Of a DNA stretch of 64,000 bases, positions 1 to 64,000 are shown one piece after another (position 1 is the stretch's first letter; each line of letters opens with the position of its first letter). Source of the DNA: a virus. The stretch is taken from the IMG/VR virus record IMGVR_UViG_3300037826_000038, positions 1 to 64,000 of that record; one strand, 5' to 3'. Under the pieces are notes generated by a model. It was given only the letters and a program-made list of their open reading frames with translations. It made no database searches and was not told the origin of the DNA. The position numbers were made by a program, and so were the translations under genes.

Positions 1-327
1 CGCCGGTCCCTCAACGCCGAGCTTGAGATTGTCCGCAAGGACAACGGGCAGCGGGGGATCCGGGTCAACTGGTCACGTACCGGACGCCAGGGGTTCACCC
101 TATGGGACAAAGCGGGGATGTGGGAGGGGATGCCCGAACTGCTGGAAGCTACCATGTATATCCGGTTCGCTAGCAAAGACGAGGCCCTCGAATGGGCAAC
201 CCCCTACTATGGCGAAGGGACAGACGCCGACATTGTGGAAGGGGAGTACGAGACTATCAAGGCCCAGGTTGACCCGAAAACGGCAAGTGAGATGTTCACG
301 GCGTGGATCAACCACGTGCTCAGCTAG
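1..327 (+). CDS. Unknown protein, 5' end outside the window
   Basis: The reading frame is open from the first base and ends at TAG 325-327, leaving 108 residues, so the true start lies upstream. The visible part is acidic towards its end and has no motif I recognise. It is followed after 13 bases by the next start, with the AGGAGG ribosome site beginning at its own stop codon, so the two are probably one transcription unit. A start at 118 is possible, but residues upstream of it read as normal coding sequence. Function unknown. Confidence 0.6.
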   Translation, partial: RRSLNAELEIVRKDNGQRGIRVNWSRTGRQGFTLWDKAGMWEGMPELLEATMYIRFASKDEALEWATPYYGEGTDADIVEGEYETIKAQVDPKTASEMFTAWINHVLS

Positions 328-340
328 GAGGAAGAAAAAG

Positions 341-793
341 ATGAAAAGGCTGTTTGGATTATTTGATTTGCTTAATTCACTCCTTGATTCACTCGCCGTG
401 AGATATCTGGATTGGCGCAGGGAGCAGTACATGATCAAAGACGGCTGTGACCCTGACATCGTGCAGGCGACCAACCTCAACTATGAACAAACCGAAGAAC
501 GAGCCACCTTGGAAGCAGACCTAGAAGGGTCTGGAGTAAGCATTCTGGTAGACGGTCTTGCGCAGTTCTATGAGAAGCACGGTGGACCTAACTACCTTGA
601 TATGACGTTTTACTCCCATGACGCCGCGTATGTTGTGACAATCACACCTAAGAAACCAGGGGTGAAAACCAAGCACGAAATCATCACTGGGTTAAAAGAC
701 AGACTGGAGACCTGTCGTCAAGACAAGGAGGAGTTGAGAGCAGAGTGTGAGTATTGGAGGGACTTGAAACGGCGAAGAGACGCCATGGGGTAG
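341..793 (+). CDS. Unknown 150-aa protein
   Basis: The start was chosen at ATG 341 because AGGAGG lies just upstream; the frame is open further upstream but overlaps the preceding gene there. The N-terminus is a short amphipathic leucine/phenylalanine-rich stretch (residues 3-25), and the C-terminal 40 residues are a charged predicted coiled coil. No recognisable family. It is the last gene before the terminator at 812-844. Confidence 0.65.
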   Translation: MKRLFGLFDLLNSLLDSLAVRYLDWRREQYMIKDGCDPDIVQATNLNYEQTEERATLEADLEGSGVSILVDGLAQFYEKHGGPNYLDMTFYSHDAAYVVTITPKKPGVKTKHEIITGLKDRLETCRQDKEELRAECEYWRDLKRRRDAMG

Positions 794-811
794 GTAGATC
801 GTTATATGACG

Positions 812-844
812 CCGGGACTGGTTAAACGCCAGCCCCGGTTTTTT
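812..844 (+). terminator. Rho-independent terminator
   Basis: Stem 812-821 pairs with 829-838 (one A-C mismatch) around the loop TTAAACG, followed by six T. The same loop recurs in the terminators at 6721 and 61452. Confidence 0.85.
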
Positions 845-862
845 GGTTTATGTGTGTAAACC
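845..862 (+). promoter_or_regulatory. Palindromic operator-like element, copy 1
   Basis: GGTTTA-TGTGTG-TAAACC, an 18-base inverted repeat with a six-base centre. It directly abuts the terminator T-run and lies about 10 bases before a CCGGGAGG ribosome site. One of eight copies in the window, all before plus-strand genes. It may act as a repressor or activator site, or as an RNA hairpin in the 5' leader. Confidence 0.7.
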
Positions 863-885
863 ATAACACAACCGGGAGGTAAAAC

Positions 886-1245
886 ATGCACGATCCAGTA
901 TTCAAGCGCAATGAGGACGGGACGATCACGTTCGTCTATCACCCCAACGACGACCAGTTTAGCCAAGTGCTCCGACAGGCGGGGACACTGGTAGACGCCG
1001 GACGTGCCGGGTACGTATGGCCCCGGAGCCGGGTGCTGCGGTTGGGATTCAAGGTACTGCGGAAGGTATTTGGACGCCGGGGTGTGGTTGCGGACTGGAC
1101 CCGGCGTTGGGGTTGTCGGTGGGTTGTGGTTGACCACGATACCGGCGAGCAGTTGCCGGGCGTGTACGGAAGCCACGACGATGCGGCAGATGCTGAGGTG
1201 CAATGGAGTTTGGACCACGGTTACCCACGGAAGGAGATCGGGTGA
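886..1245 (+). CDS. Unknown 119-aa protein
   Basis: ATG 886 follows a strong GGGAGG site. The protein is rich in Arg, Trp and Val, with a basic middle section (about residues 45-75), and has no family I recognise. First gene after operator copy 1. Its TGA overlaps the GTG start of the next gene, which indicates translational coupling. Confidence 0.65.
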   Translation: MHDPVFKRNEDGTITFVYHPNDDQFSQVLRQAGTLVDAGRAGYVWPRSRVLRLGFKVLRKVFGRRGVVADWTRRWGCRWVVVDHDTGEQLPGVYGSHDDAADAEVQWSLDHGYPRKEIG

Positions 1246-1427
1246 AGCACCAGTGGGGGAAGTTACGGCTATCGGTATGGGTCAACAACCACCTGCGCGA
1301 ACTGTCCATCTCCCCCAACCCTGCCGCCAGGGACTATCCGGAGCAGACGCGCCGGTTGATTCGGGAACTAACCGACGCTTACCACAAGCACAACCAGCCC
1401 ACACTATTTGACCAGGAGGACACATGA
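1242..1427 (+). CDS. Small protein with a C-terminal QPTLF motif
   Basis: The start is GTG 1242, five bases after AAGGAG and overlapping the upstream TGA; 61 residues. Near the C-terminus it carries Q-P-T-L-F, which loosely fits the pentapeptide bacterial and phage proteins use to bind the sliding clamp. That reading is inference from a short motif. The protein otherwise resembles small phage proteins of unknown role. The last bases (ATGA) overlap the next start. Confidence 0.6.
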   Translation: MKHQWGKLRLSVWVNNHLRELSISPNPAARDYPEQTRRLIRELTDAYHKHNQPTLFDQEDT

Positions 1428-1623
1428 GCAAACAATACTCGGTAGAAGTGACCCGGACAATGCACACCCAGTATTATGTCGTCGCAGACAACGAGGAGCA
1501 GGCCAGGGAGATCAATGCACCCCAACCAGCACAAAGACGACCTGGCGACCGTGATGTACTGGGCAGACGACGACACAGAAATTATCAATGTGGAGGAGAT
1601 GGATGACACGCCCGACAATCACT
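1424..1623 (+). CDS. Small acidic phage protein, apparent +1 frameshift
   Basis: Starting at ATG 1424, the first about 30 residues read as a normal beta-strand plus 'NEEQAREI' helix. After base 1513 this frame turns into improbable Arg/Pro-rich sequence and stops at 1606. In the +1 frame an acidic stretch (HPNQHKDDL...MYWADDD) runs from 1515 to TGA 1623 and continues the expected fold. Skipping one base in ATCAATG joins the halves into about 66 residues. Either a one-base sequence error or mutation, or a real frameshift site. Function unknown. Confidence 0.5.
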
Positions 1624-2517
1624 GACGCGCAAGCCCTCGAACGGCAGCAGCCCGGTTGGTTGCTGCCGTATTTGTTGGAGTTGGACACCCTGGAAATGAA
1701 CGTCCCCGCAGGGGTGGAGGCTCCCGGCAAGGAAACCAAAGAGGCCTACCATTTCAAGGGACATGGTAGGTGGACGTATTGGCTGACGGCACTGGGGGAG
1801 CACCGGCTACCCGACCCCCCGATTCCACAAATCAACTGGCTTTCCCATCCCCGTCCCCAGGACGAGCGACAAATCCAGCAGGTGTTAACCTACCGGGTAC
1901 AGAACGGCTATGTCTCCTACTCCGAGGCGTGGACGGAGATGGTCTACTGGCTGCTGTATGGATTCAATTACAGACCTAATGAATTGCAGTCAGAGATCGA
2001 GAGGGTTCCCGGTAACGTGCGCGCCTACTGGTATCGCCATTTCAACCTAGCCAACCTGCTCAACTCCCCCTGTGACTGGTCTGCGCATATCCTACAAAAC
2101 GGTCTCCCCCGCACGAAGGGCAACCATCATAACCGCTGGCAGGGGAGCGGGTTCTACGCTACTCCGATGCCGGTCATCAAAATGATGGCCGCGATGACGT
2201 GGGGAGACGATAGCTCGATCTATGAGAGCTTCTATGAACCCGCAGCCGGAACCGGGTCTATCCTGTTAGTCGCAAGCAACTACAGCTTGCGCTTATATGG
2301 GACCGAACTGGTCGCTGACCTCGTGATGTGCTGTGTGCTCAACGGCTATCTGTTCGCGCCGTGGATGGTACTGTCCCCCGATTGGGTAAACGACCTGATG
2401 GCCCAGGAGACCGGGACCGTCCCCCCTGCCCCGGTTAATGAGATCGGCAATGATATGGTAGACTTGAGCAGAGCCGCACAGAACGGGGACCTAGAGCAGT
2501 TGAGTTTATTTGGTTAA
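1603..2517 (+). CDS. N6-adenine methyltransferase-like protein lacking the catalytic motif
   Basis: 304 residues. ATG 1603 follows TGGAGGAG; an in-frame ATG at 1588 is less well placed. Around residues 210-220 it has FYEPAAGTGS, the SAM-binding motif I of type I-like N6 methyltransferases, preceded by FYATP and followed by the usual 'YGTELVADLV' strand. The NPPY-type catalytic motif IV expected about 50 residues later is absent; the sequence there is 'LSPDWVNDL'. The last residues are Q-L-S-L-F-G, matching the consensus clamp-binding pentapeptide. It is therefore either a trimmed methyltransferase or a SAM-fold protein reused as a clamp-tethered factor. Confidence 0.6.
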   Translation: MTRPTITDAQALERQQPGWLLPYLLELDTLEMNVPAGVEAPGKETKEAYHFKGHGRWTYWLTALGEHRLPDPPIPQINWLSHPRPQDERQIQQVLTYRVQNGYVSYSEAWTEMVYWLLYGFNYRPNELQSEIERVPGNVRAYWYRHFNLANLLNSPCDWSAHILQNGLPRTKGNHHNRWQGSGFYATPMPVIKMMAAMTWGDDSSIYESFYEPAAGTGSILLVASNYSLRLYGTELVADLVMCCVLNGYLFAPWMVLSPDWVNDLMAQETGTVPPAPVNEIGNDMVDLSRAAQNGDLEQLSLFG

Positions 2518-2535
2518 ACGACGACGGGTCTTTTT

Positions 2536-2553
2536 GGTTTATGTATGTAAACC
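2536..2553 (+). promoter_or_regulatory. Palindromic operator-like element, copy 2
   Basis: GGTTTA-TGTATG-TAAACC directly follows a five-T run and precedes an ACCGGGAGG ribosome site by about 17 bases. The upstream hairpin is weak here, although the TTAAACG string (around 2514) is kept. Confidence 0.7.
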
Positions 2554-2584
2554 ATAAACACACTAGCAACCGGGAGGATATACG

Positions 2585-3790
2585 ATGGCGCAGACACAGG
2601 AACTTGAGCAGTACGAGCAGAACGTGGAACGGGTCAGGGAAAGCGGGGCGCACGTAGTCGAGGGCAACCTTGACTTGAGCCTGCTGAACGAGGGTTTGAT
2701 GATCAGAGTGAGCGTCCACGGAGAGGGTATTCTGGACAGTCAGTTGCAGTTTGAGGAGTTGGGCTTTAAGTCCACGGACGGCGAGATCAGTGAGTGGATG
2801 AGTCCCGGCCAGAAGACCTACGCACCCCGCTACTCCAAACGCCTACATTCGTGGGCAACCCAGTGTCGCCAGTCGGTCAGCCGGTATGCTCTCAAATTGG
2901 AGAGCGTGCAGGAGCTGATGGCGAGCCGCAGTTGGAAATTCATTTTCTTCTCCGCTTGGGATATGTTTCAGGAGCGGTGGGAGGAACTCCAAGCGGTCCG
3001 GGAGAAGATCATAGACGACTACGAGAAAGACTATGACTACCTCCTGGACGTCGCCAAGGGGTTCTACTACCAGCAGGCCCTAGAGTCGTGGAGATTGATT
3101 CAGAGCCGGTACGTGGAGAACGCAGCCATCCAAGTGCCTGATGGACAGGTATTCGACGACCAGGACGAGTATCTGGACTGGATCGCCGATCAGGTAGAGG
3201 CCCAGTTCCCCAGTGTGGAGGAACTGCGCGAGGAGGTCTACGCGGAGTATTTCGTCAATGTGTTTTTCGACCCCACGACCGTAGCCCAAGCCCAGGTAGC
3301 CGAAGCCGAGGCCCAACGGGAGCAGTTAGCAGCCGACCGCGAACAGTGGGAGGAACAGACAACCCGCCGCGCACGGGCCGAAGCCATCCGACAAGCCGAA
3401 CTCGAGCGGGCGCGTACCCAGTTGAGCGAACTGACCAGCCCTTACCAGGAGGCGATGGAGCAGTTGCTTTCGGAACTAGCCAGCAATATCAAGGCCCTGC
3501 TCAGTGGGTACGAACAGCACGGCGCGTTCCGGGGACGGAGCCTTGACCGTCTGGAAACGATGGCTGAGATTTACAAAGTGATGGGCGGGGACGTTCTGGA
3601 CGATAACGAGTTAGAGTCCAAACTGAATGAGCTTCGCAACCGAGCCAGCCAGACCCCCGGCAACCGGGACCAGTGGACGGACCAGATCGCCGAGGGATTG
3701 AGCGAGATGCAGCAACTGGTCAGCCAGGATGCAGACAAGATTGCCCGGACCATCAACGCGCAAACACGAGCGGGGCGCTTGGAACTGTAA
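2585..3790 (+). CDS. Coiled-coil protein, DUF3150-like
   Basis: 401 residues. A globular N-terminal third is followed by long helical, Gln/Glu/Ala/Arg-rich segments (about residues 225-290 and 330-390). Overall shape and position next to an AAA+ ATPase recall phage DUF3150 proteins, which pair with ring ATPases; this is an inference from style, not a domain match. The protein ends in QTRAGRLEL. The same tail pattern ends the next two proteins, which suggests a shared docking site. Confidence 0.55.
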   Translation: MAQTQELEQYEQNVERVRESGAHVVEGNLDLSLLNEGLMIRVSVHGEGILDSQLQFEELGFKSTDGEISEWMSPGQKTYAPRYSKRLHSWATQCRQSVSRYALKLESVQELMASRSWKFIFFSAWDMFQERWEELQAVREKIIDDYEKDYDYLLDVAKGFYYQQALESWRLIQSRYVENAAIQVPDGQVFDDQDEYLDWIADQVEAQFPSVEELREEVYAEYFVNVFFDPTTVAQAQVAEAEAQREQLAADREQWEEQTTRRARAEAIRQAELERARTQLSELTSPYQEAMEQLLSELASNIKALLSGYEQHGAFRGRSLDRLETMAEIYKVMGGDVLDDNELESKLNELRNRASQTPGNRDQWTDQIAEGLSEMQQLVSQDADKIARTINAQTRAGRLEL

Positions 3791-3823
3791 GCGAACCCCA
3801 CGAACACCCTTGCTTGATTGACA

Positions 3824-3859
3824 CCCTTCGCCGTACAGTGGACCAGATACGGCGAAGGG
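3824..3859 (+). other. Perfect 12-bp inverted repeat between genes
   Basis: CCCTTCGCCGTA (3824-3835) pairs perfectly with 3848-3859 across a 12-base loop. No T-run follows. The downstream arm ends about 11 bases before the GGAAGGA ribosome site of the next gene, so this could be an mRNA-stabilising or translation-control hairpin rather than a terminator. Confidence 0.6.
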
Positions 3860-3881
3860 CGTGGCTGAAGGAAGGACACGT

Positions 3882-4988
3882 ATGAAACAACACCTAGATC
3901 AACATAACTACGGGCTAGCAGACGCCAATGAGGTCTACCGGCTGGTATATACGATGTGGGACCCAAACGTCTATGCGGTGATTAAAGTGTATGAAGACCC
4001 TTGCCCCGCCATATTCAAATATCAGTTTGAAGCAATGGAGTCGGGACACTGGGAAACCGTTAGCAATGCCGCGTTCAATGTAAGGCTACGGGTTGTCGAT
4101 CAGTCTGACCCGGCTGAGGCCGTGGCAGCTCTTCACGAACGGGCTACCTATGACGGGTGGGAACTACATCACGGCATGAGTCAGTTTGAATTCATGTCGG
4201 GGCTGTCCCCCCGCCCACGAGACCTTGGACTGCGAGCCTACGGACCCACTCTAGCCCTTGATCTCAGTGACACCGACCCGGTCAGGGTTGAGATCAGGAC
4301 CCAGGACGGGGTCTTGGTATGTGTGGAACATGTCTTTAACGCCAACTCTCTAGGTGAGCTTGTAAACTACTTTCCTAGCGTTGGAGTAGATAACACCACC
4401 CGACACACCCCTGAGTCTGTGGACGATCTACGGGTGAGAGTAGACATAGACACAACCACCTTTCAACAGGCAATGCAAGAGCTTGAAGACCGGATAGGTG
4501 AGGTCCGGAGAGTGGTGTCCAACGGTCTTGCTCCTGCAATGGAGGGGCTTGGGGTTATGGCCGAAGCGATGGTAGCCGGGAGCATGAGTGTAGACGAGTT
4601 TAGTGAAGCGTGGGATGATTTCAATGACAGTTTGCAGCACCGGCCATATATTGAAGACCGCGAGAATGTCGTATGGCAGCAAACTGGGCAAACTATTGAA
4701 AATGACAGAGTTAGACTCCATGATTTTCGCGTGGCGCACGCAGCCGGCCCCCAGGCGTTTTATACGTTTCTTGTGGCTCAGGCGAAGCACGCAGACACTA
4801 GCTTGGGTTTTAGTGTTTACATTGACCGGTTTCTCAAATTGTGGAACCCGGAACAGATCGGGTATAAGGTGTTCGATCAAAGGGCACAAGAGATAAAACG
4901 CCGGGTGGAACGCGAACGACGGAACCGCGCACGCCGGGAGCAGGAGGCGAAGAGCCAAACCCGTGCCCGGCATCTAGAATTGCCTTAA
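3882..4988 (+). CDS. Unknown 368-aa protein with the shared C-terminal tail
   Basis: ATG 3882 was chosen for the GGAAGGA site eight bases upstream; an in-frame GTG at 3861 overlaps the hairpin. The protein has a mixed alpha/beta N-terminal region, a helical region about residues 185-260, and a basic coiled C-terminus ending QTRARHLELP, nearly the same tail as its upstream neighbour. Probably works with the neighbouring AAA+ protein. No family recognised. Confidence 0.6.
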   Translation: MKQHLDQHNYGLADANEVYRLVYTMWDPNVYAVIKVYEDPCPAIFKYQFEAMESGHWETVSNAAFNVRLRVVDQSDPAEAVAALHERATYDGWELHHGMSQFEFMSGLSPRPRDLGLRAYGPTLALDLSDTDPVRVEIRTQDGVLVCVEHVFNANSLGELVNYFPSVGVDNTTRHTPESVDDLRVRVDIDTTTFQQAMQELEDRIGEVRRVVSNGLAPAMEGLGVMAEAMVAGSMSVDEFSEAWDDFNDSLQHRPYIEDRENVVWQQTGQTIENDRVRLHDFRVAHAAGPQAFYTFLVAQAKHADTSLGFSVYIDRFLKLWNPEQIGYKVFDQRAQEIKRRVERERRNRARREQEAKSQTRARHLELP

Positions 4989-5006
4989 ACGCCTTGCCCC
5001 CTTTTT

Positions 5007-5024
5007 GGTTTATGTATGTAAACC
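5007..5024 (+). promoter_or_regulatory. Palindromic operator-like element, copy 3
   Basis: GGTTTA-TGTATG-TAAACC follows a CTTTTT run and precedes the GGGAGG site of the ATPase gene. TTAAACG occurs just upstream at 4986-4992, although no strong hairpin is visible around it. Confidence 0.7.
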
Positions 5025-5052
5025 ATAACCAACAGACCGGGAGGAAACAGAC

Positions 5053-6714
5053 ATGACCACGAACGCCACGCAGCAAGCAATGGAAAAACTTGACCGCAGC
5101 ATCCGGGCGCGATGTCCCGTCATCGGGATAGAGACCCCGGAGACCCGCCGTTTTATGGAGGGGTTGGTGCAGGTGATCGAGAACGACAACCGACGCAATA
5201 TCCGGGCGGATAACAAACGCCCCCGCCGCAAACTATTCTCCTTCTCGGTGACCCAGGGACTAACCCAGGTTGCCACCTACTCCGGGGAACTTGGGTCGGA
5301 GTCCATTGTATATGACGAGCAGAGTGTGATGGAGCCGGGACCGGAACCGGACTTTTCGGTGGTCATGGCCATCGACATCATCCTGGAGCAGGGCAAAGAG
5401 AACGACGAGCCGGTGATCTATATGCTCAAAGATGTGGACGAGTATATGGAGAACCCGCTGGTTGTGCGCGCCCTACGGGACCTCGCGGAGATACTCATTC
5501 GCCGTCGCCAGACCGTGATTCTGGTTAGCCCGGACCTTGGAGGGCTGCCGGAGGTGTTGAACAAGGACATCAAGGTTATCAGTTGGCCCTTACCTACAAA
5601 GGACGAACTCAACCAGCAGGTAGAGTCTTTCGTCCAGAACCTAACCGACGCTGAGGTGAACCTGAACGGCACCCGGGACGAACTGATCGAAGCCCTGCGG
5701 GGTTTGACCGTGAACGAAGCCGATCAGGTGCTAGCCGAAGCGGTTATCAACCACGGGGTGCTAGACGAACGGGCAGTCAATTTTACGATTGACGCCAAGG
5801 CCGAGATTATCCGGTCCAGCGGGGCGTTGGAGTTTTACCCGCCGTCCGTGAAGATGGGGGACGTGGGGGGGCTGGACAACCTGAAAGACTGGCTAGTTAA
5901 GGCCGGGCGGTCCCTCACTCCCCAAGCCCGACAGTTTGGGATCCAACCCGCACGCGGGGCGTTGGTGGTTGGCGTGCCGGGGTGTGGTAAGAGCCTGACC
6001 GCCAAACTGTTAGCCAGTTTGTGGGGTGTTCCCCTACTGAGGTTGGACGTGGGGGCGTTGTTTGGGAGCTTGGTAGGGAGCAGCGAAGCCCAGACCCGTC
6101 AAGCCCTCAAACTCGCCGGAGCCATCGGGCGGTGTGTGCTCTGGATTGACGAGATCGAGAAGGGGTTGAGCAGCCAGGGGGGAGAACTGGACGGAGGGAC
6201 CAGCAAGCGGGTACTGGGGACGATCCTCACGTGGATGGAGGAGCAGAGCGGAGCGAGCGGGGTGTTCGTATTCGCCACTGCCAATGACATTGAGAGCTTG
6301 CGCCCGGAGTTGGTCCGCAGGTTCACCGAGGTCTTTTTCGTGGACATTCCCACACCCCAGGAACGGGAGACCATTTTCAACATACACCTTCGCAAAAGCG
6401 GACGGGACCCCCAGCAGTTTGACGTGAGCAAGCCGGTCGAACTGAGCCAAACCTTCACCGGCGCGGAGATCGAAGAGGCGGTGCAGGGGGCGTTGTGGAT
6501 CGCGTTTAGTGAGGACCGGGACCTGACGAACCAGGACCTGATCGACGCCGTAAACGAGACTGTCCCCCTACTGACCACGATGGGGGAGCAGGTAGAGCGG
6601 ATGCGAAAATGGGCAGCCAGGGCGCGCCCGGCAAGCCGCTACCAGCAGTCCGGTCGTCAGACCCAACGGACCCAAGGGGGGACCGGAAGCCGGGCACAGG
6701 CGTTGGAGATGTAA
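5053..6714 (+). CDS. Ycf46-like AAA+ ATPase
   Basis: 553 residues. The N-terminal 200 residues resemble the degenerate first ATPase domain of Ycf46 proteins ('VIYMLKDVDEYM..PLVVRALRDLA' is typical; no P-loop). The C-terminal AAA+ domain has Walker A GVPGCGKS (307-314), Walker B VLWIDEIE (362-369) and 'RPELVRRF' with candidate arginine fingers. A Gln/Arg/Gly-rich linker leads to the end SRAQALEM. In cyanobacteria and plastids Ycf46 co-occurs with DUF1257 (Ycf35); here the DUF1257 and DUF2997 genes follow directly. The substrate of this ATPase is unknown; remodelling of a protein complex is the likely type of activity. Confidence 0.85.
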   Translation: MTTNATQQAMEKLDRSIRARCPVIGIETPETRRFMEGLVQVIENDNRRNIRADNKRPRRKLFSFSVTQGLTQVATYSGELGSESIVYDEQSVMEPGPEPDFSVVMAIDIILEQGKENDEPVIYMLKDVDEYMENPLVVRALRDLAEILIRRRQTVILVSPDLGGLPEVLNKDIKVISWPLPTKDELNQQVESFVQNLTDAEVNLNGTRDELIEALRGLTVNEADQVLAEAVINHGVLDERAVNFTIDAKAEIIRSSGALEFYPPSVKMGDVGGLDNLKDWLVKAGRSLTPQARQFGIQPARGALVVGVPGCGKSLTAKLLASLWGVPLLRLDVGALFGSLVGSSEAQTRQALKLAGAIGRCVLWIDEIEKGLSSQGGELDGGTSKRVLGTILTWMEEQSGASGVFVFATANDIESLRPELVRRFTEVFFVDIPTPQERETIFNIHLRKSGRDPQQFDVSKPVELSQTFTGAEIEEAVQGALWIAFSEDRDLTNQDLIDAVNETVPLLTTMGEQVERMRKWAARARPASRYQQSGRQTQRTQGGTGSRAQALEM

Positions 6715-6720
6715 GTAAGT

Positions 6721-6753
6721 AGAGGGGGGAGTTAAACGCTCCCCCCTCTTTTG
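6721..6753 (+). terminator. Rho-independent terminator
   Basis: A perfect 11-bp stem (6721-6731 with 6739-6749) encloses the loop TTAAACG, then TTTT. It ends the ATPase transcript and abuts operator copy 4. Confidence 0.85.
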
Positions 6754-6771
6754 GGTTTATGTATGTAAACT
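6754..6771 (+). promoter_or_regulatory. Palindromic operator-like element, copy 4
   Basis: GGTTTA-TGTATG-TAAACT, one base off the full palindrome, between the terminator and the CCAGGAGG ribosome site of the DUF1257 gene. Confidence 0.65.
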
Positions 6772-6797
6772 AAACACACACACCAGGAGGACACACG

Positions 6798-7256
6798 ATG
6801 AGCGAGAAGGCAAAAGCACAGATTGAGGTTTGGGACCCGGAAGCCGTCCGTGAGGTTTTAGAGGAGATGGGCGTGGTATTCACCGAGGATACAACCTGGA
6901 CCGGATACCGCAGCCATCAGAACCAGCCCGCGGACTTCGTGGTTAGCAAGGCCCAGGTGGGCGGGCACTATGGGGACGTGGGGTTCGAGCAGAGGGACGG
7001 CAAGCTCAACATGATCTACGACGACCTTGACGCTGGGGCCGGGCGCACCAGCAAGTTTTTGTCCGAGTTCAAGAAGCGATACAGCCTGACCGCCACCCGC
7101 CGCCTGCTGGAACGGTACGGCTACCGGATCGAGGAGCACGAGGACGGGACGTTTAGCGCCCACAGTACAATGAAGTCAGCCCAACGGATGAGCCAGCACG
7201 GGCACGGACGCAGCGCCGGACGCCAGACCCTACGCCAGCGGTTGGGGCGCGGGTAG
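6798..7256 (+). CDS. DUF1257 (Ycf35-like) protein
   Basis: 152 residues; ATG 6798 follows AGGAGG. Several features match the DUF1257/Ycf35 family: an 'EAVREVLEEMG' helix, 'TGYRSHQNQPADFVV', a 'DVGFEQRDGKLNMIYDD' segment, 'FLSEFKKRYSL' and a final 'RYGYRIEEHEDGTF' hairpin. The family is small, of unknown biochemistry, and encoded with Ycf46 and DUF2997 in cyanobacteria, plastids and other bacteria. The C-terminal 30 residues are an added basic tail rich in Arg, Gln and Gly. Confidence 0.8.
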   Translation: MSEKAKAQIEVWDPEAVREVLEEMGVVFTEDTTWTGYRSHQNQPADFVVSKAQVGGHYGDVGFEQRDGKLNMIYDDLDAGAGRTSKFLSEFKKRYSLTATRRLLERYGYRIEEHEDGTFSAHSTMKSAQRMSQHGHGRSAGRQTLRQRLGRG

Positions 7257-7305
7257 GTTTAGCCTAACTCAAGTCAGCAGCACCAGACAAACCGGAGGAT
7301 ATACG

Positions 7306-7545
7306 ATGAAATTCAAAGCACAGACCAAACTACACCCCAACCACCGCATTGACGTGAGCCTTGACACCGAGGGCAACGTGGTTGCTCAGATTGAAGGTAT
7401 CCAGGGCCAAGGGTGTGAGGGGATTCTGGACGTATTGGCAGAAGCCGGGATGATCACAGACCGCGAACACACCGACGACCACGACAAGCCGGAACCCCAG
7501 TATCGGGGAACCCCAACGCGCACCCACCAGAAGACCGGACATTGA
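7306..7545 (+). CDS. DUF2997-like protein
   Basis: 79 residues, start after GGAGG. Residues 14-48 follow the DUF2997 pattern: a strand pair with 'DTEGNV', then 'IQGQGCEGILDVLAEAG', including the single conserved Cys before the helix. A charged 30-residue tail follows. DUF2997 genes are typically next to DUF1257, and that is the arrangement here, which supports both calls. Confidence 0.75.
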   Translation: MKFKAQTKLHPNHRIDVSLDTEGNVVAQIEGIQGQGCEGILDVLAEAGMITDREHTDDHDKPEPQYRGTPTRTHQKTGH

Positions 7546-7555
7546 GCAAACACAA

Positions 7556-7575
7556 GGGGCGGGGACACCCGCCCC
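7556..7575 (+). other. GC-rich hairpin
   Basis: GGGGCGGG and CCCGCCCC form a perfect 8-bp stem with the loop GACA, 11 bases after the DUF2997 stop. A pyrimidine stretch rather than a T-run follows, so at best a weak terminator; possibly an mRNA-end or attenuation hairpin. Confidence 0.5.
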
Positions 7576-7599
7576 CCCTCTCGTCACACAGGAGGACGC

Positions 7600-8118
7600 A
7601 TGAGAGACCAACCATTGATTATAGCATTTGACCCCTCGACCGTGGGTGTGGGTGTAGCTGTCGGCCCCGCACGTGAGCAGGGACCGGACAAAGCATACAC
7701 CTATATGCCGCCAAGGGATGCTCAGGTTGATGCCCGTATCCGAGCAATCACGGTCAAAGCCTTTGAGATCATTGAGGAGCACTTACCCGATGTGGTTGTC
7801 ATTGAAGAACCTGCTGGGGATCACCACAACCGGGCCACAGACCGGAAGCTGGCACGCGCCGGACAGTCTATCGAAAGCGCGGCGACACTAGTTAGTTGGG
7901 AGACCGGTCATCCTATCCGGGTGATTCGCATCTACCCTTCCCAGGTGAAAGCTACCGGAGCGAGCAAGGATAATACTCGATATGCAGCCTCCTTAATCCA
8001 GGGGAGCGACGAGTACGACGTTTCGGGTGACTCCGCCGACGCTATTGGTGCGTGGTTGGCCGCCGACACCCAACTCAAACAAGAACGCCTGGAGAGATGG
8101 GCGCGTGATGACCGGTAG
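7600..8118 (+). CDS. RuvC-like Holliday junction resolvase
   Basis: 172 residues, RNase H fold. Acidic catalytic positions are visible: Asp11 in 'IIAFDPSTVGVG', Glu69/70 in 'VVVIEEPAG' and Asp144/147 in 'SGDSADAIGAWLA'. This is the RuvC/phage-resolvase pattern for metal-dependent cleavage of branched DNA during recombination or before packaging. ATG 7600 follows AGGAGG. The next gene overlaps its end. Confidence 0.8.
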   Translation: MRDQPLIIAFDPSTVGVGVAVGPAREQGPDKAYTYMPPRDAQVDARIRAITVKAFEIIEEHLPDVVVIEEPAGDHHNRATDRKLARAGQSIESAATLVSWETGHPIRVIRIYPSQVKATGASKDNTRYAASLIQGSDEYDVSGDSADAIGAWLAADTQLKQERLERWARDDR

Positions 8119-8449
8119 AAACGTAGATGAACTTGTTACAGACCTAATGCAATCACTCCCGGAGGGGCGCGACAACGCAGAACTGTTTGACAATGTGCAG
8201 GAGCAGATGGACGTCTCCACGAGAATGCTCAATTTCATCATCGAGCGAGCTCATGAGCGGGGTGAGCTGGTTATGGAGACCCAGTTGGACCCCTTCAGGG
8301 AGCCAGGGTTATTCAAGCCCGCCACCTTTACAGAGTTTGAGGAATGGCGCAGCAACTATGCTATCCCCCGACTGGTGAAGGAATTAGACAAACTGCAACG
8401 GATGAGTGAGCGTGCCCAGCAACTGAAAGGAGCAGATCATGCGCGTTGA
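8108..8449 (+). CDS. Unknown helical protein
   Basis: 113 residues from ATG 8108 (GTG 8105 is an equally possible start); GGAGAG lies at 8092-8097. It overlaps the resolvase by 11 bases. The sequence is mostly helical, with long charged helices at both ends, and no motif was recognised. It also overlaps the next gene by 11 bases, indicating a coupled operon. Confidence 0.6.
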   Translation: MTGRNVDELVTDLMQSLPEGRDNAELFDNVQEQMDVSTRMLNFIIERAHERGELVMETQLDPFREPGLFKPATFTEFEEWRSNYAIPRLVKELDKLQRMSERAQQLKGADHAR

Positions 8450-8888
8450 GGTAGAGTTTGAGGGTGTGGATATTGGAGGAGAGATCGAAGACGGGTATGT
8501 GAACCACAGTGTAACCATGGTTGGAGTTGAGATCAAGCTAACCGATGACTTGTTGAATACCGGGGTCACCAAGCCGTCAGACGCGATTATGGCCGGAGCA
8601 TCGGCCGCACTTACGGACTTCCTAATCACCCTCGGCAACATGGGGGCATTCAAACCCACACAGCAGGACCTGGACCAAATCGGTGGCTGCACCAACGGCG
8701 AAGATATGGTGGTCGCTGCACGCGAAGCCACCACACGCGCCATTGACGAAGCCGTTGCCAGATATTACGACAAACTGGTGAACATGGAACTGACACCCAC
8801 CGACACCCCGGATTGGAACGTGATGTTTCAGCGCCTGATCGAAAACGGGGATAACGGCAATCAAGGCTCGCCACCTACGGGTGCGTAG
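8439..8888 (+). CDS. Unknown 149-aa protein
   Basis: The start ATG 8439 lies eight bases after AAAGGAG. An N-terminal beta-rich part (VEVEFEGVDIGG) is followed by a helical body. No family recognised. Last gene of the resolvase operon before the repeat element at 8920. Confidence 0.65.
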   Translation: MRVEVEFEGVDIGGEIEDGYVNHSVTMVGVEIKLTDDLLNTGVTKPSDAIMAGASAALTDFLITLGNMGAFKPTQQDLDQIGGCTNGEDMVVAAREATTRAIDEAVARYYDKLVNMELTPTDTPDWNVMFQRLIENGDNGNQGSPPTGA

Positions 8889-8919
8889 CCAAACGCTGTA
8901 CCCCGTTAAGAGGCGGTGG

Positions 8920-8967
8920 GGTATGTTTACCTATGGACACGGACAAAACGCCGTAGAAAGCGTCTAG
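8920..8967 (+). repeat. Repeat element R, copy 1
   Basis: GGTATGTTTACC, then about 28 bases later ACGCCGTAGAAAGCGTCTA. The same two blocks at nearly the same spacing recur at 9502 and, diverged, at 37750. Both blocks are small inverted repeats (GGTA/TACC and ACGC/GCGT). Here it precedes the AGGAG of the next gene. Confidence 0.5.
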
Positions 8968-8981
8968 TTAGGAGAAGAACA

Positions 8982-9386
8982 ATGAAACGAAAGGACGAAC
9001 AAGGTATCATCGCCCGTATGGTAAAACTATGTAGGGGGCTAGTTTTTCTGGCGCTGATCCTCACAGTCAGATACTCTCATTATTGGCCCCCGTATGGGGG
9101 GGTCAACACGTCCCGGCCCGACGCCCCACATCTGGCTCGTCTTGCCAACGGAGACCGCTGGCAGCCGTGGGGTGGACGAGGCGCGGCGTGTCCCGACTGG
9201 CTCGACCTGGGAACCCAGTTCGTCGCGTTTGGGTCAACGTGGACGTGCGTAGATCGAGGTGGGAAGGTCAAGGGGTCGTGGGTTGATTTCTTAACCCCAC
9301 ACGCCCATGCTGGATACGGAGACTTCATCGAGATAACCTTTATAGGTTCCCAGTTCGATTTTGATTGTGACCATACCATGCAATAA
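8982..9386 (+). CDS. Membrane-anchored 3D/double-psi-barrel protein
   Basis: 134 residues from ATG 8982, after TTAGGAG. A basic N-terminus and one hydrophobic segment (about 13-28) suggest a signal anchor. The remainder resembles the 3D/MltA-RlpA-like barrel: 'GRGAACPDW..LGTQFVAFGSTWTCVDRGGKVKG..VDFLT'. The conserved Asp residues in 'VDRGG' and 'VDF' match those of that fold. Such domains act on, or bind, peptidoglycan, so a role in lysis or superinfection control at the envelope is plausible. Confidence 0.6.
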   Translation: MKRKDEQGIIARMVKLCRGLVFLALILTVRYSHYWPPYGGVNTSRPDAPHLARLANGDRWQPWGGRGAACPDWLDLGTQFVAFGSTWTCVDRGGKVKGSWVDFLTPHAHAGYGDFIEITFIGSQFDFDCDHTMQ

Positions 9387-9401
9387 ACTAAGCCATAGCC
9401 A

Positions 9402-9429
9402 AGCCCCCTCAACCGAGGGGGCTTTTTTT
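9402..9429 (+). terminator. Rho-independent terminator
   Basis: A 9-bp stem, AGCCCCCTC/GAGGGGGCT, with loop AACC and a seven-T run. Nearly identical in stem to the terminator at 37654-37681, which also sits at the end of a plus-strand gene facing a minus-strand operon end. Confidence 0.9.
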
Positions 9430-9501
9430 GTTACCTATCTTCTACCCCAGCCCCGTTCTACGGTGCTGTAGGCGCACCTCTGGTGAAAATTGAGGGGAGT
9501 A

Positions 9502-9549
9502 GGTATAAACACCTATTAACGCAGAGAAAACGCCGTAGAGAGCGTCTAA
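9502..9549 (+). repeat. Repeat element R, copy 2
   Basis: GGTATAAACACCTATTAACG followed by ACGCCGTAGAGAGCGTCTAA, at the same 40-base spacing as copy 1. It lies in the 276-bp gap between the converging operons (9387-9662), which holds no gene, only terminators and this element. Confidence 0.55.
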
Positions 9550-9563
9550 GCCCTAAACGCAAA

Positions 9564-9590
9564 GGAACCCCGCCAATATGACGGGGTTCC
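9564..9590 (-). terminator. Hairpin at the end of the late operon
   Basis: GGAACCCCG/CGGGGTTCC, a perfect 9-bp stem about 73 bases past the stop of the 1103-aa gene. Read on the minus strand it is followed only by TTT, so it is a modest terminator. Confidence 0.5.
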
Positions 9591-9662
9591 CGACCGGGAG
9601 AAAACGGGACCTGAAAGAGGAGAGATCAACCGCTTCTCGTCTACTAGTATATCACATCTCGC

Positions 9663-12600
9663 TCACGATTGCAAGATGCTTTCCACCGCCCCCAGCACGG
9701 CTTGATTATCGTAGAGGAACCATTCGTCCCTCGCCCACCGATACAGGCATAGGGCCGCATATCCCATCGTGTCCGCTGCCTGATACGCTGCCAGCACAAC
9801 CTCACGTGCCCTCGCGTCGTCTACCCAGCCCCAGTCATATTCCTGCGTGCGCCAGAGGTGGTTGAACTCGGTGACGACAACCGGGAGGGACCGGTAGCCA
9901 CCGGGTAAGGCCTCTAGCAGGGCTTCGATGCACAGGGGATAGTTGAGGTACTGCCACGTCATCGGGTCATTGACAAACCGGGCGGTAGAGCCAACCTTCT
10001 CCGGATCCGGTCCCCGTATGTAGCCGTGAACCGGCACCAGTTCAGCCCCGTCAATCCCCGTATACATCTCACGCAGCCAGTCCCGAGGGTCTCCCAGTTG
10101 GGCGTTGAATGGGTCCAGCGCCCCCGGGCCCATCGGCACGTCAACGGCTGCATAAACGGAGTTGTAGGCCGCAATCCAGTTCTGTACCGTCAACCGGGTA
10201 TCTTTGGGGTGTTCACGCACGTTATTGATTTCATTGCATAACGTGTATCCCGCAACTCCCCGGCTGTCTTTGATGGTCTGAATGCATGCCTGGATAAAGC
10301 GCACGTATTCATCAGAGCCAAACGCCGGCATCGTCCCCCCACCGCCGAGGTCGCTGCTCCACGAGTACCGCAGGTTCACGTAAATGTCTATCCCCGCGTC
10401 TGCGTACTGGGTGAAGTCGAACGGTCGAGCGTCTCCCCCCAGGAAGACCGGCATTGCAATGGCGCGGGGTCCCGGATAGTCAAGCAACCACTGGGCGGCA
10501 AGAATATCCCGGTTGCTCCCGTCTACGACCATATCATTGAAGCCAATCGCCGGAGCCGAGGGAGGAGGCGGTGGGGGCTCCTCAACGGTCCGATATTCAG
10601 CCAAGGCATAGATGGCTTGGGCCAGCGTCTTGCCAGGACCGTAGGCTTGGAGCAGTTTGCGTCGTGTCCCCGTCCACGGATCCATCACCAGTATATCCGA
10701 ACCGTCGTCAACTATTTGTAACCCTAACACAAAATGGCTGTCCAGAGGATCGCCCGGATAGAAGTCGACTTGCATGATTGCAGGACCGTTCGCCAGCACG
10801 CGCCGCACCGTGCCCATATCGGCGACCTGTCCCGGATCGCGCCATGTGTGGTACTGCACAAACTCCAATTCGTCTACCAGTTCTGCACCCTTGGCCCAGA
10901 CAAACAATGCGCCGTCCACGAATCCCCCACTAGCGGTCATCTGGCGATTGACCTCTCCCGGTGTCAGGTCCGGGTCATACGGACTTGCCAGGGACGCAAA
11001 GGCCGTGACTACGCACCCGGCTTTGCCTAGGATCAAGGCTGACGTCCCCAACCGATCATCGGCCCACCTCTCGTCCCGTTGGGAGTGATTGACAATCTCC
11101 GGGTATCCGGGGTCCGGTTCGGTGTCGGCAAACACCAGTACGGTATCCGGGTCGCGGTTCTCAACCCACGCCCGGTAGCGGGGACGGTTTTCTTCAGGCA
11201 TCGGCCCGGCGTCAACCGTATTGGTACGCCACTCAGGGGGACGGTTCACTTGGACGGCATCGTGCCAGGAGTTGGTCACCGTCCGGGTTTCCTCAAATCC
11301 CCGCATATACGCTGTCATTCGCTGTGTGTCACTCATGTAGGTGGGGTCTGCCATAATCACGTAGCGGTCATACTGGTTGGGTTCAGGTTCCGGGTCGGGT
11401 TGGTAGGAGGCTGCTTCAATCACCAGTTCACGCCACACCCCAGTAAGCCCGGCACGTTTGAGATCAAACCCTGCCCACGCACCCCCTAGGCTCCCCCACC
11501 CGAACACCTGCATCGACCGGATATAAGGAGACTTCCCTATCTGGTTGAGATACCAACGCATTTGCGCGCCCCAGTTCTCAGGCGTCATCGTGCGTAGGTC
11601 TCTGGCTACGTTGACCTCGGTGAGATCGACCAGCGGCATGTGCTTTGCTCCACCCACGGCATCTTCCCACCAGCGGAACCGGCACGCGAGGGGTCCCCGG
11701 TCTGGGTGAGCTTCGCGTCCGGGGATGGGGCTGCCAAAATCCTTGTCCAAGGGATTGGCGTATTCGTGCAGCGCCAGGGCGTGCCCCCGTGCCTTCATCT
11801 CGGCGAGGATTCCGGTTTCAGCTACCGCTAACATTTCCGTCCACTCCGGCACGCCCAGGGAGTACGAGAACAGGCTGGTCAGGTAGCCGTTGGCGTCCGC
11901 AATGTCCATACAGTGGAACATAAACTCGGCCAGACGCCGATGTCCGTCTGCACCCGGTGGGTCCTGCTCGTTGATGATCTCCCATACGTCCACGTATTCC
12001 CGGTGAGGGTCCCACGCCCGCATTGACGCATCCATCACCCGTTCGGCCTCGCGGCGTAGGTCCCCGTCCAGGTTGGGGCCCTCTACGTTGACGTCATTGG
12101 GGATACCCCGGTGCAGGCGCCCGATGGTCAGTATGTCACGCCCAGCCTCAGCAGCTAGCGTTTTGAACAGTTCGAGGGTTCCCATCACCGGAGGGTCTCC
12201 GTAAGCTTTCACGGAAGGGAGCGGGGCATCGGCAGGTAACTCACCGGCCAGGGACCGGTATTCGTCACTGGCTCCATCGTCCCCGGTATTCAGGTGTAAT
12301 CCCGGCATCACCATGCGCTGGTTAGGAGTGGGAGGCGGTTCCGGGTCGTCGGTTACCCGCTCTAGCAGCATTGCGTCCCAGTAGACATCGCAGTGTTTGA
12401 ACGGCCATAACACCTGTGACCGCAGAAACACCGTCACGGTCTCCGACAATGCCTCGGCGGTGACGCCGGGGACTTGTCCGTAGGTGTTGTAGATATGCCC
12501 AGTCTCTCCCCACACGACACTATCTCCCCACGGATCGGTCCGTCCCGTGGGGTCGATCCCCACCTGGACGCCGATGTTTTGCACCCCATCCCCATCTAGG

Positions 12601-12974
12601 TTAGAGGTGTAGGGGTTGTCGTCTAAACTGCTCCAAGCATGCGCCCAGCCCCCAGCCCGGTAGAGGTCTCCCTTGTCCACAGAAACCTGCTGATACAGTC
12701 CGGCGTCGTGGATGCGAAAGAAGGTAAAGAGCTTGAACGCTTTATAGTCCAAATGGATTCGGGGAGGGTCCAGGTACGGCGGTTCGTGGTTAATGACGTG
12801 CATCTCCGGGCGTGCGTAGCCTTTGTCATTCGTGGGGTCGTGAGGGACAGGCAACCCTTCTTTCCACCACGCCACCCAGCCTTCAGGTACGAAGATCTCC
12901 CCAAACTCCTGCCCTGTGAAAGTGTCTCGTGTCCAACCGCCTTCAAAGCCGGGATTGGTCAGTAGGTTTTGCAT
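9663..12974 (-). CDS. Giant glycosidase/C39-peptidase virion protein
   Basis: 1103 residues, starting after AAGGAG. The N-terminal about 210 residues ('LLTNPGFEGGW...') look like a CBM4/9-type carbohydrate-binding module. A TIM-barrel glycosidase-like domain follows (about 225-530; 'WEIINEQDPPG' supplies a candidate acid/base Glu). A C39-like cysteine peptidase domain (about 630-770) has Cys in 'GKAGCVVTAF', His in 'DSHFVLGL' and Asp in 'VMDPWTGT'. After a PPPPPP linker a second TIM barrel (about 805-1103) carries 'TLCNEINN' and 'VVVTEFNH' as candidate catalytic Glu residues. It lies at the end of the tail operon, so it probably degrades the host surface layer during entry or lysis. Confidence 0.7.
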   Translation of the reverse strand: MQNLLTNPGFEGGWTRDTFTGQEFGEIFVPEGWVAWWKEGLPVPHDPTNDKGYARPEMHVINHEPPYLDPPRIHLDYKAFKLFTFFRIHDAGLYQQVSVDKGDLYRAGGWAHAWSSLDDNPYTSNLDGDGVQNIGVQVGIDPTGRTDPWGDSVVWGETGHIYNTYGQVPGVTAEALSETVTVFLRSQVLWPFKHCDVYWDAMLLERVTDDPEPPPTPNQRMVMPGLHLNTGDDGASDEYRSLAGELPADAPLPSVKAYGDPPVMGTLELFKTLAAEAGRDILTIGRLHRGIPNDVNVEGPNLDGDLRREAERVMDASMRAWDPHREYVDVWEIINEQDPPGADGHRRLAEFMFHCMDIADANGYLTSLFSYSLGVPEWTEMLAVAETGILAEMKARGHALALHEYANPLDKDFGSPIPGREAHPDRGPLACRFRWWEDAVGGAKHMPLVDLTEVNVARDLRTMTPENWGAQMRWYLNQIGKSPYIRSMQVFGWGSLGGAWAGFDLKRAGLTGVWRELVIEAASYQPDPEPEPNQYDRYVIMADPTYMSDTQRMTAYMRGFEETRTVTNSWHDAVQVNRPPEWRTNTVDAGPMPEENRPRYRAWVENRDPDTVLVFADTEPDPGYPEIVNHSQRDERWADDRLGTSALILGKAGCVVTAFASLASPYDPDLTPGEVNRQMTASGGFVDGALFVWAKGAELVDELEFVQYHTWRDPGQVADMGTVRRVLANGPAIMQVDFYPGDPLDSHFVLGLQIVDDGSDILVMDPWTGTRRKLLQAYGPGKTLAQAIYALAEYRTVEEPPPPPPSAPAIGFNDMVVDGSNRDILAAQWLLDYPGPRAIAMPVFLGGDARPFDFTQYADAGIDIYVNLRYSWSSDLGGGGTMPAFGSDEYVRFIQACIQTIKDSRGVAGYTLCNEINNVREHPKDTRLTVQNWIAAYNSVYAAVDVPMGPGALDPFNAQLGDPRDWLREMYTGIDGAELVPVHGYIRGPDPEKVGSTARFVNDPMTWQYLNYPLCIEALLEALPGGYRSLPVVVTEFNHLWRTQEYDWGWVDDARAREVVLAAYQAADTMGYAALCLYRWARDEWFLYDNQAVLGAVESILQS

Positions 12975-12995
12975 TGTTTCTCCTTTTGTTGTGGT

Positions 12996-14237
12996 TTATG
13001 CCAACTCGCGCCATTGTAATGACGCATAGACCTCCGGCGAACCATCAATAAGCACCGCAACTAGTACCAACTGATCCACGGTGCCGTCAATTTCTGATCC
13101 TAATCGTATTGCGTTTTGTAGTTCTGCACTGACGATATTCGTCATCTGGTTAGTGCCCGCTATATATCCGCTGGCAACAACGTATCCATCCGTCGTTACC
13201 GTTTCCCCACCACCTACCGCTGATTGTAAGCCCGAGTTATCAACGTTGGAGTATGATAACGCAGCCGACAGGGTGGGGTTGTACTGTAATTCCCACAACG
13301 CAACAGCATTAGCGGTTTGTAGGATATTAAGCGTTTCCAGATCAACAGATAGACCTAGATGAGTGCTTCGCAACTGAATTGCTAAAATAACTTCTTTGGT
13401 TGCCCCAACCGTGATGCCGGTGGTTTCATTATTCACACTATGAAGAGCACCATTTTTCTCCTGACCGCCCTCGGAGATGACGCTTGAGCAGATCTTAATC
13501 AGGTCTGCGGCTACACCAGTTCCATCATTGACAATCTCGGTGCGGAGAGGTAAATTGGGCGTGCTCATATATACGTTAGCCAAACTGTTCGCGTTTAGGA
13601 ACTCATGGGCGTAGTAGATCATTCCATCAACCACAAACCCCATCCGCACACGCCCGACACCCAGCCATTCAAAATCAATCACCAAAATCTGCGTCTTGGT
13701 GAAATCGAGTGTAATTCCAGAATCCCCGCTCCCGTCCATTGTGTCCAAGTTCCAACTGGATTGGGCTACTCGGTTATCTACCGCAGATCCGGTGACATAC
13801 GTGCGGCGAACGAAACCATAGTTGCTTCCGTTATCTTCCAGAAATAGGCCATTGTCACCGTCAAATAATCCTTCTCGCTTGGTGATACCGCTGTCTTGCG
13901 ATCCCATGACGAAGGTCAGGAAAACCAACTGGCTTTTCCCAGGCTGATAGTTAAATCGCATTTTGGTTTGTCGCACTCGCATTCCCGCCGTGGTTGCCCC
14001 AACCGAAAGCGTTGTGGATGCCGTGTCGTTATCATACGCCGTAGACGTTCCTGACCCGCTAGTCTCTTGGTTGTCATAGAGGAGCGGATATTGTTCAGCG
14101 CTGTCGGCAATGTCTCCGTCGTCAAAGATTTGCTTTGAATCGAAAATTGTGACGGGGTTGGACACACGCCACCGCGCAAATGCATCAATGCTTGGTGAAT
14201 CGTCAGCTTTTACATTCACGTTGCGTAGTTCGGTCAT
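12996..14237 (-). CDS. Virion structural protein (tail appendage)
   Basis: 413 residues, beta-rich. 'DAFARWRVSNPVTIFDSKQ' near the N-terminus is a signature I associate with large tail/virion proteins shared by many phages; the exact role is unknown. Ends 22 bases before the lysin gene starts and abuts the fibre gene upstream, so it is part of the tail-fibre group. Confidence 0.6.
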   Translation of the reverse strand: MTELRNVNVKADDSPSIDAFARWRVSNPVTIFDSKQIFDDGDIADSAEQYPLLYDNQETSGSGTSTAYDNDTASTTLSVGATTAGMRVRQTKMRFNYQPGKSQLVFLTFVMGSQDSGITKREGLFDGDNGLFLEDNGSNYGFVRRTYVTGSAVDNRVAQSSWNLDTMDGSGDSGITLDFTKTQILVIDFEWLGVGRVRMGFVVDGMIYYAHEFLNANSLANVYMSTPNLPLRTEIVNDGTGVAADLIKICSSVISEGGQEKNGALHSVNNETTGITVGATKEVILAIQLRSTHLGLSVDLETLNILQTANAVALWELQYNPTLSAALSYSNVDNSGLQSAVGGGETVTTDGYVVASGYIAGTNQMTNIVSAELQNAIRLGSEIDGTVDQLVLVAVLIDGSPEVYASLQWRELA

Positions 14238-14939
14238 TTAGAATATGCTCCATTCTGTCGAGGTTGCCACAACCTCAACCGATTCATCCTCGATCAGGTC
14301 AAAGGTCGCGTCACCGTCGATGGTCTCAGCGCCATTGCCATCCAGTGTCACCGTGCCGCTCCCCACGTTTTTGACTTTGTACGACCCGTCCACGTTCGCT
14401 AGTTCTGGTAAATTGATGGTTATGTCTCCGCTGCCGGTATCGGCTACAATGTGGATCGTGCCATTAGTTTCCGCAGGCGTGTAGGGAGAATCGGTGTCGT
14501 CGATTTCGACGACAGACAGGGTGAGGTTTTCGGTTAGTAGAAGCGCCAAAAGCTGCGCTTGCGTCCAGTGATACAGCGGAGAGCCGTCATAGATGTCCTT
14601 GGCGTGGCGCTCGCCGTAGTTCTCCACATCCCACGCGCCCTGCGGTCCCCAGGCAGGCGTCACGTTCTCCGGCGCACCGTTCTCGTGCCTTCCGTTTCTC
14701 GCCACGCCCTCCGAGCTCCAGTCGGTGTAGAGGACACTGACCTCCATCATAATCTGCGAGGCACGCACCTCGTTATCGTCGCGTTCGGCGCTGACCTCGA
14801 TGACCTCCTGAGTCGAGCGCACCTCAGCGTCATCAGCCTGTGCGCTGACCTCGATGACCTCCTGAGTCGAGCGCACCTCAGCGTCATCAGCCTGTGCACT
14901 GACCTCTATTATTTCCTGCGTTGAGCGAACCTCTCCCAT
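14238..14939 (-). CDS. Tail fibre-like protein with 18-residue N-terminal repeats
   Basis: 233 residues. Three tandem copies of 'EVRSTQEVIEVSAQADDA' and a partial fourth make up residues 3-70. The C-terminal 80 residues ('ITINLPE..YKVKNVGSGTVTLDGNG') resemble the trimeric beta-tip modules common in phage fibres. The N-terminal repeats probably form a shaft or attachment region, and the C-terminus the receptor-facing tip. Confidence 0.55.
   Translation of the reverse strand: MGEVRSTQEIIEVSAQADDAEVRSTQEVIEVSAQADDAEVRSTQEVIEVSAERDDNEVRASQIMMEVSVLYTDWSSEGVARNGRHENGAPENVTPAWGPQGAWDVENYGERHAKDIYDGSPLYHWTQAQLLALLLTENLTLSVVEIDDTDSPYTPAETNGTIHIVADTGSGDITINLPELANVDGSYKVKNVGSGTVTLDGNGAETIDGDATFDLIEDESVEVVATSTEWSIF
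14733..14933 (-). repeat. 54-bp tandem repeat inside the fibre gene
   Basis: Three full units (14933-14880, 14879-14826, 14825-14772) and a degenerate 39-bp unit. Units are nearly identical at the DNA level, so they arose by recent duplication and could vary in number between isolates. Confidence 0.8.
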
Positions 14940-14947
14940 AATACCCC

Positions 14948-15925
14948 TTACGGTATATTGGACTCGATGCCGATCAGCGCCGCATTAATTGCGGCCTGAT
15001 TTGCCCACGCGGCTGCGGTATCGGGATCATTCTCGAGCAGCATCTGAAAATAGCCCTGGTACGTAGTGTATAAATTCTCGAAACTGCCCGTTTGCTCAGT
15101 GCCATTTGAGCTAAGTACCAATCGCATCTGATCTCCGTTCGCTACCGTCTTTCGGCCCCGCGCCCAGACCGTCACCCAGAATGGGGTCGTGTAATCTGAC
15201 AGATCGACCCCGCCATGTCCGTAGAGGTCCTTCTGGGCATCGGTCGAGGTGCTAACGTAGGAGGTATCACCATCGGGACCGAGTTCATCGACGTCTGCAT
15301 AGTTGCTGCCCCCACCCGACGCGGTAAACTGTGCGGTATTGTCTGAGGTGGGTACCGCGCCCACAACACGGCGGTCATATAATCGCGAGCTATCAAAGTG
15401 AATATCGTCAACATAATGCACAGATCCGCCCGTTTTGTAAATACGAATGTACTCAATATCGTCTGAGGTTCCGGGCTGCGTATCCCCAGTGTAATCAATG
15501 TCCGCCACGCCCTCAATCCACGATTGTAGCCGTCCGCCTGCATTTGCGCTGCTCAAGCGGAATTCCAAATGTTTCCACACGTTAATCGGAAATAAAACTG
15601 TGCCATCCGCAACTTTCGTGCTGTCAACGTAGGCGTCAAATTGGTAAGCGCCGTTCATCCGGAAGTCGATATCCTCGCCGCTGCTTAAATGGAATCGAAC
15701 TCGGAACTCAGAAAAATCACTGCTGTAGTGCCACAACGATACGTAGACATCCGTTTCTGTCGTGGCTAAATACCATGATATACCCCCCAGGGCCCAACTG
15801 TACGAGCCGGTATGCACCGTCCCGGTATTGACTGCTCCTCCACTCTGTTGAGCATCCGGCACAAGGTCAATTGACCCCATCTCGAATCCACAGGCAAACG
15901 GCAACGCTACAGCTCCTATTGTCAT
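14948..15925 (-). CDS. Concanavalin A-like (LamG) virion protein
   Basis: 325 residues. Residues 10-180 have the jelly-roll pattern of LamG/ConA-like domains ('FEMGSIDLV', 'YVSLWHYSS', 'NVWKHLEFRL', 'YVDDIHFDSS'), which usually bind carbohydrate. The C-terminal part is helical. The start overlaps the stop of the upstream gene. Likely a receptor-binding or decorating tail protein. Confidence 0.6.
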   Translation of the reverse strand: MTIGAVALPFACGFEMGSIDLVPDAQQSGGAVNTGTVHTGSYSWALGGISWYLATTETDVYVSLWHYSSDFSEFRVRFHLSSGEDIDFRMNGAYQFDAYVDSTKVADGTVLFPINVWKHLEFRLSSANAGGRLQSWIEGVADIDYTGDTQPGTSDDIEYIRIYKTGGSVHYVDDIHFDSSRLYDRRVVGAVPTSDNTAQFTASGGGSNYADVDELGPDGDTSYVSTSTDAQKDLYGHGGVDLSDYTTPFWVTVWARGRKTVANGDQMRLVLSSNGTEQTGSFENLYTTYQGYFQMLLENDPDTAAAWANQAAINAALIGIESNIP

Positions 15926-16173
15926 AATTTACCTCCGCGTATCAAGGGTGGTTCTGGTTTGCCGATAGGCCCCATCCAATGAGTGGTCGTGTCGACGCTG
16001 ATCATCGGTTCATTTTGGGTCATGTGAGGGTTTGGGAGCCACGGGTTCCCTTCCGGGTCTATCGCCACCTCAACGCACGTGATGATATACGAGGCGCTCG
16101 GGTATCGAAAACCGTCAAGCGTTCGCACCCAATAAAATCCTGGTTTGGTCGGTTTTTCAGTAGTCCATTTCAT
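15922..16173 (-). CDS. DUF551-like small protein
   Basis: 83 residues beginning 'MKWTTEKPTKPGFYWVR', the pattern of the short DUF551-like proteins often found near phage tails (a W-x-TE-x-P-x-x-x-G-x-YW core). The rest is unremarkable and ends in a basic tail. Role unknown. The stop overlaps the next start by four bases. Confidence 0.6.
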   Translation of the reverse strand: MKWTTEKPTKPGFYWVRTLDGFRYPSASYIITCVEVAIDPEGNPWLPNPHMTQNEPMISVDTTTHWMGPIGKPEPPLIRGGKL

Positions 16174-16184
16174 GTGTCACCTCG

Positions 16185-17282
16185 CTATGTTCCTGTATAA
16201 ATGTGGATGTCCCCGGATAACCAGTAATCATTCAAATCGTATCCGGCGTCCTGGAGCTTGAGATCGTATCCAGTTCCTGCCCCGGCGTTTATCACCTCGA
16301 CCTTGCAGTGATGGAGGTGCCCGACGCCGACAGCCTTTCGAGGGAAGATCACCCCGTACTCATTGTCGGCGGTGTTAAGCGAGCGGTGGACGTAGGCGTT
16401 GACCAAATACGACCCCGCTGATAGTGTGATCTCGCCGGTTAACTCGCACTCAATCATATTCATCCCTGCCACCGTCACCGAGGTCGGGACGGTGTGATCC
16501 CCGCTGTACGTCCCCGGCGGCAGCAGGATCGTGTCGCCGGAGGTCGCGGCGGTGATGGCACTGGCTAGGTCCGCGTACTCTCCTGTCACGCTGGACCCAT
16601 CGTGGACAAGCACGGTATCCATCAGCGTGTCCAGCGTGTACGCCCCGTCTGCCCCGCCGTCCGTCGCGCCCAGCCAGTAGCCAGGATTGAACAACCGCTC
16701 GGCGCTCAGATCGCCATCCAGCGCCAGCGTCAGGTATTGCGCGTCATCAGGTGCGTAGGACCCAGGCAAGTCCGCCTCAACCAGTGCGCGGAAACTGGGT
16801 TTCTGTCCATCAACAGCGGTGTCAGACATAAAGGCTAGGTTTTTGTTTTGGGTGTCTAAATCAATTTCGCCCCCAGTGAACCCCAACAGGTTTGCCAAAA
16901 GATCGGCGGCAAGTGCTACTGCCAGTGTATAATCACCGTTCGCGCCTCCATCTGTGCCGGTGAGACCGTCACCGGCCTGAAACCGGCGCTCTCCGGTCAG
17001 GGTCGCGTTAAACGCCAGTGTCAGATACTGTGCTGAAACCGGAGCCCCACTAGCCCCGGACCCCCCGCCCAATAACTGCCAGTCGGTGCCCGAGGGGTTG
17101 GAGATACAGACATACAGATCAAAGTTAGCCGTATCCCAGCAAAGCGTCCCAGCTTGTGCTTCCAGGTTGGTATCGGGGTTCCCGGCATACGTGACCAGCG
17201 GAGGGACCTGAGTTGCCAATACCCCCCGCATCCGCTCGGCCAGGCTATTGATTTGCCTCTGTAAATCATTAGAGCTAGTCAT
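16185..17282 (-). CDS. Tail fibre with predicted beta-helix
   Basis: 365 residues. A short N-terminal coiled coil is followed by two similar 'SAQYLTLAF..L(T/S)(G/A)ER' segments (near residues 80 and 180). A C-terminal region ('DTILLPPGTYSGDHTVPTSVTVAG') has the periodicity of right-handed beta-helix/pectate-lyase-like folds. Fits a baseplate fibre or depolymerase scaffold. The start overlaps the stop of the hub gene upstream. Confidence 0.6.
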   Translation of the reverse strand: MTSSNDLQRQINSLAERMRGVLATQVPPLVTYAGNPDTNLEAQAGTLCWDTANFDLYVCISNPSGTDWQLLGGGSGASGAPVSAQYLTLAFNATLTGERRFQAGDGLTGTDGGANGDYTLAVALAADLLANLLGFTGGEIDLDTQNKNLAFMSDTAVDGQKPSFRALVEADLPGSYAPDDAQYLTLALDGDLSAERLFNPGYWLGATDGGADGAYTLDTLMDTVLVHDGSSVTGEYADLASAITAATSGDTILLPPGTYSGDHTVPTSVTVAGMNMIECELTGEITLSAGSYLVNAYVHRSLNTADNEYGVIFPRKAVGVGHLHHCKVEVINAGAGTGYDLKLQDAGYDLNDYWLSGDIHIYTGT

Positions 17283-18483
17283 AGTCTCTCAGTTCTGGCT
17301 TGATCGTGACCCGCTGTTCGCTGGCCGACGCAGCGACTCGCACCCCTACGACCTTCTGGTTGACTTGCCGCCCGGCGCGGGTGTCCTCGACTGTGATCAA
17401 ATCTCCCAGCCACCAGTCACGCCCGTACCGGGTGTTGCCTACCTGCATCACGTCTACGTCAATCTCAACTCTGGCTCGCTGTTGATCCAAGACCGCTTCG
17501 GCAATCGTGTTGAGGTTTGCGGTCCCGTACTGGTCCCGAGACGTGCGGAGCACCGCCCGGCGCGCCCACGAGGTGTCCGACAGTTCTCCGGCTAGGTACG
17601 CGCCCCCTTCGGCGCGGTTATCCCCGTAGCCTTGACCTTGGGTAATGACGACGTTGGGGGTGTCCAAGTAGCTTTTCTCGCTCACGACGCTTTCCACGTT
17701 GCGACGGCGTGCCGAGAATATGACCGGCGCGTTGCCGGCCCCGTTGCCCAAGGTTTTGTCGTCGCCCCACTGTCCCTCCCTCCACTGGAATTCAAACGTC
17801 GCGTCCCCCGTCTGTACGATGTTAAAGTCCGCACCCGCAAATGCAGCGATCTCCGATAGCACTTCGATCAACACCTTGCCGGACCGGTCACCGCTCCACG
17901 TTGCCCCGGTCCCATTGTCGGTTTCCACGGACAGACCGGTCCGCACCCGGGACAGGCCTAATGCGTCGGTCCCGGCACTGGGTCCGATGTTCTCGTCAAC
18001 GTAGGCTTTCGCCACGGTTTCCGCCGCCCCACTTTTCTCTGCTTGCGATGTACCCTCTCCGTATAGGATATATTCGAGCTTGGGGAACTCGTTGAGCCCC
18101 CGCCCTCGGATTACAGAGGTGTAGGAGCCATCGGCGCTTTGCTCAATTCGGGGTTCGGTGAGGACCAGCCCGGTCCAGTCGCGCCACCAGCCAGGGAGTA
18201 GGGAGCTTTTGCGATAGGGAGGTAAACCGTTAATCCACGCATTGTAGGCTGCTCCGCCACGCATATCGCGCAGCCAGAACTCTACGAGGTGGAACGGCTC
18301 AAACGCCAGGGCGCGATCATCCCCAGCGTTAATGCCCATCTCCCAACCCCCTGCGGTCCTTACCCGCTTGAGATAGTTGAAATAGGAGAGGCCGCCAGGG
18401 GTTGTCCCCCGCCGACCTCTCCCTGCGAACTCTGCGAGTTTGTCACCACTGTGATCTCGGTGCCGGATAAAAGCCAGGTACAT
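17275..18483 (-). CDS. Tail hub protein, ReqiPepy6 Gp37-like
   Basis: 402 residues. The pattern 'ATWSGDRSGKVLIEVLSEIAAFAG', then 'FEFQWREGQWG', 'VIFSARRRNVESV' and a C-terminal 'LGDLITVEDTRAGRQVNQKVVGVRV' matches the siphovirus ReqiPepy6 Gp37-like family, which sits at the tail tip below Dit. Position between the fibre and Dit genes agrees. Confidence 0.75.
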   Translation of the reverse strand: MYLAFIRHRDHSGDKLAEFAGRGRRGTTPGGLSYFNYLKRVRTAGGWEMGINAGDDRALAFEPFHLVEFWLRDMRGGAAYNAWINGLPPYRKSSLLPGWWRDWTGLVLTEPRIEQSADGSYTSVIRGRGLNEFPKLEYILYGEGTSQAEKSGAAETVAKAYVDENIGPSAGTDALGLSRVRTGLSVETDNGTGATWSGDRSGKVLIEVLSEIAAFAGADFNIVQTGDATFEFQWREGQWGDDKTLGNGAGNAPVIFSARRRNVESVVSEKSYLDTPNVVITQGQGYGDNRAEGGAYLAGELSDTSWARRAVLRTSRDQYGTANLNTIAEAVLDQQRARVEIDVDVMQVGNTRYGRDWWLGDLITVEDTRAGRQVNQKVVGVRVAASASEQRVTIKPELRDYD

Positions 18484-18486
18484 GGT

Positions 18487-19752
18487 TTAGCTATCCGATG
18501 TATATTCCGCAATTACAGCATACAACCTAACGATGTCCCCAATGGTATCACCAACATTGCCACCATACCGATAGAACACACATTCTATGTAATCACCGAT
18601 AGCTGCGTCGCTCAATGTCATCTCCGTAATCTCCGTAAGGGTCAATGATGACAGAGTGATAGCCGTAGACGCAAAACTTGCTGTATGCTGAGAGTCAGAT
18701 TCGCCTTCAGCGCCATAGTCGCATGTTGCAGATGCATACATGTCACCCGCAGAGTCAGCGGTTACAACTGCCCGGACCTTCAGGTCACTGACAAAATCCT
18801 CTGGGACTCTCCAGTGCGCAGCCCAGGCCGTTGTCAATCCATCAGGCAACTCCCAATCCTTATCAGTATAGTCATATGAAACCTCTACCGCTACAATGGG
18901 AATGGCTACAATTCGAGTACGGTTCTGAATCTTGGCTGCTGTGACCTGCTCGTCGGCAATGTGAACTGTATCAATTGCACCATCCGCTATCTGATCACTA
19001 TTCACTGCATCGTCTGCTAATTCCGTATTGGTCACTGCGTTGTTGTCTATCTTGGCTGTAGTCACCGCGCCATCAGCCAGTTTGACAGCAGTTACCGCAT
19101 CCGCCTCAAGTTTTGCCGTCGTGACCGCAGCATCCTCCAGGTTCTCCGTGTCCATCTTGGGAGCATATTCCCTGTAATCAGTGAGACTGGAAACGGCACC
19201 CCCGGAACTGATGTCGTACCGGGCCAGCTCGATCATCCAAATGTCACCGTCGATAGCGACGTCCTGCGTCAAGGACCGGGCCGCGCCCCCCGCAACCCCG
19301 GTGAGAATCGCCAACCGGCACGAGTGCGCGGGAACAGACGAAGTGCTTTCATAATCAGTAAGGTCCGTGGGGAACTCCAACACCGCCGAGCCATAGTCTG
19401 CGGTCCCATCGTAGGCGCTGTCGGTGTTGTTTTCCACCAGCACCACCTTATCGGTCCGGGCCGCAGCCGGGGTTGTGGGGGAGAAATCGACGTTGGACGC
19501 ATTAGCCGGGGTCGTCTGGTCCTCATTGGCAAACCAGTAGCCCCGACATAGAGCGGCTCCGCTGGCAACCCGGATCGTTTTACCTGAGGGGTTGCTTACC
19601 GCAAGCTCAGACAGGTGTTTGAGCACCCCCTCGGTTGTTTCGTCCAACAGAAAAACCGTGGCGAAAATTCGTGCCCACTGAGACGCTGTATATCCCCCGG
19701 CGTCGGGATAACTGGTTTGCCTCCCCGCTTGGGGTCTGCTTATCTGTGTCAT
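18487..19752 (-). CDS. Baseplate/fibre protein with AVTTAKI-type repeats
   Basis: 421 residues from ATG 19752, which has GGGAGG eight bases upstream. The centre has degenerate heptad-like repeats ('DGAVTTAKIDNNAVTNTELADDAV') typical of phage fibre shafts, with a beta-rich C-terminus. The frame stays open upstream to 19893. A second possible start (ATG 19872 or 19866, after GGAGG) would add a basic, hydrophobic leader ending in 'IYLPTVIRG', resembling a signal peptide. Dual initiation or a short separate leader peptide are both possible. Confidence 0.6.
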   Translation of the reverse strand: MTQISRPQAGRQTSYPDAGGYTASQWARIFATVFLLDETTEGVLKHLSELAVSNPSGKTIRVASGAALCRGYWFANEDQTTPANASNVDFSPTTPAAARTDKVVLVENNTDSAYDGTADYGSAVLEFPTDLTDYESTSSVPAHSCRLAILTGVAGGAARSLTQDVAIDGDIWMIELARYDISSGGAVSSLTDYREYAPKMDTENLEDAAVTTAKLEADAVTAVKLADGAVTTAKIDNNAVTNTELADDAVNSDQIADGAIDTVHIADEQVTAAKIQNRTRIVAIPIVAVEVSYDYTDKDWELPDGLTTAWAAHWRVPEDFVSDLKVRAVVTADSAGDMYASATCDYGAEGESDSQHTASFASTAITLSSLTLTEITEMTLSDAAIGDYIECVFYRYGGNVGDTIGDIVRLYAVIAEYTSDS

Positions 19753-19849
19753 ATCTCTGCCTCCCTCTCCCCGAATGACCGTGGGTAGATAAATCGTGTT
19801 GAGCGGTACGAAAGCCAACAACAACATACAAATTATGAGTCTAACGTGA

Positions 19850-21070
19850 TTATGCTGACGCATAGACATTCCTCCACTTGAGCGTGATGGCACTGGTTCC
19901 GGCTTCTCCCTGTCCCAAAGTCGCGGTCACTAGATTAGACCGGTCTGCGTTACGGTCAGGGGACAAAATAAAATTGGCGATGTCCCCTGAAACATACGAA
20001 TAAAGATCGTTTCCGCCGCTGTCCTCGGCGGTGATGTCGCGGGTATCTATGGTCACGGTCTCCCCGCTGCCTATGGTATAGTTCATTGAGATCGACACGT
20101 CAAGCGTGTCGTTGGTGATAACCGGATCCGTTGCGGGGCCTGTAATCTCAATCGTGGGATAGGCGGGGTGTGTCCCCCAGTAGACGACCTCAACCTGATC
20201 ACTGAGGTACGCATCCGCGAAGAGCCAGCGCCCGGTGCCCGGCGTGGTTCCAAAATACGCACCGGCGTTACCTGCCGTTGCCGGAGTGCCGAAGTCAAAT
20301 ACCAAATCATCGAACGTGTCAGGCAGCGTCCACGATTGGGACTGCTCGGGCCCGTACCAGAAGGGGTCGTTACCCACGAACCTGAGAGCCTCTCTATACC
20401 CTGTTAGCCCGTCATCCTCGCGGTTGTGGGACGGCCCTAACTCAAGGATACAGTACAGGTCTCTAATCGCGTTTCCGCGCCTGTACGACCACTGTACGCC
20501 GGTCTCTGCTGTGGACATATTCGAGTCCAGCCGCACCGTATAGTCATTGACGACTTCCGTCACTTCATAGGTTCCATCGTCGGCGGTGCTCCCGGCTATG
20601 GTCAGAAACCCGCCCAGGGTGATGGCCCGGTCCACGAACCGGGCGGTGTCACTGACAACCAGATCACTCCCGTTGGTCAATTCCAGGTCCATTCCCTGCG
20701 CCTGTTTGCCTCCGGGGAGGCGCTGGCGGTAGATAAGCGTGTCCGGTTCGTCGTCGGGGGCAAAGGTGCGCGAGGGACGGAGCAGGTCTACAATGCGGTT
20801 CTGGCGGTCTGTTAAGTCGATCATACCGGCTAGCTGCTCCTCCACCACCACCTGCAACACCCGGTCTCCATACCGATAGTCAAGGGGTGTGGACCCATGC
20901 TGGAACGGTCCCGACTGGGAGATAATCCGAATGGGGGGCATCCCGAAATTGCTTGCGCTCGCCAGGATGCTCCGGTTCATCCCCAGGAGCACCAGCAGGG
21001 GATAGGTGCGATACGTCCCGGCAACGGGAACTAGGATGCTATGACTGCCTCGTAGGGTTGCACCTAGCAC
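19850..21070 (-). CDS. Distal tail protein (Dit-like)
   Basis: 406 residues, directly after the tape-measure gene. 'FVGNDPFWYGPEQSQSW' and the flanking beta pattern are characteristic of siphovirus distal tail proteins that cap the tail tube and start the baseplate. The stop of the tape-measure gene overlaps its start. Confidence 0.7.
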   Translation of the reverse strand: MLGATLRGSHSILVPVAGTYRTYPLLVLLGMNRSILASASNFGMPPIRIISQSGPFQHGSTPLDYRYGDRVLQVVVEEQLAGMIDLTDRQNRIVDLLRPSRTFAPDDEPDTLIYRQRLPGGKQAQGMDLELTNGSDLVVSDTARFVDRAITLGGFLTIAGSTADDGTYEVTEVVNDYTVRLDSNMSTAETGVQWSYRRGNAIRDLYCILELGPSHNREDDGLTGYREALRFVGNDPFWYGPEQSQSWTLPDTFDDLVFDFGTPATAGNAGAYFGTTPGTGRWLFADAYLSDQVEVVYWGTHPAYPTIEITGPATDPVITNDTLDVSISMNYTIGSGETVTIDTRDITAEDSGGNDLYSYVSGDIANFILSPDRNADRSNLVTATLGQGEAGTSAITLKWRNVYASA

Positions 21071-23772
21071 TAGATCCTCCCCATGGACATGACCTCAAAC
21101 TCTGCCTCTAACCCGCCCGGTCTGACAATGCTCTGGGTCGTTAAATTGTACTGCGGGGCATACGTGGTATTGCTCTCCCGGACAACCTGTGACATATTCG
21201 TGACCGGAGCCATCGCCCGCGCCATGGCCCGTTGGACCAGCGGCGCCATATCGAGCACGCCCAGCGCCACACCTTCGGGAATAGTCCGTCCGACTTCCTT
21301 TCGGGCGCGGGTACTGGGTGAGTTGGCTCCCAAGAATCCCTTGGCAGCGTCAAGTCCTGCCTTTGCTGCACTGACCGCCGCGTTAGCCAATTTTGATACC
21401 GCCCCTGTCACGCCCTTGGCGATCCCCTCAATGATGCTTCTGCCAATGGCTCCCCAGTCTGTGTCCGTGAACTTTTCTTTTATGGTCGTAATGATAGAGC
21501 CAATTGACCGGATGAACACCTTACCTATATTGACAATGAACCGCCCCATCGCTTCCCAGTTGCGCCTCCAAATATCTCTGAGTTTTGAGCCAAACGTCTC
21601 CCAGTCACCCTCAAGCGCCGCCGCAAAAGCGTCCACAACATCGGTGATGTTGGCTAGTACGGTCTGAATGAAGTTCTGGATCATCTCCCACGCCGTCTGC
21701 GCGTTTTGGAGAATGGCTTGTCCGTGTGCGTCCCAAAATGCTTGGATGAAGTCAAGAGCCGCTTGTACCTTAGCGATAATTCTGTTAGCGAGGGCGGTCA
21801 CGGCATTGACGATTCCGTTCCACGCAGACCGAGCGATGGTCAAAATGCTTGCACCGTGAGCGTCCCACCAGCCCCGGATCGTTGCCAAGGCGGTCTGGAT
21901 AAACGTTTTAACCGCCGTGAACACTGTCATCACCACAGTTTTGACCGTCTGCCAGACCATAGTCGCTTTGGCTAAAATCGCCTCGTTGTTCTCGGCCCAC
22001 CACGCCCTGACGGTCTGGATGGCGTTGGAAATGAAGGTAGCTACGCTCGCCACGATGTCCCGGATGCCCAGGAAATTCGTCTCCCAAGCTTGTCGAGCTA
22101 GGGCTACAACGGCAATCACCGCAGCAACCGGAGCCAGGAGAGACACGACGGTACTCACCAACGTCGCGATAGCCGGGATGATTGCAGCAGCCAGTACCGC
22201 CCCCAGGCCAATCAATACGTCCTGTAAACTGAGGTTCTCCGTGAGCCACTGGGTCACCTGCGCGATAATGGGTTGGATGATGTCATACAGTTCCCACAGT
22301 CTCATAATCGTGGCTTCGGGGAGCAGGTTGTCCAGGACCTCCATCAACACCGCAAAGGGACCCTCCCCCTGCTGTAATACCTGAAACCCGGTGCTTAACC
22401 CCATCCACAGGTCCTCAAAGAACCCGATGACTTGGGGGAGCGCGCCTTCGGCTAGAGTGAGCAGGTTGTCAATCAAGGGACGGATTCCCTCGGCTAGCTG
22501 CCCTACGGCGGCTATCACCATCGGACCGTACTCCTCAGCCATCCCACTGAGCCAGTCGATCACGTCCCCGGCAATGGGAAGCAGTTTGTCTCCCAGGGAG
22601 ATGAGCAGCGTTTCAATGGTCCCCTCGAACGCCTCCATCTTCCCCGCCAGGGTGTCGGCTTTCCGGGCCGCCTGCTCCTGCATCGTCGCGGCGCTGGCGG
22701 TTGCGTCCTCCATCTCCGTCCACCCCTCGGTTCCGACTTCGAGCATGGTGTCCATAGCCCGGAGACCTTGGCTGGTGAAAATGGCACCCAGCGCAGCGTC
22801 ACGTTCGGCGGCGGTTGCGTCCCCCAGTTTGTCCTCAAACTGCTCGATGATTCCCACCATGGGAAGCATCTCCCCCGTAGAAGCATCTCGGACCGCAATA
22901 CCCAGGTCGTCCAGCGCCTCAGACGCTTTCGGGGTCAGGTCCCGCAGGGAGTTAATCATTGAGTTGAGGCTGGTCCCCGCCATGGATCCTTGGATACCCC
23001 GTGTGCTCAAAATGGCGATGGCGTTGTTGACTTCCTCAATGCCGAACCCCGCGCCCCCCGCAGCCGGACCGACCATCTTGAGCGCCTCAGCCATCCCACT
23101 GACCTCAGCCACCGACGCATCGGCAGCCATGATCATGTTGTTGAGAGCGTCATTGACAAATTGGGCGCGTTCCTCCGGGGTCTCCATAGACGCACCGAAG
23201 GTGGACAGGGCAACCGAGGCGAGGTCTGACGCTTGCACCATATCCAACTCACTGGCAGCGGCAAGGTCAATCGAAGACCGCAGCGCCCCGCCCAGTTCGG
23301 CCCCTTCTTCCATGTACCCATTCATATCCCCGAAAATCTCGGTTGTGGTCAGACCGCTCTTGTAAAGCCCGGTGAGAGCTTCAGCGGCACCAGACGCCGA
23401 CACACCCAGCAGCCGGGTATCCCCACCCACCGCCAGGGCCGAGGCTTTCAACTGCTCGAAGGTCAGGTCCGTCGCGCTTGCCGCGATCTCCAGGTCTGCC
23501 ATCGACGAGTCAAAGTCCGTCGCCATGGCCATACCTTGCTTGCCCACGTCAATCATCGACGTACCCAACCGGCCCAGGGTACGGGTCGCGGTCTGAACGC
23601 CACTGGCAAAGATGTTACCCAGGCCCGTAGCCAGGGTCTGGGTCAGGAACGATCCGGTACGGTTGGTCGTCTGGTAGACCTGCTCCACCGACGCATCGGC
23701 CCGGCGCATCGTGCTCTGGAACTGCGCCCAGCCTTGGACGACAAACTCCGCACCTAACTGCTCGAAGGCCAT
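21070..23772 (-). CDS. Tail tape-measure protein
   Basis: 900 residues. The N-terminal 300 residues match the TP901 core of tape-measure proteins ('DFDSSMADLEIAASATDLTFEQL', 'SGLTTTEIFGD', 'GIQGSMAGTSLNSMINSL'). A hydrophobic stretch of about 45 residues near position 515-560 and Trp-rich helical repeats ('AWWAENNEAIL', 'GWWDAHGASIL', 'AFWDAHGQAIL') follow. By the usual rule of about 0.15 nm per residue the tail would be near 135 nm. Confidence 0.9.
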   Translation of the reverse strand: MAFEQLGAEFVVQGWAQFQSTMRRADASVEQVYQTTNRTGSFLTQTLATGLGNIFASGVQTATRTLGRLGTSMIDVGKQGMAMATDFDSSMADLEIAASATDLTFEQLKASALAVGGDTRLLGVSASGAAEALTGLYKSGLTTTEIFGDMNGYMEEGAELGGALRSSIDLAAASELDMVQASDLASVALSTFGASMETPEERAQFVNDALNNMIMAADASVAEVSGMAEALKMVGPAAGGAGFGIEEVNNAIAILSTRGIQGSMAGTSLNSMINSLRDLTPKASEALDDLGIAVRDASTGEMLPMVGIIEQFEDKLGDATAAERDAALGAIFTSQGLRAMDTMLEVGTEGWTEMEDATASAATMQEQAARKADTLAGKMEAFEGTIETLLISLGDKLLPIAGDVIDWLSGMAEEYGPMVIAAVGQLAEGIRPLIDNLLTLAEGALPQVIGFFEDLWMGLSTGFQVLQQGEGPFAVLMEVLDNLLPEATIMRLWELYDIIQPIIAQVTQWLTENLSLQDVLIGLGAVLAAAIIPAIATLVSTVVSLLAPVAAVIAVVALARQAWETNFLGIRDIVASVATFISNAIQTVRAWWAENNEAILAKATMVWQTVKTVVMTVFTAVKTFIQTALATIRGWWDAHGASILTIARSAWNGIVNAVTALANRIIAKVQAALDFIQAFWDAHGQAILQNAQTAWEMIQNFIQTVLANITDVVDAFAAALEGDWETFGSKLRDIWRRNWEAMGRFIVNIGKVFIRSIGSIITTIKEKFTDTDWGAIGRSIIEGIAKGVTGAVSKLANAAVSAAKAGLDAAKGFLGANSPSTRARKEVGRTIPEGVALGVLDMAPLVQRAMARAMAPVTNMSQVVRESNTTYAPQYNLTTQSIVRPGGLEAEFEVMSMGRI

Positions 23773-23793
23773 CTGGTTATGCTCCTAACAGGT

Positions 23794-24231
23794 TTATTCT
23801 GTCTCAGATTGTGGTGTATCAAGCCCGTCTTTGAACGTCACCCCGGCAATCACGCCCCACAGTTCCCCGGCTTCCTCCTCGTCTGCCAGGACCATATACC
23901 GGAGCCAGTTAGCCCGGTTGACGCGGGTTGAGGGCGTGTCAAACCCCAGGGCGCGCAACTCTTTCACCGCCGAGGGGGGCGGGTCCTCGACGACGCCATA
24001 GGCCGCACAGTAGTTGAATAGCCGGTTGCTGTCTTGAGCAAACTGTACCTTCTCCTGCGCGGAAAGGTTGTCAATCCGTCCCTTCACTTCGTCCTGATCT
24101 CCCCCGCTGAGAAAGCCCAAGTCAGAAAGCAGACCCTGTAATGCGAGTCTGCTTACTGGCTTTAACGTCAACATTATCCCGGTCTTGGTACGTACTTTCA
24201 CCCTACCATCACGTTCTCCGAAAACCTTCAC
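23794..24231 (-). CDS. Tail assembly chaperone-like protein
   Basis: 145 residues, GTG start after AGGAGG. It sits immediately before the tape-measure gene, where tail chaperones lie. Mostly helical, with an N-terminal beta hairpin. No slippery sequence joining it to its neighbour was recognised, so the usual frameshifted G/GT pair appears to be replaced by separate genes. Confidence 0.5.
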   Translation of the reverse strand: MKVFGERDGRVKVRTKTGIMLTLKPVSRLALQGLLSDLGFLSGGDQDEVKGRIDNLSAQEKVQFAQDSNRLFNYCAAYGVVEDPPPSAVKELRALGFDTPSTRVNRANWLRYMVLADEEEAGELWGVIAGVTFKDGLDTPQSETE

Positions 24232-24243
24232 CGCTACCTCCTG

Positions 24244-24906
24244 TTAATGACTTTGTGCCGACAACGCCTGTATGCGCATACTGACCCGATAATGGGCCAG
24301 GATCGCGCTCTGTTGGGGGCCGGGTAGGTCACAGAACTCAGACCACGCCATCTGCCCAAACCGCGCCGCTTCCCTTGCCTCAAACACCGATGAATAACTA
24401 CATGGGAGCCGGGGAACTCTCAACCGCATCACCGGGACGTTGGCCCACGTTGCGTCATAGGTGTTTAACGCCTCCTGGACACCCCGTTCGGTGGTCGTGC
24501 TGTGGTACATCAGGTCGAGAAGCACCCGCTCGGCGTCCTGCTCATCTTGCAGGGCCACGAACCGTAGAAAACTACCCAAGGACCCATCGGTCACGTTGAG
24601 CCTGCATAGGTCCACGAAATCGGGGTGCTCCTGCCAGTCCTCCGGATCAATCACTTTGACCCCTAACGCAATCACCCGTATCTGGTGATCGCGGATTTTG
24701 AGCAGCCACGCCCGATATTGCCGTTGGTAAGCAGGGTCTTCACGGTCCTCAACCTGCTCGGTCATTCCCCCGAAAATGGGAACGTCACGCATCGGTGGAT
24801 CGGGAGGCGGGTCGTGAGCCAGCAGGGAATCAAATACCCCGCGGTCAACCCGTCCCACCTCCACGCTCACGCCCGACGATAGCTTTATGATAGCAGACCG
24901 ACCCAT
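24244..24906 (-). CDS. Tail assembly chaperone-like protein
   Basis: 220 residues from ATG 24906, which overlaps the end of the beta-propeller gene by 22 bases; the ribosome site is weak. The N-terminal 'AIIKLSSGVSVEVGRVDRGVFDSLLA' and a helical body fit the first tail-chaperone gene of Gram-positive-type siphoviruses. Call rests mainly on position. Confidence 0.5.
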   Translation of the reverse strand: MGRSAIIKLSSGVSVEVGRVDRGVFDSLLAHDPPPDPPMRDVPIFGGMTEQVEDREDPAYQRQYRAWLLKIRDHQIRVIALGVKVIDPEDWQEHPDFVDLCRLNVTDGSLGSFLRFVALQDEQDAERVLLDLMYHSTTTERGVQEALNTYDATWANVPVMRLRVPRLPCSYSSVFEAREAARFGQMAWSEFCDLPGPQQSAILAHYRVSMRIQALSAQSH

Positions 24907-25880
24907 CCGTAGGTTGACCCGTCCCCGCCGACGACCATGGCAAGGTTGCTGTGGCAACACATCATGTCCGCAGGCTCTTCGGGCAGGTCATCACAGGACT
25001 GCTCGATCTCAAACTGCCCGGAACCCCAACCGGCATTGCGGTAGATTTTGTGGGCGGCCGAGCTACCATCCTTGACTGCCACATACAGGGTCCCGGCTGC
25101 ATGGACGGTTCCGCAGTTGCACGCTGCCATAGCCACCCCAACCGGGGTCGTGACCAGTTGCGGAAGGTCTGCCATCTCGGTCCACGTGGTCCCCCCATCC
25201 GTCGAATACCACAGTTCGGCATCGTCGTTGAGGACCAGCACGTCATACTCGTTAGGAGCCACGATATCCACGAGGGCGTCACTGGCACTGGGTCCCGTCA
25301 GGGCGAACCACGAATACCCGCCGTTCTCCGACTTGATGAGGGCGTTGTTGGCTCCCAGGGCATACACCACTGAGGGATTCGTGCGGACAATCCACACCTT
25401 GGTTAGATTCTCCGTGGTCGCATCCCCGGCGTCAACTGTGGTCCAGGTATCCCCACCGTCATCGGACAGGTAGACGTATCCATCCGCACCCACGGCGATC
25501 AGGAAGTCTTGATGAATGGCGTCAATGGCAGCTAGGGCGTGACTCGCCATATCGGTGTTACCCGACAGGTAGGTAAAGTTCGTCCCGCCGTCAATGCTGC
25601 GCGCCAGGGGCAGACTCTCCGCACCGTTGACCACCATGATGAAGTCACCCCGACAAATGATGTCATCCGGGCTTTCCGTGGTCCAGGTAGTCAGTTCGGT
25701 TTCCGTCCATTCCCCGGCTTCGCCCCCCTCGTCGTTCACGTACACATACGGGGACCCCGCCGCCAAGAGGGTGCTCACGATTGCGAATTTACACTTATAG
25801 CCGTCACCACACCGCCCGCAGTCCTCACCCTCACAGCGGTCTACGGCGACGATACTCACGTCTCGACTGATGGTTGCCAT
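24885..25880 (-). CDS. BNR/Ycf48-type beta-propeller virion protein
   Basis: 331 residues. Repeated 'SDDGGDTWTTV', 'SENGGYSWFAL' and 'STDGGTTWTEM' motifs are BNR/sialidase-type blades, so the protein is a beta-propeller. The N-terminus is Cys-rich (CEGEDCGRCGDGYKC) and ten Cys occur overall. It lies between the tail-tube gene and the chaperones, which suggests a decoration of the tail tube, possibly sugar-binding. No Asp-box enzyme active site is evident. Confidence 0.65.
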   Translation of the reverse strand: MATISRDVSIVAVDRCEGEDCGRCGDGYKCKFAIVSTLLAAGSPYVYVNDEGGEAGEWTETELTTWTTESPDDIICRGDFIMVVNGAESLPLARSIDGGTNFTYLSGNTDMASHALAAIDAIHQDFLIAVGADGYVYLSDDGGDTWTTVDAGDATTENLTKVWIVRTNPSVVYALGANNALIKSENGGYSWFALTGPSASDALVDIVAPNEYDVLVLNDDAELWYSTDGGTTWTEMADLPQLVTTPVGVAMAACNCGTVHAAGTLYVAVKDGSSAAHKIYRNAGWGSGQFEIEQSCDDLPEEPADMMCCHSNLAMVVGGDGSTYGWVGLLS

Positions 25881-25931
25881 TGTGTTGCCTCCCTAATTCG
25901 TTCAGGTGTGTTGCCGTACTTGCAACACTGA

Positions 25932-26432
25932 TTAGCTGGATGCGGTCCCGAAGGTCTGGGTGCTCAGTGCGATACGACGAATCACGCAGTCGTCTTGGGC
26001 GCTCCACGGCAATGAGACCACCGACTCTTCCTCGTCTTCCTCGTAGGTGGACCCGGAGAAGGTCTTGGACGTTGCGCGCCCGTAGGCGTGTCGTCTGATC
26101 TTGTCCCAGGCACTCCACGCTGGCATATCCCGACAGTGCGTGCGCCGGTCCACGTCAAAGAAGCAACCCTTTTCCATCCGCTCGATCAGGTGCTTCATCT
26201 GCTGCTCTTTGGCGGTTAGGGTCGTGGACCCCAAACCGGGCGTGCCGCGCAGGACCCCCCCCACCTCCACCCCGCCGTTGACGCCCTGGCGCAGGGATGG
26301 GTTCAGATCCCCCAACTCCTTCTCACTCTCGTCAATCATCATACACTTCCCGCCCCACTTAAAGGATTTGAAACCCCTGGCGCGCCGGGCATAGACCGTG
26401 TTCTGCTGGGTCATGATAATGTTATCAGCCAT
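25932..26432 (-). CDS. Probable major tail (tube) protein
   Basis: 166 residues. Located after the tail-completion gene and before the chaperones, the standard position of the tube protein. Beta-rich N-terminal half, then 'WDKIRRHAYGRATSKTFSGSTYEEDEEESVVSLPW', as in tube proteins with a stimulus-like strand pair. Sequence recognition is weak; the call rests on position and size. Confidence 0.5.
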   Translation of the reverse strand: MADNIIMTQQNTVYARRARGFKSFKWGGKCMMIDESEKELGDLNPSLRQGVNGGVEVGGVLRGTPGLGSTTLTAKEQQMKHLIERMEKGCFFDVDRRTHCRDMPAWSAWDKIRRHAYGRATSKTFSGSTYEEDEEESVVSLPWSAQDDCVIRRIALSTQTFGTASS

Positions 26433-26450
26433 CTCGTTAGCCTCCTAAAC

Positions 26451-26966
26451 TTAGCCTAATTTTCTGATACCCCGCCGCCAAGCGTTTTCCATCGTGCGTG
26501 AAAACCATCGCTTTTCTTGCTTGCGAATGACCTCCGGCCAGTTGCGGGGTTCGGTGCCGGGATGCATCACTGCAAAGGGAGACACCCACTGTCCCCCGGC
26601 AACCCTACCCGGTCCTCCGTACCACTTGCCCCCGGGACCGGTCTTGGGCATATATGTTCCGGCCTTGAACCTGAGCGTTGGGGCGTTCTTTGCCCGGATA
26701 GGGTGAGGGCGCGTACCCTCTACGTTCCACTGCCATAACTGCTTATGCGTAGCTGGGAACACATACAGTCTGATCTCGTCTTGGGTGATGCGTTTCCTGG
26801 CCCGAAAGGTGGGTCTGTGGTCCCAGTTGCTCACAATCTTGTCAAACTCACTGATAAAGTGCGGTTTCACGTCATTGTCCAATGTACGCTCAAGCTCTTT
26901 GCGCGCCTTGTCTGCATTAACGAACACCCGCCGAGACCGTATGCCCCGCATCGCGACTTTTGGCAT
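26451..26966 (-). CDS. Tail completion/neck protein, HK97 gp10-like
   Basis: 171 residues. 'LWQWNVEGTRPHPIRAKNAPTLRF' followed by 'PFAVMHPGTEPRN' is the HK97 gp10-like pattern (an 'V..GT..H.I.P..' segment then 'HPGT'). These proteins close the top of the tail. Basic throughout. Preceded by the mini-gene at 27032-27160. Confidence 0.7.
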   Translation of the reverse strand: MPKVAMRGIRSRRVFVNADKARKELERTLDNDVKPHFISEFDKIVSNWDHRPTFRARKRITQDEIRLYVFPATHKQLWQWNVEGTRPHPIRAKNAPTLRFKAGTYMPKTGPGGKWYGGPGRVAGGQWVSPFAVMHPGTEPRNWPEVIRKQEKRWFSRTMENAWRRGIRKLG

Positions 26967-27031
26967 TATACCCCTAATCCTTTATTAGCTTTCGTAGTTT
27001 GGCGAATCTCGGAGAACGTCATTGCCATATC

Positions 27032-27160
27032 TCAATACTCTCCCCGCTGGCTGACGTAGGATCCCTGCTCGGCCTCCGGAGGGGTGGGTAAGCAGGGTGG
27101 CAGCGGAGCGTCCTGGATCCCGTCCTCAAATGTCGGATTGGTTAATAGGTTAGTCATCAT
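27032..27160 (-). CDS. 42-aa mini-gene echoing the lysin N-terminus
   Basis: The start ATGATG 27160/27157 lies four bases after AGGAG. Its opening 'MTNLLTNPTFEDG' parallels 'MQNLLTNPGFEGG' at the start of the 1103-aa lysin, and the DNA is alike (ggattggt-TAnTAGGTT). The rest is Pro-rich and unlike the lysin, and a stop comes at 27032. Either a functional small peptide or the stump of a duplicated lysin gene. Confidence 0.5.
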   Translation of the reverse strand: MMTNLLTNPTFEDGIQDAPLPPCLPTPPEAEQGSYVSQRGEY

Positions 27161-27198
27161 CAATCTCCTAATTGTATGTTATATTGCTACGAACTCAG

Positions 27199-28008
27199 CT
27201 ACGGGCTGTTGGAAAACGCAAAACCATTTGGCTCCGGTGATATTCGCGTGACTTCGACCTCAAGAGGCGCACGAGGCTGCACCCACCTTGCTATCTCTGC
27301 CACCCTTTGAGGTGCCGCCATTGATGTGCCGGACATCACCCCGTAGACAGATGGAGTTCCTGAGTATTCCTGCAAAAAAAAATTCCCCATAGGCGTTGTG
27401 CTTCTTACGGTGCCCAGCCTCCACGTATCCACGCATCCCCAGTTGCTATAGCTGGCACGGTAACCGTTTGTATCCAACGCACCAACACCAATCACGCCGG
27501 GAAAGCAAGCGGGGTAAAGCTTGCGGTATTCTCCGTTGTTGCCTACAGAAGCCACGATGATCACCCCGTGGTTTCTGGCATGGATTACAGCATCTTGTAG
27601 GTCGTTACTATCTGTAGAAGTAGTCATGCTCACATTGATGATAGATGCTCCCTCCGCCACGGCATAACGGATACCCTGTGCTATATATCCGCTGTACGTG
27701 TTGCCGCCCCAATCTATCACCTTGACCGGCAAAATTTCGCATCCATCACACCCTGCCGCAATAATACCGGCAACGTGAGTGCCATGTCCGTATCGATCAT
27801 GTGTATCGTCTACCCTGGGTACGAATGACCGGCCTGGCAAAACTCTTCCTGCAAGGTCGGGGTGTGTTGCATCTACCCCGGAGTCAAGCACTGCAACGAT
27901 AATCCTTTGAGATGCTAACACTGGAGTCGGCAGTAGCGCCAGCAGTAATGTGAGCAGGAACGCCCAAGTCCTCCGCCTTCGACCTTTGTTGACTCTTCTA
28001 TTCTTCAT
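27199..28008 (-). CDS. Secreted subtilisin-like serine protease (S8)
   Basis: 269 residues. The N-terminus is a classic signal peptide: a basic 'KNRRVNKGRRRR' stretch, a hydrophobic core, and a cleavage site near 'PVLAS'. The mature domain has the S8 triad: Asp in 'VAVLDSGVDATHP', His in 'GHGTHVAGI' and Ser in 'GTSMAAP', plus the oxyanion Asn ('VGNNG'). No propeptide is visible between signal and catalytic core. A strong AAAGGAGG precedes the start. Placed among tail genes; it may cleave host surface proteins or mature virion proteins. Confidence 0.8.
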   Translation of the reverse strand: MKNRRVNKGRRRRTWAFLLTLLLALLPTPVLASQRIIVAVLDSGVDATHPDLAGRVLPGRSFVPRVDDTHDRYGHGTHVAGIIAAGCDGCEILPVKVIDWGGNTYSGYIAQGIRYAVAEGASIINVSMTTSTDSNDLQDAVIHARNHGVIIVASVGNNGEYRKLYPACFPGVIGVGALDTNGYRASYSNWGCVDTWRLGTVRSTTPMGNFFLQEYSGTPSVYGVMSGTSMAAPQRVAEIARWVQPRAPLEVEVTRISPEPNGFAFSNSP

Positions 28009-28131
28009 CGTTCGCTCTCAACCTCCTTTTTGAGTTGATTGTTTACAGTAAACCGCCCAACGCCCGGCCCTGCGGACCTCGTACGTCACGCGCATGCTTC
28101 AAAAGAGCTACCCTAGAGCTACCCTAACTGG

Positions 28132-28144
28132 CGATTCTCGGAGA
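28132..28144 (+). repeat. 13-bp inverted repeat, left copy
   Basis: GATTCTCGGAGAG. Its perfect reverse complement lies at 29727-29739, and the pair flanks the LRR and chitin-binding-like genes. A third, one-sided copy (GAATCTCGGAGAA) is at 27004-27016 in the same orientation as this one. Confidence 0.6.
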
Positions 28145-28147
28145 GCG

Positions 28148-28768
28148 TCATAGCGCACTCCAGAGCGCAGGCGTGTTCGGTGGCTCCCAGCCGACCTGCG
28201 CCGTGTGCGCTTGTAAACATTCGTACTCCGTGCCGTTGTAGATCACCACATCGCCGATGTCGTAACTCACGCCCGCCTGCCATTCGTCGATTGGCTCACT
28301 CACCACACTCCATAGACTCGGTACGTTCGGCGGTTGCCAGTCATCCTGTGTGACGTGCGGCTGGATGCAGACGTACTCCACGCCCTCGTAGGTGCGGATC
28401 GTCCCGATGGTCACTGGCTCCCCAGCTATCCACCCAATCCCGTCCACGTCCGGTCGATGGACCAGAAAGTGCGACGGAATCAGGTCGTCTACCGGGTGCC
28501 CGGTGCGTTCGTGCGGCTGACGCACCAGTACAGCGCGGTCGCCGTCTGCATACAGATCACCCGCCTCAAGCCACGTACCCTGCGGGGGAAGTGGGGGCAG
28601 CGCATCGACCGGCACGCTGCCGAGAAAATCATTGTCGTCCTCGGATTCTACCACGACCAGGCTCGTTGCCAGGTAGTCCCCGTCCTGGAGTTCGGCAGTC
28701 GAGACCAGTTCACCGCCATACATCAATGCGTAGCGTTTGGAGCGTCCGCTAGTTTGCACGAGTGTCAT
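28148..28768 (-). CDS. CBM5/12-type carbohydrate-binding virion protein
   Basis: 206 residues. The C-terminal half has two CBM5/12 (chitin-binding type 3) modules: 'GVEYVCIQPHVTQDDWQPPN' and 'GTEYECLQAHTAQVGWEPPN', each preceded by a Trp and followed by 'P.LW'. The N-terminal half is beta-rich and probably attaches to the virion. The start overlaps the stop of the LRR gene. Confidence 0.75.
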   Translation of the reverse strand: MTLVQTSGRSKRYALMYGGELVSTAELQDGDYLATSLVVVESEDDNDFLGSVPVDALPPLPPQGTWLEAGDLYADGDRAVLVRQPHERTGHPVDDLIPSHFLVHRPDVDGIGWIAGEPVTIGTIRTYEGVEYVCIQPHVTQDDWQPPNVPSLWSVVSEPIDEWQAGVSYDIGDVVIYNGTEYECLQAHTAQVGWEPPNTPALWSAL

Positions 28769-29721
28769 GGTGCGCTACCCCCTGAATACGTAATGCTCCA
28801 CGTGTTGAACCCCTCCGCTTCGGGATCGTTCACCACCTCGTACACGTACTCAAGCCCCGTCGTTGGCGGGTCGCCGTCCTGATACGTGCCAGACGGTGCG
28901 GCATTCGTACCGCCGATATTGAGTTCCGGCGTGCCGTCGGTGAAGTTGGCCCGCTCGGCGTACATATCGGCCAGCAGCGCATCCACCGCCGCCTCTGTCC
29001 AGCCGCAATCTTGGACGCGACAAACCGTTATTGCGGTCATTGTGCCGATTGTGCCTTGGCTTACGCCGGTGTCGTACAGGTACAGCTCCGTCAGCGATGT
29101 GAGCGTCGCAATGTCTGCGATGTCACCTGATACGCTGGTGTTGTACAGTTGCAGGACCGTCAGCGAGGTGAGTGTGCTGATGTCGGCAATGTCACCACTC
29201 ACGCTGGTGTTGTACAGGTACAGGCGCGTCAGCGAAGTGAGTGTGCTGATGTCGGCAATGTCACCACTCACGCTGGTGTTGTACAGGCGCAGGAACGTCA
29301 GCGAGGTGAGTGTGCTGATGTCGGCAATGTCACCACTCACGCTGGTGTTGTGCAGGTACAGGCGCGTCAGCGAGATGAGCGTCGCAATGTCTGCGATGTC
29401 ACCCGATACGCCGGTGCTGCCCAGGCGCAGGCGCGTCAGCGAGGTGAGCGGGCTTAGCTCTCCCAGACCATTTCCGTCAACGTTCGCATCACCGTGCAGG
29501 TCTAGCTCCGTCACATGCCCGCCGGACACTGTGACGCCGGTCCAGTTGTCCACCACAGGATCAGTCGTCCAGCCGGTGTTGTCGGTCCAGTTGTCCCCGT
29601 CTGTCGCGTCGTAGAACGCGATCAGTGCGTCCGCCTCAACCTGTGGCACATCGGACGGGGTGAAGCCCCCGCTCATCAGCACCGGGACGGCAAGCCCGCG
29701 TCGCACTCTCAGCACGCCCAT
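28765..29721 (-). CDS. Leucine-rich-repeat virion/adhesin protein
   Basis: 318 residues. After an N-terminal cap ('ALIAFYDATDGDNWTDNTGW', common in bacterial LRR proteins), residues 92-220 hold five to six 23-residue repeats of the form SLTxLxLYNTSVSGDIADIST. A C-terminal segment of about 90 residues follows. No signal peptide. The RBS (GGAGAGG) is part of the right inverted repeat. A host-surface adhesin role is inferred. Confidence 0.7.
   Translation of the reverse strand: MGVLRVRRGLAVPVLMSGGFTPSDVPQVEADALIAFYDATDGDNWTDNTGWTTDPVVDNWTGVTVSGGHVTELDLHGDANVDGNGLGELSPLTSLTRLRLGSTGVSGDIADIATLISLTRLYLHNTSVSGDIADISTLTSLTFLRLYNTSVSGDIADISTLTSLTRLYLYNTSVSGDIADISTLTSLTVLQLYNTSVSGDIADIATLTSLTELYLYDTGVSQGTIGTMTAITVCRVQDCGWTEAAVDALLADMYAERANFTDGTPELNIGGTNAAPSGTYQDGDPPTTGLEYVYEVVNDPEAEGFNTWSITYSGGSAP
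29062..29448 (-). repeat. 69-bp tandem LRR-coding repeats
   Basis: The DNA units coding the 23-residue repeats are almost identical to one another, so they were duplicated recently. The antisense strand also stays open across them, which produces spurious plus-strand frames. Confidence 0.8.
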
Positions 29722-29726
29722 CGCGT

Positions 29727-29739
29727 CACCTCTCCGAGA
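29727..29739 (+). repeat. 13-bp inverted repeat, right copy
   Basis: CTCTCCGAGAATC, the exact reverse complement of the 28132-28144 copy. Read on the minus strand it contains the ribosome site of the LRR gene. Confidence 0.6.
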
Positions 29740-29769
29740 ATCTCGCTTACTGGGTAGCCCGTCATCAGA

Positions 29770-30393
29770 TTAGTCCTGCAGCACATGCAGAATCACCGTG
29801 ATGTCATCCGTCGCGGCCAATGTGCCCCCAGTACGATCCACCAAAAACCCGTACAAACTCATCCCGCTGTCCGGGTCATACCTAAAATATTCTGAGACAT
29901 AATTTGCGCTTGGCGTCCCCGCCGCACGCCACGCGCCGTCTGACGTGCTGATAATTCCTGCTAGATCGTGTAGGTCAGCCTCTGTTGGTGCAAAGGGTGC
30001 ATTGTCGGCGATGGCATCTGGCTGTGCGTTGAATAGCCAAAGTTCCATCTCTGAATCCTGCCCGGCGTCATCGACAATCGTAATACCGACGACCAATCCA
30101 CCCGCACCTGCCTCACGTGCTGCGTTTTCAAACGTGAGCAGCCCCCCAACCACGTCACCAGCAGCATACGCACCAGCGGTGACGGTTGGCGTAACAGGAA
30201 TGGTTGCTCCTGACGTCTCCACCTGCAACACCTCAGAATCAGTTATATTAACCTGAAGGGACGAACCTTCGGCCCGTAATTCCACCGGATCCCCAGCAGC
30301 GTCAACCCCGGTCAAGACGACCTGATTGCCAACCCTCTCCCTATTGCCATTATCCAGAACTCGCACAAATTCAACCGGGTTCCCATGTGCCAT
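29770..30393 (-). CDS. Probable head or tail decoration protein
   Basis: 207 residues from ATG 30393, which overlaps the upstream stop (TAATG). An alternative upstream start at 30450 is less likely. Beta-rich, with 'AGDVVGGLLTFENAAREAGAGGLV' and 'MELWLFNAQPDAIADNAPFAPTEAD', a pattern seen in several phage virion proteins of unknown role. Lies between connector and LRR genes. Confidence 0.55.
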   Translation of the reverse strand: MAHGNPVEFVRVLDNGNRERVGNQVVLTGVDAAGDPVELRAEGSSLQVNITDSEVLQVETSGATIPVTPTVTAGAYAAGDVVGGLLTFENAAREAGAGGLVVGITIVDDAGQDSEMELWLFNAQPDAIADNAPFAPTEADLHDLAGIISTSDGAWRAAGTPSANYVSEYFRYDPDSGMSLYGFLVDRTGGTLAATDDITVILHVLQD

Positions 30394-31436
30394 TAGAGCA
30401 CCCCCGCTCTGTATAATTTCATATTTGTTGCAAACTCGTAGGCCACCCACGCCCCTTCTTCAGGACCGAAGGGACTTATCCCCCGGAGTGGCTTCCCAAA
30501 CCCATCAACCTCTACCCTGCGGTCCCGTTTCCACATCTCCGAGGCTGCATCACACGCACAAGGCTCGTGAGGCATCTTGGCGTGAGCCAGCCGGACAATC
30601 GCGTTAAATGCCTGCCGCCCCCACGGTCTAAACGTACCATCGTCATTATACAGGTCCCGTCCGGCATAATAGTTAAGCAACACCCGATCTCCACACAAAC
30701 TCGAACACCCGAGTCCCAGGACTCCCACCATACTATTATGAACATAAACGCAAGCCGTGTCGCGGGTATCGGTGCAGTTCTCACCCCGGCAGTATTTGAT
30801 TAACGTCGCCGGTTCGTCGTTTATGTTGTAGACCCGCGTCAGGTCTACCGTATCCGCAAAATAGGTATCGTCGTCATAGTCAAGCCCCTGTGAGGGGTTG
30901 TCCCTATACGCCGGTTTGACCAGCCTGCACCGGGGAATCTCAAGGGTGACGTTACCCCCGGACAGGGTGATGTTGCTGGGCATAATTTCAAGGTCCGTGT
31001 CGGTGTGGTAGACGTGGATTTCAGACACGTCCGTCACCGTGGTTGCAACCGGCCCGATCACAGCCGGGTCACTGGTATGATCGACGGCAGCCCCTGCGGC
31101 AATGGTAGCCGTGGTACGTACCCCTCCGGCAATCACATACCCATACTCCGTAGCCAGGGGGAGCCGATAGTCGTGTTGCTCGTCTGTTATCCATTGGCGC
31201 CCGAATTTGTAGTTGACGAACTGCTCTAGCTCGTACTGGGCCTCAGCCAAATAGTGCTGTACCCAGTCCCGTTCATCGCGGGTCCATATCTGGTTGCACC
31301 CTCCGGTGCGGGTGCATTCGTCGTAGTTGACGCCCCAGAACGCACACTCGCACGCCTGAACGTGACGCGCATAGGCCGCCATAGATACCACGCTGCTCTC
31401 CGGGTATTGATCAGATTGTACGGGTACGATGGGCAT
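30393..31436 (-). CDS. Head-tail connector-like, cysteine-rich
   Basis: 347 residues. The helical N-terminal part ('WVQHYLAEAQYELEQFVNYKFGRQWI') resembles head-tail adaptor proteins, and the position after the capsid genes fits. Twelve Cys, several in CxC or CxxxxC pairs ('CECAFW', 'GCSSLCGD', 'EPCACDAA'), suggest disulfides or a metal site. The start abuts the stop of the membrane protein upstream. Confidence 0.5.
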   Translation of the reverse strand: MPIVPVQSDQYPESSVVSMAAYARHVQACECAFWGVNYDECTRTGGCNQIWTRDERDWVQHYLAEAQYELEQFVNYKFGRQWITDEQHDYRLPLATEYGYVIAGGVRTTATIAAGAAVDHTSDPAVIGPVATTVTDVSEIHVYHTDTDLEIMPSNITLSGGNVTLEIPRCRLVKPAYRDNPSQGLDYDDDTYFADTVDLTRVYNINDEPATLIKYCRGENCTDTRDTACVYVHNSMVGVLGLGCSSLCGDRVLLNYYAGRDLYNDDGTFRPWGRQAFNAIVRLAHAKMPHEPCACDAASEMWKRDRRVEVDGFGKPLRGISPFGPEEGAWVAYEFATNMKLYRAGVL

Positions 31437-31717
31437 TAGTGAATGACCTCACGATCAGGGTCGTGGTCCCTGGGACACAAGACGGCATCGAACCGGTCAA
31501 CCAAATTCGTGATGACTGTGGTGTTGCCCTCAATAGCATTGGATAATTTCTCATTGGCTTTTGCCTGCTGCATGAACGCATCCAATACCTGCTTTTCGCG
31601 TTGCTTACTGACGTCGCGCTCCTCACGCCACGCCTTCCAAAACAACCACGCAGCAACCCCCACGGCCCCAACATTCGTTAAGGCTGTGATGACCTGAATT
31701 GCCTCATTCTCTCCCAC
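31436..31717 (-). CDS. BhlA/UviB-like holin candidate
   Basis: 93 residues. One N-terminal transmembrane segment (about residues 14-30) is followed by a charged helix ('WREERDVSKQREKQVLDAFMQQ') and a coiled coil, the layout of BhlA/UviB-type holin-like proteins. Overlaps the DUF1360 gene by 14 bases. Confidence 0.55.
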   Translation of the reverse strand: MGENEAIQVITALTNVGAVGVAAWLFWKAWREERDVSKQREKQVLDAFMQQAKANEKLSNAIEGNTTVITNLVDRFDAVLCPRDHDPDREVIH

Positions 31718-32051
31718 GGTTCCCCTCCATGAACTCCTGTAAAAGACACTGACCTCCAGCGATTGCCAACCACGCCAGAGGAACCGTAAGCCACTCCCCC
31801 CACAACGCCATACCCGCCGTCACGGCGGCGAACCACACCCCGCAGCAATACGGACATTCCGCACCCTGCGCCAAAGTGTTCCAGATTTTGTGAGCCGTTT
31901 GTTTCCTGCTTTTTATGGACCTAATGCTTTGATCGACCAACCAATGCCTGATCTTGCCAAACACATTGAACGGACCGGCCTCAAACGCCAGGAGTTGAGC
32001 CAGCCTGTACGTCGCCAGGACCGCCAGCACTAGCCGAATCTCAATGTGCAT
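31704..32051 (-). CDS. DUF1360-like membrane protein
   Basis: 115 residues from ATG 32051, six bases after AAGGAT. Residues 'LATYRLAQLLAFEAGPF..FGKIRHWL' and 'AECPYCCGVWFAAVTAGMALW' match DUF1360, a family common in phages, with two or three membrane spans and a CxxC. It may take part in lysis or membrane remodelling. Overlaps the glycosyltransferase fusion. Confidence 0.65.
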   Translation of the reverse strand: MHIEIRLVLAVLATYRLAQLLAFEAGPFNVFGKIRHWLVDQSIRSIKSRKQTAHKIWNTLAQGAECPYCCGVWFAAVTAGMALWGEWLTVPLAWLAIAGGQCLLQEFMEGNRGRE

Positions 32052-33876
32052 CCACATATCCTTGCACATCGCTCTTGAGTACCCGCCCGTCCACACCGGA
32101 CCCTTGGCCCCCTAGCCACTCCATTAGGTCAATCAGCCCGATATTGTGCTCCTCAGTCAGAGCTTGCGCAGCACTGGTCAAGTCAATCTCCAAGTCTAAA
32201 GTCTCGTCAGTGTCTGGTTCGGATCGTTCGCGTAATGGCTCCGGGTCAACCACGTCCTCCGGTTCAGGTTCCACCCGCTCGGCCTCTGGTTCAACGGGCA
32301 GCGGATCCTCAACAAACTGCCCGGTCTCCAAGAGAAAATCAACGTCTTCCGGCTTGACACAGATATGCAGATACCTTGCCGTCCTGCCGTACTTGTACCG
32401 GGTATAACTGGGACCGGCGATGGTCTGCTTGCCGATAGACGCCCCGGTGTATTTCATCCTGACCATATCTCCCGGACACGGCGTTGTCTCCGAGGTCTGC
32501 GGGGCATTAGAGACGGTACGCGCCGACCGTGAGGCTCGGCGGTTACTGGTATTTCGCTGGCTACCACAACATCCCATAGGTCTCTCTCCTAACTCGTAAA
32601 CTCGCGGATACAATCGTTTTATCTTCTCAAGAAAATAGTGCCGGGGCTTAGGCTTTCGTTCTGTGCGTCCCTGCCCCTGCCTGCGGTAGATGTAGAGCGG
32701 TTTGTGGAAGTGGACCCCGCAGTAGCCGTACAGTCCCAAACCCACGTTAAACGCCCAGTCCTCACGCCCATCGTCCATTAGGAGGCTGTACCCCCCCACG
32801 GCCTTCCACGCTGAACGGGGATACAGGATACCCTTGTGCATCTGGTTTTTGTAAAGCAGCCTCTCGAAGTCGTACTCCTGCATCCGGCGGGGAACCTGCT
32901 TGCCGTTGTCCAGCAACCACATTGTGTCGTCGTAGACAAAGGAGTGGGGATACTGTTCAGCCAGTTTCTGCATCTCCTCAATCCGGGTTGGAGCCATCAT
33001 ATCGTCGCCGTCCAGGACCGTGACGTACCGCCCGTAAGCGTGCTCGATCCCCGTATTAGCGGCGGCACTTGCCCCGGCGTTGTTGCGGTGCCAATAGAAT
33101 CGAACGCCTTTCCAGGGGTCTACGTACTCACGAACGATCTCAGCGGTGCGGTCATGGGAAGCGTCGTCAACTACGATAATCTCAATCCCCTGAAAGGTCT
33201 GGTTCAGGACGCTCTCAATGCCTTGGGCAATATAGGCCTCGTGGTTATAGGCCGTGATAATGACACTTACCAGTGGGGGCGTGCGAACCAGCCATTTCTT
33301 TTTGTCAGGTTCCTCGGTCAGTGCCGAACTGATACCGTCCCCATACGTGCCTTTCCGGGAATGGACCACAACCTCGTCAACGTCCATCGGTTCGGCCCAG
33401 TAGCCGGCCCGGCACGCCCGTAATTGCCACTCGGACGTCGCGCCCCACAGCGGCCAATACTGCTCGTCAAAGCCCCCAATCTCATCAAGGGCGTCCCGGC
33501 TGACGTACATAAACGTCCCCTGTACGTACCCCTTCTCCCAAGCGGGGTGCCCCATCACCCCGTCCCCCGCCGTGGCAAATGACCTATTCGCTTGGTAAGG
33601 TACGATTAACTGCTCCCATCCCTCTTTTAGTCTCACGTCCTGGTTCAGTATAAGCACGTCGGTGTCACAGGCGTCAAAGCCCGCGTTGCACGCCCCGGAG
33701 AAATATCCCCGCCGATCTAAATTGATAAGGTCTACGTTCTCCCACTGCTTAATATACGGTGGGTCGCTCTCGTAATCGTTTACGACTATAACGTGATACG
33801 TTTCTGGGATACTGTTGAGTAGACTGGGTAGGGTGTCGTGTCCCCGCCAGAACGGGACGATCAAGGTCAAGTCCAT
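32041..33876 (-). CDS. Double GT2 glycosyltransferase fused to a virion-like C-terminus
   Basis: 611 residues. Domain 1 (about 1-190) is a GT2-type GT-A fold ('LTLIVPFWRGHDTLPSLLNS', 'VDLINLDRRGYFSGACNAGF', 'LILNQDVRL'). Domain 2 (about 203-425) is a full GT2 ('VSVIITAYNHEAYIAQGIES', 'IIVVDDASHDRT', 'VLDGDD' with the metal-binding DxD). Residues about 440-611 are not enzymatic: a beta segment ('VRMKYTGASIG..SYTRYKYG') is followed by an acidic Pro/Glu region and a helical end. It directly follows the capsid gene, so it may glycosylate the virion, with the tail domain tethering it there. Confidence 0.75.
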   Translation of the reverse strand: MDLTLIVPFWRGHDTLPSLLNSIPETYHVIVVNDYESDPPYIKQWENVDLINLDRRGYFSGACNAGFDACDTDVLILNQDVRLKEGWEQLIVPYQANRSFATAGDGVMGHPAWEKGYVQGTFMYVSRDALDEIGGFDEQYWPLWGATSEWQLRACRAGYWAEPMDVDEVVVHSRKGTYGDGISSALTEEPDKKKWLVRTPPLVSVIITAYNHEAYIAQGIESVLNQTFQGIEIIVVDDASHDRTAEIVREYVDPWKGVRFYWHRNNAGASAAANTGIEHAYGRYVTVLDGDDMMAPTRIEEMQKLAEQYPHSFVYDDTMWLLDNGKQVPRRMQEYDFERLLYKNQMHKGILYPRSAWKAVGGYSLLMDDGREDWAFNVGLGLYGYCGVHFHKPLYIYRRQGQGRTERKPKPRHYFLEKIKRLYPRVYELGERPMGCCGSQRNTSNRRASRSARTVSNAPQTSETTPCPGDMVRMKYTGASIGKQTIAGPSYTRYKYGRTARYLHICVKPEDVDFLLETGQFVEDPLPVEPEAERVEPEPEDVVDPEPLRERSEPDTDETLDLEIDLTSAAQALTEEHNIGLIDLMEWLGGQGSGVDGRVLKSDVQGYVDAH

Positions 33877-33959
33877 GTACAGTCTCCTAGATAGAGAGGG
33901 AGGGGGAGGGTAGCGGCTCCCCCTCCCTCGTGTAGGGAGTGATACGTGCCCAGTGTCGG

Positions 33960-35294
33960 CTAACTACATTCAGCGGCGTCGAAGCTGCTCTCCGGGTAGA
34001 AGCTGGTCTCAGCTGGATCCGGGCTCAGCGGGTCGAGGGCGCTGGTGCAGCGTACGTCCTGGAACCGGACCTGTGCCCACGGCGCGTAGCAGAATAGACG
34101 CGGGTGCATCCACATACTCATCTGGATACACTCATTATCAAACCGTTTCTTGCCCAGCAACCGTCCGCCGTCTGCGGTGAAATAACCCATCGAGCTGTCG
34201 AGGTTCGTGCGGATGCGCTCAAGGGCCCTGGTCGCGTCCAGGTGCTCCCCTTCCCAAATGCGGACGTTGCCTACGGACCCGGTCAGCACGTACATATCGC
34301 CCCGCGTTGGACCGGTGATCGTGTCCCAGTCGTAGGTGAGAATGGGGATGGGGAAGGAGTCAACCGTGATGTAGCCGTCGCCAAACAGGTTTTCCGGCAC
34401 GTTGGCGATCAGTCCCTTGCGGAACTGACGGGCCTCATAGGTTTGCAGGTTGACCTCACTGTACTGTGATCCCTCGCAGACCGACCAGCAGGTGAAATAG
34501 TCAAGCAAACAGTCCTTGAGGAACGTCGGCAGCACCAGGATCATATCACCAATTTGCATCTGGTTCACTTGGTTCTGCAACCACTTGGACCAGGAGATAC
34601 GCTGGCGAATCCGGCGAATCACGGAGATCAGCACGTCGATGATGTTGAAGGTGTTGGCGATGGCCGTCCCGTTGACCGTGATGCCAGCCCCACCGTCCAT
34701 CACGTTATCATTCCAGTCAATCACGTAGGAGTTAAGCATCCCGCCGTGGGTTGTCGCCACCCACTGCTGGAGACCGTCAAACTGACCGGATACGGCGGCA
34801 CTGCCCGAAACGAGGTCCTGGCGGATATCGTTCAGGAGCGTGTCGGTGGCGAAGAGCATATCCCACTCGTCCTCGCTCTCCACAGGGGACCCATCGAGCC
34901 GATAGCGGGGACGGGTCTTGCAGTACCGGAGCGGCTTCACAATGTCGCGCACCGGACCGGACCGCCCGTACCGTCCGAAGTCCTCGACGGTCAGCTTGCG
35001 GGTTCCGAACTCAAACCCGTTAGGTGTGTCACACGGATCGGAGAGATACCCCGCCGTGTCGGTGCCCTGAAGAGTCTGCTCAGGTCGGACGTAGGTGATG
35101 AACTCGACGGACCGGTAGCACTCCTCGGTCACGTTGAACCCCATCCAGTCGAGTAGGGGAAGCTGTCCCCCAAACGACAGAGTCATGATCTCGTCCGTGC
35201 AGGCGTCGAAATAGTTGCAGCAGCCGAACGGGCTGGCGTGTGTGTCCAGGGTCAACCGCTGCCTGCGCGAAAGCGTGCGTGCGTTGCCTCTCAT
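33960..35294 (-). CDS. Probable major capsid protein, cysteine-rich
   Basis: 444 residues, placed directly after the protease/scaffold gene as in HK97-type phages. Sequence features are weak, but size, position and a beta-rich C-terminal half fit. It holds 13 Cys, unusually many for a capsid protein, including 'GCCNYFDAC' near the N-terminus. A terminator-like palindrome (GGGAGGGGGAGGG region, 33895-33928) follows the gene. Confidence 0.6.
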   Translation of the reverse strand: MRGNARTLSRRQRLTLDTHASPFGCCNYFDACTDEIMTLSFGGQLPLLDWMGFNVTEECYRSVEFITYVRPEQTLQGTDTAGYLSDPCDTPNGFEFGTRKLTVEDFGRYGRSGPVRDIVKPLRYCKTRPRYRLDGSPVESEDEWDMLFATDTLLNDIRQDLVSGSAAVSGQFDGLQQWVATTHGGMLNSYVIDWNDNVMDGGAGITVNGTAIANTFNIIDVLISVIRRIRQRISWSKWLQNQVNQMQIGDMILVLPTFLKDCLLDYFTCWSVCEGSQYSEVNLQTYEARQFRKGLIANVPENLFGDGYITVDSFPIPILTYDWDTITGPTRGDMYVLTGSVGNVRIWEGEHLDATRALERIRTNLDSSMGYFTADGGRLLGKKRFDNECIQMSMWMHPRLFCYAPWAQVRFQDVRCTSALDPLSPDPAETSFYPESSFDAAECS

Positions 35295-35341
35295 AATTTT
35301 ACCTCCATAAAGGAATCGTGTGGGTCAGCAGCCAGCGGTGG

Positions 35342-37045
35342 CTATTTCAGACCCTTCTCGGCCAGTAAATCCTCAACCTTCTTGCTGGTGTCGGGTTCGT
35401 CGTCGTCATCGTCATCGTCCTTGGCGCGTGCCTGGGACGGGCGGTGTAGGTCCAGAGCTTTGAAGGCGTCAGGAAGATCACTCTCCCATTCACGCTGTCG
35501 AGCTTCGGCCTCCCCCTCAAGCGCCTCAACCCGTGCCGTCAGAGTCTCGATCACCTCCGTCGCTTCGTTGAACGCTTCACCCAGGTCCGTGAGGGCTTGG
35601 GAGTGCTCAGGGACGATCTCGGCCAGCCGGGCAAGCAATACCTGCTCCGGGGCTGGGTCTTCGTCCGTGGGTTCGGTGCGGGTCTCAAGGTCCTGATGGT
35701 TTGGATTGTCGGAACCAGCGGTGTCACCGGGCTCGGGGTCCTCGTCGCCGTCCCCGGTCCGGGCAATCATCCCCTCGTCCTGGATGCGCTGGTTGACGCG
35801 ATCAGTGTTCTCCTGCATCCAAGCCTCGGCCGCATCCTTATCACCGCCAAACAGTTTCAAAAATGCCTCTCGTGCACGTCCTTCCAACATAATATCCTCC
35901 CCTTGCTCAATCTGTGTCGTCCGCGTGAACAGTGCGGCCACTTGGTCCTCAGGAGCGGTGCTGATCTCCTCGATATATCCCTGTACAAAGACCGGTATCT
36001 CAATATCTTCCTCAATCCCCAACCGTAGTATCTCCGGTTCGGCGGTGGGATAATAGCCGATACTCTCCCCCCAGTAATCGGGGTCTTTTTGCCGGGCGGT
36101 GATCTCCCGTTGGGCAATCTCCGTGTCGTCATACAGCCCACTGGTGATTAACGTATAGCCGTCGCGGGCCAGGAAGTCGCATTGTCCGGTCCTGAATTGC
36201 TCGCCTTGGTGATAGAAAGTGCGGTAGGGATAGCCGTGCTCCTCGACATTCTCCGTGAAACTGTCAAACAGATCGGAGCCGTCAATCTCCCCAACCCGGT
36301 TCAGGACCGCCGTACAGGACACGGAAAACCACCGCCAACGCCCCTCTGCGGTACGCCGGATGGTGGTGGTCGTGCGTGCGGAGACCGGCTCGTGGACAAT
36401 CATCACCTCGACCCACTCAGGGTTAAGCATCACCTCAGTCTCGTCGATGGTGAAGGGAATACGGTAGAGCTTGCCGTCCCATACCGCCAGGGCATACAAG
36501 GACCCGTCCTCGTGATAATAGTCCATAAAATACGCGCCGTCCCGTGCCTCGTAGACGGCTTCGTAGAGCATGTCCCAGACCCGGTACGAACTCAGGGCAC
36601 GTTCTTCGCCCTCTGGCGGTTCCATCCCGGCTGCTTCATACACACTGTCAGGAGCAACTTCATCCATCTGTTCATAGGCGGAGATGATCTCGGCGGCTGC
36701 GGACTGCACGGCGTCACCCCATTCGTCGTCGGGGATACCGGGGTTCTCGACGGCGGTGATACCCCGCCCCCCGGCTGCGGCATAGACAGCTTGATCGACG
36801 TAAGTCCCCGCGTCGTCCCCCGGCTCGCGGATAGGGAGCATACAGTGACTTTGCACCCAGTCCGCTTGTTCAGTGTTGCCGGCCTCGGCGTTGACGTTGA
36901 TTAAGCAGTCCTGACAGTAGGCCGCCGTGTCCGGCCAGTTGGACGCCGATCCATCCCACTCGTCTACCTGTTTGATCGCCCGTTGGTTGGGCTGAAAGAT
37001 ACGTTTAATGCGGTCCCACGCCTCGTCAATGGTTTTCGGTCTCAC
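35342..37045 (-). CDS. Prohead protease/scaffold fusion
   Basis: 567 residues, GTG start after GGGAGG. The middle ('FSVSCTAVLNRVGEIDGSDLF', 'SGLYDDTEIAQREITARQ' and 'WGESIGYYP') resembles prohead proteases that end their core with 'SIGF/Y'. The C-terminal 170 residues are an acidic coiled coil ending in a poly-Asp run and basic helix, typical of HK97-type scaffolds. The first about 180 residues are extra and of unknown role. Confidence 0.55.
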   Translation of the reverse strand: MRPKTIDEAWDRIKRIFQPNQRAIKQVDEWDGSASNWPDTAAYCQDCLINVNAEAGNTEQADWVQSHCMLPIREPGDDAGTYVDQAVYAAAGGRGITAVENPGIPDDEWGDAVQSAAAEIISAYEQMDEVAPDSVYEAAGMEPPEGEERALSSYRVWDMLYEAVYEARDGAYFMDYYHEDGSLYALAVWDGKLYRIPFTIDETEVMLNPEWVEVMIVHEPVSARTTTTIRRTAEGRWRWFSVSCTAVLNRVGEIDGSDLFDSFTENVEEHGYPYRTFYHQGEQFRTGQCDFLARDGYTLITSGLYDDTEIAQREITARQKDPDYWGESIGYYPTAEPEILRLGIEEDIEIPVFVQGYIEEISTAPEDQVAALFTRTTQIEQGEDIMLEGRAREAFLKLFGGDKDAAEAWMQENTDRVNQRIQDEGMIARTGDGDEDPEPGDTAGSDNPNHQDLETRTEPTDEDPAPEQVLLARLAEIVPEHSQALTDLGEAFNEATEVIETLTARVEALEGEAEARQREWESDLPDAFKALDLHRPSQARAKDDDDDDDEPDTSKKVEDLLAEKGLK

Positions 37046-37065
37046 CGGCTACCTCCCTAAAACAC

Positions 37066-37102
37066 AAAAAAGGCCACGGACAACCTGCGGTCCATGGCCT
37101 CG
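37066..37102 (-). terminator. Terminator or attenuator in the leader of the protease gene
   Basis: AGGCCA-GGAC pairs with GTCC-TGGCCT (one mismatch). Read on the minus strand it is followed by six T (A-run 37066-37071). It sits between the minus-strand promoter at 37159 and the gene start at 37045, so it either ends read-through from the sulfotransferase operon or attenuates the capsid operon. Confidence 0.65.
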
Positions 37103-37130
37103 GCGGGCTCAAATTACTGCTTCACTGTCT

Positions 37131-37159
37131 AGTTTAGCACACTTTCGTTAGGAACGCAA
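37131..37159 (-). promoter_or_regulatory. Minus-strand late promoter 2
   Basis: On the minus strand: TTGCGT, 17 bases, TAAACT. Same form as the promoter at 46655 (TTGCGA-17-TATACT). Upstream of the protease/scaffold and capsid genes. Confidence 0.55.
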
Positions 37160-37163
37160 GGGC

Positions 37164-37249
37164 TTAGTACGTGAATACTATGCCAATCCGGGGCAATTTT
37201 AGGCAATTTCACAGATTGCCCCCCCAAAACCCCTATTTGCCCCTTGACA
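37164..37249 (+). promoter_or_regulatory. Degenerate copy of the plus-strand operator-promoter block
   Basis: Contains TAGTA-N6-TACTA, an imperfect GGCAATTT...ATTGCC repeat and a perfect TTGACA (37244-37249), like the blocks at 46.7 and 54.1 kb. The -10 position 17 bases on reads CTTCAG, so this copy has probably lost normal sigma-70 activity. The stretch up to 37350 shows nothing else firm. Confidence 0.6.
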
Positions 37250-37350
37250 TTTTAAGGTTTTACGGCCTTCAGATTCACAACTCGAACAATTGGCCCCTCG
37301 ACGATCTGCTCACCAATCGTCCGCACGGTATATTTTTCTTCGGAGATGAG

Positions 37351-37602
37351 ATGGATCGCCCCCTGAGCCACAAAGTCATCGTCAAGATCGAGGACCTGGA
37401 CACCAATAAGCTCTATGCATACCCAAGCATCCTCGCCGACGCCGCCGCGATGATCAAGGCGGAGTTGGTCGACGCCGAGCAGGCAGAGATCGCTCGGGAG
37501 CTGATGGCGGAGATCGAAGCCGTACCTTACGCTGAGTATGACGGCTCGTTTGCCGCCGAGTGGATCTACACAGAGGACGTAGCCGCAGATATCATCAACT
37601 AG
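37351..37602 (+). CDS. Unknown 83-aa acidic protein
   Basis: ATG 37351 lies seven bases after GGAG; the frame is open further upstream but there it covers the promoter block. Beta strand first ('SHKVIVKIEDLD'), then helical and acidic. A lone plus-strand gene inside the minus-strand late block, ending at its own terminator. A regulatory or anti-host role is possible but nothing in the sequence shows it. Confidence 0.55.
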   Translation: MDRPLSHKVIVKIEDLDTNKLYAYPSILADAAAMIKAELVDAEQAEIARELMAEIEAVPYAEYDGSFAAEWIYTEDVAADIIN

Positions 37603-37653
37603 ATTTGTTAGCCTAGCACCACAGGGGTGCTCCGTCGCCTCACCATCCAATCA

Positions 37654-37681
37654 AAAAGCCCCCTCAATCGAGGGGGCTTTT
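37654..37681. terminator. Bidirectional terminator
   Basis: A 12-bp stem (AAAAGCCCCCTC/GAGGGGGCTTTT) with loop AATC. The A-run on the left and T-run on the right let it work for both converging transcripts. Nearly the same sequence as 9402-9429. Confidence 0.9.
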
Positions 37682-37749
37682 GTTTGTCATCCACCAGCCG
37701 TTATCTACCACACTGTAGCCACACGCCCTTAGCCGTTCGTAGGGGTCAT

Positions 37750-37797
37750 GGTATAAATACCTATCTCCACACCAGAACCCCACAGGGACAGTCTAAG
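37750..37797 (+). repeat. Repeat element R, copy 3 (diverged)
   Basis: GGTATAAATACCTAT, then CCCACAGGGACAGTCTAAG at about the same distance as in copies 1 and 2. Like copy 2 it lies just past a plus-strand terminator and before the end of a minus-strand operon. Confidence 0.45.
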
Positions 37798-37802
37798 CCG
37801 TA

Positions 37803-38642
37803 TTAGAGAGCGACCGTCTTCCAGAGGTTGTACGCATCCGCGCATCCATCGCGCACGTATTGGCTGTCAGCATTGCCCATCGGCTCAGGGTGTTTTCGTC
37901 CCGGATCCACCAGCCTTGCCGCTTTCCCTGCGGTCTGTGGGTCAATGGTGAAGCGGGGTTGGGACCACTGACCGATCCAGTGAAACAGAAAACCCAGTAC
38001 CCGCCCCGGATCGTCAACCAAATCCTCTAGCTGTACGGTCAGCCAGCGGTTGGCGTCCAGTTTGGAGAACTCTACCCACGCTTGTTCCATCAGGGTATTG
38101 TACCACTCTACAAACGCCTCCGGGTCGCGGGGTCCCCAGTTCTTTGTCAGCACACTGGCGCACACGTCTACCGGGTCACGGATGATATGCACGAACAGGG
38201 AGCCGGGGAATACCTGCTCCAACCAGTCAGCAAAGCACATGGTATGCGGGGTCTTGTGAACGGTTTGAGTCGTGCCGTTGACGGCGTGTGTTAGCCCAAA
38301 CAGAGCGCGGGTGAACCTACGCACGAACAGGCTACGTTGGTTTGTTGAGGTGATGGCCGAGACGTTCTTGCCGATCTCCACGATCATATTAGGTTTGTAA
38401 AGCAATGGGGCTTGGGGGAGCACTCCAAACCGCTTGAGGTTGTGGGTCATTTTGTTGGCAAATAAGTAGGCCACGTTCTCCACGAAGTCGCTGCGGGTGA
38501 TTGAGTTATCAACATAGTCAACGGCCCCGCCGTGATCAATCAGAAAACGGGGCTCGATAAACGCAGAAATCGCGGGGTCCTCGTTCAGCATCCGTGCCAA
38601 CAACGTCGTGCCGCACCGCCCGGTCCCGGCTATAAAGATCAT
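37803..38642 (-). CDS. PAPS-dependent sulfotransferase A
   Basis: 279 residues. The N-terminal 'GTGRCGTTLLARML' (6-19) is the 5'-phosphosulfate-binding loop, and 'HIIRDPVDVCASVL' (152-165) the 3'-phosphate motif (Arg155) of the sulfotransferase_3/branch families. These enzymes move sulfate from PAPS to a hydroxyl or amine of a sugar, protein or small molecule. No signal peptide, so cytosolic. Start overlaps the stop of sulfotransferase B (ATGA). Confidence 0.8.
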   Translation of the reverse strand: MIFIAGTGRCGTTLLARMLNEDPAISAFIEPRFLIDHGGAVDYVDNSITRSDFVENVAYLFANKMTHNLKRFGVLPQAPLLYKPNMIVEIGKNVSAITSTNQRSLFVRRFTRALFGLTHAVNGTTQTVHKTPHTMCFADWLEQVFPGSLFVHIIRDPVDVCASVLTKNWGPRDPEAFVEWYNTLMEQAWVEFSKLDANRWLTVQLEDLVDDPGRVLGFLFHWIGQWSQPRFTIDPQTAGKAARLVDPGRKHPEPMGNADSQYVRDGCADAYNLWKTVAL

Positions 38643-39313
38643 TGATCCTCTCCTGTCTGTATGCGTGCCATCATATCCAATACCTTATCCGGTGCTCCTA
38701 CGAACCCGGCCAACCCAGCCACTTCGTCCTCGGCGTGACTACCCATTAACCGTTCGTAGGACACGTTGAACCGGATGGCACCGTATCGCTCAAAAAACAC
38801 CCGGATATGGAGCCAGTAGGTGTCTACCAAATCCGACCAGTCCTGTGCGGACCGGTCACCCAAATTAGTGCCCTCGTGCCTCCGTAGCAAACTGTCTACG
38901 ATGTCCTGCTTGCGACGTTGGACCACCACGTAGAACGGGGTGCAGTTTTCGAGCAGCAGGACGGGATGCCACGCAAACGAGGTCAGGGCGTTGCGCGGGT
39001 CCTTCCATCCCCACTCCGGGTAGCGTGTGCTGCGCTTCTGGACCAGACTCCGCATCGTTCGGGTGATTAACGGCCCCGCTGCATCAATTACGCGCCAGGG
39101 TTGGGGTGGATTATGCCAGTTGCCCCGCGCTCGCGCGAGGATTAAACGGTTTAGGTCCACAAAATCAACATCCTCGTGATAGCCATACGGCTGCGTCGCG
39201 TCGTGTCCCCCACAGCGGTTGACACACATTGGGACCCCTGCTGTCCGCAGCATCGAGGATACCAGACTGGTCCCGGATCGGTGCATACCTAGAACCACGT
39301 AGACCATACTCAT
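38639..39313 (-). CDS. PAPS-dependent sulfotransferase B
   Basis: 224 residues from ATG 39313, which overlaps the glycosyltransferase stop (ATGA). 'VVLGMHRSGTSLVSSML' is a clear PAPS-binding loop, and 'DYWLHIRVFFERYGAIRFNVSYERLM' resembles the C-terminal part of bacterial sulfotransferases of the 'HRSGTS' type. A canonical 3'-phosphate motif is less clear ('YVVVQRRKQDIVDSLL'). Different enough from A to suggest a different acceptor. Confidence 0.75.
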   Translation of the reverse strand: MSMVYVVLGMHRSGTSLVSSMLRTAGVPMCVNRCGGHDATQPYGYHEDVDFVDLNRLILARARGNWHNPPQPWRVIDAAGPLITRTMRSLVQKRSTRYPEWGWKDPRNALTSFAWHPVLLLENCTPFYVVVQRRKQDIVDSLLRRHEGTNLGDRSAQDWSDLVDTYWLHIRVFFERYGAIRFNVSYERLMGSHAEDEVAGLAGFVGAPDKVLDMMARIQTGEDQ

Positions 39314-39957
39314 AAGGCTTGCCCCTTTCGGTGCCAGTGGGTCCCATACCGAGACCGGGTCCCTTTCGTTTTGTGGTGAATATACTCGTCTATCGGGAAG
39401 TGCTGGGGGCGGTGTCCCCACCGCATTGCGCGCCGTTGGTTGCGGAGCGCCGGTGCGCCGTGCGGTTCAAATGGGGGATAGGCCATGTACGTTGACCGGT
39501 GCCACAACGCCGCGCAGGGGTGACAGTAAGAGATACCCTGCCCTGTCAGAAGCCGGTGTCCTGTGTCATCAACCTGCACGACCCGACCCACCACATACAC
39601 CTCGGGATCGGTCATCATTTGGAGCATCGGCCGCAGGAACTCACCCCGTTTGACCTCGGTGTCACTGTCCAGCGAAAAGAAGAAGGGCGTCCGGGTTTCC
39701 ATCACCCCGGCGTGCAAGCCCGGTCCGTGCCCTTTGTTCTCCATCAGCCACACCCCTTTCGTCTGCGGGTGTAGTTCGGCCCATCGATGGATCATGTTCG
39801 CTGAATTATCGTGGCTACCATTGTCCACGACGATCACCGCGATCTCCGGGTAGTAATACCGCAAGGACTGATAGCAGGTTGTGGTCAAATCCGGGGTCTG
39901 GTAGTTTACGATGATGAAGGTCACGTCACTCAGGCTCGGAACCATTCTCCCATCCAT
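39310..39957 (-). CDS. GT2 glycosyltransferase
   Basis: 215 residues. 'VTFIIVNYQTPDLTTTCYQS', 'VIVVDNGSHDNSANM', 'ENKGHGPGLHAGV' and the DxD in 'FSLDSDTEV' define a GT2/rhamnosyltransferase-like enzyme. The start is uncertain (ATG 39957, ATG 39945, or a GTG near 39927). Translationally coupled to both sulfotransferases, so the sugar it adds is a likely sulfation target. Confidence 0.8.
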   Translation of the reverse strand: MDGRMVPSLSDVTFIIVNYQTPDLTTTCYQSLRYYYPEIAVIVVDNGSHDNSANMIHRWAELHPQTKGVWLMENKGHGPGLHAGVMETRTPFFFSLDSDTEVKRGEFLRPMLQMMTDPEVYVVGRVVQVDDTGHRLLTGQGISYCHPCAALWHRSTYMAYPPFEPHGAPALRNQRRAMRWGHRPQHFPIDEYIHHKTKGTRSRYGTHWHRKGQAL

Positions 39958-40168
39958 TCTCTAGTATGTCTACCAATTCCTGACAACTGATGCTAACCAA
40001 TTCAGTTCCCCGCTGGCGGGTGCGGTCACTATTGCGTTTATCCTTTAGCAGTATAAGCAGTTGCCCCCCCTGCTCGATGCGCTGGCAAAGGGGGATGCCG
40101 TCAACACGCACCAGTCCATCGTCGTCAATCTCGATGGCGTGCTGTCCGACACGTTTGACTCGGCTCAC
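39926..40168 (-). CDS. Unknown 80-aa protein
   Basis: The start GTG 40168 overlaps the upstream TGA (GTGA) and follows TTGGAG by six bases. Opens with a strand-rich 'HAIEIDDDGLVRVDGIPL' resembling small phage HTH/adaptor-like proteins, then an acidic C-terminus. Function unknown. It links the head genes to the glycosyltransferase group. Confidence 0.6.
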   Translation of the reverse strand: MSRVKRVGQHAIEIDDDGLVRVDGIPLCQRIEQGGQLLILLKDKRNSDRTRQRGTELVSISCQELVDILENGWENGSEPE

Positions 40169-41007
40169 GAATACTCCAAATGACACGCACACGATGTCAA
40201 GCAGATTGTGTCACCTGAGCCGGGAATGGCAATGTTTCCTGTTGACGGAGCGATAAAGTCCTCATCCAGGAGGATAGCTTCCTGATCGGCCAACGCTAGA
40301 CAGTCCTCGCAGTGTTCAGCGGGTCCCAGCACCCACGTCTTGTCCGTGTACCCAAACTCCGGGGCGCGCCGGGCACGGGCCCGTTCGTACGCTTCACGGC
40401 TAGAGTTGATATACATACGGGCCCGGTTGGCAATCTGTCCCACCGATAACTCGTCGGCTGGGGTCAACCGCAGGTCATCATACCAGTCCTCTAGGTAGCG
40501 GTACTGATCGGCGATCATCCCCCCCACCGACCCCCAGTCCTCTTGCGTCATCGTGTTCCGGCCCCCGGCTCCTTGGAGGTACTGGGTGATGTAATTGTCC
40601 TTGATCTCCTGTCGGAGTAAGCGCCGGAAGTCGGCGGGGGACACCTGCTGATCGGTCAACATCTCAGCCATGCCGTCTGCAACGTTGGCGCTTGACGTGA
40701 CCATATTCTCCATCAGCGCACGGGCGGCCTCGGTGCTCATAATCTGCCCGGTTTCGGTGTTCCGGTAGCCGGATCCCCCTAGCCGGGGATCGTACACCCA
40801 GCCCCCGGTTTGGCGGTACACCCGGCTCAGCACCACGCCGTTCGCCTGCTCAAAGGCGTCGCTCTCACACTCGTCGGCATCCCCGCCCCCATCTACGCAG
40901 TCCTCGTAGACACTGTTGAAGACCGCCACCCACTGGGAGCGGTCGTCGCTGGACAGATCCTGCACGTATGTGGGCAGGTCTGCGTCATTGTCTCCACTAT
41001 AAGGCAT
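40165..41007 (-). CDS. ChaB-domain/MuF-like minor head protein
   Basis: 280 residues. Residues 1-62 match ChaB ('MPYSGDNDADLPTYVQDL', '..WVAVFNSVYED..GGGDADECESDAFEQANGVV'). The body is helical, and the C-terminus ('HCEDCLALADQEA ... ICLTSCACHLEYS') is the Cys/His metal site typical of MuF-type minor head proteins. The position after the portal gene fits: MuF proteins are ejected or complete the head. Confidence 0.75.
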   Translation of the reverse strand: MPYSGDNDADLPTYVQDLSSDDRSQWVAVFNSVYEDCVDGGGDADECESDAFEQANGVVLSRVYRQTGGWVYDPRLGGSGYRNTETGQIMSTEAARALMENMVTSSANVADGMAEMLTDQQVSPADFRRLLRQEIKDNYITQYLQGAGGRNTMTQEDWGSVGGMIADQYRYLEDWYDDLRLTPADELSVGQIANRARMYINSSREAYERARARRAPEFGYTDKTWVLGPAEHCEDCLALADQEAILLDEDFIAPSTGNIAIPGSGDTICLTSCACHLEYS

Positions 41008-41200
41008 CGTGTTCTCTCAAGGCTACGGCCAGGGGGGGCAACCCCTGCCGGGTGCGGCATTCGGTCTGGTCGTCAAAACACTCCCGACACAACCAACCTC
41101 CGTCCCGTAAGTGGATAACCTCTAATCTCTCAAGGGACCGGTGACAGTCCCGGCATACATATCGGATCCGGGCAATGGCGCTGATCGGTTGCTGACTCAC
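40997..41200 (-). CDS. Small zinc-ribbon protein
   Basis: 67 residues with 'YVCRDCHRSLE' and 'WLCRECFDDQ', a four-Cys zinc ribbon. Overlaps both the portal gene (by 4 bases) and the MuF-like gene. Role unknown; perhaps a structural cofactor or transcription regulator. Confidence 0.65.
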   Translation of the reverse strand: MSQQPISAIARIRYVCRDCHRSLERLEVIHLRDGGWLCRECFDDQTECRTRQGLPPLAVALREHDAL

Positions 41201-42870
41201 GGTTCCTCCCTCTCGTCCTCGGCCTCAAGCAAGCCCCGGTATTCCTGGGGCTGTCTGCGTTCCCACTTGGCAATCGCCCGTTCCACATCCTCGACTGTGA
41301 TCTCCACGCTGTCGTCGTCGCTCTCGTACAGGACCTCCGGCTCGCTCTGCCTCGCCACGGTACGGCTGGGGATGGAGTAGACCCGTTCGGGATACAAGGC
41401 GTCGGCTCCCGTCCACCACAGAACATCTAAGACGTTCTCCGGGTATCTGTACCGGACAATCGGCTCGGTCTTGTACCGCTCGCACGCCAGACGCACCCGC
41501 CCTTTACTGAGCAACCGTTCCTTCTCCTGCTTGCGGAGCCGGGTTTCTGCCTCGGAGTCATCGGTGTCGGTGGTCGTCACGTCCTCCTCCGGCAGCGTCC
41601 AGTCATCGAGAATGTAACCCCGTTGTGCGTAGAGGAACCGGCGTTCCTCGCGGGTTAGGGTTTCCATCCCCTGGACGGGAGACTCGCTCATTGCGTTCAC
41701 GGCTTCGCTGTATGCCTGTATAGCCTCAGCTTCAGCTTGTAACCCCGCGTCGTCCCGCTGCTCGAACTCAAAATGCAGGGACGAGGGCAACTCCCGCTGA
41801 AACTTGTCCTGCCAGGACAGCACGAAGTCTAATTCACCCTTGGCGCTGGCCTTCACTGCCTGCATCTCGGTCTCCCGTCCGGTGCCCAGGGTGCCCCCAC
41901 TGACCGGCCAGAACTCGCGGGGATCGTACCCCGCCTCAAGCGCATAGGCATACATTAGCACATCGACAAACTCGGTCAGGTCAAAGTCGCGGGGCAACTG
42001 GGAGAACGACAGCAGCTTGCCGTCAACGTCCCCCTCACCCCCTAATGTCATTACACCCCTAAAAAACTCACGCTCCCGTTGAGTGAGTTGGGCGTCGTTA
42101 TACTCCAAGGCGTCCTCCCACTGTTTTTGCGAAATGCCTTGCAGGAGCAGCAAGCCCTTGGGCATCATCGAGAACAGCATCTCCCGGTCGTGCCGGAAGA
42201 CCGCCACCATAATAGCCGCCAGTTCTACGCACCGGCTGACAAACGAGTAGCCCAGTTCGTGCTTAGTTTCGTCGGTGGTTGGCATCGACACGCACCGGAA
42301 GAAGTCGGTAGGGAGCCAGTCTTGGGGTTTGCCGGTAGCCGAAGGGTCGTATTCCAGGGGGGCGTCAGGGTTGCCGGTCAGTTTGCACCGGGCGGGGTCC
42401 ACAGACCAGATGGCCGTCAGAGGACCGGTCTCCGCGCCGGACCGCCCAATCTCCGTCACCGCTCCCAGGTCGCTTGTCCAGTACGACTCACTTTGCAGGT
42501 AGGCGTACCGCCGCCAGCCGGTTCCCTCGTGGGCGTTACGCAGAACCCGCGTGTACCGGGCCACTTGGTTGCGCCCCCCGATAAACGACCAACCCCGGTT
42601 CTTGTCAATGGCGGTGATGGTGTTCACGACCCCTGCTAACAATGGCTCCTGCTTCCAGAAATTACGCAGCCACTTGTCGCGTTCGCGGGAATCTTCTCCC
42701 CACGAAGGCACGTCTAAGACCATCTCCTTGGACCACCGCTCTAGTTGGTGATACCAGCGCCGCATGCCTGCTGTGGTCATGGAAAACCGGGGTTGCCGGC
42801 TCTCACTGTCGGCCCGTTGGATCATCTGGTCTACTGCCTGTTCTGCGCGTTTAATGCGTCCCTTTGCCAT
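41197..42870 (-). CDS. Portal protein
   Basis: 557 residues, directly after the large terminase. The helical N-terminus, the 'LLAGVVNTITAIDKNRGW' segment, 'WSVDPARCKLTGNPDAPLEYDP' and 'YDPREFWPVSGGTLGTGRETEMQ' follow the portal (SPP1/HK97-type) layout. An acidic Asp/Glu-rich C-terminal extension has 'TTTDTDDSEAETRLRKQEKE'. Confidence 0.8.
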   Translation of the reverse strand: MAKGRIKRAEQAVDQMIQRADSESRQPRFSMTTAGMRRWYHQLERWSKEMVLDVPSWGEDSRERDKWLRNFWKQEPLLAGVVNTITAIDKNRGWSFIGGRNQVARYTRVLRNAHEGTGWRRYAYLQSESYWTSDLGAVTEIGRSGAETGPLTAIWSVDPARCKLTGNPDAPLEYDPSATGKPQDWLPTDFFRCVSMPTTDETKHELGYSFVSRCVELAAIMVAVFRHDREMLFSMMPKGLLLLQGISQKQWEDALEYNDAQLTQREREFFRGVMTLGGEGDVDGKLLSFSQLPRDFDLTEFVDVLMYAYALEAGYDPREFWPVSGGTLGTGRETEMQAVKASAKGELDFVLSWQDKFQRELPSSLHFEFEQRDDAGLQAEAEAIQAYSEAVNAMSESPVQGMETLTREERRFLYAQRGYILDDWTLPEEDVTTTDTDDSEAETRLRKQEKERLLSKGRVRLACERYKTEPIVRYRYPENVLDVLWWTGADALYPERVYSIPSRTVARQSEPEVLYESDDDSVEITVEDVERAIAKWERRQPQEYRGLLEAEDEREEP

Positions 42871-42886
42871 TATGTCTCTAACTCCT

Positions 42887-44236
42887 TTAGGCTCCCCGCC
42901 CCCAGCCCCCTTGCTTGGCTGCCCGGACCGCCATCGCTCCCGCCACTACGCTGTCAGGCGGGTGTCCCCTCCCGTACAGGTCGTCGCGGGTGCAGTAGAC
43001 GTGCTCGTTTCTACAAAACTCAATCTCAGGAGACACAACGCCCCCCTGCTCAATCATCATAATATACTCGCTAAACAGGTTCTGCCGAACCGCCCCCACC
43101 ATCTTATAGCCCCTGGCGTCTACGGTCAAATAGTCATCTACCACATTCCCCACGCCGGTCTTGTCGTGAGCGGCCTTACCCCGGTAGCGGTTGACCCGCT
43201 GGTTAAACCGTTTGACCATCGCGGGCCACGGCTCCCGTCCCCTCCGCTCCCAGGCTACAACCCTCCAGGGTTCAACGTCTGTCCGCAACGTCACGATCAC
43301 CGTCCAGTCCTGGTCCTTGGCCCAGTCCGCGCCGGTTGCGTACCGCGCCCCCCGTTGGGGTTCTTCGATCTCCACATACTGCCCTAACGCCCCATCGTAT
43401 GTACCGAGAGAAGCTTGGAACATCTGCTCCACATACTCGGTCCAGATGGCCCGGTTCTCCGAGGACGGTTCCTGTAGGTCATACTCGGTCTCCCACTGGC
43501 GGGTCGTGACCTCGTTACGCTTGGCCCGGATCTCCGAAGGGAGCAACCAGCCGTCGCTCGTGCTGGTTTCGTGATACGACCACTCGTGAATCGGCCAGCC
43601 CCGGTCCTGAGCGCGTTTGAGTACCTCCGTCATCGTCGCGTCCGGGTAGTGATGCGTGCTCGACAAGACCGTTTGGGCGGGGATAATCACCCGGCGCCCC
43701 TCGGTCCGGGACATAGCCTGCCCCATCGCTGCATCGAGAATGAGCACCGCCATCTCGTCGATCTCATCCATCCGCATCCGTTCGGGGTGCGGACCCCGCG
43801 TGCTCTTGGTTGACGCCATCAGCGCCTGAATGGAGTTCCCCCACACGAACCGGGATACTGTGGTTAAGGGTTCACCTTGCCACAAGTGCGTTGGGGCGTT
43901 GTCCTTCTCGTACAGCTCTTTGCTGATATAGTCCTGCACGTTCTGGCTCTGCGCGCCAGACCCGCCCAGGATTTTAACGTTCGCTTTGAGCGTCAGGGCC
44001 TCCGTCAGCCCCAGTAACGCCAGTAGATAGCTCTTGCCCCCGAACCCACGACTGGCTTTCCAGACCGTGACCCGGCTCCGTGCAAAATACGCATCGGCAA
44101 AGGCGCGCCAGGGTGTCGAATGCCCCGGTATCACCACGGTATCGGGGATGATGGCCCCGAAACAGACCTCTACAAAATCGCGTAGCTGCCTCTCCGTCCG
44201 CAGCGGTATCGGGAAGTTATGCTGAATAACGGCAAT
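42887..44236 (-). CDS. Terminase large subunit
   Basis: The packaging ATPase/nuclease. 'VWKASRGFGGKS' is the Walker A region, 'MRMDEIDEMA' Walker B, and Asp residues in 'YATGADWAKDQDWTV', 'AHDKTGVGNVVDDY' and near 'HPPDSVVAG' fit the RNase H-fold nuclease. The first standard start is GTG 44137 (416 aa). The coding frame clearly extends upstream ('FPIPLRTERQLRDFVEVCFG') to a stop just before 44236 with no ATG, GTG or TTG on the way. An ATT codon at 44236, five bases after GAGGTG, is a candidate rare start (449 aa). Confidence 0.85.
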   Translation of the reverse strand: MAVIQHNFPIPLRTERQLRDFVEVCFGAIIPDTVVIPGHSTPWRAFADAYFARSRVTVWKASRGFGGKSYLLALLGLTEALTLKANVKILGGSGAQSQNVQDYISKELYEKDNAPTHLWQGEPLTTVSRFVWGNSIQALMASTKSTRGPHPERMRMDEIDEMAVLILDAAMGQAMSRTEGRRVIIPAQTVLSSTHHYPDATMTEVLKRAQDRGWPIHEWSYHETSTSDGWLLPSEIRAKRNEVTTRQWETEYDLQEPSSENRAIWTEYVEQMFQASLGTYDGALGQYVEIEEPQRGARYATGADWAKDQDWTVIVTLRTDVEPWRVVAWERRGREPWPAMVKRFNQRVNRYRGKAAHDKTGVGNVVDDYLTVDARGYKMVGAVRQNLFSEYIMMIEQGGVVSPEIEFCRNEHVYCTRDDLYGRGHPPDSVVAGAMAVRAAKQGGWGRGA

Positions 44237-44238
44237 GG

Positions 44239-44691
44239 CTACACCTCATCGTCAGGGACGTGCTCGTAGACACTAACCACGTTCCCCTCGTAGGGTTGCT
44301 CACCAGACGGGTCCGTGGGTGCGATTTTGACCGGCCTGTCCAATCCCAGCAGTTCGCGCCGAGCCTTCTGAATATGTCGTACCTCGGTCAAGTCCCCGTC
44401 GCGCCACGCCTGGATTTCTAACTCCTCATAGGTGGCTAGGGTTTCCTCGATCCACGCCGACGCCGCCTTGACCCGCGCCTCGCGCCACTCCTCTTTGATC
44501 GCCTCGACGTCACTCTGGACGGTTCCCAAACTGTACGGTCTCCCGGTGTCCGGGTTGCGCATACCACCGTCTTTGACCGGGCGTGCCAGCGCCGCTTGTA
44601 TCTGACGCCGGGTGATGCGCGGATTGCGCCGGAGCAGGGACGCCACCAGATTGCGCCTGCGGTCCATAATCAGTGCGGTGTTCGTGGGCAT
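44239..44691 (-). CDS. Terminase small subunit-like protein
   Basis: 150 residues. The N-terminal HTH ('NLVASLLRRNPRITRRQIQAAL') and coiled-coil centre ('EAIKEEWREARVKAASAWIEETLATYEELE') fit small terminases. Ends a few bases before the TerL frame begins. It recognises the packaging site, which is not identifiable here. Confidence 0.7.
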   Translation of the reverse strand: MPTNTALIMDRRRNLVASLLRRNPRITRRQIQAALARPVKDGGMRNPDTGRPYSLGTVQSDVEAIKEEWREARVKAASAWIEETLATYEELEIQAWRDGDLTEVRHIQKARRELLGLDRPVKIAPTDPSGEQPYEGNVVSVYEHVPDDEV

Positions 44692-44709
44692 CGTTCAGCT
44701 CCTATACGT

Positions 44710-45372
44710 TCAGTTGGCGAAGGTGTCCGTCAACGTCGCAAACGTCCGGTCAATATGGTTCTGTCGGTTAGAAACTAGATAGATTAGAGGGAGAGAAAGA
44801 AGGGTGACCGCGGCCTTGAACACGATTTGGCCCTGAACGAGGCTCCACAGCCCGGAAACGGGCATCGTTCCGGCAAAGGCCAGGGCCGCAAAGACAAACG
44901 AGTCTACGGGGAGAGAGATGGTGTTGCTGGCAAGAACCCGCATCCACTGTTCGCGGTTGGTGAAATGCTTGGCAAAGACCTGATAGACCCCGGTGTCCAT
45001 GATTTGGCTGATTAACTCGGCCACAATGGACGCCACAGCGATGCGGGGCACGATTCCTAAGACAAGAGAGAATGCCTCTTGGTTGGGCCAAAATGTAGCC
45101 GGGGGCAGGCCAATGGCTAGGAAAAAGTAGGCTACCATAAACAGGTTAGCAACCGCAGCCATGACAATAGCCGCGATAGCCCACTGGGCACCGAGGCGTT
45201 TATGGAGCAGGTCACGCCACGTAAACGTCAGGGCGAAGATCAAGGTCCCCGCTGGCATCGACAGCCCGAAGAGCGTGAACTGCTTGGCTGCCGTGACGTC
45301 CGCCGTTAGTTGAAAGGTTACGTACAAAGAAATGAGAATCACCGCCGTCCAAATCGCCTTATCGCGTTTCAT
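44710..45372 (-). CDS. yhhQ: Queuosine-precursor transporter (YhhQ/VUT family)
   Basis: 220 residues, about six membrane spans. 'TADVTAAKQFTLFGLSMPAGTLIF', 'TWRDLLHKRLG', 'RIAVASIVAELISQIMDTGVYQ' and 'ASNTISLPVDSFVFAALAFAG' are signatures of the YhhQ family, which imports preQ0/preQ1-type 7-deazaguanines. The final stretch 'RTFATLTDTFAN' is unremarkable. Next to the QueF-like gene, which supports a 7-deazaguanine role. Confidence 0.8.
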   Translation of the reverse strand: MKRDKAIWTAVILISLYVTFQLTADVTAAKQFTLFGLSMPAGTLIFALTFTWRDLLHKRLGAQWAIAAIVMAAVANLFMVAYFFLAIGLPPATFWPNQEAFSLVLGIVPRIAVASIVAELISQIMDTGVYQVFAKHFTNREQWMRVLASNTISLPVDSFVFAALAFAGTMPVSGLWSLVQGQIVFKAAVTLLSLPLIYLVSNRQNHIDRTFATLTDTFAN

Positions 45373-45376
45373 TGAG

Positions 45377-45709
45377 TCAACTCCCTTCGTGAATGATCGT
45401 CACACTGGCGGGGGCGTGAACTTGGGTTTCGGCGTGGATATAAATCCGAATCGGAGTCTGCTCCCCCAGCACCTCTACCAATTTGTCCATGATTATCGCC
45501 GCCAAGCCCTCGATGGTTGTGTGGGTCTGACTGATTTCTTTCAGCCACGATTCAAACGCCTCAAACTCAAGGAGTTTGTCGTTAGGGACATAACTGATTT
45601 GAGCCTGCCCCTGAAACGGGGCATCCCCCTCTACGCAGATCGCGGAAACTGTGGGGTTGAACGTCACCTCGTCTAGATTATATGGGTTGTCTATGGTAAG
45701 TTTGCTCAT
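45377..45709 (-). CDS. QueF-like T-fold protein
   Basis: 110 residues, the length of a single T-fold unit. By comparison with my memory of Bacillus QueF, the catalytic Cys ('SAICVEG') and the substrate-binding Glu ('HTTIEGL') are kept and 'ISYVPNDKLLEF' matches 'ISYIPDEKMVES'. The catalytic Asp position reads Phe and the ESKSLK signature is EFEAFE. It may therefore bind a 7-deazaguanine without reducing it, or be a related transferase. The start overlaps the ParB-like gene. Confidence 0.6.
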   Translation of the reverse strand: MSKLTIDNPYNLDEVTFNPTVSAICVEGDAPFQGQAQISYVPNDKLLEFEAFESWLKEISQTHTTIEGLAAIIMDKLVEVLGEQTPIRIYIHAETQVHAPASVTIIHEGS

Positions 45710-46131
45710 TATGACCTCCCTATCATATCAACATAAGGAGGTATCAAAATCCCCCCCCCGGCTAACGTGGTAGCATTGTGGTCCACCCCGTAGGCTTCGG
45801 CGGCGGCCTCGCTGGCTGCGTCAACGCCAAAGAGGACAGGGACCAACCACACCCCGTCCTCTGTCACCGCAATTCCCCTCGGTGGGGGAATGGCCTCACG
45901 GCGCATCTTTGCCAGTGCCTCCATCCGTCCGTTGCCCTCCACAATGCCCCCGCGTCCGTCGTTCAGCACCGGCTCAAACTTGGGCGGGTCCTTGAAGCCA
46001 TGGGTCTCAAACGACTCAATTAGTTTGGGTATGTCGTGGAGTTTCTTGTTATCCTCCCAAACCAACGCCAAGTCCAGGGGGATATACTCAACGCGCAGAC
46101 GTTCGTTCTCAGTTGGGTCTTGGATGGTCAT
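45709..46131 (-). CDS. ParB/sulfiredoxin-like domain protein
   Basis: 140 residues. 'EYIPLDLALVWEDNKKLHDIPKLIES' followed by 'IVEGNGRMEALAKM' is the ParB N-terminal nuclease/CTPase-type motif (E-G-N/H-x-R). No HTH, so not a partition ParB. Such proteins occur with phage DNA-modification genes; here it directly precedes the QueF-like gene and overlaps it by one base. Confidence 0.7.
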   Translation of the reverse strand: MTIQDPTENERLRVEYIPLDLALVWEDNKKLHDIPKLIESFETHGFKDPPKFEPVLNDGRGGIVEGNGRMEALAKMRREAIPPPRGIAVTEDGVWLVPVLFGVDAASEAAAEAYGVDHNATTLAGGGILIPPYVDMIGRS

Positions 46132-46568
46132 TGATGGGTGTCCGGGTCCTTGCGTCCCTTGAGGTATCTATCCCACGCATCCAACGCCTCTTGCTCGGAA
46201 ACCTCTCCGGCAAGCAACTGGGCAATAAGCTCGCGCTCCCGGCGCTTGCGGGGCAGGAACGGATTGACGGTCTGGTAGGTGGCCTCACCACCGAAGATGA
46301 ATAGCACCCAGGACGACCCCAACCCCATCAGGGTATAAATGTCAAAGGTGTCCCCTAGCCCCAAGTCAAGGGCGGTGAAATAGTGGAGCAGTCCCAGCGC
46401 CCCGGCCAGCACCAGCCCAACCCAGCCCCGGATTGCCCGCTTGTTCTCCTGCGTGACGTGCTCCCAAACCCGCGCCAGCGGAGGCACCAACTCGATCAGC
46501 AAACTCAAGATAACGGCAAACAGTGTCGATATGATCGGGGTTAATTCCAAGGTGTCCGTAATCTCCAT
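46128..46568 (-). CDS. Holin-like membrane protein
   Basis: 146 residues with membrane segments at about 10-30, 48-68 and 78-98, and a charged C-terminal helix ('RERELIAQLLAGEVSEQEALDAW'). It resembles phage holin-type proteins. First gene of the late operon after the promoter at 46655; AGGAGAT precedes the start. Confidence 0.55.
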   Translation of the reverse strand: MEITDTLELTPIISTLFAVILSLLIELVPPLARVWEHVTQENKRAIRGWVGLVLAGALGLLHYFTALDLGLGDTFDIYTLMGLGSSWVLFIFGGEATYQTVNPFLPRKRRERELIAQLLAGEVSEQEALDAWDRYLKGRKDPDTHQ

Positions 46569-46626
46569 CGGTCTATCTCCTATCTGTGTGAGGGAACGGT
46601 CTCTTGTCCGTCAACCTTTCGTGTTC

Positions 46627-46655
46627 AGTATATCAAAGGTTTGTGACATTCGCAA
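46627..46655 (-). promoter_or_regulatory. Minus-strand late promoter 1
   Basis: On the minus strand TTGCGA (46655-46650), 17-base spacer, TATACT (46632-46627), about 60 bases before the holin-like start. The gap 46569-46848 holds only this promoter, the plus-strand operator-promoter block and leaders. Confidence 0.7.
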
Positions 46656-46713
46656 GTTATGGAGGTTAAACCAGAAAACTCCTTGCTTTAGCGGGGGGAG
46701 TAGTCACAGGCTT

Positions 46714-46808
46714 AGTACCTGAATACTATATGTCCCCAGGGCAGTTTTAGGCAATTTGTGAAATTGCCCTATTTGCCCCTTGACTTTATAATGTTTTAGG
46801 GTTATAAT
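46714..46808 (+). promoter_or_regulatory. Strong promoter with nested operators
   Basis: TTGACT (46780-46785), 17 bases, TATAAT (46803-46808). Upstream lies the perfect inverted repeat GGCAATTTGTGAAATTGCC (46750-46768), and further up TAGTA-N6-TACTA (from 46714). Nearly identical to 54073-54168. Probably an early promoter controlled by a repressor bound upstream. Confidence 0.85.
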
Positions 46809-46848
46809 GTAAGTGAGTTAAGTAAACACTACACACCGGGAGGACAAA

Positions 46849-47148
46849 ATGTACGGAACACGAAAACCCAGAAGCCGGACCTTGAAGCAAGCCAAAGACG
46901 CAGACGGAAAAACGGTCAAGGTTGGAGAGAAAGTGTTTTTCAAAGAGGACATCGAGGGCGAGGGATGCATACTCAAAATTGAGGTTAAGTACAGTTCGTT
47001 CGGTACAAGCCGGACCACCTTCTACCTTGGGAACCACCCCACCGACCCCACTTACGAGCCTTGGCACCGGATGGCTTACGACGACGATTGGGACCTGAAA
47101 TGTGCGGTAGTTGCAACCACCACAGTTCACAAGATTGATTGGAAGTGA
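46849..47148 (+). CDS. Unknown 99-aa early protein
   Basis: ATG 46849 after ACCGGGAGG, first gene behind the strong promoter at 46780. Basic N-terminus, then a beta-rich domain resembling small SH3-like barrels ('KTVKVGEKVFFKEDIEGEGCILKIEV'). Function unknown; expression early in infection is likely from the promoter. Confidence 0.65.
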   Translation: MYGTRKPRSRTLKQAKDADGKTVKVGEKVFFKEDIEGEGCILKIEVKYSSFGTSRTTFYLGNHPTDPTYEPWHRMAYDDDWDLKCAVVATTTVHKIDWK

Positions 47149-47161
47149 CCTACTTGGAGGG

Positions 47162-47187
47162 GGCTGGTTAAACACCAGCCTCGGTTT
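47162..47187 (+). terminator. Rho-independent terminator
   Basis: GGCTGGT/ACCAGCC stem with loop TAAAC, and TTTTT after TCGG. Directly followed by operator copy 5. Confidence 0.8.
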
Positions 47188-47189
47188 TT

Positions 47190-47207
47190 GGTTTATGTGT
47201 GTAAACC
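47190..47207 (+). promoter_or_regulatory. Palindromic operator-like element, copy 5
   Basis: GGTTTA-TGTGTG-TAAACC, abutting the T-run and seven bases before the GGGAGG site of the next gene. Confidence 0.7.
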
Positions 47208-47227
47208 ATACACAGGGAGGAACCGAG

Positions 47228-47422
47228 ATGAAACGCTTTTTCTGTACGTGCGCAGCCTGTGGAAAACAAATGGAAGAATGTCGGGAGATACCGTTGTGCG
47301 AGGGGTGCGAGCAGGTAGACCGCGACCGCCAGGACGAGCACCAGATGTATCAGGACCTGAGGTACGATGGGGGGCGAGGATACAGTGCTCAACCCCACCA
47401 CCTTGACCCTCTCCCCTTCTAG
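47228..47422 (+). CDS. Small zinc-ribbon protein
   Basis: 64 residues from ATG 47228. 'CTCAACGKQ' and 'CREIPLCEGCEQ' provide a four-Cys metal site. Remainder charged. Behind operator copy 5, and followed by the terminator at 47448. Role unknown. Confidence 0.6.
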   Translation: MKRFFCTCAACGKQMEECREIPLCEGCEQVDRDRQDEHQMYQDLRYDGGRGYSAQPHHLDPLPF

Positions 47423-47447
47423 TATCCCTAGAAAACCCAAGTATCCC

Positions 47448-47478
47448 AAAGCCCCCTTGAACGCTAAGGGGGCTTTTT
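47448..47478 (+). terminator. Rho-independent terminator
   Basis: 11-bp stem AAAGCCCCCTT/AAGGGGGCTTT, seven-base loop, T-run. A partial palindrome (GGTTTA...TATAAC) follows at 47479. Confidence 0.9.
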
Positions 47479-47498
47479 GGTTTATAAGCATATAACGT

Positions 47499-47527
47499 TT
47501 GACATTTATAAGCGGATGATTTATAAT
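47499..47527 (+). promoter_or_regulatory. Consensus sigma-70 promoter
   Basis: TTGACA (47499-47504), 17 bases, TATAAT (47522-47527), a perfect consensus match. Drives the Phd-like gene 40 bases downstream. Unlike the other strong promoters it has no GGCAATTT operator. Confidence 0.85.
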
Positions 47528-47567
47528 GTTAGTATCTTTCACTCACAGAACAGACAGGAGACAATCT

Positions 47568-47948
47568 ATGGATAACCGAGACATGCTAGCCCTACACACC
47601 GGCGACATTTCTCTTAGCACAGCCCATCACAGACTAGGCAAAGTCCTTGACAGTATCGTGACGGAGAACCGGGTTGTGCGCGTGGTCAACGGTCACACCG
47701 GGGAACCGGAGGCGTTTATCGTTTCACCTGAGGTGATCGAGACCCTGGCCGAAGGAGGCTCCCTGCGTGACCTGTTCCCGGTCACCGCCCAGGACATTCT
47801 CAATCACATGGCCCACCTACGGGACACCGAGGGTGATGATGCCGCCGTTGCATACTGGGAGAGCCTTGACCCGGATGCTAGAGAGCTGGTCCGGGTCTGG
47901 TGGGAAACCCAACGCAATGCGGTTGGGATGGTTGTTGACGGGGAATAA
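47568..47948 (+). CDS. Phd/YefM-like protein
   Basis: 126 residues. Residues 14-55 ('SLSTAHHRLGKVLDSIVTENRVVRVVNGHTGEPEAFIVSPEVIETL') follow the Phd/YefM antitoxin fold, a DNA-binding dimer that represses its own promoter. The C-terminal half is helical. No toxin gene adjoins, so it may be an orphan regulator or a phage-borne antitoxin against a host toxin. Confidence 0.6.
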   Translation: MDNRDMLALHTGDISLSTAHHRLGKVLDSIVTENRVVRVVNGHTGEPEAFIVSPEVIETLAEGGSLRDLFPVTAQDILNHMAHLRDTEGDDAAVAYWESLDPDARELVRVWWETQRNAVGMVVDGE

Positions 47949-47987
47949 TGGTTTACACCAACCCATTTGATTAGAAAGGAGATTGCT

Positions 47988-48797
47988 ATGGGAGTCGTAG
48001 GATTTGACCTTGAGATTTACAAGGAGCTGCCGGGTGGGGACTGGCGGCCCCACCGCCCCCTCGGGATCACGTGCGCCGCCATCGTAGGGGAGAGTGATTC
48101 TGGCGGGGAGATCGTGTCGGTATTCCCCGATGACCCGGAGTGGACGTTCAACCAGATGCCTACCCATCAGGCTGAGGAACTGGCGGTGGAACTGGTGATG
48201 AACCACGACCAGGGCAACCGGCTGGTGACGTGGAACGGGCTGGGCTTTGACTTCCCGGTGTTGCTCGACGCCGTGGAGAGCCAGGGGCTCCGGCGACGAC
48301 TGGCTGAGATAGCCTTGGACCATATCGACATGGCATTTGTGATGCTGTGCGATAAGGGGTTTATGATATCCCTCAATAAGGCGGCTCAGGGGCTGGGGCT
48401 GTCCGGGAAGACCGAGGGTATGTCGGGCTCGCTGGCTCCGATCCTTTGGAACAAGCCGGAGCGGGGACTGACGGTCAACGAGCAATATGCCATCGACGCC
48501 CTGCACGTGGAGCCGGGCACCCAGGAGGCGCGAGACTTATGCCTTGAATACGTGACCCAGGATTCACGCGCCACCTACGAGGTCTATCAAGCGTTGGTCG
48601 AGGATGGGGCGCTGTTCTGGGAGACACGGCGGGGTACGCAGAGCAAGTATCCGTGGGTGCCCTTTATCACGAACGGTCACCTCCCTACCTGCCGGGAAGC
48701 CTACCAGACGGAGGAGCCGGATACCAGTTGGATGACGGACCCGTGGCCCCGGGAAAGATTTATCGGGTGGGCATTGGAGATGGTCAATGACAACTGA
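47988..48797 (+). CDS. DEDD-family 3'-5' exonuclease
   Basis: 269 residues from ATG 47988 (AAAGGAG upstream). 'VVGFDLEIYKEL' gives the first Asp-Glu pair, 'LVTWNGLGFDFPVL' the second motif, and 'YVTQDSRATYEVYQAL' the third Asp, as in PolB-like/RNase T-type exonucleases. A stand-alone proofreading or recombination nuclease for phage replication. Its stop overlaps the next start by 11 bases. Confidence 0.75.
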   Translation: MGVVGFDLEIYKELPGGDWRPHRPLGITCAAIVGESDSGGEIVSVFPDDPEWTFNQMPTHQAEELAVELVMNHDQGNRLVTWNGLGFDFPVLLDAVESQGLRRRLAEIALDHIDMAFVMLCDKGFMISLNKAAQGLGLSGKTEGMSGSLAPILWNKPERGLTVNEQYAIDALHVEPGTQEARDLCLEYVTQDSRATYEVYQALVEDGALFWETRRGTQSKYPWVPFITNGHLPTCREAYQTEEPDTSWMTDPWPRERFIGWALEMVNDN

Positions 48798-49434
48798 ACT
48801 TCCCATCCTGTATAACTCATTCTCGATGCGTGCGTTCCTCGCTGACCGGAAACGGGAGACGCGCCGGGCCATCACCCCGCAGCCGTGGTTGGCTAACAAC
48901 CTATGGCATTATAGTCCCAACAAGAAGGCTGTGGGGTTGACCGGAGAGGCTTTGCTTGACGGACCGTACGAGTACAACGTCTGGCCCAACGATCAGGCCT
49001 ACTCCCTGGCAATGGTGCGCTATTGTCCTTACGGACAGCGGGGAGGCAGGGTGTGGGGGCGTGAGTCGTGGATCCTTCTTGAGATCGACGCCCCCACCTA
49101 CCGCATCCAGTACACTGCCGACAAGACCCAGGCAGTGATCCACTGTGACCGGGAGCTTGACGTGCTCACTACAACAGGTCCCAAGCCGGGCATCTTTATG
49201 CCCCGCGAGTTCTCACGGATCACCCATGAACTTGTCAACGTGCGCGCCGAACGGCTCCACGAGATCACCCGCGAAGGGGCGCTAGCCGAGGGAATCGAGC
49301 CGATACCACAACTTCAGGGTGAGGCCATTCAAGCGTATGGGGCACTATGGGACGCGATCAATTTTAGCCGGGGCTACGGGTGGAAGGATAACCCGTGGGT
49401 GTGGGTACTACAACTAGGAGAGTGGATTGTATGA
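48787..49434 (+). CDS. ASCH/morphogenetic-type phage protein
   Basis: 215 residues. 'PILYNSFSMRAFLADRKRETRR', 'CPYGQRGGRVWGRESW', 'VRAERLHEITREGALAEGI' and 'WDAINFSRGYGWKDNPWVWVL' match the widespread phage family annotated as morphogenetic or ASCH-like proteins, which probably bind RNA or modified nucleotides. Actual role unknown. Confidence 0.7.
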   Translation: MTTELPILYNSFSMRAFLADRKRETRRAITPQPWLANNLWHYSPNKKAVGLTGEALLDGPYEYNVWPNDQAYSLAMVRYCPYGQRGGRVWGRESWILLEIDAPTYRIQYTADKTQAVIHCDRELDVLTTTGPKPGIFMPREFSRITHELVNVRAERLHEITREGALAEGIEPIPQLQGEAIQAYGALWDAINFSRGYGWKDNPWVWVLQLGEWIV

Positions 49435-50081
49435 ATGTCAAACTACTGAGCATCACCCCAAACGCCGATGAACTGATTGAGCACGCCGGGCGGGTATGTC
49501 ACCAGTCCAACGAACTTGATGGTACGGATACAGAAACGTTTATCCGGTATCTGGTTAAAGTGGGACATGAGAGTGTAATTGAGCACGCCACAGCTACGTT
49601 CGAGATCAGCGGGATCAGCCGGGCGTGCAGTCACCAGCTTGTCCGGCACCGCATCGCGTCGTACTCCCAGGAGAGCCAGCGGTACGTCGATATGTCTGAC
49701 CCCGAATACGTGATGCCCCCTACCATTGAGGACGACGCTGAGGCGCTGGAGACCTTTACGGAACTGTGCTATCACGTCACACGCCTCTATCGCGAACTGC
49801 GTGAGTTGGGTATTCCCAAGGAGGACGCCCGGTTCGTGCTGCCCAACGCCACCGCAACCCGTATCGTGGTCACGATGAACTTCCGGGAACTGCTCCACTT
49901 CTTCAGGCTGCGTACTACACCGCACGCCCAGTGGGAAATCCGTTGGGTTGCACTGTGGATGCTGGACCTACTTGGGACACAGAGTGTCATTTTCTACGAT
50001 TTTCTGGCACGGTTTATCGACTATCACCCTGACCTGTATCAACAATACCTCGGCCGGAGGACCCACTATGAAGCGCAGTAA
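49431..50081 (+). CDS. thyX: Flavin-dependent thymidylate synthase
   Basis: 216 residues from ATG 49431 (ATGA overlap). The ThyX signature 'RHRIASYSQESQRY' (RHRxxSxxxxSxRY) and 'ESVIEHATATFEISGISRACSHQLVRH' are clear. Converts dUMP to dTMP with FAD/NADPH and methylene-THF, supplying thymidylate for phage replication. Length is normal for the family. Confidence 0.9.
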   Translation: MNVKLLSITPNADELIEHAGRVCHQSNELDGTDTETFIRYLVKVGHESVIEHATATFEISGISRACSHQLVRHRIASYSQESQRYVDMSDPEYVMPPTIEDDAEALETFTELCYHVTRLYRELRELGIPKEDARFVLPNATATRIVVTMNFRELLHFFRLRTTPHAQWEIRWVALWMLDLLGTQSVIFYDFLARFIDYHPDLYQQYLGRRTHYEAQ

Positions 50082-50880
50082 GATCGAGTGGACGGACTAT
50101 TCAGGTGGCTACGCTAACATCGTCTGGCGGGGTTCTGAGGACTCCGACTGCAAATGCTCACCGGGGTGCGCGAACTGCTATGTTGACCGCATCACTGCCC
50201 GCGCCGGGGACCGCTGGCCGCACCTAACCCAGTTTCACCCCGACAAACTGGACAAACTGGCACGCTGTCAGCCCCGTCCCGGTAAGACCCCGTATCGTCG
50301 AGGTCCGGGCAGCAAGCCCATGGTCTTTGTTGTAGACATCGGGGACCTTTTTCACCGGCGCGTCCCCCAGTGGTTTATCCACAAGTCACTGGATACGTTT
50401 TATGTCCGTAACGACATCACATGGCAGTTACTCACCAAACGCCCGGACCGTATGTATGACGAGATCGAAGCGTGGCTGACGGTCAATGCTCTAAATGAGT
50501 TGCCGGATTGGATATGGGCCGGTGTGACCGTGGAAAACCAAGACTGTGCGGCAGACCGCATCAATCCATTTTCGGCACTGAGAGCAGCGGTGCGGTGGGT
50601 GTCTTATGAGCCAGCGCTGGGTGACATCTACTGGGCCGGTTGGGAGTTTGTGGACTGGCTGGTGGCTGGGGGAGAGTCCGGTGCTGATGCCCGGCCCGCG
50701 TCTGTGGTATGGTTCCGCAACGCCCGTGACTGGGCGTTGGAAAACGGGATCGACTTCTTCTTCAAACAGTGGGGGGAATGGGCACCCACAGGGGACAATT
50801 CGATGATGCTCAAGCGTGTTGGGCGGTATGATGCAGGGTGTGAGTTGGACGGGAGAGAATGGAGGGAGTTTCCGAGATGA
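50068..50880 (+). CDS. Phage Gp37/Gp68-like (DUF5131) protein
   Basis: 270 residues from ATG 50068. 'KIEWTDYSGGYANIVWR' then 'CKCSPGCANCYVDRI' (CxCxxxCxxC cluster), 'MVFVVDIGDLFHRRVPQWFI', 'WQLLTKRPDRM' and 'GGESGADARP' match the Gp37/Gp68 family, a radical-SAM-like fold of unproven reaction, common in phages. Confidence 0.8.
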   Translation: MKRSKIEWTDYSGGYANIVWRGSEDSDCKCSPGCANCYVDRITARAGDRWPHLTQFHPDKLDKLARCQPRPGKTPYRRGPGSKPMVFVVDIGDLFHRRVPQWFIHKSLDTFYVRNDITWQLLTKRPDRMYDEIEAWLTVNALNELPDWIWAGVTVENQDCAADRINPFSALRAAVRWVSYEPALGDIYWAGWEFVDWLVAGGESGADARPASVVWFRNARDWALENGIDFFFKQWGEWAPTGDNSMMLKRVGRYDAGCELDGREWREFPR

Positions 50881-51092
50881 CGTGGCAAATGGTACTGGTA
50901 TGGATAGCAGCAATGATTATCGTGGCTTTGACAAGCTATGGTTTCGGGTATTTTCGGGGGCTGGGTGAGGGGTTTGCGGGCGGTATCGAATCGTGCCGCG
51001 AGATACAGGTTTACGGACAAATCATGTCTGGGTATATGGACACAGACACCGAACCCGACGTACCTGACGAGCAGCGTTGGGATTGTGGGTAA
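50877..51092 (+). CDS. Small single-span membrane protein
   Basis: 71 residues from ATG 50877 (ATGA overlap). One N-terminal transmembrane helix (about 4-24), then a Gly-rich and acidic cytosolic or periplasmic tail. Function unknown. Confidence 0.6.
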   Translation: MTWQMVLVWIAAMIIVALTSYGFGYFRGLGEGFAGGIESCREIQVYGQIMSGYMDTDTEPDVPDEQRWDCG

Positions 51093-51098
51093 GAATTT

Positions 51099-51572
51099 AT
51101 GAAACCAAACGATTATGCTGAGGCATTACGGGAGCAGTACCGGGGCGCTGGCACGTACAGCGCCCTGATTGATCGGTTTAAGCGCGCCGGGGTAGACAAA
51201 CCATACAGCGCCGGGACGTGGAGCCGGATCGTCAACGGGGACGAGCCTAATTTCAAGCAGATGGTTCAGATCGCCAAACTGTGCGGTCTCCCCGCCCCGG
51301 AGCCTCCATTGGACGTACAGGCTGCGGGTGTGGAACACTGGGAGCGGGTTGGGGATGGCGCACCCCGGTACGGGGTGCTGTTCGATCAACCGTCAAGCGT
51401 CAAGGTGCGACCCAGTGAGAGTGCAGAGGTTGACGTCCATCTGGTCACACCCCGCCCCCGCAAGGAGCCAGTGCTGGACCCCGCGCCCCGGTTGGTTGCG
51501 GCGGTACGGGAATCGGCGGAGATCGCCAGGGAGATAGGATTGCTGGATATGATAGGAGGAAACTGTGAATAA
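51099..51572 (+). CDS. XRE-like HTH protein
   Basis: 157 residues. The first 70 residues have an XRE/Cro-type HTH ('SAGTWSRIVNGDEPNFKQMVQIAKLCGL'). Middle and C-terminal parts are acidic and helical. A candidate repressor for one of the operator families in this window, though nothing links it to a specific one. Overlaps the next start by eight bases. Confidence 0.6.
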   Translation: MKPNDYAEALREQYRGAGTYSALIDRFKRAGVDKPYSAGTWSRIVNGDEPNFKQMVQIAKLCGLPAPEPPLDVQAAGVEHWERVGDGAPRYGVLFDQPSSVKVRPSESAEVDVHLVTPRPRKEPVLDPAPRLVAAVRESAEIAREIGLLDMIGGNCE

Positions 51573-52197
51573 GGGACTGGTATTACTGACAGCTATACTA
51601 TTACTGCTAGGGACCGGGTGTGACGCGATTGACAATCATGCCCAGCGAGCCGCCGACCTCGCCGAGGCAGAACGGATCGCCACGGAGGCCGAAGCCAATG
51701 AACGGAAGATACAGGCAGAGGCCGAGGCTGCCGCCAAACTGACACAGGCTCAAGCCTTTGCCGATGCAGAACGTGCCAGGGGAGAAGCCACCCGAATTCA
51801 AGCACAGGCCGACAAGGACAGGGCCGCATCTGAAATTCAGAGGGCGTTAGGGGACCGAGCAATCAGTGAGGCCGTTGCCGGACAGGTGGACGCGAATTCC
51901 GAGTTTATCCGGGCTCAGGCGACGGTAGAGCGTGCTCAAGCGTCTCAGTACAAAGCCAATACATGGGCGATCTACGCGTTAGCCGGCGCCGGGTTGCTGA
52001 TGATTGTGGGCGTTGCGTTGCGGCTGATCCTAGCCGGAATTGCAGATGTGAGTGAACTCAGACGCGATCACCGAATTATCGAATATCAACAACAACCCAC
52101 TCACCAGCTACCTCGATCGACGTTGGTTGCGGCACAATTAGTCCCTCAACGTGACAGCAGACGACACCAGTTGGAGAGGATGGACGCTGATGGCTGA
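51565..52197 (+). CDS. Lipoprotein with coiled coil and C-terminal membrane span
   Basis: 210 residues, GTG start after AGGAGG. A signal peptide ends in the lipobox 'LLGTGC', then an Ala/Glu/Gln-rich coiled coil of about 110 residues, then a transmembrane helix (about 132-152) and a basic tail. Lipid and helix anchors at both ends of a long coil recall unimolecular spanins, but the order could also mean a host-membrane protein. Confidence 0.6.
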   Translation: MNKGLVLLTAILLLLGTGCDAIDNHAQRAADLAEAERIATEAEANERKIQAEAEAAAKLTQAQAFADAERARGEATRIQAQADKDRAASEIQRALGDRAISEAVAGQVDANSEFIRAQATVERAQASQYKANTWAIYALAGAGLLMIVGVALRLILAGIADVSELRRDHRIIEYQQQPTHQLPRSTLVAAQLVPQRDSRRHQLERMDADG

Positions 52198-53446
52198 TAA
52201 TAACATTGCAGCAGCAGGTTGGGGCTCTGGTCAAAAGAGCATCGAGATTCAGGGAGGGAAAGAGCGCGAATTCGATCTCCCGAGAATGCACACCCGCGAC
52301 CGGTTCAAGCGCCGGATTCAGGGGGGCTTGTTCTGGCTGGTGCTGATTCCGGTTGTGGTGGGACAATGGTTTGCCGTAGCAGTGACGTCGTGGATTGCTA
52401 CGGTAGTGCTCAATCCGTTGGGCAGATACGACCCGGAGACCGATAGGATGCTCCGGCGTTCCAAGAAGGCCACGTCTCTGCGGCTGGGAATGATTGTCGG
52501 AGTTGCGTTTCTCACGCTGTGGGCGGTGAGCGTGGGATTCACTGACAGGTTGTGGTATCCGGTGTCGTGGGGTTGGCGCTGGCACGATGCATTGATGCCG
52601 GTCACACTAGGCCGGTTCATCCACAGTATCCCCGTCAAATATCTGGACCTATCAGTCATGGGTGCATTAATCGCCGTGCTGTTGGCCCTGTTGGGACGCG
52701 GGTTTGCCAAAAAGGACGCCAAGGGCGTGCAGAAGGGGGCGCTGTCGGCATTCTTCTGGTTCTGTGTGGTTGTGGTTCCGCTGTGGTTTATAGGCATAAG
52801 GTCATCAGTGTCACCAGCGTGGGTGCTCAAGCCGGTGCGTATCAACCTACCGATGTATGCCGTGATTCTGCGGTTCGGGCTGCCGGTGATTGTGTTCAGG
52901 GCATGGATGGAAACCATGGACGATCTGGACCGCCGACAGTTGGCCGAGGTCCTGTTCCCCGGATCCAGTGGGATCACGTTCCCCAAAATTGACCCCTCGG
53001 TCATTGCTGACATTTTCGGCAGGGATGTTCGGCTGCCGGGAGAGGGAGAGGCTCAGGACACGGAGAGCGAAGCGGTCACGACCGTCTGGTCTCCCGACGA
53101 CCTGGACGAGGTAGCTGCCCACGACGCCAGAGACACCCAACGCCAGAACGGTACGGTCTACATCTATGACGTACCGACGCAGCTACTTGCCGGGGACACC
53201 CCTGAGGAAAAACTGGCGGCCCAAGCCGACTTTGCCCGGTTTGTGCTGGACAATCCCGACGACCATTTTAGCCGGTCCCGGTGCGAGCGGTTCTTCCGGT
53301 CCCAACCGGCAGCCAGGGAGTTCTTCGAGTACCTACGAGAGCGGGGCTTTGCAACCCATACCAGCCCCACCGATCAGCAGCTATTGGCGATCGGGCGGTG
53401 GCTAATGGGGCAGTTGGCCCGGTACGACGAACTTGAAACCTCATAA
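52190..53446 (+). CDS. Polytopic membrane protein
   Basis: 418 residues from ATG 52190, overlapping the lipoprotein gene by eight bases. Five or six membrane spans between about residues 45 and 245, then a cytosolic C-terminal domain of about 170 residues with a helical end ('DDHFSRSRCERFFRSQPAAREFFEYL'). No family recognised. Likely works with the lipoprotein. Confidence 0.6.
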   Translation: MADNNIAAAGWGSGQKSIEIQGGKEREFDLPRMHTRDRFKRRIQGGLFWLVLIPVVVGQWFAVAVTSWIATVVLNPLGRYDPETDRMLRRSKKATSLRLGMIVGVAFLTLWAVSVGFTDRLWYPVSWGWRWHDALMPVTLGRFIHSIPVKYLDLSVMGALIAVLLALLGRGFAKKDAKGVQKGALSAFFWFCVVVVPLWFIGIRSSVSPAWVLKPVRINLPMYAVILRFGLPVIVFRAWMETMDDLDRRQLAEVLFPGSSGITFPKIDPSVIADIFGRDVRLPGEGEAQDTESEAVTTVWSPDDLDEVAAHDARDTQRQNGTVYIYDVPTQLLAGDTPEEKLAAQADFARFVLDNPDDHFSRSRCERFFRSQPAAREFFEYLRERGFATHTSPTDQQLLAIGRWLMGQLARYDELETS

Positions 53447-53516
53447 CCTTACAACACCCCCTGTCGGGCGAGGGCTTGGTTGGGGGCTTGGTTGGTTGGT
53501 CACAGCATACGTTTTA

Positions 53517-53551
53517 GGGGTCCCCCACCGAAAATCGGAGCAGGGGACCCC
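53517..53551 (+). terminator. Rho-independent terminator, nested stem
   Basis: GGGGTCCCC pairs with GGGGACCCC; CCGA/TCGG forms a smaller inner stem. Followed by GTTT and then a GTTTAATGTTAAAC palindrome (53552-53565). Confidence 0.75.
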
Positions 53552-53581
53552 GTTTAATGTTAAACAAAGTCGTTGATGTTT

Positions 53582-53599
53582 GGTTTATATATGTAAACC
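53582..53599 (+). promoter_or_regulatory. Palindromic operator-like element, copy 6
   Basis: GGTTTA-TATATG-TAAACC. Here it lies about 30 bases after the terminator rather than abutting it. A second palindrome precedes it at 53552. GGGAGG follows at 53614. Confidence 0.65.
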
Positions 53600-53625
53600 T
53601 TTTAACCATACGCAGGGAGGCTGTA

Positions 53626-54069
53626 ATGCCAGAGAAAGACCGGACATGTGAGATCAGATACGTAATCGGGGATGCTCTTGAACGTCCCCAGGTTGTCCCC
53701 CATAACGACGCGCCCAGGTATTATGTGGAGGGGGGACAGACGATCCCGGAGGACTGGGAGATTTACAATGCCCCCCGCCCTTTGGGAGGACATTTGACGT
53801 GGTTGGACACCGATGGCCCGGGTGGATGGTTCTGGGCGGCGGTGGACCCGGAGGGCGAGTTCGCCGACGAGTACCGGGACCGGTTGTACCAGAATGATGC
53901 CCGGCAACTGGTCTGGATCAGCGAGGACCAGTTCTACGACGTGGTACAACGGTACGCCGACAGCACCTACGGGGAGGGCAGGTTCGATGCCCGTGAGTTC
54001 AATATCAGAGAACTGTACTCCACGTTCGGAATGGCTGTCGAGGAGGGGTTCGATCCCCAGGACAACTAG
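53626..54069 (+). CDS. Unknown 147-aa acidic protein
   Basis: ATG 53626 after GGGAGG, behind operator copy 6. Trp- and Asp-rich ('GWFWAAVDPEGEFADEYRDRL'), no known domain. Ends just before the operator-promoter block at 54073. Confidence 0.6.
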   Translation: MPEKDRTCEIRYVIGDALERPQVVPHNDAPRYYVEGGQTIPEDWEIYNAPRPLGGHLTWLDTDGPGGWFWAAVDPEGEFADEYRDRLYQNDARQLVWISEDQFYDVVQRYADSTYGEGRFDAREFNIRELYSTFGMAVEEGFDPQDN

Positions 54070-54072
54070 GCA

Positions 54073-54168
54073 TAGTACCAAGGTACTAGCACCAACCGGG
54101 GCAATTCTAGGCAATTTGTGAAATTGCCCTATTTGCCCCTTGACATTATAATGTTTTAGGGTTATAAT
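54073..54168 (+). promoter_or_regulatory. Consensus promoter with three nested inverted repeats
   Basis: TTGACA (54140-54145), 17 bases, TATAAT (54163-54168), perfect consensus. Upstream: TAGTACCAAGGTACTA (54073-54088) and GGCAATTTGTGAAATTGCC (54110-54128), the latter inside an outer GGGGCAA...TTGCCCC pair. Almost the same block as at 46714-46808, so the two are co-regulated. Confidence 0.9.
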
Positions 54169-54210
54169 GTAAGTGAAGTTAAGTAAACACTACACACCGG
54201 GAGGCGAGAG

Positions 54211-54498
54211 ATGACACAGGATCGTATGCTAACAGATCAGCAAATGGAGGCCGCAAAGGAGTTCGTTATTAACAATGTCGCAAATCTTTACAACCCGGAG
54301 GATGCAAATCAGGCTCGGGAATTAGTTGAGTACCTCGATTATTTACGCGGTTTGGGTGCAGAGATCGTGATCGGAATGGCCATGAACTGGGAATCATATC
54401 GGCCAGCTCCAATCATGCGCGGACATGGATGCGTGCCAAAACTAGAGAATCGCGCGCAGCAAATGCTTCGCGACGGAATGTTTCCGCCTGTTGAATAA
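54211..54498 (+). CDS. Unknown 95-aa early protein
   Basis: ATG 54211 after GGGAGG, first gene behind the perfect promoter at 54140. Helical, mildly acidic, no known motif. Strong expression at the start of infection is likely; a host-takeover role is conceivable but unproven. Confidence 0.65.
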   Translation: MTQDRMLTDQQMEAAKEFVINNVANLYNPEDANQARELVEYLDYLRGLGAEIVIGMAMNWESYRPAPIMRGHGCVPKLENRAQQMLRDGMFPPVE

Positions 54499-54502
54499 CC
54501 AC

Positions 54503-54532
54503 TCACCGGGGCCGGTCAGCACGACGGCCCCA
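54503..54532 (+). repeat. 30-bp hairpin repeat H, copy 1
   Basis: TCACCGGGGCCGG-to-ACGACGGCCCCA; stem GGGGCCG/CGGCCCC. Differs from the 55143-55172 copy at two positions only. Sits just after one gene's stop and before the next ribosome site. Confidence 0.65.
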
Positions 54533-54553
54533 CCTATCAAATCGGAGGATGAA

Positions 54554-54988
54554 ATGGCAGAACTAGAATTCAGGGGCAAGGTCTACGAAGTGGAGACGGA
54601 TGAGTTCTTTGGAACTCATCACGTAAAGATCGATGCCGAAACCTGGACCATGGGCAAGGGATCGACAGAAGCCGAAGCTATGCGTAAATTCCACGCGGCA
54701 ATCGCGCCCGCCCAGAAAGAGTGGGAAGAGGCGCACCCTCACTGGGGAGAGCGCCCGGACGGTCTGGAATTTGAGGGCGACGTGATCCGCGAGTGCGAGC
54801 GATGCGGGCAAGGACAGGTGCGACGCACAAACGCGCACCTGAAAGTATGCAACCATTGCTTCACGGCGTGGGATTACGGAGTCCCCGCCCGAGGGGTTCC
54901 CTGGTCTAGGCTAGCAAGGTGGGCCGCAAACCCAGACGACGCCTTAAAGTCCGAAGCAATGGGTGAGTTTGTCAATTCGCTCTACTAG
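54554..54988 (+). CDS. Unknown protein with zinc ribbon
   Basis: 144 residues from ATG 54554, after GGAGGATGAA. Beta-rich N-terminal domain, then 'CERCGQGQVRRTNAHLKVCNHC' (two CxxC pairs) forming a zinc ribbon, then a basic helix. Function unknown. Confidence 0.6.
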   Translation: MAELEFRGKVYEVETDEFFGTHHVKIDAETWTMGKGSTEAEAMRKFHAAIAPAQKEWEEAHPHWGERPDGLEFEGDVIRECERCGQGQVRRTNAHLKVCNHCFTAWDYGVPARGVPWSRLARWAANPDDALKSEAMGEFVNSLY

Positions 54989-55006
54989 CTCTGAAAGGGG
55001 TCAAAA

Positions 55007-55141
55007 ATGAGCAACTGGGATTGGGAATGGGTGTGTATCGAGCCTGACTGTTCTTTCCGGGGCACGAAGGAAGAAGCTCGGCAACACGAAGAGGAAACTG
55101 GCCATGAATGCATTGCTGATGATCAGGATGTCGAGTGGTAA
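55007..55141 (+). CDS. 44-aa C2H2 zinc-finger-like protein
   Basis: ATG 55007 after AAAGGGG. 'WVCIEPDCSFRG' supplies CxxxxC and 'RQHEEETGHEC' supplies HxxxxxH, a compact C2H2-like finger. Trp-rich N-terminus. Small proteins of this type ('...GHEC') recur in phages; role unknown. Confidence 0.6.
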   Translation: MSNWDWEWVCIEPDCSFRGTKEEARQHEEETGHECIADDQDVEW

Positions 55142-55142
55142 A

Positions 55143-55172
55143 TCACCGGGGTCGGCCAGCACGACGGCCCCA
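55143..55172 (+). repeat. 30-bp hairpin repeat H, copy 2
   Basis: 28 of 30 bases match copy 1 at 54503. Begins just after the stop of the 44-aa gene. No T-run follows. Confidence 0.65.
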
Positions 55173-55198
55173 ATCCTTAAACACAGCTATTAGTTTTT

Positions 55199-55216
55199 GG
55201 TTTATGCATGTAAAGC
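55199..55216 (+). promoter_or_regulatory. Palindromic operator-like element, copy 7 (degenerate)
   Basis: GGTTTA-TGCATG-TAAAGC after TTTTT, so the right arm is damaged. Precedes AGGAGG and the accessory cassette. Confidence 0.55.
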
Positions 55217-55244
55217 GATCAGATCAACTAACCAGGAGGATACG

Positions 55245-55847
55245 ATGACAGTGAACATTCGATGCGACGAGGACCGTTGTTTTGCCAGTAGCCCCTATCA
55301 CCCCGACTTGCACAAGGAAGAAGCAATGGACAAGCAAACCTACACGATCAATGACGAAAAGCCGCCTTTGCGAGAACTGATTGGGCGCAGGTTTGATGAC
55401 GTGCGCGATCTCCGCGAGCAGGACCTCGATCACCTGCAGGACGCGATTACCATTCGGCGTAATGAGATCATGGCCTCTCGTCTGGAAAAGCGCGGCATCC
55501 AGACGAGAATCTGCAAAGACTTCGACGACGGTCCCGCATACCATTTCTCCTACATATTGGTCTGCGACCCTGAAGGTGAGCTCCCGAACGAATGGGCTGA
55601 CCTGGGTGAGGCACGCCGATTGCTGGATACGGCCCGTAACCTGGGACCTGCCGAAGCGTTCCGACGCTGGCGTGAGAAGGTCGCCCCACTAGCGCACGAG
55701 ACGTACACCCGAGCCGACGCTCTTCGTGACGTGCGCGCCGAACGCGCGGAAGCTGATCAGATGTACAGGGACGGGCAGATCGATGCAGAAACCCATCGGA
55801 TGATGCACCGCGATGCCCGTGATTACCTGGACATGGCAGAAGAATGA
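55245..55847 (+). CDS. Unknown 200-aa protein leading the accessory cassette
   Basis: ATG 55245 after CCAGGAGG. Helical and charged ('REQDLDHLQDAITIRRNEIMASRLEKRG'), with a C-terminal heptad region. Its stop overlaps the SNF2 start by four bases, so it is co-translated with the helicase and may be its partner. No family recognised. Confidence 0.6.
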   Translation: MTVNIRCDEDRCFASSPYHPDLHKEEAMDKQTYTINDEKPPLRELIGRRFDDVRDLREQDLDHLQDAITIRRNEIMASRLEKRGIQTRICKDFDDGPAYHFSYILVCDPEGELPNEWADLGEARRLLDTARNLGPAEAFRRWREKVAPLAHETYTRADALRDVRAERAEADQMYRDGQIDAETHRMMHRDARDYLDMAEE

Positions 55848-57928
55848 CCCTCCTCGTCAAACCGGAAGAGCAGGTCTCGACCCAGACGGCGTCGCTGCGC
55901 ATCGATGGCGACGTCGTCTCGGTCGTGCTCCCGGATCGCGACCCTCGGTTCGTGAACGTCGTCCGGTCCTTATCATTTCGTTGGGACCGATCGCGCTACG
56001 CCTGGGTCCGGAAGGTCGGCAAGTTCACCGGATCCGTCGAGGACCGTGCCGCCGAGGCAGGGCGCGCTATCCTCGCTGCCGGCTTCGGCGTCGATTTCCC
56101 CGACGAGGCGGTCCAGGACAAGGCCGTCTCCGGCGATTACGAGCCAGAGGTCCGCCGCTGGGTCCTCGCTGCGACCGGTGGTGAGTACAAGGGGTGGTTT
56201 CTCCTCCGGTGGGGCCGCCGCCGTGACGAGGTCAACTACTACACGCGGGCCAAGAAAATCACCGGTGCATGTTACGACCGTAACGCGCATGCGGTCGTCG
56301 TGCCGTCCGATCAATATCGCGAGGTCGAGGACTTTGCGCAAATGCACGACTTCCGTTTCTCCCCTGGGGCTCACGCCCTCGTCACTGAGGCCAAGCAGCG
56401 CGAGGCCAAGGCCCTGGTCGTCGCCGTCGAGTTCGAGGATGCGGACGACGGCGGGCGCCGCTGGCGACGCCCTACGCTTGACGAGCCCTCCGGCAAGCCG
56501 CTCCCAAAGTTTATCGACTACCGGGGTGTGGACTTCGGCGTGACGACCGCTCTCTTCCGCCATCAGACACAGGCCGTGGAGAAGCTCGCGCCTCTGACCG
56601 TCGGCGGGGCATTTATGGAGATGGGGACCGGAAAGACCCGCGTTGCCATCGAATTGGCGCATCGCCGCCGGCGCCGTCTCAGCGGCGTCGTGTGGTTCTG
56701 CCCCGTCTCGCTCAAGGCCACGATCCGCCATGAGATCCACAAACATACGGCGGACTCGGCGGTCTATGTCTTCGACGACAACACGACGATCCGCTCGCTG
56801 CCGCGTGCAGATTGGTACATTGTCGGCATTGAATCGATGAGCAGCTCGGACCGGACGGTCCTGGCCGCCAACGCCATCATCGATGAACATTCGATGGTGG
56901 TCGTCGATGAGTCGTCGAAGATCAAAAACCACGACGCCAACCGGACGCGTAGGATTACCAGCGTCGGGGGGAAGGCCCGCTACCGGATGATTCTCACCGG
57001 CACGCCGGTCTCCCAGGGCGTCGAGGACCTCTACGCGCAATTGCGCTTCCTGTCGCCGGAGATCCTCGGGTACAACTCCTACTATAGCTTCGCAGCCAAT
57101 CACCTGGAATACCATCCGGATTATCCCGGTATGGTCGTCCGGGCGCACAACACCGCCTGGCTGGCCGCCAAGCTGCAGCCGTACGTCTACCAGGTGACCA
57201 AGGACGAGGCCGGGCTGGATCTCCCCCGCAAGGTCCACGAAGCGCGGTATTTCGACATGACGTACGAGCAGCGGGAACTCTACGAGCGGGCGAAGTACGA
57301 GCTGCTGATGATGCTGCCGGACGACGAGATTGACAGCTACGCCATCTTTCGGCTGTTCGGCGCGCTTCAGCAGATCACGAGCGGCTTTTGGAATCGCGAC
57401 GGGGAAGTGATCGCCGTTGACCACGACCGCCTGGGAACCGCGCTGGCCGCCGTCGATAGCATTCCCCCGGAGGCCAAGGTGATCATCTGGTGCAAATACC
57501 TCCGCAGCCTTCACGCCCTGGCCGGTGCCCTGCGTGCCGAGCATGGCGAGGAAAGCGTCGCGCTCTACTACGGCGATCTCAACGAGCAGGAGCGCGAGGC
57601 AGAGCTCAACCGGTGGCGATCTGAGGCCCGCTTCCTGGTGGCCACCCAATCCACCGGCGGCTACGGCCTGACGCTTAACGAGGCGCACCACGTGCTCTTC
57701 TACGAGAACGGATTCAGCTACGCCGAACGCCTCCAAGCCGAGGACCGGTGCCACCGGATCGGCCAGGAGCACCGCGTCACGTACGTCGACGTGACCTGCG
57801 AGCGGTCCATTGACACCCGGATCCAGCAGGCGCTGGACAGCAAGGAGAACTTCGCCGCAGCTTTCCGCAGACAAATCGACCGAGTCAAAGACGATCCGGC
57901 TAAGGTTAAGGAACTCATCAACGCATAG
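55844..57928 (+). CDS. SNF2-family helicase
   Basis: 694 residues. The N-terminal 210 residues contain two similar small domains of unknown fold. The ATPase has Walker A 'MEMGTGKTRVAIELA' (about 257-271), motif II 'VVVDESSKIKN' (DESS rather than DEAH), motif III 'LTGTPVSQG', then lobe 2 with 'WCKYLRSLHAL', 'FLVATQSTGGYGLTL' and 'QAEDRCHRIGQ'. A complete SNF2-type DNA translocase, of the short bacterial/phage kind. Possibly displaces proteins from DNA. Confidence 0.85.
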   Translation: MTLLVKPEEQVSTQTASLRIDGDVVSVVLPDRDPRFVNVVRSLSFRWDRSRYAWVRKVGKFTGSVEDRAAEAGRAILAAGFGVDFPDEAVQDKAVSGDYEPEVRRWVLAATGGEYKGWFLLRWGRRRDEVNYYTRAKKITGACYDRNAHAVVVPSDQYREVEDFAQMHDFRFSPGAHALVTEAKQREAKALVVAVEFEDADDGGRRWRRPTLDEPSGKPLPKFIDYRGVDFGVTTALFRHQTQAVEKLAPLTVGGAFMEMGTGKTRVAIELAHRRRRRLSGVVWFCPVSLKATIRHEIHKHTADSAVYVFDDNTTIRSLPRADWYIVGIESMSSSDRTVLAANAIIDEHSMVVVDESSKIKNHDANRTRRITSVGGKARYRMILTGTPVSQGVEDLYAQLRFLSPEILGYNSYYSFAANHLEYHPDYPGMVVRAHNTAWLAAKLQPYVYQVTKDEAGLDLPRKVHEARYFDMTYEQRELYERAKYELLMMLPDDEIDSYAIFRLFGALQQITSGFWNRDGEVIAVDHDRLGTALAAVDSIPPEAKVIIWCKYLRSLHALAGALRAEHGEESVALYYGDLNEQEREAELNRWRSEARFLVATQSTGGYGLTLNEAHHVLFYENGFSYAERLQAEDRCHRIGQEHRVTYVDVTCERSIDTRIQQALDSKENFAAAFRRQIDRVKDDPAKVKELINA

Positions 57929-57942
57929 AGCAGAAAGGAAAG

Positions 57943-58470
57943 ATGATGGATAGATACGAAGTCGAGTTGGCGAGTGAGTTCTGCGATGTTTTGTTTGCGA
58001 CTTTATCTGCGGTCGGTTTGTTTCCTGACGACCCGGCAGCTCCGGATCACGAGTTTGAGGAGCCGGGCTTGTTGTTGGTCAAGCGTCTACGTCAGTACGA
58101 TGATCCCGAGCCGGGTTATTTGGAATGGATCTCTGAGATTCTGCGTCGTGAAGACGCCGAACACCGAGAAGTCACATTCCCAGAGCTGATGGTCCTACGG
58201 TCATGGGTTATCGAGATGTCCTACGAGTTCAATGATGAGATGTACCGACATCTGGAGAAATCTCTGTTGGCAAGGGCAAGGCAATGGCAGTTTTCGCTTA
58301 AGAAAAACCTTCTCAGCTTGGCAGACGCTGAATCAGAATGGGGGATGTCGAACCTTCGCCAGAATGCACGGGGGCGACTTCCGATGTGGAAAGTTGGTCG
58401 AAATTGGGTGACCACCAGAACTGCGATGTGGACGACGTTTGGAGAACCGGAGGGAGAATACGACCTATGA
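57943..58470 (+). CDS. Protein with C-terminal HTH
   Basis: 175 residues, ATG 57943 or 57946 after AAAGGAAAG. The C-terminal 'LADAESEWGMSNLRQNARGRLPMWKVGRNWVTTRTAMW' is an excisionase/MerR-like HTH in which 'KVGRNWVTTRTAM' is the wing. The N-terminal 110 residues are acidic and helical. A likely DNA-binding regulator or specificity factor for the cassette. Confidence 0.65.
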   Translation: MMDRYEVELASEFCDVLFATLSAVGLFPDDPAAPDHEFEEPGLLLVKRLRQYDDPEPGYLEWISEILRREDAEHREVTFPELMVLRSWVIEMSYEFNDEMYRHLEKSLLARARQWQFSLKKNLLSLADAESEWGMSNLRQNARGRLPMWKVGRNWVTTRTAMWTTFGEPEGEYDL

Positions 58471-59159
58471 GTAAGACGCTGTTTGACACCCTGGTCGACG
58501 ATATCGTCGACCAGGGGCTTGAGTTGGCCAAGCAGATAGAGACGCTTCCAGAGGAGCAACGTATCAGGGCGCTTAACCGTGTCAGGACCGCGCTTCATAG
58601 GGTTAGTCCTTTTAAGGACGAGCCGATAGATCTGGTCCTGTGGGAAAAAGGTGAGCGCGTCAAACCAAACGATTACAACCCCAATGTCGTCCATCGCCCG
58701 GAGATGAGGCTCCTCGAAGAGTCCATCGACGTGGATCATATGACACAACCGGTTGTCACGTCCTCGCCCGATGCGGATCCTCACGTAGACCCCAAACCAA
58801 TAGTCGATGGCGAGCATCGATACATTATATGCACCGATGTAGGCCGGATACACGCACGGCTTCGAGGATATGTGCCGATCACAATCGTACCGGCAGACAC
58901 AGAGCAAGCGCAGATGGCGAGCACGGTTAGACACAACCGTGCTCGCGGGGTACATAAATTAGACGGCATGACAGACATTGTTCTGTCAATGCTGCAAGCT
59001 GGATGGGAAGACGACGAGATTGCCAACGCGATGGGTATGGATGCCGACGAAATCCTTCGCCTCAAACAGGTCGCGGGTGCAGCGGAGGCGTTCAGACGTC
59101 CGATGTACAAAAGAGCCTGGGTTTTCGATGATGGACAAACAGAAATTGAAACACCTTGA
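58467..59159 (+). CDS. IbrB-like ParB-domain protein
   Basis: 230 residues from ATG 58467, overlapping the HTH gene. The middle has 'MRLLEESIDVDHMTQPVV' and 'IVDGEHRYIICTDVGRIHARLRGYVPITIV', the ParB/sulfiredoxin pattern with E-H-R. 'DIVLSMLQAGWEDDEIANAMGMDADEILRLKQ' supplies the HTH-like part. The nearby IbrA-like gene makes this the IbrB of an IbrAB pair. Confidence 0.75.
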   Translation: MSKTLFDTLVDDIVDQGLELAKQIETLPEEQRIRALNRVRTALHRVSPFKDEPIDLVLWEKGERVKPNDYNPNVVHRPEMRLLEESIDVDHMTQPVVTSSPDADPHVDPKPIVDGEHRYIICTDVGRIHARLRGYVPITIVPADTEQAQMASTVRHNRARGVHKLDGMTDIVLSMLQAGWEDDEIANAMGMDADEILRLKQVAGAAEAFRRPMYKRAWVFDDGQTEIETP

Positions 59160-59793
59160 ACAGTGGCGCGTCCGCGGTATTTTCGCACAGGACCGCTGCG
59201 AGCTATTTGAGGCGGCGGCGGAACAGATTTTGCAAGCTACCGGTCTCACCAGGGTCGTCTATTTGCATGACGAAGGTGGTGACATTCGTTTTGCTGGTGC
59301 GGACGAAACTTTTGTCCTACAACATATGACCAAGCGTTACACAGACCTACTAGCCGCTATGGATACCATCAACGACGAGACCCTGTTGATTGTCGATGAC
59401 GTCGAAAACATACAGAGGTATCCAATCTCAATGACACGCCACATGATCAATCATATTGCCAGTCAAACGCGGTATAAGATTATTGGAGGAGCGTCTTTGT
59501 TAGAACGTCACTTTTATGATCTGTACGCACCGTTCCACGTACTGGACCGGCGCATTCTCTGGGCTTCGCATTACTGGGCCCTCAAGGCTCAACATCGTGA
59601 AGTTTCTGTTTTTGACGGTCGTACCGTGGTTGAAAACAAAGACATGGCATACACAGCCAGAAAAATCAAGCCGTTTGTCTATTTTGATTTGCAACCGGAC
59701 TCGGACAACCCGTTACAGGTTGAGTTCTATGGCGATTTGCGACGCGCACCTATAATGCCCCGCACGCAGGATATGGAGGACTTGAAGTTGTGA
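59128..59793 (+). CDS. Half-size SNF2-derived protein without P-loop
   Basis: 221 residues, ATG 59128/59131, overlapping the IbrB-like gene by 32 bases. Residues around 85 ('LLIVDDVENIQRY') mimic motif II. From 'RYKIIGGASLLERHFYDLYA' on, it runs parallel to the window's own SNF2 protein ('RYRMILTGTPVSQGVEDLYA'), and both share the later 'AxxAxKxxPxVY' segment. Walker A and the whole second lobe are missing. Probably a non-hydrolysing derivative acting as a subunit. Confidence 0.6.
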   Translation: MMDKQKLKHLEQWRVRGIFAQDRCELFEAAAEQILQATGLTRVVYLHDEGGDIRFAGADETFVLQHMTKRYTDLLAAMDTINDETLLIVDDVENIQRYPISMTRHMINHIASQTRYKIIGGASLLERHFYDLYAPFHVLDRRILWASHYWALKAQHREVSVFDGRTVVENKDMAYTARKIKPFVYFDLQPDSDNPLQVEFYGDLRRAPIMPRTQDMEDLKL

Positions 59794-60869
59794 GTAAAAT
59801 CTACCTACTGCAGAATGTGTACGAAGCCGCTATCGAGCGTCTTAGATTCGTCAGAGAAAACTTCGATCGCGTTGTTGTTGCCTTCAGCGGCGGCAAAGAT
59901 TCAACGCTAACACTGCACTTGGCCATGGAGGTATTCAGTGATTTCACGGTCTACTTCTGGGACAAGGAAAGCAACTTGATCTCCACGGCGGACTTTATTC
60001 GTGATATATTCGATACTCTCTCTGGGCGGGTCGAACCTTATTGGTTCGCGCTTCCATTTAGGATGCGCAACGCACTAAGCGTTTATGAACCGTATTGGTA
60101 CTGTTGGGACCCCTCATGTGTTGACCGCTGGATCTATCAGCCACCAGACCGTTCGTATGTCTATATGAGAGATCGAAATATTCTGTCTTCATATGGATAC
60201 AACCCCGATCGGCATAATTTATATCGGCTCTTCGCAGAACATATTAGCGAGCGCGGAAAATACAGAACCGCTATTCTCGTCGGCTTGCGCACCGACGAGT
60301 CACTGAATCGCTTCCGGGCAGTCACCAAAAACCCACAAATGGGAAAAACATGGATGACAAAAACGGACGCAGATGGCAACAACTGTTTCAATGTGTATCC
60401 GGTTTATGATTGGTCCTTCGGTGATGTCTGGACCTATATCGCTGAGAACAATGTCCCCTACGCGCCTGTTTATGACCAAATGCACAAAGCTGGTATTTAC
60501 AAACGCAATATGCGGATTTCGCAATCTTTCTGTGACGTTAGCAAAAAGGGACTGCCGGCAATTCGAGAAATCGAGCCCGAGTCTTTTGCGAGGTTCGCGC
60601 AACGCGTCGCCGGTGTGAACTCGCTTACCCATGTTGACCTCGAAGAAGTTATCAAGGCGGCAGAAGGTATAAGTTACGATTTCCTTTTGCAGCTTTACCC
60701 TGCTGATGTACGAGAAGAAGTTGAGACTAGGCTTGAACGCAGCCCCACGCTCGATGGAGAAGACCGTAATGTTATTCGTGCGTTGCTCAACAATGACATC
60801 CGCCTGAAACGGGTAAATCGTTCTCGGCGCAATGGGGCAGCGGTTAAGGAGAAATATAGTAACCTATAG
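59790..60869 (+). CDS. IbrA-like PAPS-reductase-family enzyme (DUF3440)
   Basis: 359 residues, GTG start overlapping the upstream TGA. 'VVVAFSGGKDSTLTLHLA' (PP-loop, SGGKDS 33-38), 'WFALPFRMRNALSVYEPYWYCWDP', 'ILVGLRTDESLNRFRAV', 'VYPVYDWSFGDVW' and 'ISQSFCDVSKKGLPAIREIEPESFARFAQRVAG' match IbrA/DUF3440. The domain binds an adenylyl nucleotide and resembles PAPS reductase and DndC. The reaction in IbrAB systems is not settled. Confidence 0.8.
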   Translation: MSKIYLLQNVYEAAIERLRFVRENFDRVVVAFSGGKDSTLTLHLAMEVFSDFTVYFWDKESNLISTADFIRDIFDTLSGRVEPYWFALPFRMRNALSVYEPYWYCWDPSCVDRWIYQPPDRSYVYMRDRNILSSYGYNPDRHNLYRLFAEHISERGKYRTAILVGLRTDESLNRFRAVTKNPQMGKTWMTKTDADGNNCFNVYPVYDWSFGDVWTYIAENNVPYAPVYDQMHKAGIYKRNMRISQSFCDVSKKGLPAIREIEPESFARFAQRVAGVNSLTHVDLEEVIKAAEGISYDFLLQLYPADVREEVETRLERSPTLDGEDRNVIRALLNNDIRLKRVNRSRRNGAAVKEKYSNL

Positions 60870-60875
60870 GAGGTT

Positions 60876-61340
60876 ATGATGCGACCTATTAAGGAGAAGA
60901 AACTTGTTGTCGTCGTGGGACCACCCGGTAGCGGGAAAACCACAATTCTTGACGATTATCCGGGATACGTTCGCTTCGACAACGACAGGATCATCGAGGC
61001 ACTATGGGGGGAGTTGAAGTATCATCCCCGTATCAAGAGAATGGCCAAGGGGATGGTGCGTGAGGGCATGCGCAGAGCGATGGAGTACGGGATCGCGATG
61101 GCGACCCCTATCAGCGGGCGAACAAAACAAGATCGTGCGAAAATCGTCAAACCAATCCGGTCGGCAGGCTATGAGGTTACCATGGTGCGAGCGACGACAC
61201 CGGCGGACGAGTGTCTTGCGCGATGCAAAGCGGATGAAAATAGACCGAAAACCACAAATTGGGAACCGATCATTGACCGGTGGTTCCGTGTCTTCGAACC
61301 TGTTGAGGCTGATGAGTGCGATACCTACATTGAGGTCTAG
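60876..61340 (+). CDS. P-loop nucleotide/polynucleotide kinase-like protein
   Basis: 154 residues. 'LVVVVGPPGSGKTTILDDYPGYVRFDNDRI' is a Walker A followed by a short 'FDNDRI' strand, as in AAA_33/PNK-type kinases. 'REGMRRAMEYGIAMATPISGRTKQDRAKIV' and 'VRATTPADECLARCKADENRP' fit that family. Could phosphorylate a nucleic-acid end, a nucleotide or APS; the sequence cannot decide. TAGGAGG precedes it. Last cassette gene. Confidence 0.7.
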   Translation: MMRPIKEKKLVVVVGPPGSGKTTILDDYPGYVRFDNDRIIEALWGELKYHPRIKRMAKGMVREGMRRAMEYGIAMATPISGRTKQDRAKIVKPIRSAGYEVTMVRATTPADECLARCKADENRPKTTNWEPIIDRWFRVFEPVEADECDTYIEV

Positions 61341-61398
61341 TAGATAGGGAAGTCTCCCATCCCCTAACAAACACTTAACAGACCAAAAAGGAGGCACC

Positions 61399-61440
61399 AT
61401 GCCGAAAGCAAACGAGCTCGCCCAGCACCTGCCCGTCCTT
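61399..61440 (+). other. Leader reading frame after a strong ribosome site
   Basis: AAAAAGGAGG precedes ATG 61399 ('MPKANELAQHLPVL...'). No stop occurs: the frame passes through the terminator and operator and joins the next gene in frame at 61519. Either the stump of a lost gene or a translated leader affecting the terminator. Confidence 0.4.
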
Positions 61441-61451
61441 ACACCCACTAA

Positions 61452-61483
61452 CCGGAACCTGTTAAACGCAGGTTCCGGTTTTT
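61452..61483 (+). terminator. Rho-independent terminator
   Basis: Perfect 10-bp stem CCGGAACCTG/CAGGTTCCGG with loop TTAAACG, then TTTTT; directly followed by operator copy 8. Confidence 0.9.
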
Positions 61484-61501
61484 GGTTTATGTACGTAAAC
61501 C
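61484..61501 (+). promoter_or_regulatory. Palindromic operator-like element, copy 8
   Basis: GGTTTA-TGTACG-TAAACC, six bases before GGGAGG of the next gene. Confidence 0.7.
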
Positions 61502-61518
61502 ATACACCGGGAGGTAAC

Positions 61519-62157
61519 ATGCAGACGTTTCTACCGTACGAGGATTTCGAGCAGAGCGCACGAGTGCTTGACAACAGACGCCTAGGCAAACAGATCACCG
61601 AGGTCGATCAGATTCTTGACCGTCTGGAAAGCCCCAGTATGCCCCACGCTTGGCGCAACCACCCCACGGTCAAGATGTGGGTTGGACACGCCGGCACACT
61701 GGTTGACTACGGGATCGAGATGTATGCTGAATGGCAGGACCGGCTATCCAAGGGGGAACGGGGTGGGGTGATGGAACACAAGTCTGGCGAACATATCCTT
61801 GACCAACACCTTACCTACTGGGACGGTTGCCAGTACAGAAACCCGCCGTGGCTGGGGGACCCCGCGTTCCACAAAGCCCACCGAGGGGCGCTTCTGTGGA
61901 AGGGATTGATGGACAAGACCTACGGACGGCTCAAGGAGAAGCTCCCCCAGGGAACCACCGCCGCGCAATGGCTTAGGGACCACGGCTACAACAAAAAGCA
62001 CCGCTGGACCGAGGTCGATTACAACCGGGCGTGCCGGTACATTGGAACCACGGTCACGCTTGGGATGACGTACTATGGGCTTGTGTTTGCCGACTGGGAC
62101 AGCATGCTGGTTGCGGACGACAGTGGCAGCCTCCCGTATGTCTGGCCGGTGTCCTAA
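61519..62157 (+). CDS. Pyrimidine-dimer-glycosylase-like/MSMEG_6728 family protein
   Basis: 212 residues from ATG 61519 after GGGAGG. 'MQTFLPYEDFEQSARVLDNRRLGKQITEVDQIL' and 'AWRNHPTVKMWVGHAGTLVDYGI' are the family signature. Annotated as pyrimidine dimer DNA glycosylase-like, with distant T4 DenV resemblance. Likely repairs phage DNA or acts on modified bases. The C-terminal half is less conserved. Confidence 0.75.
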   Translation: MQTFLPYEDFEQSARVLDNRRLGKQITEVDQILDRLESPSMPHAWRNHPTVKMWVGHAGTLVDYGIEMYAEWQDRLSKGERGGVMEHKSGEHILDQHLTYWDGCQYRNPPWLGDPAFHKAHRGALLWKGLMDKTYGRLKEKLPQGTTAAQWLRDHGYNKKHRWTEVDYNRACRYIGTTVTLGMTYYGLVFADWDSMLVADDSGSLPYVWPVS

Positions 62158-62189
62158 TAGTTTGTATACCTAACAGAAAGGATAGAACA

Positions 62190-62771
62190 ATGGCAGCTCC
62201 GACGGTTCAAGAAGTGCGAGCACATCACGAGCAGTACCCACTTGTCGATAACGATGGCTTTGATTGCGGTTGTGTATGGCTCGCCACTGACACCCGCCGA
62301 GGTATCCCCGCACTGGTGAGGCTCAAAGTCGATGAGGGACAGGTCGCGCTCCACAACGGTCTGTCGTTTTGGCAGCCCTTGAATGAGTTAGTCTGGGTAG
62401 AGCATACTGTCTTTATGCCCTGCACCCCAGAGGGACGCCCGTTGTACCTAATGGAAGAGAATCTAATCCTGCGCGAGAAATACGAGGGATTAGCGCGCAA
62501 GACCGAGGGGTTGGTGAACGAGAAAGTCAACCTCCAACACCAGCTACGGGTGCAGGGTGATGTATTACTGGATGCAACCCCACGCACACAGCCACAGAGG
62601 TTTGTTGAGCTTTCACATGGTGATTTTATTAACCTTTCGGCGGTGGCTTATGTTAATGTTTGGGGTGAAGACGCTTTGACAATCTACTGGAACCATGGAC
62701 CGGGCGACGAGATAGACTGTGATTTCGTTGGTAACGATGCTACGAAAATCTTAGAAGCCCTGCGGGTTTGA
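62190..62771 (+). CDS. Unknown 193-aa protein
   Basis: ATG 62190 after AAAGGATAG. Beta-rich N-terminal half, a coiled-coil stretch (about 107-130, 'LREKYEGLARKTEGLVNEKV') and a small C-terminal domain. No family recognised. The promoter at 62768 begins within its stop codon. Confidence 0.6.
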   Translation: MAAPTVQEVRAHHEQYPLVDNDGFDCGCVWLATDTRRGIPALVRLKVDEGQVALHNGLSFWQPLNELVWVEHTVFMPCTPEGRPLYLMEENLILREKYEGLARKTEGLVNEKVNLQHQLRVQGDVLLDATPRTQPQRFVELSHGDFINLSAVAYVNVWGEDALTIYWNHGPGDEIDCDFVGNDATKILEALRV

Positions 62772-62796
62772 CACCGTGTCCTTTTAATGGTACAAT
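62768..62796 (+). promoter_or_regulatory. Sigma-70 promoter
   Basis: TTGACA, 17 bases, TACAAT. Transcription would start near 62803, immediately before the structured stretch. Confidence 0.8.
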
Positions 62797-62802
62797 GAGA
62801 TC

Positions 62803-62990
62803 ACAGTGACGGAGGGGTGGCGCCCTCGGAGTTGAGGTCACATCCGGCAAACGGGAAGAGGCAAAGGGGTATGATATGACGCAGTTAGCAGACAAGCGGT
62901 TTGTTGTAGGGCGTTCTCCTATTCCCGGGGAACATGCCACGTTCCTCCTTTTGCAGGAGGGCGCTCTACAACAAATCGCTTTTTTGTTTT
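62803..62990 (+). ncRNA. Candidate structured RNA ending in a long terminator hairpin
   Basis: From the promoter start: GTGAC (62806) pairs with GTCAC (62837), enclosing GAGGG/CCCTC; TCCG/CGGG forms a small hairpin; then an 18-bp stem GCGGTTTGTTGTAGGGCG (62896-62913) pairs with 62962-62979 and carries two apical hairpins (GTTC..GAAC; CTCC..GGAG), followed by six T. Resembles a stand-alone small RNA gene of about 185 nt. The same stretch also codes the 38-aa frame at 62876. The role is unknown; it may control the HNH gene behind it. Confidence 0.5.
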
Positions 62991-62992
62991 AG
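62876..62992 (+). CDS. Possible 38-aa peptide overlapping the structured RNA
   Basis: ATG 62876 lies six bases after AAAGGGG; the peptide begins 'MTQLADKRFVVGRSP' and stops at TAG 62990, inside the ribosome site of the HNH gene. Its codons span both arms of the long stem, so the frame may be incidental. If translated, ribosomes would open the hairpin and affect termination. Confidence 0.35.
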   Translation: MTQLADKRFVVGRSPIPGEHATFLLLQEGALQQIAFLF

Positions 62993-63001
62993 GAGGTTGA
63001 C

Positions 63002-63373
63002 TTGACAAACAAATCGTATTGGCAGAAGTTTGGTAGAAAGGTGGCTCTGATTGGCGGGGGAATGAAATGTTATTATTGTGAAGCTAGAGTTCTCAGAGGT
63101 GATACCGTTCACCAAATGATTACCCATCTTCACATCATTCGAGACCTCGGTATGATTCCCCACATAATATGCAAAGAACTAGAGAGGTCCTTGAGAATGC
63201 GTATAGCAACGATTGATCACGTTATACCTATAAGCAAAGGAGGTTCAGAAACCGATTTGGATAACATGGTTGTGGCTTGTCATAGGTGTAATACCTGGAA
63301 AGGATCAGCTGATTGGAGTAGGTTTATAAACAAGAAGGGTAGTATGAAAGGACATGACCATGGCGATCTATAA
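63002..63373 (+). CDS. HNH endonuclease
   Basis: 123 residues, TTG start five bases after AGGAGG. 'CYYCEARV' and 'CHRCNTWKG' are the zinc-binding Cys pairs around the HNH core 'IDHVIPISKGGSETDLDNMVVACHRC'. Could be a free-standing homing nuclease. Overlaps the initiator gene by 14 bases. Confidence 0.8.
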   Translation: MTNKSYWQKFGRKVALIGGGMKCYYCEARVLRGDTVHQMITHLHIIRDLGMIPHIICKELERSLRMRIATIDHVIPISKGGSETDLDNMVVACHRCNTWKGSADWSRFINKKGSMKGHDHGDL

Positions 63374-64000
63374 GAACCGAGTCACCCGCGAATTTGCTCA
63401 GATACGTAACGATCTACTAGCCGACCCCAGTTTGTCCTTCAAGGCCAAGGGAATCCTGTCTTACCTGCTCAGTCGTCCCCCAACCTGGGAAGCGTGTATA
63501 TCTGACATCGTGAACCGAGCCACCGATGGCATTCACGCAGTGCGGTCAGGGTTGGACGAGCTGGAGGAGCAGGGATTCATTATTCGCTCCCAACTGCGTG
63601 ATGATGAAGGCCGTTTCTCGGGATTCCAGTTTGACGTGTACGACGCCCCACAACCCCAGGACAACCGCACAACCCCGCAGGACAGAACCCGGACCGTTTT
63701 AAGGAAACCTGATAACGGGAAACCCGTTAACGGGGATTCACACCCTAATAATACTGACTCTACTAATACTGATTCTACTAACACTAAAAGAACAGGGGCT
63801 TCGCCCGGCATTTCTCCCGGCGAGGGCTTAGCTCCCCAAGACGACACCCCCATCCAAGCCAGCGACATGCTCACCCAGGAGGGACGGGACCGCATTTTGG
63901 AGAACCACTGGGGCAAGTGGGGACAGACCGACGAGGGAGACCCACTCGACCAAGCCTACCTTGATCTCCTAGATCGGTGTGACACATTAGCCAGCTACAA
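63360..64000 (+). CDS. Replication-initiator-like HTH protein, 3' end outside the window
   Basis: ATG 63360. The first 95 residues ('SLSFKAKGILSYLLSRPPTWEACISDIVNRATDGIHAVRSGLDELEEQGFIIR') form the winged HTH of phage replication proteins (DnaD/O-type). A low-complexity linker rich in Asn, Thr and Ser follows ('NNTDSTNTDSTNTK'), then a second domain cut by the window end. It probably recruits the helicase at an origin, which may be within this gene. Confidence 0.7.
   Translation, partial: MAIYKNRVTREFAQIRNDLLADPSLSFKAKGILSYLLSRPPTWEACISDIVNRATDGIHAVRSGLDELEEQGFIIRSQLRDDEGRFSGFQFDVYDAPQPQDNRTTPQDRTRTVLRKPDNGKPVNGDSHPNNTDSTNTDSTNTKRTGASPGISPGEGLAPQDDTPIQASDMLTQEGRDRILENHWGKWGQTDEGDPLDQAYLDLLDRCDTLASY
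63713..63785 (+). repeat. Repeats inside the initiator gene (origin candidate)
   Basis: TAACGGG/CCCGTTA hairpin with loop AAA (63713-63729) and a further TAACGGG, then two 15-bp repeats TAATACTGA(C/T)TCTAC (63749-63763, 63764-63778) and a partial third. AT-rich relative to its neighbours. Iteron-like layout as in lambdoid O genes. Confidence 0.45.

Follow-up and report, generated by a model that had tools for sequence, protein, structure and literature searches.

The window analysed here, i.e., positions 1 to 64,000 of the 68,765-base virus record IMGVR_UViG_3300037826_000038, carries a cassette of seven open reading frames on the + strand between 55245 and 61340, all of which were confirmed, with the first gene beginning at an ATG at 55245. 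Successive genes are spaced by -4, +14, -4, -32, -4, and +6 nt. The cassette is flanked by the 7th and 8th + strand copies of an operator-like repeat (55201 and 61486), numbered by counting + strand matches to TTTA(T/A)n..GTAAA with at most two mismatches. For the motif TTTATGTACGTAAA, 23 matches with at most three mismatches were found compared to 3.1 expected, and none of 100 shuffles reached as many. The original prediction of seven tightly packed genes between operator copies 7 and 8 is thus confirmed with respect to the ORFs, the near-zero gaps, and the repeat excess. The features are as follows:

55201..55214, + strand: operator-like repeat TTTATGCATGTAAA, 7th + strand copy, upstream side of the cassette (motif family count; repeat family D1)
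55245..55847, + strand: protein of 200 aa, family not recognised (profile searches of Pfam, PHROG, NCBIfam, and PADLOC without match)
55844..57928, + strand: SNF2 translocase of 694 aa (PF00176, PF00271, phrog_62; motor motifs intact)
57943..58470, + strand: predicted Cas11d-like domain with C-terminal HTH (PADLOC PDLC01499; phmmer; homologue in phage G222, locus L177)
58467..59159, + strand: IbrB-like protein, ParB-fold domain with HTH-like C-terminal part (phrog_2159; PDB ParB/Noc matches)
59128..59793, + strand: pseudo-motor of 221 aa, a first lobe of SNF2 predicted to be catalytically dead (motifs lost; model and fold match)
59790..60869, + strand: IbrA-like PP-loop enzyme of the PAPS-reductase superfamily (PF01507, phrog_2302; SGGKDS intact)
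60876..61340, + strand: P-loop kinase, AAA_33/zeta-toxin-like (PF13671)
61486..61499, + strand: operator-like repeat TTTATGTACGTAAA, 8th + strand copy, downstream side of the cassette (motif family count)

Judged by sequence, all cassette proteins but the first can be placed in, or traced back to, a known family; relatives of the first were found nowhere else. The earlier assignments of the SNF2, IbrB, half-size SNF2, IbrA, and kinase genes were retained, whereas the gene formerly listed as an HTH protein is now assigned a Cas11d-like domain plus HTH. The kinase matches PF13671 (E 3e-11) with a borderline zeta-toxin-like score, and was found outside the window phage only in the phage record G001 (locus L006). 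An assignment as a 5-hmdU DNA kinase was set aside, the sole match being a weak one in the PDB to another P-loop protein.

Motor, pseudo-motor, and IbrAB pair

The SNF2 protein (PF00176, E 6e-22; PF00271, E 3e-13; phrog_62, E 5e-100; profile searches) has two RecA lobes, in which motifs I, II, III, and VI are present, and Walker A (GTGKT), DES, TGTP, and QAEDRCHRIGQ are intact. It consists of a compact active core of ~470 aa and an N-terminal extension of ~230 aa which is conserved in G222. In its active core and intact motor motifs it resembles the compact phage SNF2 helicases of phrog_62, but most phage copies of these are not located beside IbrAB, and the cassette form is distinguished by the extension shared with G222. 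This extension is present in both phages with the Cas11d-HTH gene and absent from G001, which lacks that gene; these three phages give only a hint that extension and Cas11d-HTH may work together. Matches to the ZorD, DpdE, and DrmD defence profiles were obtained as well.

In case of the half-size SNF2 relative (59128-59793), no match was found in the profile libraries. Aligned to the first lobe of SNF2, its Walker A is replaced, DE is changed to DD and TGTP to GGAS, and the second lobe is absent. A profile built from this protein and its G001 homologue matches an active SNF2 at E 9e-17. The structure model (pLDDT 87) matches SWI2/SNF2 cores (1z63 at Foldseek E 1.6e-4; Z 13-14 in a further fold comparison with SNF2 motors), whereby the underlying alignment included active SNF2s and may bias the model towards the SNF2 fold. 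Differences to the G001 homologue amount to 0.39/0.32/0.63 at the three codon positions, and this preponderance of third-position differences shows that the lobe is maintained at the protein level. A decaying pseudogene was rejected because the ORF is open in two phages at about 46-48% identity and third codon positions change most. The gene overlaps the start of IbrA, where other loci place an active compact SNF2. The inactive helicase of the original prediction is therefore confirmed, as far as lost motifs and a modelled lobe 1 fold can tell, to be the first lobe of a motor, catalytically dead yet maintained, immediately 5' of IbrA.

Relatives of the dead lobe are scarce: tblastn gave no significant phage match and one weak helicase match in plasmid records, single-sequence scans of viral contigs gave none, and later alignment scans retrieved only G001. 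Inactive SNF2 modules occur fused in DndH and PglZ (PMC10853773, PMC12839542), which likewise employ a dead SNF2 module without catalysis. There the module is a fused domain, in DndH the second lobe, whereas in the cassette it is a free-standing first lobe.

The IbrA-like protein matches PF01507 (E 9e-19) and phrog_2302 (E 2e-69) in profile searches. The motifs SGGKDS, D-x-E, GxRxxES, and YPxYDWxxxDxW are common to 12 phage homologues, of which one or two deviate slightly, and the catalytic positions are near-invariant among 173 homologues. With the PP-loop intact in the window protein, the nucleotide-binding residues, the loss of which would have counted against the original prediction, are retained as far as can be read from the sequence. 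IbrB (phrog_2159, E 9e-57; PDB matches to ParB/Noc) is located less than 1 kb from IbrA in 170 of 173 loci, and its motifs NxYNPN, DGxHR, and RHNRARGxH are near-invariant in 171 homologues.

The pair resembles E. coli IbrA/IbrB (ECOR-9 type; YbdN/YbdM in K-12) in that adjoining PP-loop (DUF3440-type) and ParB-like proteins are widespread in prophages. The sampled enterobacterial pairs, however, lack an SNF2 partner, whereas the cassette adds motor, dead lobe, Cas11d-HTH, and kinase. In addition, the C-terminal part of the cassette IbrA is shortened and diverged, and scores below the DUF3440 gathering cut-off (22.7 versus 25 bits). E. coli IbrAB reportedly switch on eib genes, and the cassette might accordingly serve transcription co-activation, with IbrAB and a remodeller turning on phage or host genes. 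This is consistent with the ParB plus HTH architecture, the location of E. coli ybdNM beside a LysR regulator gene, and the naming of IbrAB as co-activators of prophage gene expression, both in the literature (PMC4490671) and in phage records; in the open-access papers searched this is the sole role given to IbrAB. As it leaves the conserved PP-loop catalytic residues, the Cas11d homologue, and the companion enzymes unexplained, we regard this explanation as quite unlikely.

Two further readings concern sulfur. Dnd phosphorothioation likewise combines a PP-loop enzyme (DndC) with a ParB-superfamily partner (DndB), and IbrA shares a superfamily with DndC, to which it shows weak matches. However, DndC carries a distinct cysteine dyad (PMC10853773), whereas not one cysteine is invariant among the 173 IbrA proteins, and the commonest Cys column (88%) is Leu in the window IbrA. 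The TIGR03183 score of 38.3 bits is far below the cut-off of 290.4, and DndA, DndD, and DndE are absent from the cassette. Membership of IbrA in DndC was rejected on account of the cysteines and the score, and since an invariant cysteine is lacking, DndC-like sulfur chemistry, to which the original prediction had pointed, is not supported; the probability of DndC-like phosphorothioation appears close to negligible. The best solved relatives of IbrA include FAD synthase, CysD, and PAPS reductase. FAD synthase and CysD carry out nucleotide transfer without a persulfide. Given this kinship and the lack of an invariant cysteine, AMP-forming chemistry is likely for IbrA and DndC-type sulfur transfer is not. 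Alternatively, IbrA and the kinase might supply activated sulfate to two sulfotransferases of the phage. Two Sulfotransfer_3 proteins were indeed placed by motif at 37806-38642 and 38642-39421 of the window, and IbrA matches CysD. Such a role in sulfur metabolism is nevertheless highly improbable, as it leaves the association with IbrB, SNF2, and the dead lobe unaccounted for, and no sulfotransferase turned up as a recurrent neighbour in the loci sampled.

Homology of the HTH protein to Cas11d

Residues ~5-135 of the HTH protein match the PADLOC Cas11d profile PDLC01499 at E 1.1e-20. The same search gave no match in 14 control genomes and one match in 198 genomes of one bacterial phylum. This sole bacterial match (L176) is situated in a complete type I-D locus, the genes of which (helicase, HD protein, Cas10d, Cas11d, Csc2-like, Csc1-like) were recognised by reading. 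With the bona fide Cas11d of L176 as a phmmer query, the phage proteins are retrieved at E values of 5e-13 to 8e-13 among ~13,500 ORFs; in the reverse direction, a profile search yields 53.9 bits compared to at most 2.6 for 200 shuffles. Phage protein and Cas11d are 34% identical over 108 columns, and the G222 homologue, 61% identical to that of the window, likewise matches Cas11d. The C-terminal part is an excisionase-like HTH.

Compared to type I-D Cas11d, homology thus covers the N-terminal ~110-130 residues, but the cassette copy is solitary in a phage, its C-terminal part is exchanged for an HTH, and no crRNA genes were recognised alongside; profile searches of the cassette proteins and of the gene that follows them gave no Cas10d, Csc1, Csc2, or Cas3'. 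The AlphaFold model (mean pLDDT 52) gave no significant fold match and is too poor to test a helical-bundle fold. Cas11d-HTH was absent from phage and plasmid records, the single-sequence scan of viral contigs was empty, and later alignment scans retrieved only G222; the protein was seen in two phages only, namely the window phage and G222.

Cas-homologous anti-CRISPRs are established with AcrIB3, AcrIB4, and AcrVIA2 (PMC13131331), each of which is, similar to the cassette protein, a single Cas-derived protein on a mobile element. A Cas11d-derived example was not found in the literature searched. Since anti-CRISPRs are known to arise from Cas homologues of phages, Cas11d-HTH is regarded, on homology and analogy, as an anti-CRISPR candidate.

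Recurrence and transfer of the cassette

Occurrence of the cassette genes was assessed with one profile per gene in 173 IbrA loci, of which 80 are on genome contigs, 80 on viral contigs, and 11 in phage records, in addition to the window and L006. In 39 of these loci, but in none of the other 134, a compact SNF2 was observed near IbrA, whereby the share of 23% does not amount to a census, since loci were sampled by likeness to these IbrA proteins. Of the 39, 16 are on genome contigs and 17 on viral contigs; the window, L006, and phages of Lactobacillus, Fusobacterium, Streptococcus, and Flavobacterium account for the rest. All 41 SNF2-type matches are located on the IbrA strand, 38 of them within 1 kb and 36 of those upstream. 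On the IbrA tree, the SNF2 label requires 11 changes compared to 36.4 with shuffled labels; it is clustered, yet occurs in several distant branches. SNF2 of the compact type is present in 1,502 of 50,697 phage records, mostly away from IbrAB, and most IbrAB loci lack SNF2, so each also works in other contexts. In the SNF2-less IbrAB loci other helicases are few (ResIII 5 and DEAD 5 of 110 neighbours).

A fixed seven-gene system was rejected, since only SNF2, IbrA, and IbrB recur; G001 alone shares the dead lobe and the kinase, and G222 alone shares Cas11d-HTH. The expectation of a conserved gene set elsewhere thus holds for the SNF2-IbrA-IbrB triad and fails for the kinase, which occurs in one relative, and for the first gene.

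In a whole-record comparison of the window with G001 (73.6 kb), matches with E<1e-4 are restricted to cassette proteins. The G001 cassette consists of SNF2, IbrB, dead SNF2 lobe, IbrA, and kinase, with identities to the window of 54% for SNF2, 58% for IbrB, 70% for IbrA, 67% for the kinase, and about 46-48% for the dead lobe. Similarly, the window and G222 (48.9 kb) share, at the same threshold, only cassette proteins and a 41-aa stretch of another protein. Here the cassette comprises SNF2 (52%), Cas11d-HTH (61%), IbrA (30%), and IbrB (33%), and its IbrA is placed in a different branch of the IbrA tree from the window IbrA. SNF2 and Cas11d-HTH of both phages are, by these identities, closer than their IbrAB, which suggests either that cassette halves were joined more than once or that they evolve at different rates. 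Because otherwise unrelated phages share essentially only the cassette, sequence comparison identifies it as a laterally mobile module.

Such unit transfer between unrelated phages would also fit a phage-borne defence against competing phages, as would the likeness of SNF2 plus ParB plus PP-loop enzyme to defence gene sets and the SNF2 matches to ZorD, DpdE, and DrmD. Against this, profile searches of the cassette revealed neither a nuclease nor a toxin domain, except for the borderline zeta-toxin-like score of the kinase. Furthermore, the SNF2-IbrA-IbrB triad also occurs in phages of Streptococcus thermophilus and Lactobacillus, some of which are strictly lytic. We consider a defence role improbable and rank it behind co-activation.

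G222 shares with a further phage, G014, SNF2, a 300-aa protein, IbrA, IbrB, and a DPPW/DPPY-type methyltransferase, which is 43% identical between the two and sits at the cassette end. The 300-aa protein is located 5' of IbrA and is collinear with SNF2 over motifs Ia-III. In single profile comparisons with SNF2 it gave E 6.5e-4 (probability 27%) and 6e-3, compared to 0.26-0.64 for unrelated controls, which is suggestive of another type of SNF2 lobe that may have decayed.

Due to the kinase or methyltransferase at the cassette end, DNA modification is the strongest rival explanation. IbrA would use ATP to activate the backbone or a base, IbrB would select sites, SNF2 would open access, and a companion enzyme, i.e., the kinase in the window phage and the methyltransferase in G222 and G014, would finish a nuclease-shielding mark. 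The intact PP-loop of IbrA, the retention of the kinase with IbrA in G001, and the SNF2 scores to ZorD and DpdE, the latter belonging to a DNA-modification system, are in agreement with it. However, IbrA has no conserved cysteine, the cassette has no desulfurase, and the kinase and the methyltransferase are restricted to one sub-group each, with neither present in most IbrAB loci. We therefore judge this explanation unlikely, albeit the most credible of the alternatives.

Proposed function

The reading we tentatively prefer, at somewhat less than an even chance, is that the cassette is a mobile module, probably one expression unit, building an ATP-driven DNA-acting complex directed against the host, either for counter-defence or for host reprogramming. 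Complex formation, partner contacts, substrate, and purpose are features that we infer from gene content, motifs, recurrence, and transfer. IbrB would bind DNA with both its ParB and its HTH part, the SNF2 motor would travel along double-stranded DNA and displace or reposition bound proteins, and IbrA would consume ATP in AMP-forming chemistry on a substrate. The dead lobe, in the slot taken by the active motor in other loci, might link IbrA to the motor or to DNA, and Cas11d-HTH, which travels with the long form of SNF2, may compete for R-loops or type I-D Cascade, or guide the motor to them. Counter-host action is favoured because of the phage-to-phage transfer, the Cas11d homologue, and the lack of a recognised nuclease. 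As to the DNA-modifying or anti-defence complex proposed originally, the anti-defence part gains indirect support through the Cas11d-like gene, but the lack of an invariant cysteine and the low DndC score speak against the DndC sulfur link.

It is tempting to go further and to speculate that a Cas11d-derived HTH adaptor brings SNF2 to Cascade-bound or R-loop DNA, from which the immune complex is stripped, with IbrAB and the dead lobe positioning or licensing the motor. This specific version is very unlikely; if true, it would represent an ATP-driven anti-CRISPR built from a Cas subunit, and thus a new kind of phage counter-defence machine.

Neither the gene combination, nor a free-standing dead motor lobe, nor a Cas11d-HTH fusion was found described in the open-access papers searched. 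IbrAB pairs occur commonly in phages and prophages, and with the company of a specific SNF2 motor and the transfer of the block between unrelated phages, what were two orphan genes become a multi-protein system that can be tested. With its fusion to a DNA-binding domain, the phage Cas11d is a concrete anti-CRISPR candidate against type I-D, and the function is accessible to genetics through culturable triad phages, e.g., Streptococcus phage CHPC1148 and Lactobacillus phage CR28.

Companion proteins in related cassettes

In the cassette locus of phage G222 (L177) and the matching locus of phage G014 (L164), a protein family of 300 aa overlaps the start of IbrA. This family possibly represents a second SNF2 lobe that decayed independently. 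At the cassette end of G222, a DPPW-motif methyltransferase gene overlaps IbrB, and a relative of this protein, 43% identical, is encoded by G014. In two phages, one mycobacterial and one from Pseudoalteromonas (loci L005 and L010), a cupin-like "ectoine synthase" domain is fused to or adjoins IbrB.

L177:6757-7659, 300-aa protein
L164:7127-7999, 300-aa protein
L177:9347-9988, DPPW-motif methyltransferase
L005:6302-7201, IbrB with cupin-like domain, fused or adjacent
L010:6305-7235, the same

Promoter-like repeat and other genes

An 81-bp repeat occurs in two copies (95% identity), and its sequence resembles that of a strong sigma-70 promoter (TTGACT ... TATAAT). The cassette starts approximately 1 kb downstream of the second copy. 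The exonuclease-like gene shares the early region with the DUF5131 gene (E 8e-57), and the next gene past the cassette codes for a domain like that of pyrimidine-dimer glycosylases (PF03013, MSMEG_6728 family).

5053-7253, AAA ATPase, then DUF1257 (Ycf35-like) protein
46736-46816, 81-bp repeat
47967-48797, exonuclease-like gene
49948-50877, DUF5131 protein
54096-54176, 81-bp repeat
61399-62157, pyrimidine-dimer glycosylase-like domain

Sulfotransferase-like and probable queuosine-related genes

Two adjacent sulfotransferase-like genes (Sulfotransfer_3), placed by motif, adjoin a glycosyltransferase-like gene, a combination that is out of the ordinary as phage cargo.

37806-38642, minus strand, sulfotransferase-like
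38642-39421, minus strand, sulfotransferase-like
39313-39957, minus strand, glycosyltransferase-like
44713-45372, minus strand, probable transporter gene

A Vut_1 match within the window was assigned to the gene at 44713-45372 from hydrophobicity. In Fusobacterium phage phiFN37, the genes for a queuosine transporter and for a tRNA-guanine transglycosylase lie only a few genes away from that phage's own IbrAB-SNF2 block. The gene at 44713-45372 of the window probably encodes a queuosine-precursor/vitamin transporter.
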